A DNA stretch of 43,224 nucleotides, from positions 1 through 43,224 of the IMG/VR virus record IMGVR_UViG_3300034198_012760; one strand, 5' to 3'. Below the pieces are notes generated by a model, which was given only the letters and a program-made list of their open reading frames with translations, had not been told where the DNA came from and ran no database searches. The position numbers and the translations under genes were made by a program. This stretch comes from a virus. Positions 1 through 43,224 of the stretch are shown one piece after another; the first letter of the stretch is position 1; every line of letters begins with the position of its first letter.

Positions 1-1
1 G

Positions 2-175
2 CATGATGAATCTCACCTTAACAAATTCATAGTTGATCATCGAACCGAAGTAGCTATTTTGAGTCCTAGTATGGCATATCCAGAACATTGGAATTTGCCT
101 GTAAATAAATTGATGATACATAAAGATAAGAATATGGTTGAGTATCCAAGATTCAAAGGAGCCTCACCAACATGA
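2..175 (+). CDS. Glycosyltransferase family 6 (ABO/alpha-1,3-Gal(NAc) transferase type), C-terminal part only
   Basis: The window opens inside this gene, and only the last 57 residues are present. They begin with HDESHLNKF, followed by ILSP about 15 residues later. This is the signature end of the GT6 fold shared by human ABO transferases and alpha-1,3-galactosyltransferase, in which the DE pair lies in the active site. GT6 enzymes are retaining transferases that add Gal or GalNAc from UDP-sugars in alpha-1,3 linkage. Bacterial members and one from cyanophage P-SSM2 are known. The stop overlaps the next start (ATGA), so it is the upstream member of the glycan cassette. Donor specificity cannot be read from this fragment. 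Confidence 0.85.
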   Translation, partial: HDESHLNKFIVDHRTEVAILSPSMAYPEHWNLPVNKLMIHKDKNMVEYPRFKGASPT

Positions 176-1134
176 AAATAGTTATTTGGGGTCATCCTCT
201 ATATTCACATACTCATTCGTATGTTCATTCTTCATACTACAAAGCATTATCTCATATGGGTCATGAAGTACATTGGTTTCATGACAAAGATTATCCCAAA
301 GATTTTGACTATTCCGATTGTATTTTTATCACCGAAGGATTTGCGGATCAGAACATTCCTCTAAATAATACAAGTACATACTTTGTAATGTATTGTCCGT
401 CACCAAAAAAGTATTTGGAAGCGGGTGTTAAACGTTATATTGACGTTAGATGTGTAGCAAAAGATCATAAAGATCACATACACGAATACTCAATAGATAA
501 AACAATAACTCAAAAGGTTGGTCCATCATGTTATTATGTACCAAAAACCAACCAACAAGTACACATAAAAAACAATTATGTAGATTACATCATTGATGAT
601 TTTGATAAGTTTTACTTGAGTTGGGCAACCAATTTATTGCCTGAAGAATTTAACCTCGACGACGTTTATCTTCCCAGAGAAAACGCAATTTATTTCTGCG
701 GAAGTCTTTCCAATTCAGGTGTATGTGAAAACATGAGCAATTGGCTTCCATTTATGCAAGAGTGTAAACGTAATAATATCACGTTTTATCACAACGATCC
801 ATGGAAAAATCCTTTGTCAGATGATAAAGTAAAAGAACTTGTTCAAAAATCATTGTTGGGAATTGATATTCGTGGACCAGAACACGAAAGAACTGGCATC
901 ATTACATGTCGAATATTTAAAAACGTCAGTTATGGTCATTTGGGATTGACCAATTCCAAAGAAATATACAATGAAATGGAAGGAAATTGTTTATACAATC
1001 CAAATCCATCAGAGTTGTTTAATATTGGTATACGAAACCGAACAAACTATGATTTCATCAAAAAATCAATGTTGTATGTAAAAGAGAATCATACTTATGT
1101 GAACAGAATTAATAGTCTATTTTCAATTTTATAA
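172..1134 (+). CDS. Putative GT-B-fold glycosyltransferase
   Basis: A 320-residue protein starting MKIVIWGHPLYSH, a GT-B-like N-terminal beta strand and loop. The C-terminal third (about residues 235-295) contains ERTGIITCRIFKNVSYGHLG, which resembles the donor-binding half of GT-B transferases, where a mis-set reader sees 'glycosyl transferase group 1' features. No signal peptide or membrane segment is visible, so it is probably cytoplasmic. It overlaps the GT6 stop by 4 bases and is followed 3 bases later by a methyltransferase. AAGGAG lies 10-11 bases before the ATG, inside the GT6 gene, one of few SD-like sites here. Family-level function is inferred; acceptor and donor are unknown. Confidence 0.6.
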   Translation: MKIVIWGHPLYSHTHSYVHSSYYKALSHMGHEVHWFHDKDYPKDFDYSDCIFITEGFADQNIPLNNTSTYFVMYCPSPKKYLEAGVKRYIDVRCVAKDHKDHIHEYSIDKTITQKVGPSCYYVPKTNQQVHIKNNYVDYIIDDFDKFYLSWATNLLPEEFNLDDVYLPRENAIYFCGSLSNSGVCENMSNWLPFMQECKRNNITFYHNDPWKNPLSDDKVKELVQKSLLGIDIRGPEHERTGIITCRIFKNVSYGHLGLTNSKEIYNEMEGNCLYNPNPSELFNIGIRNRTNYDFIKKSMLYVKENHTYVNRINSLFSIL

Positions 1135-1137
1135 TTT

Positions 1138-1743
1138 ATGTTTAGATCACAAGCACATCAAGATCAATTTGCACACAAGATTCTAAATGGAAAACACAAT
1201 GGTTATTTCGTAGACATTGGAAGTTGTGGTGCAGTAGATCATAACAATAGTTACTTTTTTGAATCCATCGGATGGAAAGGTATTTGCGTTGAAATCGAAA
1301 AAGGATACGCTCCTACATATTCATCAAGGACATGTCAATTTATAAATCAAAACGCACTAACAGTTGATTATAAAAATCTATTCGAAAGTCTTTCTTATCC
1401 ATCTGTGATTGACTACCTCTCACTTGATATAGACCAATTTAGTACTGACGCTCTTAAATTGTTACCACATGACTCTTATCAATTTAGCGTTATTACTATT
1501 GAACATGATGCATACATTTATGGAGACACATTTCGTATACCACAACGTGAATATCTAAAAAATCTTGGATATCATCTATTAGGATCAAATGTACGTGTTC
1601 CAGATTTACATTTTAAATCATTAAGTACATTAAATCATTTGAATAATAATGGGTTTGAAGATTGGTGGGTACATCCTTCTTTGAATAAAAATAATTACTA
1701 TTTCGAAAGTTCATTTCCAGAAAATCTAATTGCACAATTGTGA
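1138..1743 (+). CDS. FkbM-like SAM-dependent methyltransferase (first copy)
   Basis: A 201-residue protein that opens with SQAHQDQFAHKIL and then GYFVDIGSCG at about residues 23-32. This is the FkbM pattern of an S-x-x-x-QD lead followed by SAM motif I. The following NNSYFFESIGWKGICVEIE block carries the acidic residue expected to hold the SAM ribose. FkbM-type enzymes usually O-methylate sugars in surface glycans or natural products. It sits between two putative glycosyltransferases, so the target is probably a glycan. The stop overlaps the next GTG start. A second, dissimilar FkbM-like gene lies at 5049-5669. No SD precedes the ATG. Confidence 0.75.
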   Translation: MFRSQAHQDQFAHKILNGKHNGYFVDIGSCGAVDHNNSYFFESIGWKGICVEIEKGYAPTYSSRTCQFINQNALTVDYKNLFESLSYPSVIDYLSLDIDQFSTDALKLLPHDSYQFSVITIEHDAYIYGDTFRIPQREYLKNLGYHLLGSNVRVPDLHFKSLSTLNHLNNNGFEDWWVHPSLNKNNYYFESSFPENLIAQL

Positions 1744-2678
1744 AATTATTTTTAGTTAACCATAAAGTAAAAAATTGTGGCGTGTACCAATATGGTAAAC
1801 GTGTTGCATCTATTATTTCCAAGTCAAAAAACCTAATCGTTCATTATTTGGAAATGGATAACCGAGATGAATTTAAAAAAGAAGTTGATCTGCATAAACC
1901 TCAAGTGATTGTTTATAATCATCTCACAGGTACAATGCCGTGGGTTGACGGTGAGTATGTTAACCAACTTCGTCAATTGGGAATTAAACAAGGAACTATT
2001 GTTCACAATGTTGCGTACTCTACATTCTTTGATTTTTATCTACACCAAGATCCCAATTATAAACCTAACGAAAACAATTATCGGTTATTGAGACCATTGT
2101 TTCAATATACCAACAAGACCAATTTAAATCCAAACAAACTAAAGATTGGGTCATTTGGATTCGGATTTGCATCAAAACAATATGAAAGTCTATGTGCGTG
2201 TATACGAGACAATTTTCATCGAACCACATTTCCAGTTGAATTAAGGTTACATCTTACACATTCACATTTCTGTGAAAATTCCAGAGACATTGAAACGATT
2301 AAGTTTGTATCAAATAGAATACTAAACAATCCTAATATCACTTTGAATATTACCACAAATTTTATCAGTGATGACGAACTGTTGGAATTTCTTGCCGGTA
2401 ATGATCTCAATATCTTCTTCTATCAAAAATATCCAAGTTACAATGGTATATCATCATCCATAGATTACGCATTGTCAGTAAAACGTCCTATTGCGATTTG
2501 TCGTAGCAACATGTTTTCACACATTTGGAATACAACTCCATCTATTTGCGCCGAAGATTCTTCATTAAAAGAAATAATCAACAACGGTTTTGGTCCTTTA
2601 GAACACTATTATAATCAGTGGTCACATTCAAATTTCATTAAAGTATTCGAAGACAATATTAAAAATGTAGTGTTATGA
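1740..2678 (+). CDS. Putative GT-B-fold glycosyltransferase, GTG start
   Basis: A 312-residue protein whose GTG start overlaps the upstream TGA (GTGA). The N-terminus MKLFLVNHKVKNCGVYQYGK resembles the first strand and loop of GT-B transferases of the 'CGVYxYG' type. A central VIVYNHL strand is followed by an HN motif at about residues 90-91. The C-terminal half has FFYQKYPSYNGISSSIDYAL, where the acidic/Gly-rich GT4 donor loop would be expected, with a GISSSIDYALSVKRPI helix. No membrane segment is seen. The donor sugar is unknown. Its place between an FkbM-like gene and a GT-A gene supports a role in building one glycan. Confidence 0.6.
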   Translation: MKLFLVNHKVKNCGVYQYGKRVASIISKSKNLIVHYLEMDNRDEFKKEVDLHKPQVIVYNHLTGTMPWVDGEYVNQLRQLGIKQGTIVHNVAYSTFFDFYLHQDPNYKPNENNYRLLRPLFQYTNKTNLNPNKLKIGSFGFGFASKQYESLCACIRDNFHRTTFPVELRLHLTHSHFCENSRDIETIKFVSNRILNNPNITLNITTNFISDDELLEFLAGNDLNIFFYQKYPSYNGISSSIDYALSVKRPIAICRSNMFSHIWNTTPSICAEDSSLKEIINNGFGPLEHYYNQWSHSNFIKVFEDNIKNVVL

Positions 2679-3421
2679 TAACGTTGGGAGTTTTAGTTAC
2701 ATGTTATAATGAAGTACGAGCGGTAGAATATTCCTTAACATATTTCAGGAAAATATACCGCTCTACAAATATTTACCTTACCACCGAAAGTCACGATTCA
2801 GACTACAATAGTTTATTGAATCTAAATAACATTAGTATCAATCATGTTGACGATACAATGTATTTTATAAAAGAAGTCACAGATCAGAACTTTTTAGAGC
2901 CATATTTTCAAGAAAAAATACTATTTGCAACACGATCATTCTTAAATCGTGTCAAACAAGCAATTGAATACTGTCAAAGTGATTATTTGTTATTAATGGA
3001 TCCTGACACCCTTGTTCGTGGACCATTATCAATTCCACAAGGAGCCAAGTTATTAGGATCTAGAATAAATTGGGGATTGCCTATGGCGTTGAGAACCATA
3101 TTGACACAAACACCCGGCGCAATTGATATTAACTGTTGGGGAGCAACTCCAGCAATAATTCATTGTGATACTTTTTTGAAATCATATAAGTATGTGATGG
3201 AACAAGATCCAACCTTTTTACCACGTATTGCAAAAACGTTTTATGCTATTTTTGCACATGACGTAATTCTCCCAATTTTATTTGCATTACAAGGAGAGCA
3301 AGAAATATTTAATAGTCAGATTATCGAGTGTGGTCGATATCCGTATTGGCAACAAACATCACATCCAATAGTACATCAATTTAAATATTTATATGACAAC
3401 AATCGTAACATCGTTTATTAA
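2675..3421 (+). CDS. GT-A-fold glycosyltransferase with DPD motif
   Basis: A 248-residue protein starting MITLGVLVTCYNEVRAVEYS, the first Rossmann strand of a GT-A transferase. At about residues 105-115 it has LLLMDPDTLVRGP. The DPD triplet matches the DxD motif that binds the nucleotide-sugar diphosphate through a metal ion. Downstream, NCWGATPAIIH is a plausible acceptor-site segment. It starts in an ATGA overlap with the previous gene. A 39-base gap with no clear SD separates it from the next gene. It probably acts in the cytoplasm on the same glycan as its neighbours. Confidence 0.7.
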   Translation: MITLGVLVTCYNEVRAVEYSLTYFRKIYRSTNIYLTTESHDSDYNSLLNLNNISINHVDDTMYFIKEVTDQNFLEPYFQEKILFATRSFLNRVKQAIEYCQSDYLLLMDPDTLVRGPLSIPQGAKLLGSRINWGLPMALRTILTQTPGAIDINCWGATPAIIHCDTFLKSYKYVMEQDPTFLPRIAKTFYAIFAHDVILPILFALQGEQEIFNSQIIECGRYPYWQQTSHPIVHQFKYLYDNNRNIVY

Positions 3422-3460
3422 CGGTATACTACAAATCGGTGTAAATGTTACATAAAACTT

Positions 3461-4279
3461 ATGAGTAAATTATCTGCTGTATTTATTGGAAATTGTCAAA
3501 ATTCTGGAATTGTTACTTATCTTAAAAAGAACAAAGAATTTGCAGACAATTACGAGGTAAAAATTTACGCAAATTGGGAAATGATTAAAAATAAAGATTC
3601 TTTGCCGATCAAAGAATTATTAACTGCTGATTTATTTGTGTATCAACCATTACCCGATATATATGGCTGTTATTCTACAGATCCAACCGTCCCCGATTCT
3701 TTAATTCACTATTTAAAGTCATCATGTATTCAAATTTCGTATCCATACGTATTTAACTCAGCATTATGGCCTATATATCAAAAAGGACATGAACAAAATT
3801 CTTGGTTTGGAGATAGTGTTATAAATAAATTGTTATTATCAAAAGCAACTCATGATGATATAATTAAACTATATCAATCAAATCAAATTGATTGGGAATA
3901 TGAAAATAGGTTCAATGAATCAATGTCAATTCTAAAAACTAAAGAAATTATAACCGACGTAAAGATTTCTAATTATATCGAATCAGAATTACAAAATCGT
4001 CTTTTGTTTTTAATTCCACAACATCCTACAAGCATTATATTTTTAAACATGGTTAATCAAATTTTAACAAAACTAAAAATGAATCAATTAAATGAGGATG
4101 TTATATTAGACAAAAATGAAACAAAATTACCAGACTCAACATATAACAATCCCAATGGAATGTTTCCAATTCACGCATCAGTAATTAATCATTATGGATT
4201 AAAAAACTGTGATGGTTATGTACTTGATGCAAATCAGTTTTATTTGGATAAACTTATAAAATATATAAATATGTTATAG
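3461..4279 (+). CDS. WcbI-like polysaccharide biosynthesis protein
   Basis: A 272-residue protein. It opens with a strand ending in FIGNCQNSGIVTYL, the GNCQ signature of WcbI-family capsule proteins. A LFVYQPLPDIYGCYS segment follows, then SCIQISYPYVFNSALWPIYQ, matching the conserved core in order. WcbI proteins are linked to acyl modification of bacterial capsules and resemble SGNH-type hydrolases; the exact reaction is not settled for the family. It is preceded by TTACATAAAACTT and no SD. In this cassette a role in acylating or modifying the phage-made glycan is a reasonable inference. Confidence 0.72.
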   Translation: MSKLSAVFIGNCQNSGIVTYLKKNKEFADNYEVKIYANWEMIKNKDSLPIKELLTADLFVYQPLPDIYGCYSTDPTVPDSLIHYLKSSCIQISYPYVFNSALWPIYQKGHEQNSWFGDSVINKLLLSKATHDDIIKLYQSNQIDWEYENRFNESMSILKTKEIITDVKISNYIESELQNRLLFLIPQHPTSIIFLNMVNQILTKLKMNQLNEDVILDKNETKLPDSTYNNPNGMFPIHASVINHYGLKNCDGYVLDANQFYLDKLIKYINML

Positions 4280-4302
4280 TATTTACTATTAAAATAATAA
4301 TT

Positions 4303-5052
4303 ATGACAACAATAGTTACAGCGTTATTTGATATTAACAGAAAACAATACGGCGACGGACGGTCATTTGAAAAATATTTAGAATGGCTTCCGGAAACATT
4401 ATCATTATCTTCAAATTATGTTATCTACACTGAAGATAAAGTTGTACCATATATTCCAAAAAAAGATAACATCAAGGTTATAGTTTCATCATTGGAAGAA
4501 GTTCCACTATATCACAAACACGATCAAATTGAATCAATACTTAAAAATCCAGAGTATTTAAACAAAATTAAAGATCCTCACCGCGTTGAATGTGTTTTAC
4601 CGTTATATAACATAATTCAATATTCAAAGTTTGAATGGTTAAAACGAACAATCAAAGAAAATCCATTCAATTCATCATACTTTTTTTGGATGGACGCTGG
4701 GTGTAGTCGTTTTTTTGATAACCTCCCAAACTCTTTTCCCAATCCAGATAAACTTCCACCCAAGTTTTTGATTCAAGGTAATGCCAATACTAATAGAATT
4801 GTTATTGACGATAGTTACAAATGGATGTCAGACTGTGTATTGGTAGGCACGTTCTTTGGAGGTCATTACGAATACGTAACCAAGGTTTCTGATCTCACGT
4901 TACAGTTCTTACAAGAAGAAATGTTGGATCAAAATATGATTAATAACGAACAAATTGCATTAGCTTACATTTGTAAGCGTAATCCATCATTGTTTAATGT
5001 ATATATACAGTTGAACGGACAACACTTACCCGTGTTAAAAATACTTGTATGA
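4303..5052 (+). CDS. HtrL/YibB-family protein (putative glycosyltransferase)
   Basis: A 249-residue protein that begins TTIVTALFDINRKQYGDG, followed by YLEWLPETLSLSSNYVIYT, the typical opening of the HtrL/YibB family. In enterobacteria that family lies in the LPS core region. At about residues 126-135 it has FFWMDAGCSRFF, where the DAG triplet sits at a DxD-like position. Family function is not firmly established, but a glycosyltransferase-like role in LPS is usually assumed. The ATG follows an A/T-rich leader with no SD. The stop overlaps the next gene (ATGA). Its presence strengthens the reading of this cassette as LPS/capsule-like. Confidence 0.7.
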   Translation: MTTIVTALFDINRKQYGDGRSFEKYLEWLPETLSLSSNYVIYTEDKVVPYIPKKDNIKVIVSSLEEVPLYHKHDQIESILKNPEYLNKIKDPHRVECVLPLYNIIQYSKFEWLKRTIKENPFNSSYFFWMDAGCSRFFDNLPNSFPNPDKLPPKFLIQGNANTNRIVIDDSYKWMSDCVLVGTFFGGHYEYVTKVSDLTLQFLQEEMLDQNMINNEQIALAYICKRNPSLFNVYIQLNGQHLPVLKILV

Positions 5053-5669
5053 ACGAAACATTTTTTGCAGAACATAAAGAGGATCAATTTCTTAGATTAA
5101 AATACTTTCCTGATTATAGTTACAAAGGTACTTTGGTTGAAGTCGGTGGAGCAACTCCCGAGTTTATATCTGTATCTCGTCACTTCACATTAAACGAATG
5201 GAGAACAGTTATTGTAGAACCAAATCCTACATTTGCTAAACAACACCGTGATATTGGAAATGAAATATACGAATATGCACTATCTGACACTGAGGAAGAT
5301 GATGTTGATTTTACATTGGTACATATCACCGGAGGCAATGTCACCGATCACGCATTTTCTTCTTTAAAGATTAAAGACTCATATCAGTCAATATCAAATG
5401 GATGGGTGAATAAATTAAATAAAACCCAAATTAAAGTTAAACAACGTCGTTTGGACACAATAATTAAAGAAGCGAACATCGAACATATAGACATTCTTTC
5501 AGTTGATACCGAAGGTTGGGAATTAGAAGTTATGAAAGGACTTAGTTTACTTAGACCCAAGGTAATCATGTTGGAAAATCTATTTAATGAAAACTCGTAT
5601 CGTGAATATATGACCGAAAGAGGTTATAAGTTTGATACACGAATTAAAGACTGTGACATTTATCTATGA
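5049..5669 (+). CDS. FkbM-like SAM-dependent methyltransferase (second copy)
   Basis: A 206-residue protein. GTLVEVGGATPEF at about residues 28-40 is the SAM-binding motif I, and RTVIVEPNP at about 52-60 carries the acidic ribose-binding position. IDILSVDTEGWELEVMKG near residues 149-166 is the classic FkbM motif with D and E in the 'D-x-EG-x-E' pattern. It is more canonical than the copy at 1138-1743 and not closely similar to it, so the two may methylate different positions. It is joined to both neighbours by ATGA overlaps, implying translational coupling. Confidence 0.82.
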   Translation: MNETFFAEHKEDQFLRLKYFPDYSYKGTLVEVGGATPEFISVSRHFTLNEWRTVIVEPNPTFAKQHRDIGNEIYEYALSDTEEDDVDFTLVHITGGNVTDHAFSSLKIKDSYQSISNGWVNKLNKTQIKVKQRRLDTIIKEANIEHIDILSVDTEGWELEVMKGLSLLRPKVIMLENLFNENSYREYMTERGYKFDTRIKDCDIYL

Positions 5670-6613
5670 AAATTTCAATTATTGGACCCGGAATTATGCC
5701 CATACCTCCTAAAGGATGGGGTGCTGTAGAATCTCTGATATGGGATTATAATATCGAATTAACCAAACTTGGTTACGATGTGCAAATTGTCAACACACAA
5801 AATCGTCAAGAGATTATTAATCAAGTTAATCAATATAATCCTGACTTTGTACATCTTCAATACGACGACTTGTTTGATGTGTTACCATATATCAAATGTA
5901 AACACAAAGCCGCAACTACCCATTATGGCTACCTAGAACAACCACATCGTTACGGTGGATATGCTCGAATCTTTGAAGCATTTCTTCGTGGAGACTTTAA
6001 CATCATCTGTTTATCAGAAGGTATCAAAAACGTATATAAAAAATATGGTGCCAATGAAAATAGATTGTACATAGTGTGTAACGGTGCAAGACAAGACATG
6101 TTCCGATATACCTCCACGCCATCTAAACCCGAAAAGAGCGTTTATCTCGCTAAAATCACAGATCGAAAACGTCAGTGGATGTATCAAAACATCAATGACA
6201 TTGACTTTATTGGCAATAAGGACGATAATCGGTTTAATTTCTCTCGTCCAAACTATATTGGAGAATGGGATAAGCCTACATTGTATGACAATCTAACCAA
6301 TTATGCCAACTTGGTATTATTGAGTGATGGAGAAGCAGATCCACTTGTGACTAAGGAAGCGTTAATTGCGGGTCTTGGAGTGGTTATTTCAGAATGTTCT
6401 GTTGCTAATTTGGACTTGTCAAAACCATATATTAGTGTAATATCTGAAGATAAAATTTACGATTTAAACTACATTCGTGGCGTTATTGAAACCAACAGAC
6501 AACAATCGTTGTTACACCGTGATGAAATTCGTCAATATGGAATTACTAATTTTGCGTGGGAAAACGTTGTGAAACAATATATTAATGTAGTAAATCAAAT
6601 TATCTCAAAATAA
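5666..6613 (+). CDS. GT4-type glycosyltransferase
   Basis: A 315-residue GT-B enzyme. The N-terminus has IGPGIMPIPPKGWGAVESLI, the PIPP-x-GWG-x-E loop common in GT4 transferases, then TTHYGYLEQPHRYGG in the acceptor half. The C-terminal half has SDGEADPLVTKEALIAG. The two glutamates form the E-x7-E motif that contacts the donor nucleotide-sugar. The Rossmann-like strands between (VYLAKITDRKRQ, YIGEW) fit the family. It is slightly short for GT4 (usual length about 350-400). It overlaps the preceding methyltransferase and lies 3 bases before the glf gene, so it may use UDP-Galf, but that is only a neighbour argument. Confidence 0.78.
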   Translation: MKISIIGPGIMPIPPKGWGAVESLIWDYNIELTKLGYDVQIVNTQNRQEIINQVNQYNPDFVHLQYDDLFDVLPYIKCKHKAATTHYGYLEQPHRYGGYARIFEAFLRGDFNIICLSEGIKNVYKKYGANENRLYIVCNGARQDMFRYTSTPSKPEKSVYLAKITDRKRQWMYQNINDIDFIGNKDDNRFNFSRPNYIGEWDKPTLYDNLTNYANLVLLSDGEADPLVTKEALIAGLGVVISECSVANLDLSKPYISVISEDKIYDLNYIRGVIETNRQQSLLHRDEIRQYGITNFAWENVVKQYINVVNQIISK

Positions 6614-6616
6614 GTT

Positions 6617-7702
6617 ATGTACGATTATTTAATTGTAGGCAGTGGTATGTTTGGATCAGTGTGTGCAAGAGAACTCACTGATAAAGGTTACAAGTGTTTG
6701 GTGATTGAAAAACGCAATCATATTGGTGGCAATTGTTATACTGAAAACAAAGATGGTATTAACATTCACAAGTATGGCGCTCACATATTTCACACATCCA
6801 ATAAAGAGATTTGGGATTATATCAATAAGTTTGCGAAGTTTAATAACTTTGTAAATCATGTCAAGGTCAATTATAACGGTCAAATTTATTCTTTTCCGGT
6901 TAACATGATGACACTGCATCAAATCTATGGAGTAACCACACCAGAACAAGCAAAAAAGAAACTAGATGAAGTTCGTATTCACAATGAAAATCCAAAGAAC
7001 TTAGAAGAGTGGATACTATCGCAAGTAGGAAAAGAAATATACGAAATATTCATCAAAGGATATACCACAAAACAATGGGGAAGACATCCCGTAGATTTAC
7101 CATCTTCCATTATTAAACGTCTTCCTATTCGATTTACCTACGATGATAGTTACTATGGACTTGACTATCAAGGTGTTCCTATCGGTGGTTACACTCAAAT
7201 ATTTGAAAAGTTATTGGATGGAATCGAAGTACGGTTGAATGAGGACTATCTTCAAAACAAAGAGTCACTTAACAATGTCGCTAAAAAAGTTATTTATACC
7301 GGTTCAATTGATGCATACTATAACTACTGTTTTGGAAACTTGAACTACAGAAGTCTAAAGTTTGAAACTGAACGAATTGAAATACCGGATTATCAAGGAA
7401 ACGCAGTTGTCAACTATACAGAACTTCATGTTCCATTTACCCGAATTCTTGAACATAAACATTTTGATCCTGTTAATACAAACTTCACCTATATTACACG
7501 TGAATATCCAAGAGAATATGGTGAAGGACTTGAACCATATTATCCTATAAATGATAAAGTTAATACACCAATATATGAGAAGTATAAAACATTAACTGAA
7601 AAAGAATCGAATGTTATATTTGGTGGTCGGTTGGCTGAATATAGATACTATGATATGCATCAAGTGATTGGTTCCGCATTACACACCTGTAAAAAACTAT
7701 GA
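6617..7702 (+). CDS. glf: UDP-galactopyranose mutase
   Basis: A 361-residue flavoenzyme that interconverts UDP-galactopyranose and UDP-galactofuranose. The N-terminal FAD-binding motif is LIVGSGMFGSVCA at residues 5-17, followed by VIEKRNHIGGNCY at about 34-46 and KYGAHIFHT at about 58-66. IKGYTTKQWG near residue 146 and a C-terminal GRLAEYRYYDMHQVI segment complete the family pattern. Length is normal. The product, UDP-Galf, is used for furanosidic galactan in LPS O-antigens and capsules, so at least one neighbouring transferase is expected to be a galactofuranosyltransferase. No SD; the next start overlaps its stop. Confidence 0.95.
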   Translation: MYDYLIVGSGMFGSVCARELTDKGYKCLVIEKRNHIGGNCYTENKDGINIHKYGAHIFHTSNKEIWDYINKFAKFNNFVNHVKVNYNGQIYSFPVNMMTLHQIYGVTTPEQAKKKLDEVRIHNENPKNLEEWILSQVGKEIYEIFIKGYTTKQWGRHPVDLPSSIIKRLPIRFTYDDSYYGLDYQGVPIGGYTQIFEKLLDGIEVRLNEDYLQNKESLNNVAKKVIYTGSIDAYYNYCFGNLNYRSLKFETERIEIPDYQGNAVVNYTELHVPFTRILEHKHFDPVNTNFTYITREYPREYGEGLEPYYPINDKVNTPIYEKYKTLTEKESNVIFGGRLAEYRYYDMHQVIGSALHTCKKL

Positions 7703-8604
7703 AAATACAAATTGTTACACACCTTCTTCCCCACGAATTAGATGAATTTGAACGTCAATTGACCGTATTGAGTCAAGAAATGATTGATTGTCATGAAGTT
7801 ACCTTGGATGTTACATTGAATTTGAACACAGTTGATTGGAACAAAACAAAAATTCCAAAGGATTTCTTTATTGAGAAGTTCGAATCATTGTCAAAGTACG
7901 TTACTCATACCAGTTGGGCAAGAAACTACATCTTTGATGTAGATGACCATGGTACTTGTAGAGGGATCAACGACAAACGTCGTAATAGCATACGTAAATA
8001 CGGTAAAGATGTAGACGCATTTATATACTTGGATTCAGACTTGGTATTTCCTCCAGCAACTTTGTCATATTCGATACACTGTGCTACTCAGGTAAAGAAC
8101 AAATATTATATTATTTCACCTCAAATCACCAAAATTTGGGATCAAACATGGGACCATTTGGTAAATCATCAGTTCATTAACAACAAATATGGAAGTGAAA
8201 AGACGATCAATCCATATTTTGAAGTCAACCGTAAATCATATTTGAATCACATCAATCTTATCAAATGTGATCCTACCAAATTTGGTGGTGGATGGTTCAA
8301 TTTAATTAGTTCCAACCTATTAACATTTACAGATATACCCGATGCACTTGGACCCTATGGCGTTGATGATACCTATGTTATGTTCGCGGCTCAAATCATG
8401 AAAGTCAATAATATTGATTTCCAACAATATTTAATGGAACACATTATTGTAGCTGAGAACTATTTATTGAGACACAATTCATACAAAGATTACATAACCT
8501 ATTTCGAAGACAGAAACAACTTCAAAAGCAAGGCGGAGGCATCATTAGGCGACTGCCTAAGAGACTTTGTTAACAAAAACCAATACACATTCAAACATCT
8601 ATGA
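7699..8604 (+). CDS. GT-A-fold glycosyltransferase with DSD motif
   Basis: A 301-residue protein with a GT-A N-terminus, MKIQIVTHLLPHELDEFERQ. AFIYLDSDLVFPPATLSYSI lies at about residues 112-131. DSD is the metal/nucleotide-binding DxD motif at the expected position. The GGGWFNLISSN and GPYGVDDTYVMFAA segments at about 198-235 look like the acceptor and catalytic-base region (D-D in the 'ED' position). No membrane segment. It overlaps glf by 4 bases and the following small membrane protein by 4 bases. Donor unknown; being directly coupled to glf makes Galf transfer one candidate. Confidence 0.7.
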   Translation: MKIQIVTHLLPHELDEFERQLTVLSQEMIDCHEVTLDVTLNLNTVDWNKTKIPKDFFIEKFESLSKYVTHTSWARNYIFDVDDHGTCRGINDKRRNSIRKYGKDVDAFIYLDSDLVFPPATLSYSIHCATQVKNKYYIISPQITKIWDQTWDHLVNHQFINNKYGSEKTINPYFEVNRKSYLNHINLIKCDPTKFGGGWFNLISSNLLTFTDIPDALGPYGVDDTYVMFAAQIMKVNNIDFQQYLMEHIIVAENYLLRHNSYKDYITYFEDRNNFKSKAEASLGDCLRDFVNKNQYTFKHL

Positions 8605-8954
8605 TAAACCTGATAAACATACTAAATACTACATTTATTGGAGTTGCATTTTTGGTTGTGTGGTTTCATACAGAAGCGTTTCTTGAATACAGTGGTTTGT
8701 TTAAAATGAAACGTCTTTTTAAAATAGATGAATTTGAAAAAGCACAAGAAAACGATTTCAGTTTAGAATACTTACAGTGGATAAAACAAACCTATCCAAA
8801 CTTCTTCACTAAACTTGTCAATTGCCCGTGGTGTATTGGGTTTTGGTTTACCGTATTATCTTCATGGATTTTCTCCACGTTTTACATATTTCCCGTAACT
8901 TATGTGTTTACACTTGTTATATATTTACTTATCGTAAATAAGTTTTTTAAATAA
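8601..8954 (+). CDS. Small membrane protein with CPWCIGFW motif (DUF1360-like)
   Basis: A 117-residue protein with a membrane segment at about residues 8-24 (FIGVAFLVVWF). A polar middle follows, then NCPWCIGFW at about 74-82 leading into two more hydrophobic stretches up to the C-terminus. The CPxCxGFW motif next to membrane helices is the hallmark of DUF1360-type small membrane proteins found in phages and bacteria; function unknown. The two cysteines could form a disulfide or bind metal. It is the last-but-one gene of the plus-strand cassette and is translationally coupled to the DSD transferase, but a link to glycan export is only speculation. Confidence 0.65.
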   Translation: MINLINILNTTFIGVAFLVVWFHTEAFLEYSGLFKMKRLFKIDEFEKAQENDFSLEYLQWIKQTYPNFFTKLVNCPWCIGFWFTVLSSWIFSTFYIFPVTYVFTLVIYLLIVNKFFK

Positions 8955-8955
8955 T

Positions 8956-9249
8956 ATGATACTGGTTCAAAACTTCACCGAATTTTACAACATATTAAAA
9001 ACGCACAATGGAATACCCAATTCAGTTTCTAAACTGAAAGAGTATGTATTATTGGTAGAACGTTTTAAAAATACGTGCAGTTGTAGAGGTACCGAAAAAC
9101 AACGTGTAAAAAACGAGTGTGAATCCCAATACCGATTATTGGTTATAACCGAAGTTAGTAACCATATCAATCTATTCAAAAACTCTTTGGGTGATGGTAA
9201 CATTAAATTTATTCAAAATAATGTTATCATCCAAGAGTTTAATGTTTGA
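8956..9249 (+). CDS. Small protein of unknown function
   Basis: A 97-residue soluble protein, not recognised. It has a helical N-terminal half with a Cys-rich patch (CSCRGTEKQRVKNEC, about residues 37-51) that could bind a metal, and a mixed C-terminal half. It starts one base after the previous stop with no SD. Its stop ends at 9249, directly abutting the stop of the minus-strand rmlB gene, so it closes the plus-strand transcript. No neighbour identifies its role. Confidence 0.6.
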   Translation: MILVQNFTEFYNILKTHNGIPNSVSKLKEYVLLVERFKNTCSCRGTEKQRVKNECESQYRLLVITEVSNHINLFKNSLGDGNIKFIQNNVIIQEFNV

Positions 9250-10212
9250 TTATAGATAACTTTCAATAGTTGTCTTTAAAGCGTTTGAAAAGTCTGTAAG
9301 GTTCATTTGTCCAAACTTCTGTTCATAATCAAAGGTCTCAATCGAATAACGCAAGTCATGTCCCTTGCGATCTTCTACATAGTTGATATAATCATAGTCG
9401 ATCTTAGTGTTAGTAACATCTTCATAAACAGATTTAATATGTTCAATCAACTCAAGATTGGTTAATTCATTCTTTCCGCCAATCAAATACTGACTTCCTA
9501 CATCCCCAGTTTCAAGAACGTCCCAAATACAGTTAACGTGATCTTTTACATAAATCCAATCACGTACATTTTGACCAGTTCCATATACAGGAATTGGTTC
9601 ACGGTTTTTCAACTTACGAATACAAGTTGGAATTAACTTTTCACCATTTTGTCTTGGTCCAAAATTATTGCTACAATTAGTAATGATAGCAGGTAACTTA
9701 TATGTCTTAACATAACTACGTACAAGTAAGTCACTTGCAGCCTTTGTGGCAGAATATGGACTGTTGGGTCGATATGGACTATCTACAGTAAATGAAGACT
9801 CCTTTGCATTCAATGATCCATACACTTCATCAGTGGATATATGAATAAACTTCTCTACCTTTCCATAATCATATATCGCTTTAATCAAATTAAATGTTCC
9901 CAAAACATTGGTGGTAACAAACGGATCGGGAGAATAAATTGAATTATCAACATGAGTTTCTGCGGCAAAGTTTACTACATGAGTAATCTCAAACTTATTC
10001 AACGTCTGCCACAGAATAACACCATCGTTAATATCCGCAACATAATGTTTATATCGTGGATCAACATTAAACTGTAAATTCTTATTGGCAGCATATGTTA
10101 ACTTATCAAAGTTAATGATATTGTCAATATCAGGATTGTTCAATAACTTCTCTACAAAATGTGATCCTATAAAACCACATCCACCTGTGACTAAAACGTT
10201 TTTCTTATTCAT
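9250..10212 (-). CDS. rmlB: dTDP-glucose 4,6-dehydratase
   Basis: A 320-residue extended SDR enzyme that converts dTDP-glucose to dTDP-4-keto-6-deoxyglucose. The NAD-binding motif GGCGFIGSHFVE is at residues 10-21. HISTDEVYGS at about 124-133 carries the TDE catalytic trio. YSATKAASDLLV at about 152-163 has the YxxxK pair. NNFGPRQ and VRDWIYVKDH are further conserved blocks. Length is close to the usual 330-360. It is the last gene of the minus-strand sugar operon (RmlA, RmlD-like, C-methyltransferase, RmlB) and overlaps the methyltransferase stop by 4 bases. Its end touches the convergent plus-strand cassette. Confidence 0.95.
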   Translation of the reverse strand: MNKKNVLVTGGCGFIGSHFVEKLLNNPDIDNIINFDKLTYAANKNLQFNVDPRYKHYVADINDGVILWQTLNKFEITHVVNFAAETHVDNSIYSPDPFVTTNVLGTFNLIKAIYDYGKVEKFIHISTDEVYGSLNAKESSFTVDSPYRPNSPYSATKAASDLLVRSYVKTYKLPAIITNCSNNFGPRQNGEKLIPTCIRKLKNREPIPVYGTGQNVRDWIYVKDHVNCIWDVLETGDVGSQYLIGGKNELTNLELIEHIKSVYEDVTNTKIDYDYINYVEDRKGHDLRYSIETFDYEQKFGQMNLTDFSNALKTTIESYL

Positions 10213-11468
10213 ATAATTTCAAATGTGGGACACGGAACAATAAAATGACCACCAGCCATCAAATACGGTGCTTCTCTCCTCTTGAATTCATCAATAAAAT
10301 GCCAAGGCAAAATCAAAAGATAATCTGGTCTAGCCTTTCTCATTTCATTTTCAGAATATATAGGAATGTCAGTGCCAACTGTTCTTAGTCCAAATTTATA
10401 TGGACTACGTTCAGCCGCACCATCAATCAACCGTTTATCCAATCCAAAGTACTGTAATAATGTATTTCCCTTAGTAGATGCTCCGTATACCCAAATCTTT
10501 TTACCTTTCAACTTCTCTTGTTTGATGAAGTTATACGTTTTAATCTTCAACTCTTGAAGTTTCTTATAGAAATCCATGTAAAATTCAATAGTGTTTGCAC
10601 CAATCTTGTTTTCATATTCCAAAATAGAGTTTACACGATAACGAGCGACATCACGATATGGCGCAGTAGCGAAAGAAGTAACCTTAGCGACATCTTTCTG
10701 TAGATATACTCTAAATGATCCACCGTTAACATCATTCAACTCACAATCAACAATTTTAAACTTGGCTCTATCAGCAACATGTTTAAATGAATGTAATGAA
10801 TAGTACATTAAATGTTCATGACAAATGTTATCAAATGCCATTTGTTGAATCATCAACGGAGTATAACTCATTTGAACCACAAACATTCCTTCATCACCCA
10901 ACACGTCATAAATCTCATTCATGAACGCAACTGGGTCAGGCAAGTCATAGAACATCGCAATACATGTGATTACGTCACACTTACGTCCTTTAAAAATACT
11001 TCGATCAAATGCGTCCTTAGAGAAGTAGTCTTGAATTACCTGATCAGCAAACTTAACACTCTCTTTGGTATATGAATCATCCGCTGGATCAATTCCTAGA
11101 CGAGCATATGGTGTGGGAACATAGTTCAACAACGTTCCATCGTTACACGCAATATCCAACCATAACGGAGTATCACATGGAATGTGCACATTGATACAAC
11201 TATCAACCACGTTTTTAAGTTGATTACGCATGGTTTGATTAGTACCAGAACGATACCAATACTGACCATACATTTTGTTTGGATCGGCACCCTGTTCTAA
11301 CTGTACCAACTTTGATGTCGGTGAAAACATCAACTTCATTTCAGACTTATAATCGTCAGATGGTTGTTTTTTTACAAAGTTTGAAATGAACAAATTACCC
11401 AACGTAAACAACGGAGTTAATGTATCATTTGATACCCGACAATTTGTAACTTTTTCAGTATATTTCAT
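10209..11468 (-). CDS. Sugar C-methyltransferase (TylC3/NovU-type), degenerate zinc-binding N-terminus
   Basis: A 419-residue three-domain enzyme. The N-terminal domain reads NCRVSNDTLTPLFTLGNLFI; family members normally have a CxxC here and a second CxxC pair, but only C10 is clear, so the zinc site looks reduced. The SAM domain has LDIACNDGTLL at about residues 104-114, where NDGTLL is the family's motif I. HEHLMYYSLHSF and NGGSFRVYL form the catalytic centre. The C-terminal domain has WVYGASTKGNTLLQY and ends PCPTFEII. Such enzymes add methyl at C-3 of dTDP-4-keto-6-deoxy sugars. It lies between RmlB and an RmlD-like reductase, as expected for a branched deoxysugar pathway. A GGAAATAAT leader gives a weak SD. 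Confidence 0.88.
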   Translation of the reverse strand: MKYTEKVTNCRVSNDTLTPLFTLGNLFISNFVKKQPSDDYKSEMKLMFSPTSKLVQLEQGADPNKMYGQYWYRSGTNQTMRNQLKNVVDSCINVHIPCDTPLWLDIACNDGTLLNYVPTPYARLGIDPADDSYTKESVKFADQVIQDYFSKDAFDRSIFKGRKCDVITCIAMFYDLPDPVAFMNEIYDVLGDEGMFVVQMSYTPLMIQQMAFDNICHEHLMYYSLHSFKHVADRAKFKIVDCELNDVNGGSFRVYLQKDVAKVTSFATAPYRDVARYRVNSILEYENKIGANTIEFYMDFYKKLQELKIKTYNFIKQEKLKGKKIWVYGASTKGNTLLQYFGLDKRLIDGAAERSPYKFGLRTVGTDIPIYSENEMRKARPDYLLILPWHFIDEFKRREAPYLMAGGHFIVPCPTFEII

Positions 11469-11469
11469 A

Positions 11470-12330
11470 TTATTTCCAGTTCTCTAAACAGTAATCTAAT
11501 GCTTCATCTACAGTTCTCATTTTAATTCCAGTTGATAACAATTTTTGATTGTTCATAACACAGTTGGAACGTGGTGTTTTTGCGGCTGTGGTATAAAACG
11601 ATTCTTCATTATCAAAAAATTCGAAGACTTTATCTTTAGCAATAGTCTTTTGCATTTTTTCAATAACTTGTTTTGTAGTTATAAATCCAGTATTAGTAAC
11701 GTTGTAAATACCATACGGTACATCTCGCGTAATAGTTTCAATACAAGCACGTACAAACTCTTGTTTATTAGATATAGAATTTTCAGCATCTAATAGTTTT
11801 TTATAATTCAACATTTTGGATAGATAATTACGAGGATTGTCAATATCTTCAAATGGAATTCTCAATCGCCAAATATAATGTTTAGGAGAATTCTTTATGA
11901 TGATATTTTCCGCCATAGCCTTTGTTCCACTATAAAAGCTACAATTGTTTTGTTCAAAACTGAAATTGGGAGGATCAAATTCGGTAAACGGACTTCCATC
12001 ACTACGCCGTCCAGTATAAATACACCCACTTGACACATGTGCAAACGTAATATTATTGTTTCCACAAAACGTTGACAATATAGTAGGTAGTACAACATTA
12101 CCATAAATGGTGTTATGTTTATCAGTTTCACACGCATCTACATTTGGTTTGCCAGTGTATCCAGCACAATTAATGATTGCAGTTAACTTTAACGATTTGT
12201 GTAGAAGTTGTAATTGTGTGTATGTAATGTCCCTAGAAGGAATATGTGTACGAGTTGGAATTCCTTTTTGAAATAGTTGTTTATAAAACTCTTTTCCAAC
12301 ATAACCATTTGAACCTAATAATAAAATCAT
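11470..12330 (-). CDS. RmlD-like NAD(P)-dependent sugar reductase/epimerase
   Basis: A 286-residue SDR protein. The dinucleotide motif LLLGSNGYVGKEF is at residues 3-15, AIINCAGYTG at about 54-63, HVSSGCIYTG at about 97-106 and YSGTKAMAE at about 133-141 (YxxxK). This order matches dTDP-4-dehydrorhamnose reductases and related 4-ketoreductases. In this operon it would reduce the C-4 keto group after methylation. No RmlC epimerase is present, so plain rhamnose synthesis is not complete here. It sits 1 base after the methyltransferase end and 15 bases from rmlA, with no SD. Confidence 0.8.
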   Translation of the reverse strand: MILLLGSNGYVGKEFYKQLFQKGIPTRTHIPSRDITYTQLQLLHKSLKLTAIINCAGYTGKPNVDACETDKHNTIYGNVVLPTILSTFCGNNNITFAHVSSGCIYTGRRSDGSPFTEFDPPNFSFEQNNCSFYSGTKAMAENIIIKNSPKHYIWRLRIPFEDIDNPRNYLSKMLNYKKLLDAENSISNKQEFVRACIETITRDVPYGIYNVTNTGFITTKQVIEKMQKTIAKDKVFEFFDNEESFYTTAAKTPRSNCVMNNQKLLSTGIKMRTVDEALDYCLENWK

Positions 12331-12345
12331 AACCGGGAATATATA

Positions 12346-13185
12346 TCAAAGAATAGATTCCAAATAATTTCTATATTCGGATTTTGGTGTTTTTTCAATT
12401 ATAATTTTGTATTGATCCACATTGATAAAGCCATTGTTTAAACAATCTTCTTCAATACAAGCAATTTTGATACCCTGACGTTCCTGAATAGTTTGAACAT
12501 AACTACTAGCTTGTGCTAATGTAGTTGGTGTTCCAGCGTCCAACCATACAGATCCACGTTTCATTAACGTGGCATACAACTCATTTCTTTCCAAAAACAC
12601 TTTGTTTACGTCAGTGATTTCCAATTCACCTCTAGCAGATGGTTTTAACTTTTTAGCAATACCAACCACCGCATTATCATAAAAATATAAACCCGGAACC
12701 GCATATTTACTCTTAGGAACCTCTGGTTTTTCTTCTATTGACTTTACTCGTCCATCATAAGAAAACTCAACCACACCATAATCCCGTGGGTTTGTTACTG
12801 AATATGCAAAGATTTGTGCCGGTGAAAACAACGTATCAACCAAGGTTCCAAAAATAATGTTATCACCCAATATCAAAGATACACAATCCTTCTTAATAAA
12901 ATCTTCAGCGATCAAAAATGATTGAGCAATACCTTTTGGTTGTGGTTGTACACCATATACAATCTTTAATCCCAAATGTTTTCCATTTCCAAATAACGCC
13001 TTGTACTCAGGAATCCATTTGGGCGTAGATATAATCATGATTTCTCGGATTCCTTTGTTAATCAATGTTGACAAAGGATAATAAATCATGGGTTTATCAA
13101 ATACAGGCAACAACTGTTTGTTACATGTACATGTAAGTGGATATAACCTACTACCAGTTCCACCAGATAAAATAATGCCTTTCAT
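12346..13185 (-). CDS. rmlA: Glucose-1-phosphate thymidylyltransferase
   Basis: A 279-residue nucleotidyltransferase that makes dTDP-glucose from dTTP and glucose-1-phosphate. ILSGGTGSRLYPLT at residues 5-18 is the nucleotide-binding signature. NKQLLPVFDKPMIYYPLSTL follows as in all RmlA enzymes. LILGDNIIFG at about 104-113 carries the metal aspartate, and VEFSYDGRVKSIEEKP and GLYFYDNAVV are conserved. WLDAGTPTTLAQAS near residue 220 closes the core. Length is near the usual 290. It overlaps the upstream kinase gene by 4 bases and starts the four-gene sugar block. Confidence 0.95.
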   Translation of the reverse strand: MKGIILSGGTGSRLYPLTCTCNKQLLPVFDKPMIYYPLSTLINKGIREIMIISTPKWIPEYKALFGNGKHLGLKIVYGVQPQPKGIAQSFLIAEDFIKKDCVSLILGDNIIFGTLVDTLFSPAQIFAYSVTNPRDYGVVEFSYDGRVKSIEEKPEVPKSKYAVPGLYFYDNAVVGIAKKLKPSARGELEITDVNKVFLERNELYATLMKRGSVWLDAGTPTTLAQASSYVQTIQERQGIKIACIEEDCLNNGFINVDQYKIIIEKTPKSEYRNYLESIL

Positions 13186-13847
13186 TTTTTGAACATCGTT
13201 TCGTAAATTGGTGACACAATCTTGTTCAGAGTTTCATCGTTCATAATATCCTGATATGTTTTACCGGTGGAATTTATATGTTCCCATTCAACCAAAACGT
13301 CGGATTCATCCTTAACCTTAGGATCGTTCCAACGTTCATGATCATTCGCAGGATCAGTCCAAATCTTTTTGGTTGTATTGGCAATATCACTACGAATACG
13401 TCTTCCATCTGTAGGAAAACCATATGTGTACTTGGAAACGTGAATTAACTTACCTTGCAAATCGTTGGTAATCCAATACACTTCGTCTTTTGGATAAAAG
13501 TTATACCGAATATCTGTTATAAAAATAACATCCGAATTATCCTTTTCCATATCAGATTGAAGTTTCTCGGTCCAATAACGACCATGTGTTTGTTTACGTT
13601 TTACATCACCATACCAAACAAGCATATCTCGAAATACCTTTTTTTCTTCAGTATTCTCCGTAAAAACATCCACCCCCAACTTATCCTGTATAAACTCCTT
13701 ACAGTCATTCTTGAGATAATACGCTAAAGCATAAGAACTGACTGACAATCCATATGTTTCGGCAATGATTTTCTTTGATATATCACAAAACAAGTTCTTG
13801 CCTGATCTTGCGACTCCAGATATTCCGATATAAACTTTTTTATTCAT
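13182..13847 (-). CDS. Deoxynucleoside monophosphate kinase-like P-loop protein (T4 gp1 type)
   Basis: A 221-residue P-loop protein. GISGVARSGKN at residues 8-18 is a Walker A loop with the variant end GKN and resembles the T4 gp1 dNMP kinase loop (RSGKD). IFITDIRYNFYPKDEVYWI at about 97-115 resembles the acidic-R strand after the LID in gp1-like kinases. Such kinases phosphorylate dNMPs for phage DNA synthesis. It overlaps both the clamp-loader gene and rmlA, so nucleotide and sugar-nucleotide genes are co-translated. Another P-loop kinase family cannot be excluded. Confidence 0.65.
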   Translation of the reverse strand: MNKKVYIGISGVARSGKNLFCDISKKIIAETYGLSVSSYALAYYLKNDCKEFIQDKLGVDVFTENTEEKKVFRDMLVWYGDVKRKQTHGRYWTEKLQSDMEKDNSDVIFITDIRYNFYPKDEVYWITNDLQGKLIHVSKYTYGFPTDGRRIRSDIANTTKKIWTDPANDHERWNDPKVKDESDVLVEWEHINSTGKTYQDIMNDETLNKIVSPIYETMFKK

Positions 13848-14358
13848 TTGTCATTAGTTTTTCCGCTTCTTCGTCGGTCAAACCATACGCTTTACATATA
13901 TTGATCATTTCTGTTAAACCACTATCTGTTTGACTTAAAATTTCAACATATTCTTCTACTTCTGAAGATGAACATTCATACCATCGTGCCAGCAATTGAT
14001 AAAACTCCGAAGAGTATTTTGTCTTTGATGGTTTGATATAGGGATGAAAATATTTAGTACGAGGTACAGTTGCAATCAATACCTGATAAAAGTTCTCAGA
14101 CGGCATACTGTCCTGATACTTTCCAATATAAGAAAGTGAATCAAGAGAGTTACGATCCATCGACAAAAACTTCATCAACATCACGTGAGCAAAACTCTTT
14201 TTGTCAGCATCACTTAACGTTGAAAAGTACTTGGGATTTTGAACATTACGTATGTGGTTAACATGATCAAATAACCCCAAGGCCTTTGGTGTGCTAATAT
14301 TACTGTCTTCTGTTGATGCTTTTTTGGATTTCTTTGGTGACGTTTTTCTTGTTGCCAT
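13840..14358 (-). CDS. DNA polymerase clamp-loader small subunit (T4 gp62-like)
   Basis: A 172-residue protein with a Lys/Ser-rich tail of about 25 residues at the front. KKSFAHVMLMKFLSMDRNSL at about residues 53-72 matches the 'KxYxxFxxNrfLS' block of gp62. FYQVLIATVPRTKYFHPYIK at about 89-108 matches the T4 gp62 VPRGKRYGKW region. The C-terminal helices end in a Glu-rich tip. gp62 forms a 1:4 clamp loader with gp44 ATPase subunits that places gp45 clamps at primer ends. The gp44 and gp45 partners are not in this window. ACGGAATC gives a modest SD. It overlaps the upstream membrane gene by 59 bases. Confidence 0.78.
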   Translation of the reverse strand: MATRKTSPKKSKKASTEDSNISTPKALGLFDHVNHIRNVQNPKYFSTLSDADKKSFAHVMLMKFLSMDRNSLDSLSYIGKYQDSMPSENFYQVLIATVPRTKYFHPYIKPSKTKYSSEFYQLLARWYECSSSEVEEYVEILSQTDSGLTEMINICKAYGLTDEEAEKLMTNE

Positions 14359-14602
14359 GATTTTGATTCCGTAACGATTTAAGATCAGAGGATAACACCT
14401 TCTGGTTGGTTAGTAAAGTTGTTATAACCTTGTTTACATCGTTGGTATTTTCATCAATAATTTTTTTGTTGGCGAGTAACATCTTGTGAACCTTATATAA
14501 GTAAAATACCACTAGGACGAATCCCAGTGGTATCAGTACTTCAAACTTATAGGTTAACAAAGATAATACTACCAATATGGTAAGTATAGTCTTTTTAATC
14601 AT
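14300..14602 (-). CDS. Small membrane protein, unknown function
   Basis: A 100-residue protein with two hydrophobic stretches separated by a short turn (about residues 4-18, LTILVVLSLLTY, and 23-38, VLIPLGFVLVVFYLYKV). A polar, probably coiled-coil tail rich in Asn and Lys follows. The layout suggests a membrane hairpin with a cytoplasmic tail, as in small phage holin- or inhibitor-like proteins, but nothing identifies a function. Its 3' end overlaps the clamp-loader start by 59 bases in another frame. A GAAGAAGAAG stretch precedes the ATG and is part of the end of the 45-residue ORF upstream. Confidence 0.55.
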   Translation of the reverse strand: MIKKTILTILVVLSLLTYKFEVLIPLGFVLVVFYLYKVHKMLLANKKIIDENTNDVNKVITTLLTNQKVLSSDLKSLRNQNHGNKKNVTKEIQKSINRRQ

Positions 14603-14603
14603 A

Positions 14604-14741
14604 TTATTCTTCTTCTTCTCTTTCGAATGGTTGATTCTTATCGAATTTTCCTGGCTTGGACTTGTTCGAACTTTGTTCTACCTTACGATTCTTTTTCTTA
14701 CGTTGAAAAGAATCCGAATTCTTTCTATAAGTCTTTCCCAT
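14604..14741 (-). CDS. 45-residue basic peptide ORF
   Basis: A short ORF lies between the membrane protein and the basic-tailed protein. It reads MGKTYRKNSDSFQRKKKNRK, then a Ser/Lys segment, and ends PFEREEEE. It has a basic front and an acidic tip, with no Cys and no hydrophobic core, so it is probably a disordered nucleic-acid-binding or accessory peptide. It fills almost exactly the space between two co-directional genes (1 base before the next ATG, 24 bases after the previous stop), which supports it being real. No good SD is visible. Function unknown. Confidence 0.5.
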   Translation of the reverse strand: MGKTYRKNSDSFQRKKKNRKVEQSSNKSKPGKFDKNQPFEREEEE

Positions 14742-14765
14742 ATCTCTGTCTATGTTAGTTCTTGT

Positions 14766-15134
14766 TTACTTGGTCTTAACAGGCTTGGTTGCAGGCTTGC
14801 CAGGCTTAACAGGCTTTGCCGGCTTGGCAGCCTTAACCGCCTTGCGGGCAAGAACTCCAGCAACGATATTGGTGACATCCCTACGAATCGTCTCCATTGC
14901 AACCTTAGTCGTCTTACGAGTACGAACTCCAGCAAGAGTCTTGCTCTTGTCGAGTACGTTACGAAGGGCACGAATCTGATTACCGTTCAAATCCACTCGG
15001 GTCTTTCCGACATGGAGGGTCAAACGGGTAGCACGATGTGCGCCATTGGTTGGTCCCGCAATATAAGTATTGATTGCGGCGTTCTTACTTTGAACAAAAT
15101 ACGTCTTAAGACGTGAGTCATTAATAATCTTCAT
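14766..15134 (-). CDS. Small protein with histone H1-like Lys/Ala/Pro tail
   Basis: A 122-residue protein, not assigned to a family. The first about 90 residues form a compact domain with RLTLHVGKTRVDLNGNQIRA at about 37-56. The last about 25 residues are a basic KA/KP tail (KAAKPAKPVKPGKPATKPVK) like the tail of histone H1 or bacterial histone-like proteins. Net charge is strongly positive, so binding to DNA or RNA is likely. It is the first gene after the 15187-15214 promoter and is co-transcribed with the clamp-loader and sugar genes. The tail could instead bind a polyanionic virion surface. Confidence 0.6.
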   Translation of the reverse strand: MKIINDSRLKTYFVQSKNAAINTYIAGPTNGAHRATRLTLHVGKTRVDLNGNQIRALRNVLDKSKTLAGVRTRKTTKVAMETIRRDVTNIVAGVLARKAVKAAKPAKPVKPGKPATKPVKTK

Positions 15135-15162
15135 AACTTTATTATATTTAGTGTTTTATTTC

Positions 15163-15179
15163 GTTAGTTTGGAACTAAC
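15163..15179 (-). other. Hairpin at the predicted 5' end of an operon mRNA
   Basis: A perfect 7-bp inverted repeat, GTTAGTT/AACTAAC, with a 3-base loop. The transcription start expected from the 15187-15214 promoter is near 15180, so this hairpin would sit at the very 5' end of the transcript. Terminal stem-loops of this kind are known to slow mRNA decay in bacteria and phages. The role here is inferred from position. Confidence 0.4.
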
Positions 15180-15186
15180 TATCCTC

Positions 15187-15214
15187 ATCATATCATAGAT
15201 ATGTATGATGTCAA
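15187..15214 (-). promoter_or_regulatory. Sigma70-like promoter, TTGACA-16-TATGAT
   Basis: On the minus strand a perfect TTGACA (15209-15214) is followed after 16 bases by TATGAT (15187-15192). The site is in the gap between uvdE and the basic-tailed protein gene and points toward the latter. The region from 15186 to 15210 also forms an imperfect palindrome (CATCATA...TATGATG) overlapping the -10, a possible operator. It would drive the roughly 6-kb operon ending with rmlB. Confidence 0.65.
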
Positions 15215-15227
15215 CAGAATTGTTTTT

Positions 15228-16154
15228 TTAATTCAACTCCGATTGAAATTTTTCGATAGCGTAATCTTTGGCTTTAAACTCCATTTCAAGATCCAAGTTA
15301 CCATTGTATGTGGCATATTCCACCGGAATATCACGCACATACTGACCATGTGACCGGGGATTCTTTTCAGAAGGATCGTTATCGCTAAAGTGAAACAACG
15401 GAATATACGCAGACCACGTATTTGTAGCCATCGTTAGAGCTTCAGTTGCAGTTTGACGACCCGGATTGCAACGAAAATGAAGGTTGTCATATGTGATTGG
15501 AATACCAGTCTGTTGATAAACGTGTTCATACAGTTGTTCCACATTCCAACTGTTAGGCTTGTCTTCGTTCTCCAAAACCAATCTTCGCTTCACTGACACC
15601 GAAAGATCGTTGTATACGTCAATAAAACGTTTTGCGATGTCTTTTAGATCCGCACCCTTGAAACAATTCATATGAATGTTGATAGGTGCGTCATACGATT
15701 GAGGAAGTCCCATATAATCCATCATCTTTCCATGAGTTTCCAACTCAATAACAGATTTTTGAGCCACATTGGGATTTGCGCTAGCGGGAACCACAAATTG
15801 GTCAGGATGTGTAGAACAACGAATGTTATGTTGTTTGATCACCGAAGTACACAAATCAAACTCATGTTTGATCTTGTCAAAGTTATAAGTGGTTTCAATA
15901 GAAAGATTTGCTTCTGGAAGTGTTTCTAAAGGCATCATACCGCTGCTGATACGGTAATTCCACTTACGAGAAGCACAATATTCTAGTGTCTTACGTGTTA
16001 CAATTACGTTGTTTAGGGTACGATCTGCAACAGTACGTTCTGCGTTGACTCGTTCCAACTGAAGGAAACGAGTTTTGGTCATGGTGGACGCTTGAATTCC
16101 CTGCTCTTGAAGACGAAGGGAGATACAACACAGACTATAACGGTGATTACGCAT
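15228..16154 (-). CDS. uvdE: UV damage endonuclease, UvdE type
   Basis: A 308-residue TIM-barrel endonuclease of the UvdE family, which nicks DNA 5' to UV photoproducts to start excision repair. The start SLCCISLRLQEQGIQAST matches the family's 'GYCCIS-L' opening. YRISSGMMPLETL at about residues 67-79 matches the R-x-SS-x-M-P block. STHPDQFVV, INIHMNCFKG, LENEDKPNSW, TYDNLHFRCNPG and LFHFSDNDP supply, in order, the His/Glu/Asp metal ligands expected of the barrel. Length is normal. No SD precedes the ATG; a strong hairpin ends 5 bases before it. This suggests a phage exposed to sunlight, since uvdE is uncommon in phages. Confidence 0.88.
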   Translation of the reverse strand: MRNHRYSLCCISLRLQEQGIQASTMTKTRFLQLERVNAERTVADRTLNNVIVTRKTLEYCASRKWNYRISSGMMPLETLPEANLSIETTYNFDKIKHEFDLCTSVIKQHNIRCSTHPDQFVVPASANPNVAQKSVIELETHGKMMDYMGLPQSYDAPINIHMNCFKGADLKDIAKRFIDVYNDLSVSVKRRLVLENEDKPNSWNVEQLYEHVYQQTGIPITYDNLHFRCNPGRQTATEALTMATNTWSAYIPLFHFSDNDPSEKNPRSHGQYVRDIPVEYATYNGNLDLEMEFKAKDYAIEKFQSELN

Positions 16155-16159
16155 GAGAT

Positions 16160-16182
16160 GACCGTATCATAGGAATACGGTC
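16160..16182 (-). promoter_or_regulatory. Hairpin directly upstream of the uvdE start
   Basis: A perfect 8-bp inverted repeat GACCGTAT/ATACGGTC with a 7-base loop ends 5 bases before the uvdE ATG. On the minus strand the loop and second arm contain TATGAT, which could be a -10 box 11 bases from the ATG. No T-tract follows, so it is not an intrinsic terminator for the upstream gene. It is either a promoter/operator element or a 5' leader hairpin controlling translation. Confidence 0.45.
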
Positions 16183-16197
16183 GTGTACAGACTTTTT

Positions 16198-16389
16198 TTA
16201 AAAATATGTGCTTGCCTCACCACGTTTCCACTTAACACCTTCATAAACGTAGATATAATTCTCACAAATAATAATCTGTCCAAAAGTACCAACGGTGCTT
16301 GACGTAGGAGTGCATGAGCCAGAATCATTCACAATCAAAGTAGTGGCTGTAACTGTACCAGCAATTAGTTCAGTATACGTCGTTGGCAT
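16198..16389 (-). CDS. Small fiber-tip-like module protein
   Basis: A 63-residue protein that is almost only one module: TLIVNDSGSCTPTS, then GTFGQIIICENYIYVYEGVK and WKRGEASTYF. The 'GTxGxIxxxxNYIYVYxGxxWKR' pattern is typical of short beta-rich domains at the ends of phage fiber and other virion proteins. The same module ends the upstream protein (16395-16547). The ATG at 16389 is chosen; a TTG at 16395 would overlap the upstream stop (TTGA) and is possible. Translation is probably coupled. Confidence 0.6.
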   Translation of the reverse strand: MPTTYTELIAGTVTATTLIVNDSGSCTPTSSTVGTFGQIIICENYIYVYEGVKWKRGEASTYF

Positions 16390-16547
16390 AATCAATAATA
16401 AGTAGAAAGTTCAAAACGTTTCCATTCAGTCCCATCGTAAATGTACATGTAATTTTCACATACAGTAATCTCGCCAAACGTTCCAGCGCTGGTTGGAGGA
16501 CATGGTGTATTACTATCAACAATCAACGTCGTTACAGTTAATGTGCC
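16201..16547 (-). repeat. Tandem copies of a 51-53 residue virion module in adjacent ORFs
   Basis: 16395-16547 and 16201-16359 encode homologous modules (TLTVTTLIVDS...WKRFELSTYY and TVTATTLIVND...WKRGEASTYF), colinear with only small length differences. The stop/start junction falls exactly between them, so a duplicated tip module has been separated into its own ORF. Confidence 0.75.
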
Positions 16548-16985
16548 AACATCAATATCACCATAATAAGTGTACGGAGTAGGAGTAGGATACGGAGTAG
16601 GAGTTGCACATGCAGATGCTGGTGTAATTTCACAAATAACACAAATTTGACTGCGAACACCTTTATTTTCCCATTTTGTACCGGGACTATTATCCTTTTT
16701 AGTCCACGTTACATTTTTATTTACACCATCATTTAACACCACCGAATAATTGTTACACAACCGTTCAATCGAATTATTAATTAAATTAATAACAGTGAAA
16801 TCAGAATCATTTGGATATTTGTACGAAAATACATTACCACGCTTTTGTAGAATGGTGCCGGCAGGTCCAGTAAATAGACCGTTTGCGGAATTATCCACAT
16901 ATGATGGAGAAAATTGAGTTTTTCTAACCACCAACAAACGTTCTATAAACGTGTTAAATCTGTTATAAGAAATAAAATCTAGCAC
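16392..16985 (-). CDS. Probable virion/tail-fiber-associated protein with TP-rich hinge, GTG start
   Basis: A 197-residue protein starting at GTG with AGGA 5 bases before it. The first about 120 residues are not recognised. Next comes a Thr/Pro hinge, ATPTPYPTPTPYTYY, at about 124-138, and a C-terminal module (147-197) with GTFGEITVCENYMYIYDGTE and WKRFELSTYY. The module pattern is common in structural proteins of marine phages. Its near-copy is the next ORF downstream. The hinge suggests a rigid N-terminal base and an exposed tip, but assignment to a specific virion part is inference. Confidence 0.55.
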   Translation of the reverse strand: MLDFISYNRFNTFIERLLVVRKTQFSPSYVDNSANGLFTGPAGTILQKRGNVFSYKYPNDSDFTVINLINNSIERLCNNYSVVLNDGVNKNVTWTKKDNSPGTKWENKGVRSQICVICEITPASACATPTPYPTPTPYTYYGDIDVGTLTVTTLIVDSNTPCPPTSAGTFGEITVCENYMYIYDGTEWKRFELSTYY

Positions 16986-17020
16986 AAAAGTCCTATTTAT
17001 TGTACATTATAAATATGAAC

Positions 17021-18202
17021 TCAGCGGCCAACTTCTTTAAAAAAGTTTTCTTTAGCAGTTTGATACGACATGTCAGTAATCGGACTATAATACAATACCT
17101 CACTTTTAAGGTTATTTTCAGCTTTTAACTTGATATATCGATCTTTTGCCTTGGCTTTCCACCAATTCATTATAGCATCCGTATCATCCACATACAACTT
17201 TTTCATGACCAATTGATCTTCAGTAATCTCGTTCTTCAAGAATTCCTTGGTATTTTCATAAAAACTACTGTAGTATACGCCCCGTTCATATCCGTGAACA
17301 TAATCTTGAGTCCGAAGTTTCAATTCTTGAAAGATCATGCTCAATACACGTTGTTTAGCACCAGTCACAGGTCCAGAAACATTATCCTTTTGGGTCATCT
17401 TTTTAGTGTATTCCGCAGATTTGTTTTCCTTGATCCAATCATGCCAAATCTGATATACATCGTCATTTGGCTTAATTGGTATCTTCCCAGAGCTGGTCCC
17501 ACACTTGTGCCACCACTTCAAACTGTTATACATACTGTAACTACCATACAAACTGGTGGTTGTCATTCCTACCAACGTTTGACCATACAACTTCTTCCAT
17601 ACATTACGAACCGCAGATGATGTAACCAAACACGCTATCAACTTACCACCCAAAAAGTTATAACCGAATGGTTGAGTACTCATAATACAACTTCCGATTG
17701 AACTATGAACCAACTTGCCGTCTTCCAACTTATTCTTTGGTGTCCATCCTAGATAAACATCTCTATCCTGAATGGTAATAACATCACTTGATACAGATAC
17801 CGCTCCCAAATACTTTGGGTTGTCTTCATTGCCATCCGTAATAAGAAACTTTAAAAATCTACCCGGAGTCTGACTAAACTCCATCGTATGACAAAATACA
17901 CGCAACATCAACCAATCCAATTCTTGCGATTCGGTTTCAACATGAACCATCGTAGGTTTCATATTTTCCAACTGTTGTAGTGTTAACTGTTCATTGTTAA
18001 GATCCTTGGGTTTCCAGATTTTACACTTCACATCATCAGACTTAGTTGCAAAGTTACTATACCCTTTTACTTCCTCCCACTTCTTATAAAACGTTGATTC
18101 CTCAACACTCATAGCTTTGAAAAAGTTCATATTATCTATGAACTTTTGTTTTTCTAGTTTCTCATTAAACTCAAATGCGGATAAATCAAAAAAATCACTC
18201 AT
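17021..18202 (-). CDS. DruA/DUF4338-like protein
   Basis: A 393-residue protein. The core at about residues 115-240 reads RFLKFLITDG, YLGAVSVSSD, IQDRDVYLGW (R147-D148, GW at 152-153), NFLGGKLIACLV, VWKKLYGQTLVGMTTTSLYG, then KWWHKCGTSSGK. This order (LG-strand, RDxxIGW, L-x-H/C-L, W-x-x-xYG, ET-like strand, W-x-x-G-T-xG) resembles the DUF4338 core of DruA from the Druantia anti-phage system. The match is by eye and distant. The C-terminal about 130 residues are helical and charged. A phage copy might modify DNA or act in competition or anti-defence. It overlaps the next upstream gene by 4 bases. Confidence 0.45.
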   Translation of the reverse strand: MSDFFDLSAFEFNEKLEKQKFIDNMNFFKAMSVEESTFYKKWEEVKGYSNFATKSDDVKCKIWKPKDLNNEQLTLQQLENMKPTMVHVETESQELDWLMLRVFCHTMEFSQTPGRFLKFLITDGNEDNPKYLGAVSVSSDVITIQDRDVYLGWTPKNKLEDGKLVHSSIGSCIMSTQPFGYNFLGGKLIACLVTSSAVRNVWKKLYGQTLVGMTTTSLYGSYSMYNSLKWWHKCGTSSGKIPIKPNDDVYQIWHDWIKENKSAEYTKKMTQKDNVSGPVTGAKQRVLSMIFQELKLRTQDYVHGYERGVYYSSFYENTKEFLKNEITEDQLVMKKLYVDDTDAIMNWWKAKAKDRYIKLKAENNLKSEVLYYSPITDMSYQTAKENFFKEVGR

Positions 18203-18753
18203 GATGTTTTCTTTCGGTCTTCAAAGTCTATAGTAACATCCCGTTTAAAGTCAAATATTATATTATCATCTGATAGTTTTTCTTTTTTACCCGATGGTTT
18301 TTCTATTGCCTCAAATTCAAATACTATCTTACCTGATTGTATTGATACATTTATCAATTTACTATAATTGATTGGTGGCAATTGACCATTTTCATCTTTA
18401 GGCAATTTAGTAGTGACGGCGGACTTAACTTCACTTTTGCTGCCAATAGAAATGGGAGATCCCTTTTTAATCAAACCACTTCTATCGTAAAGTAAGTAAC
18501 CATCTTCCGTTTCAAGTTCAAAATGGTAATATGGATGTCTCTTCTCTTTAATTGTTACAGATCTTAATTTGCTATAAGTAACAATTGGCATTTTACCGTT
18601 TTTATCTTTAGGAAGTTTAGTTACTTCATTCTTAACTTTACGTTCGTCGCCAATAGAAAGAGGAGAGTCTAGTTTGATTAGACTCTCCTCATCATACAAA
18701 AAGTACGCGTCACCCTTAGCCAATTCAAAATAATAATAGTGTTTTCTCTTCAT
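18199..18753 (-). CDS. Protein with two tandem about 70-residue repeats, unknown function
   Basis: A 184-residue protein built from an internal duplication. Residues about 5-73 (YYFELAKGDAYFLYDEESLI ... LPKDKNGKMPIVTYSKLRSV) are repeated at about 74-142 (YHFELETEDGYLLYDRSGLI ... LPKDENGQLPPINYSKLINV). A third, shorter C-terminal segment is charged. The repeat looks beta-rich with a Lys-Asp loop. No catalytic signature is seen. The ATG has no SD and is preceded within 5 bases by a 7-bp hairpin. It is coupled to the DruA-like gene by a 4-base overlap, so the two may act together. Confidence 0.6.
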   Translation of the reverse strand: MKRKHYYYFELAKGDAYFLYDEESLIKLDSPLSIGDERKVKNEVTKLPKDKNGKMPIVTYSKLRSVTIKEKRHPYYHFELETEDGYLLYDRSGLIKKGSPISIGSKSEVKSAVTTKLPKDENGQLPPINYSKLINVSIQSGKIVFEFEAIEKPSGKKEKLSDDNIIFDFKRDVTIDFEDRKKTS

Positions 18754-18757
18754 ATGA

Positions 18758-18776
18758 ATGAGTTTTTACAACTCAT
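18758..18776 (-). promoter_or_regulatory. Hairpin directly upstream of the duplicated-domain gene
   Basis: ATGAGTT/AACTCAT inverted repeat (7 bp) with a 5-base loop, ending 4 bases before the ATG at 18753. No T-tract and no SD. The arrangement is the same as upstream of uvdE: a stem-loop touching an SD-less start codon. Confidence 0.35.
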
Positions 18777-18809
18777 ATACATAGAACAAAAAACACTATC
18801 TTGGTTATT

Positions 18810-19220
18810 TTAAACTGTAGAGACCGTGGTGTTATTATTATGCGTCACATGATCCATAACATCTGAAGTCTCCTCTGTGGTAGGAACAACACTCATAACA
18901 TTCACAATGTGAGGAATGTTGTCATTGAGAACAACACCCGCAGATCGGGCAGTTTCAATAGTTTCTTGAGAAACAGGAGCGTTGGCAAATACCAACTTGG
19001 GACGACCCTTAATACCCTTTACGGTACCCAAGGAGACCACCTGATTTGCTTCAATTGCGTTGGTCAACCTAACCCGAAGCGTAATCAGAGCAGCAAAATG
19101 CTGGTTCTGACTCCACAAACTGGGAATGTTAGGATGTGATTCACTGGTTTCCATCGTGTAAAAGCCGTTGGGCCAATTCACGCTGAGTCCAGTCTTGTTC
19201 TGTCGATTTGTCTTCTTCAT
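18810..19220 (-). CDS. Unknown protein, possible winged-helix fold
   Basis: A 136-residue protein. The middle (about residues 45-85) reads ALITLRVRLTNAIEANQVVS, then LGTVKGIKGRPKLVFANAPV. A helix followed by a turn and a 'GT-KGxxGRPxxVF' beta wing is reminiscent of winged-helix DNA-binding domains, but this is a weak, by-eye inference. The C-terminal about 25 residues are Thr/Asn/His-rich and probably disordered. It follows the VWA gene by 27 bases with no SD (AAGAAAG is the nearest purine run). Confidence 0.5.
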   Translation of the reverse strand: MKKTNRQNKTGLSVNWPNGFYTMETSESHPNIPSLWSQNQHFAALITLRVRLTNAIEANQVVSLGTVKGIKGRPKLVFANAPVSQETIETARSAGVVLNDNIPHIVNVMSVVPTTEETSDVMDHVTHNNNTTVSTV

Positions 19221-19247
19221 ATTTTATATTTACTTTCTTGTTAGTTG

Positions 19248-21284
19248 TTAGATTTTACTATTACTGTTCAAAAACATGTCGTTCATTGTCTTAGCGACAC
19301 TAATAACGTTGGTTACATCAATAAACCGGGAGTCTTTACCGTACATAGTTTTAAAACATGTAACGGCCGGATCAATATAATAATTTTTATGTGTATATTC
19401 ACTGATAAAATAAGACACAACCTTATATCCCTTTTCACGGATCATGCCAACCTGTTTACGAGTGTGTTTTGATCCATTATTACTTGAATACACAATATAT
19501 ACGTTGTTCTTTTGATAACAATACCCCGGTTCACCATCAGAGAAATTCAGGAAATAATAATCCTCGTTTTCTCCACAGTCTTTCAACTGATCCATAATTG
19601 CCTCGAAACACAATCCTTCAGGAGTGCTTCCAGTACAAGACAAATAAGGAAACAGATTCACCACTTTGGCAAAAGAGTCCTTACTAGAATCATACACCAT
19701 AGCAATATACGGATTACCACTTGTATGACTGGTTGTACGAAGACTCACACTGACACGAATATTAGAAATCATTGAAGCGGCTTTACAAATTGCCGTAACA
19801 CAAGTGATAGTATTAGTCCACTTTTTACCATCCATACTAGCACTAGCATCTACAGAAATATGAATAAACGCCTTTTTATACAGATCCGTCTCAATTCTAT
19901 AGAAAACATTCTCGTTGTCAAATCCAAGATCAGACAAAACACGTCGATCAATTTTACCCATTGACTTACGCATATACTTCGTTGTGTTAATTTCACTACG
20001 AATACTCAGACGTTTTCCAAGCAAAATGCCAAGTTGGACACCTCGTTCCACTGCCATTTTAGTGGCTGCCTTAGGGTTTTTATGTTCATCATAATCAACA
20101 CAAGGACAAATATCGGAAAATACCAGTTCACGATTGAAGTTCTTCACAACAATACAATCAACACCGGGTGTGGGACTAGTACCATCAATAATATTAGCTC
20201 CAACATTAACAATAGTCACTCCCGCACTTTCCAAACTGGCAAGAATCTTATTCTCAGTAGCAGAAATCTTTGACTTCTTGATATTTCCCAAAACAAAAAT
20301 CTTCTGCTTCTTTAGAGCACGATCAATAGAATCACGTTTGCTCTTGGAAACTCCACTTTGTTCATTCGCCTTTTTAGTAACATCTTCAGAATTAGAAGTT
20401 GGAGAAACTACAGACGTAGTTAAACCTCCAATGATAGATTCAGCAGAATCAGAAGATTTACCATTTGATTCATCCGAACCAATAACAAGTTTGGTATCAC
20501 TTTCACCATTCTTAGAATTTCCATTCTCCATTTTCTGCTGATCAGAATCAATGTTTGTGTAAATCAACTCACAAACTTTGATAGCCAAATCAAGACGATC
20601 TTGAGGCGTTTTCAAACGATTGATTGTCGAAATACTAATCGTCTCAGCAATCTCCCTAAAATCAGGCAACGCATCCAAATCAGTATTTGGATTTGTCAAA
20701 TTAATCAACCGAGATTCATAGGATTGAAGAGTAGCGGAACGATACATTTGTGACTTCAACATCACATCAATGTTTTTGTTGTTGAAAAACTTGTCATACA
20801 ACGCCAAGTAATATCCACGGTACCCCGGCGCATTTGTGTAAATAAACTGATCGATATAACGATCTTCAATGACATTCAGAATCGTTTTAAGAAACGAAGC
20901 TACATCAGTTTTAGAAAACCCCTTTGTCTCGGCAATATTGTAAAGACTACGTGGAATGTTCTGCCACAGATCAATCACCAAACGAAAGTCACTCAACAAC
21001 ACATGTGATCCTTCATGTAGAGCCAATCCAACAAGACTATCAAAATCCTCAGGATCTCCTATGTCAGATGAAAGATACACAACCTTACCATCAGTCATGT
21101 TGTCTCCGCTGTCATTGAACATCACCGGGATGTTCTTTCCGGTGAGGATACTAACAAAATTAGCAACAGCTCTACGGCTCATATTGAGTCGAATAAGACG
21201 AGTGGTCGAATCAACAGCAACCGTCGAGTCGAAATCATCAAATTCGTCCAACCAGAAATCAGAATGTATAGAGGATTGTTTCAT
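19248..21284 (-). CDS. VWA-domain protein with N-terminal HExxH metallopeptidase-like domain (MoxR partner)
   Basis: A 678-residue protein. The N-terminal domain (1 to about 250) has LALHEGSHVLLSDF, an HExxH motif at residues 90-94, then NVIEDRYIDQFIY at about 137-149, which could supply a third acidic ligand as in zincins. A Ser/Lys/Glu-rich linker (about 250-320) follows. The C-terminal VWA domain carries the MIDAS motif VDASASMDGKKW (DxSxS at about 479-483) and a later FSDGEPG. VWA proteins with this N-terminus usually act with a MoxR ATPase, here the adjacent gene. It has its own promoter (21294-21322), with a predicted start site only a few bases from the ATG. Confidence 0.82.
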   Translation of the reverse strand: MKQSSIHSDFWLDEFDDFDSTVAVDSTTRLIRLNMSRRAVANFVSILTGKNIPVMFNDSGDNMTDGKVVYLSSDIGDPEDFDSLVGLALHEGSHVLLSDFRLVIDLWQNIPRSLYNIAETKGFSKTDVASFLKTILNVIEDRYIDQFIYTNAPGYRGYYLALYDKFFNNKNIDVMLKSQMYRSATLQSYESRLINLTNPNTDLDALPDFREIAETISISTINRLKTPQDRLDLAIKVCELIYTNIDSDQQKMENGNSKNGESDTKLVIGSDESNGKSSDSAESIIGGLTTSVVSPTSNSEDVTKKANEQSGVSKSKRDSIDRALKKQKIFVLGNIKKSKISATENKILASLESAGVTIVNVGANIIDGTSPTPGVDCIVVKNFNRELVFSDICPCVDYDEHKNPKAATKMAVERGVQLGILLGKRLSIRSEINTTKYMRKSMGKIDRRVLSDLGFDNENVFYRIETDLYKKAFIHISVDASASMDGKKWTNTITCVTAICKAASMISNIRVSVSLRTTSHTSGNPYIAMVYDSSKDSFAKVVNLFPYLSCTGSTPEGLCFEAIMDQLKDCGENEDYYFLNFSDGEPGYCYQKNNVYIVYSSNNGSKHTRKQVGMIREKGYKVVSYFISEYTHKNYYIDPAVTCFKTMYGKDSRFIDVTNVISVAKTMNDMFLNSNSKI

Positions 21285-21293
21285 CGTGATAAT

Positions 21294-21322
21294 ATCCTAC
21301 ACCGGAATTATACAAATGTCAA
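21294..21322 (-). promoter_or_regulatory. Promoter of the VWA gene, TTGACA-17-TAGGAT
   Basis: Minus-strand TTGACA at 21317-21322, 17-base spacer, TAGGAT at 21294-21299. The spacer end plus -10 reads CCGGTGTAGGAT, which recurs exactly upstream of the MoxR gene (22298-22309). Only 9 bases lie between the -10 and the ATG, so the transcript would be almost leaderless. Confidence 0.6.
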
Positions 21323-21330
21323 TACTTTTT

Positions 21331-22281
21331 TTAGAACGGAGGTTGAGAAACACCAACTGGATCATTCATCAACGGAGTGGTGTTGGATTCTGCCGGAATA
21401 TACTTCTGAACAACCTGTTTGATATACACACGTTCACTGTCAACACCACCGTCAATAGAAAACTCAGGATAAATGACACTTTCAGCAATCTCACGAAGAT
21501 TGAATCCATCATTGGCCAATTCTGTCATCTCACACACAGCACGGGTAGACACAAAGTTGGTAATCTTACCATCTTCCTGACGATATTGATCACGGGTATG
21601 AGCCGCAATATCACAAATTGCGGAGATGGTGTTGAAAACCTCAGTATCTTTGGTGTTAATCTTGAATCGATTAACCATAAGGTTAAATTCGGACTGTTTA
21701 TCAAGAAAGTCCATTTCAATCTTAACAGTAAAACGGTCCATCAAAGCGCGATCCATAACACGGGTGGCAGTATACTGATTACCAATATTGGCAGTTCCAA
21801 TAAAACACACACCCTTCGCTACGGTAATAACTTCACTGTCCTTCTTTTCATCCAAACGAAGATATCGTTGAAGGTTATCAAGAACAGTCATCATGATGTT
21901 TGCAGCATCGTGGTGAGCGCGGCTAATTTCATCCAAAAGAATGACAGCATTAGGAGTTTGAATCGCCCTAACAAAAGTAGACTCACTAAAAATCGTTCCC
22001 GTGTCCTTTTCAAAGTGAGTATTACCAATAAGAGCACTACGAGAATCTTGAGTAGATCCCATGTTGAAGTAAAAGAACGGACGATTGAAGACCTTGGCAA
22101 CTGTCTGAGCGGCAAGAGTCTTACCACAACCAGTGGGTCCAACCATCAACACGTTCTTACCGTAAAGAACTGATCGAACGAGGTACTTCCACTTAAGATC
22201 TGAAATAATCACATCAGATGGCTTAAGATTCACAGAAGTCTTGAGGATATCGTTGACTGAGGAGAGTTTGATGTCTGTCAT
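21331..22281 (-). CDS. MoxR-family AAA+ ATPase
   Basis: A protein of about 316 residues from the chosen ATG at 22281; an ATG at 22299 adds 6 residues but overlaps the -10 of its predicted promoter. Walker A is VGPTGCGKTLAA (residues 54-61 of the long form) and Walker B is VILLDEISRA (about 119-128). A MoxR-type sensor segment, FIGTANIGNQYTATRVMDRA followed by LMDRF with the arginine finger, comes next. The helix-2 insert region (GSTQDSRSALIG) fits the MoxR/AAA_5 group. These ATPases act as remodelling chaperones with VWA partners, here the next gene downstream. Confidence 0.88.
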   Translation of the reverse strand: MTDIKLSSVNDILKTSVNLKPSDVIISDLKWKYLVRSVLYGKNVLMVGPTGCGKTLAAQTVAKVFNRPFFYFNMGSTQDSRSALIGNTHFEKDTGTIFSESTFVRAIQTPNAVILLDEISRAHHDAANIMMTVLDNLQRYLRLDEKKDSEVITVAKGVCFIGTANIGNQYTATRVMDRALMDRFTVKIEMDFLDKQSEFNLMVNRFKINTKDTEVFNTISAICDIAAHTRDQYRQEDGKITNFVSTRAVCEMTELANDGFNLREIAESVIYPEFSIDGGVDSERVYIKQVVQKYIPAESNTTPLMNDPVGVSQPPF

Positions 22282-22297
22282 ATTTTTAATTTCCATC

Positions 22298-22325
22298 ATC
22301 CTACACCGGTTATAGAAAAAGTCAA
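22298..22325 (-). promoter_or_regulatory. Promoter of the MoxR gene, TTGACT-16-TAGGAT
   Basis: Minus-strand TTGACT at 22320-22325, 16-base spacer containing CTATAACCGGTG, TAGGAT at 22298-22303. It shares CCGGTGTAGGAT with the VWA promoter about 1 kb downstream, suggesting joint control. It lies directly after the terminator at 22327-22356. Confidence 0.55.
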
Positions 22326-22326
22326 C

Positions 22327-22356
22327 AAAAAATCCGCTGTTTTTTCAGCGGATTTT
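22327..22356 (-). terminator. Intrinsic terminator after the secreted Pro/Val/Tyr-rich protein gene
   Basis: An 11-bp perfect stem (AAAATCCGCTG/CAGCGGATTTT; arms 22329-22339 and 22346-22356) with a 6-base loop, followed on the minus strand by a T-run. It ends the transcript of the 22384-22674 gene and lies just before the MoxR promoter. Confidence 0.85.
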
Positions 22357-22383
22357 ACGAGGGTTTTAGAATGTTTGATGTTT

Positions 22384-22674
22384 TTATCGTCTACGACCAT
22401 GATGGTGATGTCCGCCAACCCAAATCGTTGGAGCGGGATAATAAACCACAGGTCGTGGCATTATTACAACCGGCTGATGATACACTACCGGCTGATGATA
22501 CACTACCACTTGTGGTTGATATACTACGGGAACATAAACAACTGGTTGTGGTGGATAACAATACACGGGAACGCCAAATCCAATAGAAACACCCCAACTG
22601 AAGTGACCAGCATTAACAGAACATACACTGAGTAACGCTGCAACAAGTAATAATTTAGATATAATTCTTTTCAT
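22384..22674 (-). CDS. Secreted Pro/Val/Tyr-rich protein with His/Arg tail
   Basis: A 96-residue protein. MKRIISKLLLVAALLSVCSV with NA at 21-22 is a clear Sec signal peptide, probably cleaved after VNA. The mature part begins GHFSWGVSIGFGVPVYCYPP, continues with PVVY/VVYHQP repeats (about 43-80) and ends GGHHHHGRRR. Such Tyr/Pro/Val-rich exported proteins are common in Gram-negative bacteria but unusual in phages, so acquisition from a host is likely. Two Cys flank the cleavage region. A GGA 8 bases before the ATG may serve as SD. A terminator follows, so it is a single-gene unit. Export to the periplasm or envelope is expected; function unknown. Confidence 0.65.
   Translation of the reverse strand: MKRIISKLLLVAALLSVCSVNAGHFSWGVSIGFGVPVYCYPPQPVVYVPVVYQPQVVVYHQPVVYHQPVVIMPRPVVYYPAPTIWVGGHHHHGRRR
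22469..22504 (-). repeat. Perfect 18-bp tandem duplication inside the secreted-protein gene
   Basis: The 18-base unit ACCGGCTGATGATACACT (plus-strand reading) occurs twice back-to-back at 22469-22486 and 22487-22504. It adds one in-frame 6-residue VVYHQP unit, and a diverged third unit follows. The exact identity indicates a recent slippage event. Confidence 0.9.
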
Positions 22675-22728
22675 AGGTTTTATCCGACAGTGGTTTGACT
22701 ATGCTAGATATACCCGTATTCGATTAAC

Positions 22729-23400
22729 TCACTTAAATTTGACAGTCAAGTCATCATCCGATTGTTTCGGATACTTGTACTTTGGCTTTTCACCCTTCAA
22801 AGAGTGATCAGATTGCTTTTCAACCTTTTTAAGGTTAACATCTTGCATCGGTTGGTCGGGAAGATCCTCTTTCTTTTCTACTGCATCAACTACTTTAACG
22901 TCAGTCTTTTGTGGTCCGTCTTGTTTCTTCTTCTTTTCCTTATCAAGGCTATTGTCTGCGACTTTGTTGTAAGCAGTATTGAGATAGTTTTCTTTATCGC
23001 TTGTCAAATATGATTTGATAAAGTCTTTCACTTCATCATATGTCAAACCAATCTTTTTGGTTCGATCTGTTTTGTCTTTATAAGCCAATATTTCAAAACT
23101 GTTGTTCCAACGTGGACGTACATGAACGTGGTATGGATCACATCCACACAATTCAAAATTACCAGCGTCATTTTTGGTGACACTATAACTCTTATTGATC
23201 TTTTTGGCCTCTTTATCCAACTCTTCTTCGATTTGTGAACAAGTTTTATCGAACTCCGCATTCTTTTCTTCAATAACCTCCATCACAATCTTCTTCAAAA
23301 GACCTGAGATCTTATTTCTTTCATCCAAACGTTTCTTTCGTTCAACAAGAACTTCTTGGATTCCTTCAGAAATGAGTGTACGTAATTGATCAATTTTCAT
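22729..23400 (-). CDS. Unknown charged protein with helical N-terminus
   Basis: A 223-residue protein using the internal ATG at 23400 (MKIDQLRTLISEGIQEVLVE). A longer reading from 23451 would begin inside a terminator hairpin and adds an implausible hydrophobic leader. Residues 1 to about 70 are helical, starting with an 'LRxLIxEGIxEVL' opening often seen in phage structural or scaffold-like proteins, then Lys/Glu-rich coiled coil. The middle has CGCDPYHVHVRPRWNNSFEI, a compact beta segment with a Cys-Gly-Cys/His cluster that could bind metal. The last about 70 residues are highly charged and disordered. Function unknown. Confidence 0.6.
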   Translation of the reverse strand: MKIDQLRTLISEGIQEVLVERKKRLDERNKISGLLKKIVMEVIEEKNAEFDKTCSQIEEELDKEAKKINKSYSVTKNDAGNFELCGCDPYHVHVRPRWNNSFEILAYKDKTDRTKKIGLTYDEVKDFIKSYLTSDKENYLNTAYNKVADNSLDKEKKKKQDGPQKTDVKVVDAVEKKEDLPDQPMQDVNLKKVEKQSDHSLKGEKPKYKYPKQSDDDLTVKFK

Positions 23401-23412
23401 ATTATGACTATA

Positions 23413-23440
23413 AATATATAAAAGTTGAATATAACAACAA
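23413..23440 (-). promoter_or_regulatory. Weak candidate promoter, TTGTTG-16-TATATT
   Basis: Minus-strand TTGTTG (23435-23440), 16 bases, TATATT (23413-23418), 12 bases before the ATG at 23400. A promoter is expected here because a strong terminator lies just upstream, but the -35 match is poor and it overlaps the terminator T-tract. Confidence 0.3.
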
Positions 23441-23469
23441 AAAAAGAACACCCAAAATAGGGTGTTCTT
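23439..23469 (-). terminator. Intrinsic terminator after the Pro/Thr/Gly/Ser-rich protein gene
   Basis: A perfect 10-bp stem AAGAACACCC/GGGTGTTCTT (arms 23444-23453 and 23460-23469) with a 6-base loop and a run of seven T on the minus strand. It ends transcription from the RNR/low-complexity gene direction. Confidence 0.88.
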
Positions 23470-23488
23470 GTGATGTTATTTAACTTTA

Positions 23489-23704
23489 TTAACGTTTATT
23501 GCCACTAGAACCACTAGAACCACTTGATCCTGTAGGCTTTGGTGTTCCGGTTGGCTTTGGCTTAGAACCACTTGATCCGCCGGAACCACTGGATCCACTG
23601 GATCCACTTGATCCTGTAGGCTTTGGTGTTCCAGTTGGCGTTGGCTTAGAACCGTTAGTTCCGGCTGTACCACTTGGTGTTGGCGTTGGTGTTGGATTTG
23701 ACAT
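23489..23704 (-). CDS. Low-complexity Pro/Thr/Gly/Ser repeat protein
   Basis: A 71-residue protein composed almost only of P, T, G, S and K: SNPTPTPTPSGTAGTNGSKP, then two copies of a KPTPTGTPKPTGSS-type unit separated by SGSSG linkers. It has one of the best SD sites in the window (AAAGGAATAAATT-ATG) and is followed by a strong terminator, so it is probably expressed. It must be disordered; it may be a linker-like or surface-decorating peptide. The Ser/Thr-Pro-rich sequence resembles O-glycosylated linkers, but no such role is shown. Confidence 0.6.
   Translation of the reverse strand: MSNPTPTPTPSGTAGTNGSKPTPTGTPKPTGSSGSSGSSGSGGSSGSKPKPTGTPKPTGSSGSSGSSGNKR
23520..23653 (-). repeat. Two 50-bp direct repeats in the low-complexity gene
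   Basis: Copies at 23520-23569 and 23604-23653 are identical except for two bases and are offset by 84 bases (28 codons), so the frame is kept. Smaller GGATCC/GGAACC-type units fill the gap. The layout is prone to copy-number change by slippage or recombination. Confidence 0.85.
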
Positions 23705-23744
23705 AATTTATTCCTTTATTTTATTTTATTTTGAACCGTGGTGT

Positions 23745-24803
23745 TTATAGTTTAAAACCAGCGAAAACATTTTCGTTGATTGTATTATCTACACCTTTTA
23801 CATAACTGCTCAATTCAGTTTCTTGAGGAGCAACTTGTAACTTTTTACTGTCGTAAAAACTATCCAACCATCCCGATAGAGGATTGTTTTTGGCGTTAGG
23901 ATAAATCTTCTTGTATCCCAAACTTGAAAGTCGGTTATTAGCCAACCATTCAACATAATGTTTGAGACTTTCAGAAGTCAATCCCACCAAATTGCCTTTA
24001 CTGAACAAATAATCGGCCCAATCCTTTTCAGCATTGACTGCCATTTCATAGGCAGCATAAACCTTGTCTTCGTTCTTCTTGACAATATCTTGAAATCCTT
24101 CATCTGGATTATTCATCCAATTCTTCATGATATTCTGAGTAATCGCCACATGAAGGTTTTCATCACGACTAATAAACTTGATAATCTTTGAGTTACCTTC
24201 CATCTTTCCACGGTAACCAAAGTAAAAACTACATGCAAAACTTACATAAAAGACCAGTCCCTCTGTGATCTGTGTGGCCAAAACGGCATCATACAATCGT
24301 TGACGTTCATCTTTACCACCGGTCAAAAGTTCATCGTACTTTTGTGATATTTCAGTTGCACGTTTTACAATTTCTGGATCTTCCAAAACACTATTAAAAA
24401 ACTTAGTAGAGTCAGGATAGACGTTATTCAGAATATATGTATAACTGTTGCTGTGAATCGTTTCAAAAAACGACCACGTATTCATACAAATCTCCAATTC
24501 GGGATTTGTAACGTATTTCATCAATTCATGAATACTTCGACTCAACATCGAATCAGTCATCGTTTGAAACTTAAGGTTGTTATCAAACACAAATCGTTCT
24601 TCGTCTGATAAACTCTTGTAATCACTGATATCTTTTACCAACGAAACTTCTTGGGGTCTCCAAAAAAAGTTAAGTTGTTGATCGTAAAGATCATAAAACT
24701 TCTGATATTTGATTTGATCATATCGTTGAAGAGACAAATCTTCACCAAAGAACATTGGGTTCGACAACTGATCAATATTTTTCTTGTTTAGTACAGTTTT
24801 CAT
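23745..24803 (-). CDS. nrdB: Ribonucleotide reductase class Ia, beta (R2) subunit
   Basis: A 352-residue R2 protein that houses the di-iron/tyrosyl radical cofactor. MTDSMLSRS gives D84. SFFETIHSNSYTYIL gives E114, H117 and the radical tyrosine Y121. EGLVFYVSFACSFYF gives the next Glu, and SRDENLHVAITQNIM the last Glu/His pair. All six metal ligands and the tyrosine are therefore present, matching E. coli NrdB. With NrdA it reduces ribonucleotides to dNTP precursors in the cytoplasm. It lies 12 bases after nrdA with no SD (AATAATAAAACT-ATG), so it is expected to be co-transcribed with nrdA. Confidence 0.95.
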   Translation of the reverse strand: MKTVLNKKNIDQLSNPMFFGEDLSLQRYDQIKYQKFYDLYDQQLNFFWRPQEVSLVKDISDYKSLSDEERFVFDNNLKFQTMTDSMLSRSIHELMKYVTNPELEICMNTWSFFETIHSNSYTYILNNVYPDSTKFFNSVLEDPEIVKRATEISQKYDELLTGGKDERQRLYDAVLATQITEGLVFYVSFACSFYFGYRGKMEGNSKIIKFISRDENLHVAITQNIMKNWMNNPDEGFQDIVKKNEDKVYAAYEMAVNAEKDWADYLFSKGNLVGLTSESLKHYVEWLANNRLSSLGYKKIYPNAKNNPLSGWLDSFYDSKKLQVAPQETELSSYVKGVDNTINENVFAGFKL

Positions 24804-24815
24804 AGTTTTATTATT

Positions 24816-27113
24816 TTACATTGCACATGCACCGCTAACACACCCAAACTGTTCTTCTTCAATCTTCGGTTCATCCTTAACAGTTTCTTTAACATCCGAC
24901 ATTGCAGTTTGCTTATCACCGTCATCGGTATTGGCATAATACAGATTCTTAAGTCCATACTTATATGCCAACATCATATCCATAATTACATCCTGTACAG
25001 GAACCTTATTCTGAGGATAACGTGATGGAACATAATAAGTGTTGGTACTAATACTCATGTCTGTGAACTTCTGAATAGCAGCAGCTACTCTAAGGTACCC
25101 AGTATTGTCCGGCATGTCAAACGCAAAGGTGTAATCATCCTTGTATTTTTCCACACCGGGAACAACCACCGGGAGAATATTAGTCTTGCTACCCTTGTGA
25201 CTAATCAAACTACGTGGAGGTTCAATTCCATTGGTACTACTCTGAATAACACTGCTGGATTCAACAGGCATACAAGCAGTCAACGTACTATGACGCATTC
25301 CATGTGTCTTGATCTTTTCACGAAGAACCTCCCAATCCATATTAAGAGGTTCAGTAACAAACGTATCAATATCTTTCTTATAAGTATCGATAGGCAAAAT
25401 ACCTTGACTAAACTTTGTTCGATTAAACTTCTCACACGGACCAAACTCTTTTGCCATTTCAACGCTGGCGTCGATAAGATAATAACTCATCTTCTCCATC
25501 CAACGTGCAGCAATGTTTGGTGCATCATTATCCCAATACTTAACTCCCGATCTCGCAAGAACCGCTGCCAAGTTGGTAACACCAACTCCAAGACTACGAC
25601 GTTTCTTAGCAAAATTCTCAGCGGCAGGAACGAAATAATTCTGATGTTCAATCAACGAATCAAGCATTCGAACAATAACGTCACAAACACTCTTCATTTC
25701 GTCGTCTGAAGAAATCTCCAACCAATTAACCGCTGCTAAAATACACACTCCAATCTCACCGTTCGTATCGTTAACATCTTCAATTGGAATCAAAGGATGA
25801 TTCACCTCAAGGCAAAGATTGCTTGTATCTACTTGATCCAGCCAACTGCCATGTTCATTAGCATGATCAACAAACATTGTATAGATACGACCGGTTTCAA
25901 TACGTTCTTTTGCCAAGACCATCAACAAATCACGTGCCTTGATCTTCTTCTTGAACTTGATGTTCTTGTTAGCTTCTGCCATTTCGTACTTTTCCTTGAA
26001 ATCATCATAACCAAATCGATTCCAAAGACTCGGACACTCATGATAACTGAACAATGTAATATCCTTGTTCTCCATGAATCGTTCAAAGATCAACTTATCA
26101 AGACCAATACAATAATCCAACTTACGAACACGGTTATCATCAGTTCCAGCGTTATTCTTCAACACCAAAATGTCCATAATGTCATAATGGAACCACGCAA
26201 AGTTAACTGTGGCACTTCCACCACGAATACCATTTTGGTGACAACTCTTGACAGTTGACTCAAATGCCTTGGCAAATGGGATTGGACCGGTGTGAATCAC
26301 TTCACCGTTACGAATTGGTGCGTTTGTAGCACGTAGACGTGACAAATTGAGACCAATACCATAACGACTTGCGGTTGCGTATCCAACAGCGCTATTGTTA
26401 CTGAAAATACTCTTGAGAGTATCATCAACAGAAAACAACGAACATGAAGCGTAACTCTTCATGACAGATCGAACACCCGCCATAATTGGTGTGGGTAGAT
26501 TGATCTTGTGTTTGCTGAAATAGTTGTATGCCTTCTTGACATATTCCAGACGATTCTCCTTGTAGTTCTTGAAGAACGTCATGGCAATCAACATATATGC
26601 AAACTGAGGAGTCTCATAGATCTCTTTAGTACTACGATTTTGAATCAAGTACTTATCGCACAACTGTTTAATGCCAGCATAAGCAAAATCAAGATCCCGA
26701 TCATGTTTGAGATACTCGTCCAACTTATCAAAGTCCTTCTTGGAATACCATTCCAAGATATCACCGTCATAAACAAACTTTTCGATGTTTGTCTTAACGA
26801 GATCATACAACTTTGGTGGATTTTTGCCACCCCAAACACGTTTACGAAGTTGATAATTCAACAAACGTGATGCAACGTATTGATAATTTGGCTTTTCAAT
26901 ACTAATTTGTTGTGCAGCCGCTTCAATCAACGAAACATGAATGTTATCAGAAGTCATTCCATCGAAGAATGACAAATGTGCATTCATTGCAACTTCTTCA
27001 AACGAAACGTTTTTGATACCTTCAGTTGACCACTGTAGAACCTGATTGATTTTATCCGCATTGAATTTCTCCAATGCGCCACCTCTTTTTTTAATAAAGA
27101 TTTCTTTGTTCAT
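24816..27113 (-). CDS. nrdA: Ribonucleotide reductase class Ia, alpha (R1) subunit
   Basis: A 765-residue catalytic subunit. An N-terminal ATP-cone is visible (IKKRGGALEKFNADKINQVL, residues 7-26), so allosteric activity control is likely retained. Active-site residues are in place: C224 in YASCSLF, N432-C434-E436 in SNLCLEVNHP (thiyl radical Cys and partners), and C457 in IGVCILAA. The C-terminus ends GCVSGACAM with the two shuttle cysteines that pass electrons from thioredoxin or glutaredoxin. No phage thioredoxin is in the window. No SD; a possible TATTTTTG promoter element ends 5 bases before the ATG. It is operonic with nrdB. Confidence 0.96.
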   Translation of the reverse strand: MNKEIFIKKRGGALEKFNADKINQVLQWSTEGIKNVSFEEVAMNAHLSFFDGMTSDNIHVSLIEAAAQQISIEKPNYQYVASRLLNYQLRKRVWGGKNPPKLYDLVKTNIEKFVYDGDILEWYSKKDFDKLDEYLKHDRDLDFAYAGIKQLCDKYLIQNRSTKEIYETPQFAYMLIAMTFFKNYKENRLEYVKKAYNYFSKHKINLPTPIMAGVRSVMKSYASCSLFSVDDTLKSIFSNNSAVGYATASRYGIGLNLSRLRATNAPIRNGEVIHTGPIPFAKAFESTVKSCHQNGIRGGSATVNFAWFHYDIMDILVLKNNAGTDDNRVRKLDYCIGLDKLIFERFMENKDITLFSYHECPSLWNRFGYDDFKEKYEMAEANKNIKFKKKIKARDLLMVLAKERIETGRIYTMFVDHANEHGSWLDQVDTSNLCLEVNHPLIPIEDVNDTNGEIGVCILAAVNWLEISSDDEMKSVCDVIVRMLDSLIEHQNYFVPAAENFAKKRRSLGVGVTNLAAVLARSGVKYWDNDAPNIAARWMEKMSYYLIDASVEMAKEFGPCEKFNRTKFSQGILPIDTYKKDIDTFVTEPLNMDWEVLREKIKTHGMRHSTLTACMPVESSSVIQSSTNGIEPPRSLISHKGSKTNILPVVVPGVEKYKDDYTFAFDMPDNTGYLRVAAAIQKFTDMSISTNTYYVPSRYPQNKVPVQDVIMDMMLAYKYGLKNLYYANTDDGDKQTAMSDVKETVKDEPKIEEEQFGCVSGACAM

Positions 27114-27118
27114 ATTGA

Positions 27119-27148
27119 CAAAAATAACTATGATTTTGTATTTTCAAA
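27119..27148 (-). promoter_or_regulatory. Candidate TTTG-18-TATTTTTG promoter upstream of nrdA
   Basis: On the minus strand TTTG (27145-27148) is followed after 18 bases by TATTTTTG (27119-27126), which fits the Bacteroidota-type consensus TTTG/TAnnTTTG. It is the only such pair noticed in the minus-strand intergenic gaps, and A/T-rich sequence makes chance matches easy. If used, the nrdA mRNA would be leaderless or nearly so. Confidence 0.25.
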
Positions 27149-27209
27149 TACCCTCAGTTGATATTCATTTTGATAAATTTTTTTGACGTTTTTTGATCGT
27201 AACATACTA

Positions 27210-28592
27210 TCAGTCTTTGTCATCTTCTATGTGAGCATTCCACTTATTGCTAAGTGCCTTCTTCACAAGATTCTCACTGTCACCCATTTCATTGATAACT
27301 GACATACCATCCTTGGAGTTTTCAGCATAAATCTGAATATCACCACATCCGGCATTCATTCGACTCGGAAATGTCATACCATCGGGACCAAAACGGTTCT
27401 TGATGATATGAAACCGTGCAGTATTCGATACTTTATCGGTAACTTTACGGCTCAATGACATAACAAAGTCTGCCGTCATGATCTTTCGATACGAATCGGA
27501 GATGTTATTTGCCTGAATAATGTCTTCATCCATAGCAGCACGGTTACTTTGTGAAGCACTCCATATAGGAACCTGAAGTTCGCCAGCAACACTACGAAGT
27601 TCTTCATAAATACCACCAGCTTCACTATAACTATTGCTGTTACGTTCACTCTGATAAGGACGTAGAATGTCAGCATAATCGACAATAATCAAATCGATCT
27701 TACTTCCCAACATCGCAATACGTTCCGTATGCATCTTCAAGTGATGGGCACTAACAGTTTTGATAGGAAAGTACTTGATGAACAGTTTACCGGGAACTTG
27801 TTCAATCTTCTTACGAACGATATCAATGTTATTACGAATGTTTTGAAAGTCAATTCCGGTAAAACATGCATCATAACGAAGACCCACATAGTTTTCATTC
27901 AACTCAAGAGTAAAATGAACCACGTTCTTTCCTTGCTTCATGGCTTCAGCACCAATCTTTGCCAAAACCCAACTCTTGCCACTACCAGCACAAGCAGTGA
28001 TAATTCCAAGTTCACCGCCTGCCAATCCACCATCCATGATGGTATCTACTTCAGTCCAGTTGGTCTTAACAGTGTTACGTGCCATAACACTCATACGTTT
28101 ATCAACATCAGTCATATAATCATGACCAATGTTACGTTCCATACCAGCCTTCATTGCACTGTCAACCAAAGACTTGACTTTTTCATAATTTCCAGTCTTG
28201 AGATGTTCAACACTATCAATAATAGCGTTCTTTAGCTTCTGACTCTTACAGAACTCCAAGTATTGTTCCTTGACGAACTTAAGATCACTATCAGTGATCT
28301 TTTGATATACGTTTCTTAGTTGTGAAACGATTGATTCCTTGAGTACCGAGTTTTCAATACTATCAACCTTAATCTTAAATACATTAAGGGTAGGCAAATC
28401 CTTATATTGCATAAAGTATGCAACGGTTTGCTTTACAATCCATTGATGAGCATCAGATTCAAACGATGTGGGGTCAATGATGTCCGAAAGTCTTTCCAAA
28501 AAAGACTTATCGCTGAGAATTCCTGAGATACACTTGATCTGGAATTCTGATCCAAACTTCTTCAAATTGTCGATTACATGGTTTTCGCTCAT
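27210..28592 (-). CDS. Replicative DNA helicase, DnaB/T4 gp41 type
   Basis: A 460-residue helicase. Residues 1 to about 150 form the DnaB-like N-terminal helical domain. The RecA-fold motor has Walker A ITACAGSGKSWVLAKIG (about 198-214) and HFTLELNENYVGLRYDA (motif H1a). Walker B is IDLIIVDYADILRP, WSASQSNRAAMDED is the DnaB motif H3, and FHIIKNRFGPDG is the arginine-finger region (H4). It forms a hexamer that unwinds DNA ahead of the fork. Walker A reads ACAGSGKS rather than the common PxxGKT. No separate primase was recognised in the window. No SD precedes the ATG. Confidence 0.9.
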   Translation of the reverse strand: MSENHVIDNLKKFGSEFQIKCISGILSDKSFLERLSDIIDPTSFESDAHQWIVKQTVAYFMQYKDLPTLNVFKIKVDSIENSVLKESIVSQLRNVYQKITDSDLKFVKEQYLEFCKSQKLKNAIIDSVEHLKTGNYEKVKSLVDSAMKAGMERNIGHDYMTDVDKRMSVMARNTVKTNWTEVDTIMDGGLAGGELGIITACAGSGKSWVLAKIGAEAMKQGKNVVHFTLELNENYVGLRYDACFTGIDFQNIRNNIDIVRKKIEQVPGKLFIKYFPIKTVSAHHLKMHTERIAMLGSKIDLIIVDYADILRPYQSERNSNSYSEAGGIYEELRSVAGELQVPIWSASQSNRAAMDEDIIQANNISDSYRKIMTADFVMSLSRKVTDKVSNTARFHIIKNRFGPDGMTFPSRMNAGCGDIQIYAENSKDGMSVINEMGDSENLVKKALSNKWNAHIEDDKD

Positions 28593-28626
28593 AATTAGTA
28601 ATTAATATTCATCTATTACATCACCC

Positions 28627-28655
28627 AGTATAGGGTATGTATTCCGTTTAGTACA
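28627..28655 (-). promoter_or_regulatory. Weak candidate promoter upstream of the helicase gene, TGTACT-17-TATACT
   Basis: Minus-strand TATACT at 28627-28632 is a good -10, with TGTACT (3 of 6) at 28650-28655. It is the best candidate in the 76-base gap 28593-28668 and would give a leader of about 25-30 bases. The gap shows no terminator and no tRNA. Confidence 0.35.
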
Positions 28656-28668
28656 GTTATTTTATTTT

Positions 28669-29733
28669 TTATCTCACCAACGTGGTCAACTTACCAAAAC
28701 ACTCGTTGAGCCAAATTTGGTAGTTGGGGATGTTATTCCACATTTTGTCTTCTGTGACCAACTTGGAAAATCCAACTCTGTCCATCTTCTTTATTGGCAT
28801 ATCCAAGATTTCATTGATACGAAGTTGTGAGAAACTTTGAATCTCCGTATCCTTCAATTGCATCAACGTATAGTTACGTTCGACAATATCCTTGTTTTCA
28901 AGAATATTACGATAGAGCTTATATTTGCTCTGATTGTTTTCACAATAAGTGTAAATCTCTTGCAGATCTACATGTCTACTTTCGGCAAAAAACGGAAAAC
29001 ACTTGATAATAGTTTTTAGTCCAGCGCCATTAATTCCATCGATGTTATCTGACACATCACCCTCCAAAACTCTATACCAAATATAATTCTGACAGCTAAC
29101 ACCGTATTCATTTAGAATTTCAGCACAACCATACAGTTTCTTTTTGGTAGGACTCCATACTTTAATTTTATCACTTGCCAATTGTAGAAAATCTTTATCA
29201 GCACTCATGATACTTACATTACTATCTTTATAATATTGTTGAGCAACATATGCAATTGTGTCATCTGCTTCAATATGATCGATTGCCATGGTTGAAATAG
29301 GCAAACAATCCAAATAGTGAACAGAACGCATTAACTGCGATTTCATATTCTTTTCTTCCAAATCACTAGTTGAAAGTTCTGAGTATGCTCTGTTTAATCG
29401 TATTTTTGTGTGTCGTTTATGTTTGTATTGTGGGTAAATCTTACGGCGTTTCATACTTCCGCCATTACCATCAAAAATAATAACACACCTAGTAGGGTTA
29501 ATTAATTTGATTGCATAACCCACACTCTTTAAAAATCCGGCAATGCCACCCGTGTGAAGACCATCTTCATTCATGGATGGCATTACCGAATATGCGCGAA
29601 TAAATGTATTTAGCCCGTCCACCAAGAGAATATCCGAATTTTGACTTCGGTTAGACAAAGTATTCTTTTCTTCTTGTGAAATATTCTCAAAAATAGAGAA
29701 CAACTTCTTTTTTTCCTCTTGGTTAAAACTCAT
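28669..29733 (-). CDS. 5'-3' exonuclease / RNase H (T4 Rnh, FEN family)
   Basis: A 354-residue FEN-type nuclease. ILLVDGLNTFIRAY has the first metal aspartate (D39). CVIIFDGNGGSMKRRKIYPQ carries the next aspartate and the basic arch residues. DHIEADDTIAYVAQ gives the E/D/D cluster and SADKDFLQLASD the later pair. GDVSDNIDGINGAGLKT is the helix-3-turn-helix DNA-binding motif. The family removes RNA primers and flaps on the lagging strand. An N-terminal extension of about 30 residues precedes the first motif. GGAG 11 bases before the ATG lies in the end of uvsX, from which it is separated by 6 bases. Confidence 0.9.
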   Translation of the reverse strand: MSFNQEEKKKLFSIFENISQEEKNTLSNRSQNSDILLVDGLNTFIRAYSVMPSMNEDGLHTGGIAGFLKSVGYAIKLINPTRCVIIFDGNGGSMKRRKIYPQYKHKRHTKIRLNRAYSELSTSDLEEKNMKSQLMRSVHYLDCLPISTMAIDHIEADDTIAYVAQQYYKDSNVSIMSADKDFLQLASDKIKVWSPTKKKLYGCAEILNEYGVSCQNYIWYRVLEGDVSDNIDGINGAGLKTIIKCFPFFAESRHVDLQEIYTYCENNQSKYKLYRNILENKDIVERNYTLMQLKDTEIQSFSQLRINEILDMPIKKMDRVGFSKLVTEDKMWNNIPNYQIWLNECFGKLTTLVR

Positions 29734-29739
29734 ATGCTA

Positions 29740-30927
29740 TTATTCTCCGCCAACTTCTTCTGCGTCCTCGGAAGAATCAACTTCCACATCTTCTCTAATC
29801 TCACTGTCAGGTGACTTGTACTTCATGATAGTTACTTCAGAAATCTTCTGATACAACTCTTCACGAAGTTCGGCATTAACCTTTACATCCTTAGCAAATG
29901 TCTTGGTATCAATCTTAACAACTTCACCACTGTTCTTGATGTAATTGTATGGCGACTTAGCACCAGTGATAATTGAATGTTTCTTCAACACTTCAATCCA
30001 ATTGCCACAATTATCAATACCACTATCAAAGTAAATATTGAAATCAGCGTATCTCATAGGCGGACCCATACGATTTTTAACAACCACCGCTCGAGTCTTA
30101 ACACCGATGTGAATAGGTTCACCATTTTGAGTAATCTTCAAAGCACCCATACCCTTCAGTCGAAGACGTACACTAGCATGATACTGAATTGCCTTACCAC
30201 CACTGGTAATATACTTATCGCCAAACATCGCTGCCTGAAGGTTGACACGTAGTTGATTCGTGAAAACCAATGCAATACGTTGCTTACCAATCATGTCGTT
30301 AATCTTACGCATCGCCTTGGAAATAATGATGGCCTTTCCAGTTGCATAACCATCCTTACCGTGATCACTTTCCAACTCGGCCTTAGTAGATGCACCAGCA
30401 ACACTGTCAACTATAATTGTGACAAGTCGATCTTTATTAGATTTACGAGCTTGAGAAATCAATAGTTCGATCTTTTCAAAGATGTCTTCCACTGTATTTG
30501 CGGTAACATACAACATCTTTGGAATATCAACACCAATTGCTGTAAGAAAATCTTCAGAAACGGACTGTTCTGTATCAATAAAGATAGCAAGTCCACCCTT
30601 CTTTTGAGTTTCAGCAAGCAAATGTGCAGCCAACAAACTCTTACCGGACGCTTCAAGTCCAGTAATTTCGATAATTCGTCCCACCGGCATACCGGCATGT
30701 GGTCGATTTGAAATTGCGAGATCCAAGATATCACAACCTGTACTAATCCAATCCGTAATTGTAGATGGATCTTCTTTTTGATCCAAGAAAAACGCACACT
30801 TACCTGCATCTTTATTGGCCTTGTTTAACGCATCAGCGATAGATTCAATTAGTTCATCTCTCTGTGATGTACTATCATGTGTAACATGAGTTGATACTTT
30901 TTTCTTTTTTGGTGTTTCGTCTGACAT
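29740..30927 (-). CDS. uvsX: UvsX/RecA-like recombinase
   Basis: A 395-residue RecA-fold strand-exchange protein. Walker A is EITGLEASGKSLLAAHLLAE (G90-S97). AIFIDTEQSVSEDFL carries the catalytic Glu. TIIVDSVAGASTKAELE is Walker B, and IALVFTNQLRVNL is the L2-like region. GGKAIQYHASVRLRLKG is typical of RecA/UvsX. It has a Lys-rich N-terminus and an acidic C-terminal tail (DSSEDAEEVGGE), also typical. It drives recombination-dependent replication and repair together with the SSB gene just upstream. A terminator separates the two, and no promoter is visible between, so it depends on read-through. No SD. Confidence 0.93.
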   Translation of the reverse strand: MSDETPKKKKVSTHVTHDSTSQRDELIESIADALNKANKDAGKCAFFLDQKEDPSTITDWISTGCDILDLAISNRPHAGMPVGRIIEITGLEASGKSLLAAHLLAETQKKGGLAIFIDTEQSVSEDFLTAIGVDIPKMLYVTANTVEDIFEKIELLISQARKSNKDRLVTIIVDSVAGASTKAELESDHGKDGYATGKAIIISKAMRKINDMIGKQRIALVFTNQLRVNLQAAMFGDKYITSGGKAIQYHASVRLRLKGMGALKITQNGEPIHIGVKTRAVVVKNRMGPPMRYADFNIYFDSGIDNCGNWIEVLKKHSIITGAKSPYNYIKNSGEVVKIDTKTFAKDVKVNAELREELYQKISEVTIMKYKSPDSEIREDVEVDSSEDAEEVGGE

Positions 30928-30943
30928 AACTTTTATTGAAATG

Positions 30944-30980
30944 AAAAAGGAGAGGTGGCAGTTTACCCACCACCTCTCCT
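30944..30980 (-). terminator. Intrinsic terminator between the SSB and uvsX genes
   Basis: A perfect 11-bp GC-rich stem AGGAGAGGTGG/CCACCTCTCCT (arms 30948-30958 and 30970-30980), 11-base loop, followed on the minus strand by TTTTT. It lies 11 bases after the SSB stop and 20 bases before the uvsX ATG. Partial read-through would give more SSB than UvsX. Confidence 0.88.
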
Positions 30981-30991
30981 GTTAATGTTGT

Positions 30992-31834
30992 TTAACTATT
31001 GAACAAATTGTCAAACGCCTTGGTGAGGTCGTCTGTATTTGTCTTTGCCACACCAGCAGTAGGAGACTTACTAGTTGCCTTTGCCGGAGCAGCAGCTTGA
31101 ATAGCTGCGGCAGCGGCGACTGGCTGAGTATCGTCTTCGTCAATAACCGCGTTGTTAACAGTCTCGGCTGGAGCGTTCTCCGGATTTAGCCAAGAGGTCA
31201 TAACCTCCTTGAGTTCCTCATACTTGGGTTCGGGAAACAAATCAAGAATGTCAGTCTGATTCTTGATAGAATCAATCATCTTGTTATCCTTAGGATCAAC
31301 TGCGGGTGTAGCGTTAGGCTTCACACGAATTGAAGTTTCAGGATAGTTCTTACCACTCTCCTCAGCGGTACGGAACTCAACAACGATATCACGTCCGGAC
31401 GCGAGATCGGTAATATCACCGTAATCGGGATCGGCCATAACAGATAGAATTTCCTGATAGACCTGCTTTCCGAATCCCCAGAACTTCACACCTTCATGCT
31501 CTTCACCACGAACGATGACAGGAGCGAATGTGCGCATCTTGGGTTCCATCTTACGACCAGTCTGCCAATCTTCCTTAGAACCAGTCTTCTTGAGACGGTT
31601 GCTAAATTCGACGATAGGATCCGGACGATTAAAACTATCTGGAGACAGATAAGTCTTGTTATTGATGCCGTAATGAAACTTGAGTTCGATGAACGGAGCA
31701 TCAGGTTGGAACTTATAGGGAACGATACGAATTGTTTGCTTACCCGGCTTTGGCTTCCAAATGAGTTGGGTCTTGGAATTCGTGTTTGAAAGAGAGTTCA
31801 AACGGCTCTTAATCTTCGACAAGTCAATTGCCAT
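30992..31834 (-). CDS. Single-stranded DNA-binding protein, T4 gp32-like
   Basis: A 280-residue protein. The N-terminus IDLSKIKSRLNSLSNTNSKT contains the Lys/Arg-rich region that in gp32 mediates cooperative binding. The core starts LIWKPKPGKQTIRIVPYKF and includes PFIELKFHYGINNKTYLSPD and FWGFGKQVYQEILSVMADPD, as in gp32-like OB-fold proteins. No Cys/His cluster is present, so the T4 zinc site is missing. An Ala/Pro linker (about 235-260) leads to the partner-binding tail TDDLTKAFDNLFNS. It has a strong promoter, a structured leader and its own terminator, suggesting high, separately controlled output. Confidence 0.85.
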   Translation of the reverse strand: MAIDLSKIKSRLNSLSNTNSKTQLIWKPKPGKQTIRIVPYKFQPDAPFIELKFHYGINNKTYLSPDSFNRPDPIVEFSNRLKKTGSKEDWQTGRKMEPKMRTFAPVIVRGEEHEGVKFWGFGKQVYQEILSVMADPDYGDITDLASGRDIVVEFRTAEESGKNYPETSIRVKPNATPAVDPKDNKMIDSIKNQTDILDLFPEPKYEELKEVMTSWLNPENAPAETVNNAVIDEDDTQPVAAAAAIQAAAPAKATSKSPTAGVAKTNTDDLTKAFDNLFNS

Positions 31835-31867
31835 AATTTTTTATTTATTAATTAATTGTTAAGTAGT

Positions 31868-31917
31868 AATTAGTTAAGCGTTTGCATCCACTCGGATACA
31901 CACGGTTGTAACTAATT
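31868..31917 (-). promoter_or_regulatory. Structured 5' leader of the SSB mRNA, putative autoregulatory operator
   Basis: In the leader RNA a 9-bp stem (AATTAGTTA/TAACTAATT; arms 31909-31917 and 31868-31876) encloses a 6-bp GUAUCC/GGAUGC stem with a 4-base loop (31884-31899). An unstructured A/U-rich stretch follows up to the ATG, with no SD. T4 gp32 represses its own mRNA by binding a folded element followed by an A/U-rich single-stranded run, and this layout is analogous. Confidence 0.5.
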
Positions 31918-31925
31918 CTGGTATA

Positions 31926-31954
31926 ACTATATCAGCGTATTCTCAAACTTTCAA
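31926..31954 (-). promoter_or_regulatory. Sigma70-like promoter of the SSB gene, TTGAAA-17-TATAGT
   Basis: Minus-strand TTGAAA at 31949-31954 and TATAGT at 31926-31931 with optimal 17-base spacing, in the 116-base gap upstream of the SSB gene. The predicted start near 31919 gives a leader of about 85 bases holding the stem structure at 31868-31917. The -35 overlaps the end of the preceding gene. Confidence 0.65.
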
Positions 31955-32343
31955 CTTATTATATCGAAAATTTTGAGGGGAATTATTTTAACGGAGATCT
32001 CATTTGTTATAATCAATGAGTTATTATAATACTCCCAATTTAACTGATAAGTTTTATCAAAAACGCCATTATTTTCCTCGGTGATGAGTTTGTTCATGGC
32101 ATTTAACGTATACAAAGTATTGGTTTGTTTTTTACGATGTATAGAAATAGTATTAGGCAGCTTTTTACGAGCGAACTCACTATTTAGTATATTATATGTA
32201 AGATACAATTCGTTGTTGTTTTTCTCATTATTAAACACAAAAATTTTGTTGTTTGTTAATGTATAAAACGATTTAACTTGTTCCACTAATAGTTTATAGT
32301 CCGTTGGAACAGAAAATGTACAAAGTAATTGTGTGTCTTTCAT
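31951..32343 (-). CDS. Unknown protein next to SSB
   Basis: A 130-residue soluble protein, not assigned. It starts MKDTQLLCTFSVPTDYKLLV and continues NKIFVFNNEKNNNELYLTYN, then LPNTISIHRKKQTNTLYTLN. The alternating beta strands and 'NTLYTLNAMNKLI' helix give a small alpha/beta protein of a type I associate with T4-like marine phages, without known function. It is directly upstream of the SSB promoter and overlaps the preceding gene by 4 bases. In T4 the genes beside 32 encode a helicase loader and a late-transcription factor; no similarity to either is visible. Confidence 0.6.
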   Translation of the reverse strand: MKDTQLLCTFSVPTDYKLLVEQVKSFYTLTNNKIFVFNNEKNNNELYLTYNILNSEFARKKLPNTISIHRKKQTNTLYTLNAMNKLITEENNGVFDKTYQLNWEYYNNSLIITNEISVKIIPLKIFDIIS

Positions 32344-33035
32344 CTAACAGATAATATTGTTGTTTTGTGGCTATTTACGTTATACCACTCACATCCAACC
32401 AATTGACCGTCAACATTATACCAACGGTTTTTATTACGAATCCAATTGTTGGACGTTGCTTCTTCCAACGTAAATTCCATTGTTAAGATTTTTTCGATTT
32501 CCGCTGCGTCTTTTTCTTTTTGATCGGGACTTCTGGTGGCAAGATCGTCGCTTTGACTTCCGGTTTGACTTCCGGTTTGACTTCCGGCTGAACTTCCTCC
32601 TTGCATTGGGTCTTGCCCCTGAACTTGTTGATTAGGTTGTTGAGCACCTGGCTCAATTTCGATAGGTTTTTCATTTGGTGATGTTGGTTCTTGTACTGGT
32701 TGTGCAGGAGCGTTAAAATCCAAATTGGTTTGACCCTTTGTTGGATCTTCTTCAAAATGGGTTCTACGCTTTAGCGCACGTTGTTTATATTCCGGGTTCG
32801 GAAATGTAACCAATATACCCTTGGAGTTATAAGCTTGTCTCTCTGGGTATTTACCTTCAATAACTTTATTTGCATATTCAACAACTTCTCCTTTTGGAAT
32901 TCCCATTTCAGAGAATTTTTCTCTTAGGATTTCCATGTGATCGTTGTTAAAAATATCAAATATGCCGTCGTCAACTCGTCTATCAAGACAAAGTTCAGAC
33001 AACAACGCAGAAACGTTCTTATAAATCTTTTTCAT
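32340..33035 (-). CDS. Unknown protein with Gln/Pro/Ser-rich centre
   Basis: A 231-residue protein with two folded ends and a disordered middle. Residues 1 to about 95 are helical (KNVSALLSELCLDRRVDDGI, then VVEYANKVIEGKYPERQAYN). About 100-170 is rich in P, Q, G and S and holds three GSQT/GSQ units, encoded by an imperfect tandem repeat around 32556-32590. The last about 60 residues have FTLEEATSNNWIRNKNRWYN and end in beta strands. No enzyme motif. It lies 1 base after the 558-residue gene and overlaps the next. Function unknown; it could be structural. Confidence 0.55.
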   Translation of the reverse strand: MKKIYKNVSALLSELCLDRRVDDGIFDIFNNDHMEILREKFSEMGIPKGEVVEYANKVIEGKYPERQAYNSKGILVTFPNPEYKQRALKRRTHFEEDPTKGQTNLDFNAPAQPVQEPTSPNEKPIEIEPGAQQPNQQVQGQDPMQGGSSAGSQTGSQTGSQSDDLATRSPDQKEKDAAEIEKILTMEFTLEEATSNNWIRNKNRWYNVDGQLVGCEWYNVNSHKTTILSVR

Positions 33036-33036
33036 G

Positions 33037-34713
33037 TTATTTCTTTAAGTCTACGGATGCACTGTCTACTTTTGCTAATGGCATGGTGATCAACGAGAAG
33101 TTTAGAAACAAATAATCATCGTTTCCGATTGTTAACGAAGCAGCCTGATCCGTGGTTCCACCTTCTCCACAAAGAGTTGGTCGATATGCAAAAATTGGAT
33201 CCTTGGCATTTTTTGGAAGTGGCAAGTTAGGATTAAACCAAACATGTCCACCTTCAGTGGTTTTAATCAAAAGATGTCGTTCATTTGAAGCGTTTGGTGA
33301 ATTTGATTTAATCCAATTAATAGATCCCATTTTACTCGGATCACGTGCTGTCATATCTTCTGGATTAATTACGTTCATTTCAACGTTTGCAGTTGTATGC
33401 ATTAATATACAACAATTGTTTTCACTAAATGGTGCTTTGCCATCAATATCAAATTCGGGACCATATATTGTCTTGCCGGCAATAATTCTGGTTGCTTTTG
33501 TTCCATCCAAGAAATCAAGATGTCCTGAAAATTTGCTACCACCCATGTAATACAAATACTTTTTGCCAGTAGATGGTTTTGTTACAAATTTATAAAACGC
33601 ATTACGAAAATCTGAAGTTATGGCAATATAAAATTTAGTTCCTTGTCCAAGTGTTTCAAGTACAGACTTTCCATTAATAGTGATGGCTTTATTTTGTTCA
33701 TCAAATGTAGTTGTCTTCGGATTAATCGTTAATGGTGGAACCCGATAATGCCTCTTAATTCCTTCTATGAAAGATACCTTAATACTATCCCATATCATTT
33801 TAACTTTTCCATCGGTGAATGCCTTATCTAATCCTAACATTCCAGAATACTGTGGGAAATCTACTCTACGTACTGACTGTACTTTTACCTTTGGATTAAA
33901 TTCCGCACCTTTAAAGGAAATCCAAAATACATCAGTTTCTTGATTGCACAATGCAATGTCTGCTTTAGCATCCTTACCTTTATTTAATCTTTTAGCGTAA
34001 TCAACTTCAACTCCAGTGGCAACTCGTTCATTTTGGTCCCAAAAATGCAACCGCATTGGAGTTTTTTCTGGATTATTTTCTTTAAACCACACGTTCATAT
34101 GATCAACTGCAATTTCTTCTTTTTCCTTGCCAGGCGATTTAGATACTACACCCAAAGTAAACAAATCGGGGTGTTCTTTTATCAACTTAAAAAACAACAT
34201 AAGTTGTCCGAAAGCTATACCAGTATCAGTTTTAATACCATGTGTAGTGTTGATATTTGAAACTCGGGTACCTTTATTTGTAGCAATTCTTAATGAACTG
34301 TTACTATGTAATACTTTTAATCCCCCTTCTTCTTTTCCAATTTTTACGACATCACTCATTGTTAACGACGCATCTTGTTTACGATCTTTAGGAAACAATG
34401 TTGGTGGTTGATTTCTTGCGTTTGAAAGATCAAGTTTTCTTAAATCGTCATCGTCAAAAAATACACGTGCTTGTTCTGGTTTACCACGCCCAATTATTTT
34501 ATTGATTAATGTGATATCTTCCTCGGATAATCCGTTTGATGGGGTTTTACTTTCAATTTCGTTGACCAATTTTGGTATTGAAAAATAAGAATCGTAACCA
34601 CAATTTTCGATTGCGGTAACCAACAAATCATGATCTAATTTGTCAATACCGCCAGTTTTTGAAAGTACCGAATACTCTAAAAGTATATCTTTGATGATTT
34701 TATCTTTATTCAT
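33037..34713 (-). CDS. Unknown protein with a possible PD-(D/E)xK-like motif
   Basis: A 558-residue soluble protein, not recognised. It opens with a helical domain (LLEYSVLSKTGGIDKLDHDL). At residues 251-270 it has ADIALCNQETDVFWISFKGA, that is D252 and S266-x-K268 on two adjacent strands. This is the arrangement of PD-(D/E)xK nucleases with Ser in place of the middle acid. A second segment, FYIAITSDFRNAFYKFV, and a long beta-rich C-terminus (WFNPNLPLPKN) follow. It lies downstream of the polymerase on the same strand. A nuclease role is only a suggestion; a structural protein is equally possible. Confidence 0.55.
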   Translation of the reverse strand: MNKDKIIKDILLEYSVLSKTGGIDKLDHDLLVTAIENCGYDSYFSIPKLVNEIESKTPSNGLSEEDITLINKIIGRGKPEQARVFFDDDDLRKLDLSNARNQPPTLFPKDRKQDASLTMSDVVKIGKEEGGLKVLHSNSSLRIATNKGTRVSNINTTHGIKTDTGIAFGQLMLFFKLIKEHPDLFTLGVVSKSPGKEKEEIAVDHMNVWFKENNPEKTPMRLHFWDQNERVATGVEVDYAKRLNKGKDAKADIALCNQETDVFWISFKGAEFNPKVKVQSVRRVDFPQYSGMLGLDKAFTDGKVKMIWDSIKVSFIEGIKRHYRVPPLTINPKTTTFDEQNKAITINGKSVLETLGQGTKFYIAITSDFRNAFYKFVTKPSTGKKYLYYMGGSKFSGHLDFLDGTKATRIIAGKTIYGPEFDIDGKAPFSENNCCILMHTTANVEMNVINPEDMTARDPSKMGSINWIKSNSPNASNERHLLIKTTEGGHVWFNPNLPLPKNAKDPIFAYRPTLCGEGGTTDQAASLTIGNDDYLFLNFSLITMPLAKVDSASVDLKK

Positions 34714-34720
34714 GACGACA

Positions 34721-34771
34721 CAATATTTAATAAATATTGCGTCTTATATGAAAACCTTTCTTTTTAGAAAG
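34721..34771 (-). other. Intergenic palindrome and weak terminator-like hairpin after the polymerase gene
   Basis: 34721-34739 is a perfect A/T palindrome (CAATATTTA-A-TAAATATTG), 8 bases before the 558-residue gene. 34756-34771 is a 5-bp CTTTC/GAAAG stem that holds the polymerase stop codon in its loop, followed on the minus strand by TTTT. Both are weak; the first may be an operator, the second a leaky terminator. Confidence 0.3.
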
Positions 34772-36107
34772 ATACTGGAATCATGTCATGATAGTTCTTT
34801 CCTGTATAACACTTGGTTGGAAATCCTTGGTTCTCCATCAATCGTATAATTTCAGACAAAATACCCTGTTTACCCTCACTTTTATGTACATCAAACAACA
34901 TAGAATCATAAGTGTACAAAATAGGTTTGGTCTGTTTATCACTCAAATAACGATTCACATCCATCAAACTCTGCATCGAATATTCAGTTTCAGACGCTTG
35001 AAGAATATAGTTGAACAACTTGTTCGGATTGGAATCCTTCAAGTGATTTGACGTTATAGGACGTTTAAAAATGGGAGTCTCAATATATCCAAAACTCTTA
35101 AAGAAATCCCACCGGTGCTCAATATATTCACGGATCTTCGCAAAATAAGGAATTTTAAGGTATTCATCAGAAATTGAACCATACAATTGTTGGAACGTTA
35201 ACGTTTTCGCCTTCTTCAACTGATCTTCAGAAAGATCTTCGGATTTGAAGTAATATTGACCCAAATATGCATATATGTTAACATTTTTAGGAAAATCATA
35301 TCGAATCAATTTTCCAATAATATGCGGATGATACGCGCTATAATCCAACATCACCAATATTCCATCATCACCAAACCTTGATACAAAACTCTTACGACAT
35401 TCGTTTTCTTTGTTCAACGCGGAATAGTTGATACCGCCAAAACGATTGCTGGGACGACCCGTTGATGTAAAAATGTTATACTCGGTGTATATACGGTTGT
35501 TTACTACCAGATGTTTCTTATCAGGGAAGTGTTTCTCAAACTCAACCATATCAACGTACAATCCATGTGATTCAATAGATTGTAGAGTTTCTATAATCGA
35601 TGTATTAACGTTGTGATATGAATCATCATACGTCTTTTTAATATGAACCTCTACATCTTCACATACGTCCAAAAATCGTGATATGTGATTGTTAACAGGA
35701 ATTATCTTGTTGAGTTCATTATGATGATTGTACTTGTTTCTAAAGAATAGGTGTGCCGAAGTATCATATTCGTCCTGATCAATAATCTCTCCTGATTCAA
35801 TAAATGATATCAATGACAAATCATGAAGATTCTGAATCTTCAACAAATGAAGTACTTTACGTTTAGAAAAACAAAAGATACGTCCACGAATCGTATTTAA
35901 CAGATTGATAATATCATCCTTAGATACAAACTCAACCGAATCATATGTGTCAATATGAATCGAATACCATTTGTTGTTTGACACCACCTTGATCAACACC
36001 AAACACGGTTCGTCTGACGCGGAATGTCTAAAATCAGATAAAGGCACCACATCCAAAATGATGTCCTTCTTTCCAATCTCAGATATAATTTTTTTAACAA
36101 GATTCAC
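34764..36107 (-). CDS. Short, divergent family A DNA polymerase, GTG start
   Basis: A 447-residue polymerase. The palm/fingers are unmistakable. FTSTGRPSNRFGGINYSALN (213-232) matches the TGRLS-x-NLQN block. MLDYSAYHPHIIGKL is motif A with D255. LKKAKTLTFQQLYGS is motif B with K298, K301 and Y309. NYILQASETEYSMQSLM is the Q-helix, and ILYTYDSMLFDV is motif C with D401. Motif A lacks the usual Glu (DYSxxE becomes DYSAYH) and motif C reads YDS instead of HDE. Residues 1 to about 160 look like a 3'-5' exonuclease fold without clear acidic motifs. A near-leaderless promoter precedes it. Confidence 0.87.
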   Translation of the reverse strand: MNLVKKIISEIGKKDIILDVVPLSDFRHSASDEPCLVLIKVVSNNKWYSIHIDTYDSVEFVSKDDIINLLNTIRGRIFCFSKRKVLHLLKIQNLHDLSLISFIESGEIIDQDEYDTSAHLFFRNKYNHHNELNKIIPVNNHISRFLDVCEDVEVHIKKTYDDSYHNVNTSIIETLQSIESHGLYVDMVEFEKHFPDKKHLVVNNRIYTEYNIFTSTGRPSNRFGGINYSALNKENECRKSFVSRFGDDGILVMLDYSAYHPHIIGKLIRYDFPKNVNIYAYLGQYYFKSEDLSEDQLKKAKTLTFQQLYGSISDEYLKIPYFAKIREYIEHRWDFFKSFGYIETPIFKRPITSNHLKDSNPNKLFNYILQASETEYSMQSLMDVNRYLSDKQTKPILYTYDSMLFDVHKSEGKQGILSEIIRLMENQGFPTKCYTGKNYHDMIPVSF

Positions 36108-36116
36108 TCACCTATA

Positions 36117-36145
36117 ACCATATCGTAACGATTTCAAAATGTCAA
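36117..36145 (-). promoter_or_regulatory. Promoter of the polymerase gene, TTGACA-17-TATGGT
   Basis: Minus-strand TTGACA at 36140-36145 (overlapping the stop of the upstream gene), 17-base spacer, TATGGT at 36117-36122. Only 9 bases separate the -10 from the GTG start at 36107, so the mRNA would have a leader of only a few bases. AGGTGA is adjacent to the GTG but too close to act as a normal SD. Confidence 0.55.
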
Positions 36146-36519
36146 CCTTTAAACGCATTTAAATAATTCTCGCTAATTTTCAAGGTTATTCCAGTCATGT
36201 CTTTTTCTGCCAACTTAACTTGTTTACGATTATACTCGTAAGCACCTTCTTGAATCACCTTGCCATCTTTAATAACGTCACGTTGTATTCCAGATACTTG
36301 CCAATTGATGCTTGATTTCTTATAGATATTTTCTGGAAGATTTCTAAAATTGTCACCCTCAACTTCAATAACGTCGTTGTCGTTGATCTTTTTAACAAAA
36401 TAACGACGTGTATAAGGAATACTATAGTCAATGTCAGAAGACGAAAACAAATACGCACGTGGAAATATCGATGGTATTATATCCCCAGCTAAATTAATAT
36501 ATTTACTCAATTCAATCAT
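36142..36519 (-). CDS. Unknown protein in the tail block
   Basis: A 125-residue protein, not recognised. It begins with a helix (MIELSKYINLAGDIIPSIFP) and continues as a beta-rich domain with YTRRYFVKKINDNDVIEVEG and SSINWQVSGIQRDV. No catalytic residues, signal peptide or membrane segment. It overlaps the upstream 818-residue gene by 4 bases and lies at the end of the tail transcript, just before the polymerase promoter. A small tail or baseplate accessory is a reasonable guess from position only. Confidence 0.5.
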   Translation of the reverse strand: MIELSKYINLAGDIIPSIFPRAYLFSSSDIDYSIPYTRRYFVKKINDNDVIEVEGDNFRNLPENIYKKSSINWQVSGIQRDVIKDGKVIQEGAYEYNRKQVKLAEKDMTGITLKISENYLNAFKG

Positions 36520-38972
36520 AATTTAACGTTCAATCCTTTTGTTGGTCGAAGTCCTGCCGTTATTGTGGTCGTCCATGTACCATTGCTTTGTAAACTATGT
36601 TTTACATCTTCTATCTGAAATAAGATGTCTTTATCATACGGTTCAGGTAAATTGTCAATACCAAAAATTTGGAAAGTTTTTAAACCGCCAATACCAGTTA
36701 ATGTAATTTCAGCTTTAATTCCCGGTTGTGGGAATGAATTAATCGAACCATTGTTTGGATCTTTATCGTTAACCAATAAAGTCAATAAATCTTTTTGAGT
36801 CAGTACCAACTTACGAATATATGTTTTTTCTTCTCCGTTTTCACGGGTTATAACACCATAAATGTATGCACCTTCCTTTACATCTCTCTCTTTTTGAAGT
36901 TGATTTTGAAATTGATTTTGTTTATCATCTAATCTTTTACGTTCAGCCTCAACGTTTTGTTTATCTTTGAGTAAAGTTTGTGGATCTTTTGGAGATAAGT
37001 ATGATGCGTCATTGGTTAATTTGAAAAATCTATCTCTTGTTACAAATCCAAACGGATTCTTCATTGGAACAGATGTTTTGTTATCATTTGGTGAATTATA
37101 TAAAACCGACATCGTCACTTTATCACTTAATTTAACACTGAAATTTAATGCTTGAATATTATTTCGACTTGCTCTATTTTTAAAGAAATACAAATACGGA
37201 CGTTTATCCGAATTTAATTCTTGCAAGCGTTTCAAACTAAAACAATCATTATCAATAATAGATAACAACGAATTAGAGGGACCAAATTGAATAAGATTAA
37301 ACTTCCACAATCCATTTACCGCTTCAGATATTTTATTCAACACAAAGTTTAAAATATCAGTGACCGTTTCGGATTTCTCAATCGCTTTTATGACTACATC
37401 TTTATGAATATACAAGTTCTCCAACTTGCCTAAATTATAATCGTATTGTTTTGATGGAAATTCAACATCGATGGGATTTTTACCCCCGTTATTTATTCTA
37501 AAGTAATTAATAATTTCATTGAGATCTTGTCTGGTTGTACTATTGAATACTGATTGTAGAGTTTTGTCCGCATAACTCATTGCAGATGGATCGGTGCCGT
37601 CCTTTTGTGTATCCGGCGTTGTATAGTTTTTTGAGTTTCCACGATCTTCGACCGATGGTGAAATATTAGGAGCCTGAGAATTTGGTATTAACAATACTTT
37701 ACCGTCGGTGCTGATCAAATTCTTGTGTCCTCCAATCCACGAAGATGATATATCAATTCTTCCGAATGTAGCTCCGTTTTTATTAGACACACTTTCACAA
37801 TACTTATTGATCAAATCTATAAACAAACCCATAGTGATCCAAAACTCATCATTTGCACCAGAGTCAAAACTGTATTTTGTTACATTATCAATCTTTGTAC
37901 GTGGATCATTAGAAGTATCCAAGTTACGTGGAATGAATACCCGTGTTTCTGGTCCCGAAAGAGTTGGGAATAGTGGATTACTGCCATTTAAACCAGTTAA
38001 TACGGTCTTTGGCAGCGATTTAAAATCTCCATTGATATAATCCCGTAATCCTTTGACTGGTTCTGGCGTTTTGTTTCCTTTACTATCAGCAGGAGATGTT
38101 GATGCCAAAGCGTTACTACGAGTTTGAACACCACTGTATATAAAGCTATTGCTTTTTATTTCTGTTGTACAATCATATGAACCATCTGCTTGTAAAGAAT
38201 AATCAAAACTACTTATGATACCACAAGTTAAATCATATAGACCTTTACCATCGTCAACAATCAATTGTTGTTCCAATGGATCTGTGTAAATTCCCAATAG
38301 ACCAAATCCCTTGGTTTTTCTAGGATCTTGAGGATCTCCAGATGGTCCGGGAGTTTTATCGTCAGTAGACTCCTTCATTTTGGCAGGTTGGCCTAAATCG
38401 TTTAAATTCAACAAACTCTTTGGGTTATAATGATTCCAACCCCATTCAATGAACATTGAAACGTTGGGAGACATAAAGTATGGTGACATGTAATTCAAAT
38501 GATCTTTGGAATAACACTTCCACTTGATCGTAATCTGACGATACATCGACTTTTGCATTACAGCATCAACGCTGATGATGCCTGGTGGTGGAACATGTTT
38601 GTTTATAATTCCATCTTGAGTATTTTCACCAGCAATAATATGTTCGACTCCTGAAGGAGTAAATCCCAACACCGTTTCAGTTTTGTTGTAAGTGGTTGGA
38701 CCAAAGCCATAGTCTTTATAAAAACCATTTGCACCACCCATTACAAAACCTTCTTTAGAACCATATCTCGATTCACCAATACCATTGGAACATACACGAA
38801 CCCAACAACGCATTGGTCCTTTGTATGTATTCCAATTACCGTCATCGTCCCAACTAGCTACCGTATTGGAAATGAAGTTCATTCCAACATCTTTTTCACG
38901 ACGTTCTAGTTCGTCACGAATAAATTTTGGAAATGGTTGAATTTCAAATGGTGCTACAAAGTTAGTGGCCAT
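36516..38972 (-). CDS. Large tail/baseplate structural protein (putative)
   Basis: An 818-residue protein. The N-terminal part has PFPKFIRDELERREKDVGMN, a Gly/Tyr-rich stretch (GESRYGSKEGFVMGGANGFY) and YMSPYFMSPNVSMFIEWGWN. The middle contains long Ser/Asn/Pro/Asp-rich linkers, and about residues 655-690 form a charged coiled coil (KQNVEAERKRLDDKQNQFQN). The C-terminus ends in a beta domain with FQIEDVKHSLQSNGTWTTTI and AGLRPTKGL, similar in style to baseplate hub/tail proteins. It lies between a LysM-type baseplate gene and the polymerase region. No enzymatic domain was found. Exact position in the virion is unknown. Confidence 0.6.
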   Translation of the reverse strand: MATNFVAPFEIQPFPKFIRDELERREKDVGMNFISNTVASWDDDGNWNTYKGPMRCWVRVCSNGIGESRYGSKEGFVMGGANGFYKDYGFGPTTYNKTETVLGFTPSGVEHIIAGENTQDGIINKHVPPPGIISVDAVMQKSMYRQITIKWKCYSKDHLNYMSPYFMSPNVSMFIEWGWNHYNPKSLLNLNDLGQPAKMKESTDDKTPGPSGDPQDPRKTKGFGLLGIYTDPLEQQLIVDDGKGLYDLTCGIISSFDYSLQADGSYDCTTEIKSNSFIYSGVQTRSNALASTSPADSKGNKTPEPVKGLRDYINGDFKSLPKTVLTGLNGSNPLFPTLSGPETRVFIPRNLDTSNDPRTKIDNVTKYSFDSGANDEFWITMGLFIDLINKYCESVSNKNGATFGRIDISSSWIGGHKNLISTDGKVLLIPNSQAPNISPSVEDRGNSKNYTTPDTQKDGTDPSAMSYADKTLQSVFNSTTRQDLNEIINYFRINNGGKNPIDVEFPSKQYDYNLGKLENLYIHKDVVIKAIEKSETVTDILNFVLNKISEAVNGLWKFNLIQFGPSNSLLSIIDNDCFSLKRLQELNSDKRPYLYFFKNRASRNNIQALNFSVKLSDKVTMSVLYNSPNDNKTSVPMKNPFGFVTRDRFFKLTNDASYLSPKDPQTLLKDKQNVEAERKRLDDKQNQFQNQLQKERDVKEGAYIYGVITRENGEEKTYIRKLVLTQKDLLTLLVNDKDPNNGSINSFPQPGIKAEITLTGIGGLKTFQIFGIDNLPEPYDKDILFQIEDVKHSLQSNGTWTTTITAGLRPTKGLNVKL

Positions 38973-38977
38973 AACAG

Positions 38978-39274
38978 TTAGGAATTAATCGAGGTATAAT
39001 TATTGAGAATTGTGGTTATATTGATAGGTATACGTAATTGTAATCCTACAGGAACCGATAATTTTCCTTTTCCAATATTATTTGCTTGAGCAATAATCCA
39101 CCACAATGAAGGATTCTTATAATATTTGAACGCTAAATTATCCAACGTGTCACTTTCGTTTGTTACAACATACATATCAGATGAAGTGACTGGAATATTT
39201 GGATACAATCGTGTACCGAAATATCTTTTACCATCCCATCTTTTCTTTATGTTGACACTTTTGTCATATCTCAT
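38978..39274 (-). CDS. LysM-like baseplate protein (T4 gp53-like)
   Basis: A 98-residue protein. After RYFGTRLYPNIP comes a single LysM-like domain, MYVVTNESDTLDNLAFKYYK, then NPSLWWIIAQANNIGKGKLS and VGLQLRIPIN. 'DxLDxLAxKYY-xxxxLWWIIAxAN' and 'VPxGxxLRIP' are the standard pattern of small tail/baseplate LysM proteins such as T4 gp53, which joins baseplate wedges. It sits between two large structural genes, 10 bases from the 979-residue gene end. A P2 gpX-type tail protein is the main alternative. Confidence 0.72.
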   Translation of the reverse strand: MRYDKSVNIKKRWDGKRYFGTRLYPNIPVTSSDMYVVTNESDTLDNLAFKYYKNPSLWWIIAQANNIGKGKLSVPVGLQLRIPINITTILNNYTSINS

Positions 39275-39284
39275 ATCTCAATAA

Positions 39285-42224
39285 TTATACACGATTAACC
39301 GTTAAGGCTTCTGAAAACTCATTATTAAATCCTCCAACCAATCCAATGTTCTTAAGATCTCTTGGAGCATGTCCAAAGTTTGCCATTCCAGTGACAGGTC
39401 GTTCTTTGAACAACGGTGTCAAATCAACTGATATTTCAACTTCTCTTGGAAATTGAGCAACTTTTCCTTTTGAACCAGTCCATGTAATAATGTTATTCAA
39501 ATATGACCAATCTTGTTCCGAGTTTTCACTCACAGTTTCCCACGACGCTCCTTCTGGTATGGTGAGTCCTACTCGATTAATAATAATAGGTTGTTCTTTA
39601 TATATGTCGCCTAACGTCAATAATACAAACGCAGGAATGATGAATTGATTCTCACTGCCACCACCTTGACTTGGTGCAGATGTATAATTTGCAGGCATTG
39701 TTAATCCGCACAAATAATTTACACGTGTCCACATCGGCAACAACTCTTTGATACTGTTGGCAATTACCTTGAAACTGAAACTCAACTGACGAGTTACACC
39801 ATCATACACATATAGTTTGTCAGCACGACCAATATATTTGTAATTTACCCAGTCGGCTTGAAAACTGTCACTGATTCCAGTTACCGATGCTCTAAACGGT
39901 ATATACTTTTCATTGATCATGTCATAAAAGTAAAACGCAATTAGATCATCGTTGTATGGTTCGTATGTAGACCAACCAGAAATTCCGGTGTCATCTTTGA
40001 TCTTTTTATCTTTTTCAATAATAGTCAATCGATTCAATCCATCACTTGTATTAGATGTTGCCATTTTACGACTATTAATACGTGCGTGTTTGCCCATACC
40101 GTCCAACAATTGTGTATTGTCTTTATAATCGTCAACCAACATTTTATCGTTGATATTTGACTGTTTGAGTTTATCTATTCCAAATAATGTCGTGTTTGGA
40201 CTTGTAAATACACGTGTATCGGCATTAGTAAACGCTACCGAATAACCGGCTTTCTTAATATTTTCAACCAATTTGTTAAGATTATCGATTTGTTTTTTAT
40301 TAACAGGATCTTCTTTTTTGGACTGAAGAGTTGAGTTAATACGATCACCAACATCATTGGTTTCAGTGTCTAAATTTTTTGATTTGTCGTCTTCTACCTT
40401 GGTCAAAATTTCAGCAAGAACTCCATTTTCGTTATCGTTTAGAATAAAATTCTGACGGTTCTTTGAGTATGTACCATCAACGGTATAAGCAGGTCTTGTT
40501 GGATCCGATCCACGTTTTGGAATTTGATCAATTGTCTTTAACTTAGCTGTATCAGGTGTATCATTTAATCCAAGATTGGTGTAGATCTTTTTCTTGTTGT
40601 CAGTAATATCCGTGACAATACGATCTTCTTGCTTTTGTTGAAGAGTTGCGTTGATTGGTTCTCCAATATCGTTAACCGCTGATGGTACGTTTACGAATTT
40701 ACTGTCTTCAAGATTCTTCTTGAATTCAGACAACACACCGTTTCCACCTTCATCTTTTCTATTCTTAGAATAAGTACCGTCAACATTGTATGCTGCACGT
40801 TTTTCGTCGCCGGATCCTTGACGAGTTGGTATAGATGTAAATGGCTTTACTTCAAATACGGTAGGAACAGATTCAAATCCGTACTTTTTGTAAAATGATT
40901 CTTGTGGTCTTAGAATAATTGGATCATCTGCGTTGGTTAAATCAACAGGTGCAACATCCATCTTAGTCTGAAACGTACTTGTCTTGTCGAGAAACTTTTT
41001 ATAGTTCATCAACATCACAGAAAACTTGAAATTGTTAGCAGAATCTTTACGATATGCTTCAATTCCTACTGATTTTCCATACTTTTCAACGTTATCTACA
41101 TCTTTTTGAAAAGTAAATCCCGTGGATCCTCCATTGATTGATGGTCCAGACACGTCTGTTCCAGAAATCTTTTGATCACTACCATCAATAAACTTGATTT
41201 TTCTGTTTTGTGGTACTTCATTTCCGTTTTTACGAATGTTTTTTGGTCCTCCATCAGAACTTCCCGCAATCCACAACTGTGTTAGTTGAATTTCAGCACC
41301 AGTAATTACATGGTTTTTGGTAAACTTGCCCTTAAGATCCGAGATCATCATTCCATACGCACCTTCATCCGCTCTATATCCTGTGTTAACAGGCTGTTTA
41401 CTATTGATTAGTGATGGAAACACTGATGCGGCCATTGACTTGAGAAAATCCTTTTTTGCATTACCACCCCAACGAGATGCAAGTGAAGTGTAACCAGAGG
41501 ATGCAGTTTTTCCTCTGATCAAACCCTTGCCACCCCCCACCGATTGTTTTGATAGTGGCGAATTATCAGCACTATCGTTGATTCCATCTCCTACAGTACC
41601 CTTAGGCGATGATTTGCCGTTGTTTACACTGAATCCTACCACACTTGCCAATGCGCCTAAAATACCGCCACTCAAATCAATATGTCTAGTTGGTCTAGGA
41701 AGTAATCCTAATGAACCCGGACGTGTTGCAGCAAGGATAGGCATCAACGGGTTGTACAAATTGGTTTCATTGAACGGTTGTAGGTTTTGTAACAATGACT
41801 GTTTCAACAAAAATATAACACCGTTTCCAGATACACTGTATTTAGAAATACGTACTACGTCTTGTAATGTTGATCCAATTGGAAATGCGCGACTGTCATA
41901 TTTCTTTATTGCATTTGTTCCACTGTTTCCTTCATTTGGATTATACCAAACAAATGGTTGACGTGGTCCAAATCGCAACAAACTATTCGCATAATCAGTT
42001 TTTGCAGTAAATCTGGTTAGAATCTTCTGATTATTGGCAGTATACAACTTCTCAATCTTACCCGGAACAGATGTTGTCGGATAGTCAAGTGGTACCGTAT
42101 TGATCGGCGGTACCATATTACGTGGGTTGTTTGGATCACTTCCCGGCGTTGGAGAACTAGAAGCGTTATTATAACGTATTTCTAGTGGAAACGCTATTGA
42201 GTTTCTTTGAATTTGATCAGCCAT
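39285..42224 (-). CDS. Large tail/baseplate structural protein with internal repeat (putative)
   Basis: A 979-residue protein. The front (1 to about 200) is Pro/Asn-rich, then Gly/Ser-rich with one hydrophobic stretch (SGGILGALASVVGFSV). Residues about 459-536 and 563-640 are copies of one domain sharing RxAYxVDGTYSKNR and NGVLxE. The C-terminal about 200 residues (IAFYFYDMINEKYIPFRASV, ADKLYVYDGVTRQLSFSFKV, NQFIIPAFVLLTLGDIYKEQ) form a beta-rich unit resembling tail-tube or baseplate folds. It lies directly after the tape-measure-like gene, the usual place for distal tail and hub proteins. Its start has no SD. Confidence 0.6.
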   Translation of the reverse strand: MADQIQRNSIAFPLEIRYNNASSSPTPGSDPNNPRNMVPPINTVPLDYPTTSVPGKIEKLYTANNQKILTRFTAKTDYANSLLRFGPRQPFVWYNPNEGNSGTNAIKKYDSRAFPIGSTLQDVVRISKYSVSGNGVIFLLKQSLLQNLQPFNETNLYNPLMPILAATRPGSLGLLPRPTRHIDLSGGILGALASVVGFSVNNGKSSPKGTVGDGINDSADNSPLSKQSVGGGKGLIRGKTASSGYTSLASRWGGNAKKDFLKSMAASVFPSLINSKQPVNTGYRADEGAYGMMISDLKGKFTKNHVITGAEIQLTQLWIAGSSDGGPKNIRKNGNEVPQNRKIKFIDGSDQKISGTDVSGPSINGGSTGFTFQKDVDNVEKYGKSVGIEAYRKDSANNFKFSVMLMNYKKFLDKTSTFQTKMDVAPVDLTNADDPIILRPQESFYKKYGFESVPTVFEVKPFTSIPTRQGSGDEKRAAYNVDGTYSKNRKDEGGNGVLSEFKKNLEDSKFVNVPSAVNDIGEPINATLQQKQEDRIVTDITDNKKKIYTNLGLNDTPDTAKLKTIDQIPKRGSDPTRPAYTVDGTYSKNRQNFILNDNENGVLAEILTKVEDDKSKNLDTETNDVGDRINSTLQSKKEDPVNKKQIDNLNKLVENIKKAGYSVAFTNADTRVFTSPNTTLFGIDKLKQSNINDKMLVDDYKDNTQLLDGMGKHARINSRKMATSNTSDGLNRLTIIEKDKKIKDDTGISGWSTYEPYNDDLIAFYFYDMINEKYIPFRASVTGISDSFQADWVNYKYIGRADKLYVYDGVTRQLSFSFKVIANSIKELLPMWTRVNYLCGLTMPANYTSAPSQGGGSENQFIIPAFVLLTLGDIYKEQPIIINRVGLTIPEGASWETVSENSEQDWSYLNNIITWTGSKGKVAQFPREVEISVDLTPLFKERPVTGMANFGHAPRDLKNIGLVGGFNNEFSEALTVNRV
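40305..40850 (-). repeat. Two-copy domain repeat in the 979-residue protein
   Basis: Approximate copies are 40615-40850 and 40305-40538. Shared landmarks in order are an IPxR start, AYxVDGTYSKNR, NGVLxE, xxNDxGxxINxTLQ and KxED. A linker of about 26 residues separates them. Similarity is clear at the protein level and weak in DNA, so the duplication is old. Confidence 0.7.
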
Positions 42225-42233
42225 ATTCTATAA

Positions 42234-43224
42234 TTATGAACTTGCGATAGCAAGTTGTTCACTTACTTTTCTACCATCAAGATTTACAGCAATACCACCA
42301 CTCATCATTAAACCAATAAGGGTATCCAATTTCTGATTGGTTTCTTGGATTGCGGAAATCATACCTTCTTGGTTTTGAGCAGACGACTCAGCTCCAGCAC
42401 CAATACCACCAGTGTCTACACCAATTAATTTACCAACAATCTTAAAGGGAATACTAAGAGCAGTTTGTATAAACGTAGCAATTGAGGTAAACCCTGTCAT
42501 AATAATCTGAAAAATAGTTTCAAACGGACTTGTGAAAATCTTAAGAATTGCTGACCCAACTCCAATCAATCCTTTGATTATACCATCACCCAAAGTTGAA
42601 TTGCTCTTTCCAACAAATAAATCTGAAATGAAGGTCCACGCATCTACCCATGGTTGAATAAAAACAGTATACAATATAGATCCAAAACCCTTGAGTACAC
42701 TCAAGAGCATTGGTCCAATTCCCATAAAAGATTTAACAATCAGTATCGGTATAAAGAATAAACCAGACACTACAGATTTTAGATTTTCAATAGTGAACAA
42801 TGATTTTAATGTATCCATCACTTTTGGGAACATGGACATTAGAGACTTGAACAAAATAATAGGCACCAAATACATACCATTCAACACAGATTGTCCGATG
42901 TTTAGTAAATTTTTAACAATGTCTTTTCCCGAGAACAATTCTTTGATCGATTCCCATCCAGTTTGAAAGATGTTAAATACACTTGCGATTGTCGATTTAA
43001 TTACGGGAAATATAGTTAATAGTGGTTTAAACAAATCACCGATAATCGGTATCTTGGTTAACAGTTCTACCAACATTTCAATTGGTCCAATAAATACATC
43101 ATATAATGTTTCACCTAACGCATCAAAAAATCCCATTCCACTCATTAGACGAGTAATCATTCCGTACGCGGCTTGTAATACCATTATTACTTCTCCTATA
43201 ATTGGTATTGCCTTGCCAGCCGTA
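42234..43224 (-). CDS. Tape-measure-like tail protein, 5' end cut by the window
   Basis: The reading frame stays open to the window edge, upstream of an internal ATG at 43184 (the extra codons read AGKAIPIIGEVI). The gene therefore probably continues beyond it, although AGGAG does lie before that ATG. The visible 330 residues are dominated by hydrophobic helices separated by Pro/Gly turns: IPIIGDLFKPLLTIFPVI, MYLVPIILFKSLMSMFPKVM, FFIPILIVKSFMGIGPMLLS. This is typical of the C-terminal half of tape-measure proteins, which set tail length and enter the host membrane. The last about 50 residues are a soluble Gln/Ala coiled tail. Confidence 0.65.
   Translation of the reverse strand, partial: TAGKAIPIIGEVIMVLQAAYGMITRLMSGMGFFDALGETLYDVFIGPIEMLVELLTKIPIIGDLFKPLLTIFPVIKSTIASVFNIFQTGWESIKELFSGKDIVKNLLNIGQSVLNGMYLVPIILFKSLMSMFPKVMDTLKSLFTIENLKSVVSGLFFIPILIVKSFMGIGPMLLSVLKGFGSILYTVFIQPWVDAWTFISDLFVGKSNSTLGDGIIKGLIGVGSAILKIFTSPFETIFQIIMTGFTSIATFIQTALSIPFKIVGKLIGVDTGGIGAGAESSAQNQEGMISAIQETNQKLDTLIGLMMSGGIAVNLDGRKVSEQLAIASS

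Follow-up and report, generated by a model that had tools for sequence, protein, structure and literature searches.

The viral fragment analysed here (43,224 bp; hereafter the window) carries on its minus strand the gene for a short family A DNA polymerase of 447 residues. In a Pfam search the protein matches DNA_pol_A (PF00476) with an E-value of 1.9e-10 and 40.7 bits, the curated cut-off of this family being 34.3 bits, so the family and length given in the original prediction hold. That prediction had the gene reach 36145. The coding start is instead the GTG at 36107, which an in-frame TGA immediately precedes. The protein is almost certainly a member of divPolA1, a group named by Yutin et al. 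(2024, Virol J) from 14 phages including Flavobacterium phage immuto (PMC11348598). Coordinates of the gene, its motifs and its neighbours are collected in Table 1.

Table 1. The divPolA1 gene, its domains and motifs, and other genes of the window discussed in the text
Feature	Position	Strand	Basis or remark
divPolA1, short family A DNA polymerase, 447 aa, GTG start	34764-36107	-	ORF, Pfam DNA_pol_A, tree, AlphaFold
N-terminal ~165 aa, degenerate 3'-5' exonuclease-fold domain, catalytic carboxylates absent	35613-36107	-	Foldseek against Klenow
Motif 1, TSTGRPSN	35445-35468	-	R218 = Klenow R668; R in 94/94
Motif A, DYSAYH	35328-35345	-	D255 = catalytic D705; H260 at the place of steric-gate E710
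Motif B, KTLTFQQLYG	35178-35207	-	K301 = K758, F305 = F762, Y309 = Y766
Motif C, YDS (within YTYDS)	34902-34910	-	D401 = catalytic D882; Y for H881; S for E883
125-aa gene directly upstream of divPolA1, end of baseplate block	36142-36519	-	Upstream neighbour in 53/63 testable loci
558-aa protein, function not assigned	33037-34713	-	Only near the window's own clade; dN/dS 0.23-0.36, faster evolving
130-aa protein between divPolA1 and SSB	31951-32343	-	55/56 testable loci
gp32-like single-strand DNA binding protein (SSB)	30992-31834	-	phrog_1192, E 1.5e-17
UvsX recombinase	29740-30927	-	phrog_97, E 3.5e-66
5'-3' exonuclease (FEN / RNase H type)	28669-29733	-	PF02739, E 1.5e-30
DnaB-type replicative helicase (gp41-like)	27210-28592	-	phrog_19, E 1.7e-73; PF03796
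UV-damage endonuclease UvdE	15228-16154	-	PF03851, E 5e-40
Clamp loader small subunit (gp62-like)	13840-14358	-	phrog_225, E 4.5e-12

The gene sits between a baseplate block on one side and, on the other, a block that runs from the 130-aa protein through SSB, UvsX and FEN to DnaB. This arrangement recurs among relatives: counted, like the neighbours in Table 1, among unique loci with enough flank, SSB lies downstream of divPolA1 in 37/37, UvsX in 9/9 and FEN in 8/9. The 130-aa protein has no match in Pfam or PHROG, and the 125-aa neighbour matches no family.

The AlphaFold model of the protein (pLDDT 94.8, pTM 0.91) finds its best solved Foldseek matches in Klenow fragments, which it follows along the whole fold with a TM-score of 0.75 by query length; a crystal structure of the E658A variant of Bacillus Pol I with rCTP is also among the matches. 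At the sequence level a search of the PDB with the single sequence is weak (best E 0.08), and a profile search was used for the alignment to Klenow. Both proteins combine an exonuclease-fold N-domain with a polymerase domain, and motifs 1, A, B and C align. The degenerate exonuclease-like front that had been read from the DNA is thus borne out, both by the fold and by the residues lost. The Pfam exonuclease family PF01612 does not match the window protein; across divPolA1 the Glu of exo I is absent, with Val or Ile in its place, and no conserved Asp is found at the place of exo II. Judged from these two places, the 3'-5' exonuclease domain is inactivated. The second large difference from Klenow concerns the thumb. 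In the profile-based alignment the interval between the IExNG and TGRPSN anchors measures ~18 residues in divPolA1 versus ~105 in Klenow, and by this measure most of the thumb, about 90 residues, is deleted. Compared with complete E. coli DNA polymerase I, the protein also has no fused 5'-3' exonuclease.

How much of the active site is left? The window protein holds the catalytic Asp pair and the motif B Lys and Tyr of canonical family A enzymes, while the rest of the canonical signature (DYSQIELR with its Glu in motif A, HDE in motif C) is replaced by DYSAYH and YDS. Both altered motifs had been pointed out in the original prediction, and they turn out to be family-wide. Among 94 non-identical divPolA1 sequences, numbered by alignment to Klenow, every one has the D705 equivalent in motif A and a His at the place of E710. 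Motif B, which in the window protein reads KAKTLTFQQLYG, keeps the equivalent of K758 in all 93 readable sequences, Y766 in 93/94 and F762 in 84/94. In motif C the readable sequences agree on Tyr (93/93) and Asp (93/93), followed by Ser in 78 and Ala in 15, and no sequence departs from the R668 and Q849 equivalents. Both motif C and the stretch around Gln370 served as retrieval patterns, so that their conservation is partly due to selection of the sequences; His260 lies outside every such pattern. Other places have drifted: at R754 mostly Ile, Tyr, Val, Leu or Met is found, and at H734 Tyr or His. Since the motif changes hold across the whole family, they do not reflect the degeneration of one gene.

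In Pol I, R668 and Q849 contact the primer terminus and the minor groove, and R754 is a ligand of the triphosphate. Because R754 has become hydrophobic in most members and H734 is Tyr in two thirds of them, nucleotide binding must differ from that of Pol I and activity may be weak. Both R668 and Q849 sense the primer end, and their retention speaks for a DNA polymerase that extends primers. One might also think of a pseudo-polymerase, a subunit that merely binds DNA or provides a scaffold in a replication or recombination complex; the missing equivalents of E710, E883 and R754 and the truncated thumb would fit, and the activity of divPolA1 is so far a prediction. We consider such a role improbable, as in all the phages sampled both metal-binding Asp residues are maintained under strong purifying selection together with K758, Y766, R668 and Q849, which a scaffold would not need. 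Going by these residues, divPolA1 is likely an active polymerase.

With a His at the steric gate, the choice of sugar could be altered, and this raises the question whether the enzyme uses or makes RNA, by inserting ribonucleotides or by extending RNA in a primase-like or RNA polymerase-like manner. The 'DS' of motif C resembles T7 RNA polymerase, whose motif C is 'HDS'; HDS is, however, also found in a canonical herellevirus PolA. The residue missing at the gate, E710, is the one that screens the sugar in Pol I (PMC13228545), the fold matches include the rCTP complex mentioned above, and an RNA polymerase role was once considered for divPolA2, another divergent group (PMC11348598). Against these points stand the invariant contacts to primer terminus and minor groove, the exonuclease-like N-domain, and a DnaG-type primase in 5/10 divPolA1 records searched (immuto, Mel-JY01, LR756508, G015 and G016). 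A role in RNA synthesis therefore appears doubtful. DnaG-type primase matches include L042:7020-8003 and L035:4446-5366. In the contigs of the window's own clade, which may be fragments and of which one spans 174 kb, a DnaG-like primase was not detected, and this clade may use another primase. The idea that divPolA1 stands in for a primase is thus disfavoured in the five records with DnaG and stays conceivable in this clade.

Whether such an enzyme copies the genome depends on what else the virus encodes. Within the 43-kb fragment it is indeed the only polymerase, as had been noted; for the virus this does not hold. A 109,021-bp IMG/VR contig matches all 43,224 bases of the window at 99.95-100% nucleotide identity, and on account of this end-to-end match we regard it as the same virus. 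Window base 1 corresponds to contig base 50082, and about 9 kb past the left end of the window, at contig positions 38193-40736, lies a complete family B polymerase (PolB) of 847 residues, so that the search of the remaining genome for a gp43-type enzyme, which had been suggested as a check, gave a positive answer. The protein has an exonuclease domain (PF03104) and a polymerase domain (PF00136) with the motifs DIE, DLTSMYPNI, KILLNSIYG and YVDTDS, and is more tightly constrained (dN/dS 0.03) than divPolA1. It adjoins a gp44-like clamp loader gene (phrog_168, E 6e-76); beside it, the clamp position is taken by a 269-aa protein that gave no match in a search for clamps. The gp62-like small subunit encoded in the window is the expected partner of a family B replicase. 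From PolB and the two clamp loader genes it follows that the virus has a T4-type family B replisome. Like T4, it thus has a gp43-type replicase, which belongs to another polymerase family than divPolA1 and has an exonuclease domain.

The same picture emerges beyond this virus. All 8 records longer than 100 kb encode a regular polymerase besides divPolA1. It is PolB in seven of them (G001, G002, G012, G015, G016, Microcystis phage Mel-JY01 and LR756508, a phage of 484 kb); in immuto it is a PolA of 777 residues that matches PF01612. PolB is also found on the shorter contigs G003, G005, G011, G013, G014 and G019, while on G017 and G018 (83 and 76 kb, possibly incomplete) no regular polymerase was found. 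Some of these PolB genes have an unusual structure. On G005 and G013 (loci L066/L067, L183/L186) the matches lie in separate frames or are interrupted by stops, possibly reflecting split genes or inserted elements, and in LR756508 (locus L082, 260623-266900) they extend over two long ORFs of 1022 and 625 residues, as if the gene were interrupted by an intein or insertion.

An accessory rather than replicative role for divPolA1 is accordingly very probable. The opposite assignment, with divPolA1 as the replicase and the family B enzyme as secondary, can draw on its position at the head of the conserved SSB-UvsX-FEN-DnaB block, on the varying family of the regular polymerase among relatives (PolB, or PolA in immuto) and on the remark by Yutin et al. 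that, given this context, it is less obvious what the regular enzymes do (PMC11348598). It would, however, entrust the genome to an enzyme that has lost its proofreading residues, most of its thumb and R754, next to a PolB with a full exonuclease domain and an adjoining clamp loader gene, and we judge it highly improbable. Of the two roles offered in the original prediction, the replicative enzyme of a distinct lineage is accordingly not supported, given PolB in the same virus and in a dozen related records and the full-length, exonuclease-bearing PolA of immuto; the specialised second polymerase is favoured by the presence of a separate regular enzyme.

This second role has already been proposed for divPolA1 as an extra, specialised polymerase accompanying a regular one of family A, B or C, and thumb truncation, inactivation of the exonuclease and a conserved set of downstream replication genes are published traits of the group, for which DNA synthesis was inferred to be retained (PMC11348598). 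In a full-text literature search the name divPolA1 occurred only in this paper and its preprint, and no biochemistry on any member was found in the literature searched. The window thus adds one more member and not a new kind. It resembles the immuto protein in belonging to one clade, in the lost exonuclease, truncated thumb and kept palm, and in the same replication genes downstream. The two phages differ in the family of their regular enzyme, and the window locus, unlike that of immuto, has a 558-aa and a 231-aa gene inserted between divPolA1 and the 130-aa gene. What goes beyond the published record is the invariant His at the place of E710 and the loss of R754, the measured selection and co-inheritance described below, the near-constant 130-aa gene, at least 585 IMG/VR loci, and a divPolA1 beside the PolB of Mel-JY01, where it is annotated as a hypothetical protein.

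Two further systems invite comparison. divPolA2 of barbaviruses (Vibrio phage 1.063.O, AUR84708) is likewise an extra family A-like protein that has no standard thumb and occurs in phages with PolB, but its N-domain is unrelated and its gene context variable (PMC11348598); AUR84708 itself has no Pfam DNA_pol_A match. Rhodothermus phage RM378 had been put forward as a T4-like phage with a split family A enzyme. A search of RM378 for PF00476 gave 0 matches, and its gene of ~522 residues annotated as 'similar to DNA-directed DNA polymerase' matches PF00136 (E 1.2e-34); RM378 is T4-like and its polymerase gene is short, but the enzyme is of family B.

The relatives of the window protein place these observations in an evolutionary frame. 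By tblastn, immuto gp001 is found with an E-value of 4e-44 and 28% identity over 93% of the length, and other phage relatives occur in Mel-JY01 and LR756508. A search with the single sequence recovered 30 IMG/VR loci, while a profile search recovered the larger set given above. divPolA1 also occurs on ten MAG contigs, among them several flavobacterial ones, probably as virus sequence binned with the hosts. In a tree, 59 divPolA1 rows including the window protein and immuto gp001 are separated from 7 canonical PolA by a split with 100/100 support and a branch of length 3.16. In this tree the window protein groups with immuto gp001 and apart from canonical PolA. The idea that divPolA1 arose from the long PolA found in such phages is not supported, as the two PolA of immuto fall on opposite sides of this branch; branches in the tree are long and the exact place of the second one, gp199, is unsure.

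The gene is also clearly maintained. With a dN/dS of 0.08-0.11, divPolA1 is under strong purifying selection, similar to that on the genes for SSB, UvsX and the helicase; the neighbouring replication genes range from 0.04 to 0.11. A decaying or chance ORF was considered and is ruled out by these values and the family-wide conservation, the frame being kept in relatives at 26-100% identity. Pairwise distances of divPolA1 correlate with those of FEN (r 0.88), the 130-aa protein (0.82), SSB (0.78), DnaB (0.73) and UvsX (0.71), each correlation lying above all 500 permutations. divPolA1 and this set of replication genes have been largely inherited together, and the adjacency to FEN and SSB suggests, short of proof, a shared pathway.

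How could a second, stripped-down polymerase serve such a pathway? In the reading that we prefer, the regular polymerase, here of family B, would copy the genome, and divPolA1 would act as an extra small family A enzyme that, lacking processivity and proofreading, extends 3' ends by short stretches of DNA. It may fill gaps that the 5'-3' exonuclease encoded nearby has produced, or work on recombination and repair intermediates coated with SSB and UvsX. A partner protein, for which the 130-aa protein is a candidate, might substitute for the missing thumb and keep the enzyme on the DNA. Together with the separate FEN, divPolA1 would split the job that bacterial Pol I performs in one chain. We give this specific assignment to gap filling or recombination and repair about an even chance; within it, gap filling after primer removal and recombination or repair synthesis cannot be told apart from the present data. 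Lesion bypass is a neighbouring idea, since an accessory polymerase that has lost proofreading would suit it and a UvdE gene lies in the same window; the divPolA1 family has no known lesion-bypass signature, and a translesion enzyme seems unlikely to us. A bolder version of the preferred reading would join the exchange of E710 for His and the loss of the thumb into a changed sugar or primer specificity, within a two-protein Pol I formed with FEN in a family B replisome. It is a long shot; if true, the changed specificity could mean extension of RNA primers or mixed ribo- and deoxyribonucleotide synthesis.

Phages usually need one replicase; here a large aquatic T4-like lineage keeps a second polymerase, a stripped-down one of family A, whose place beside recombination and helicase genes is fixed whatever the family of the main polymerase. 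Its job is a question that can be tested in the cultured phage immuto, for which the invariant His at the sugar gate offers a concrete biochemical lead.

The window holds some further features apart from the replication genes. An AAA protein (21331-22299, minus strand) matches both a phage family labelled 'porphyrin biosynthesis' and MoxR-like ATPases, and is followed by a 678-aa protein with no assigned function (19248-21284, minus strand); the two genes are possibly a CobS/CobT-like pair. Just downstream of the RNR genes, two direct repeats of ~68 bp with 91% identity occupy positions 23502-23653. Near glycosyltransferase genes, a WcbI-type polysaccharide biosynthesis protein (PF18588) is encoded on the plus strand at 3461-4279.
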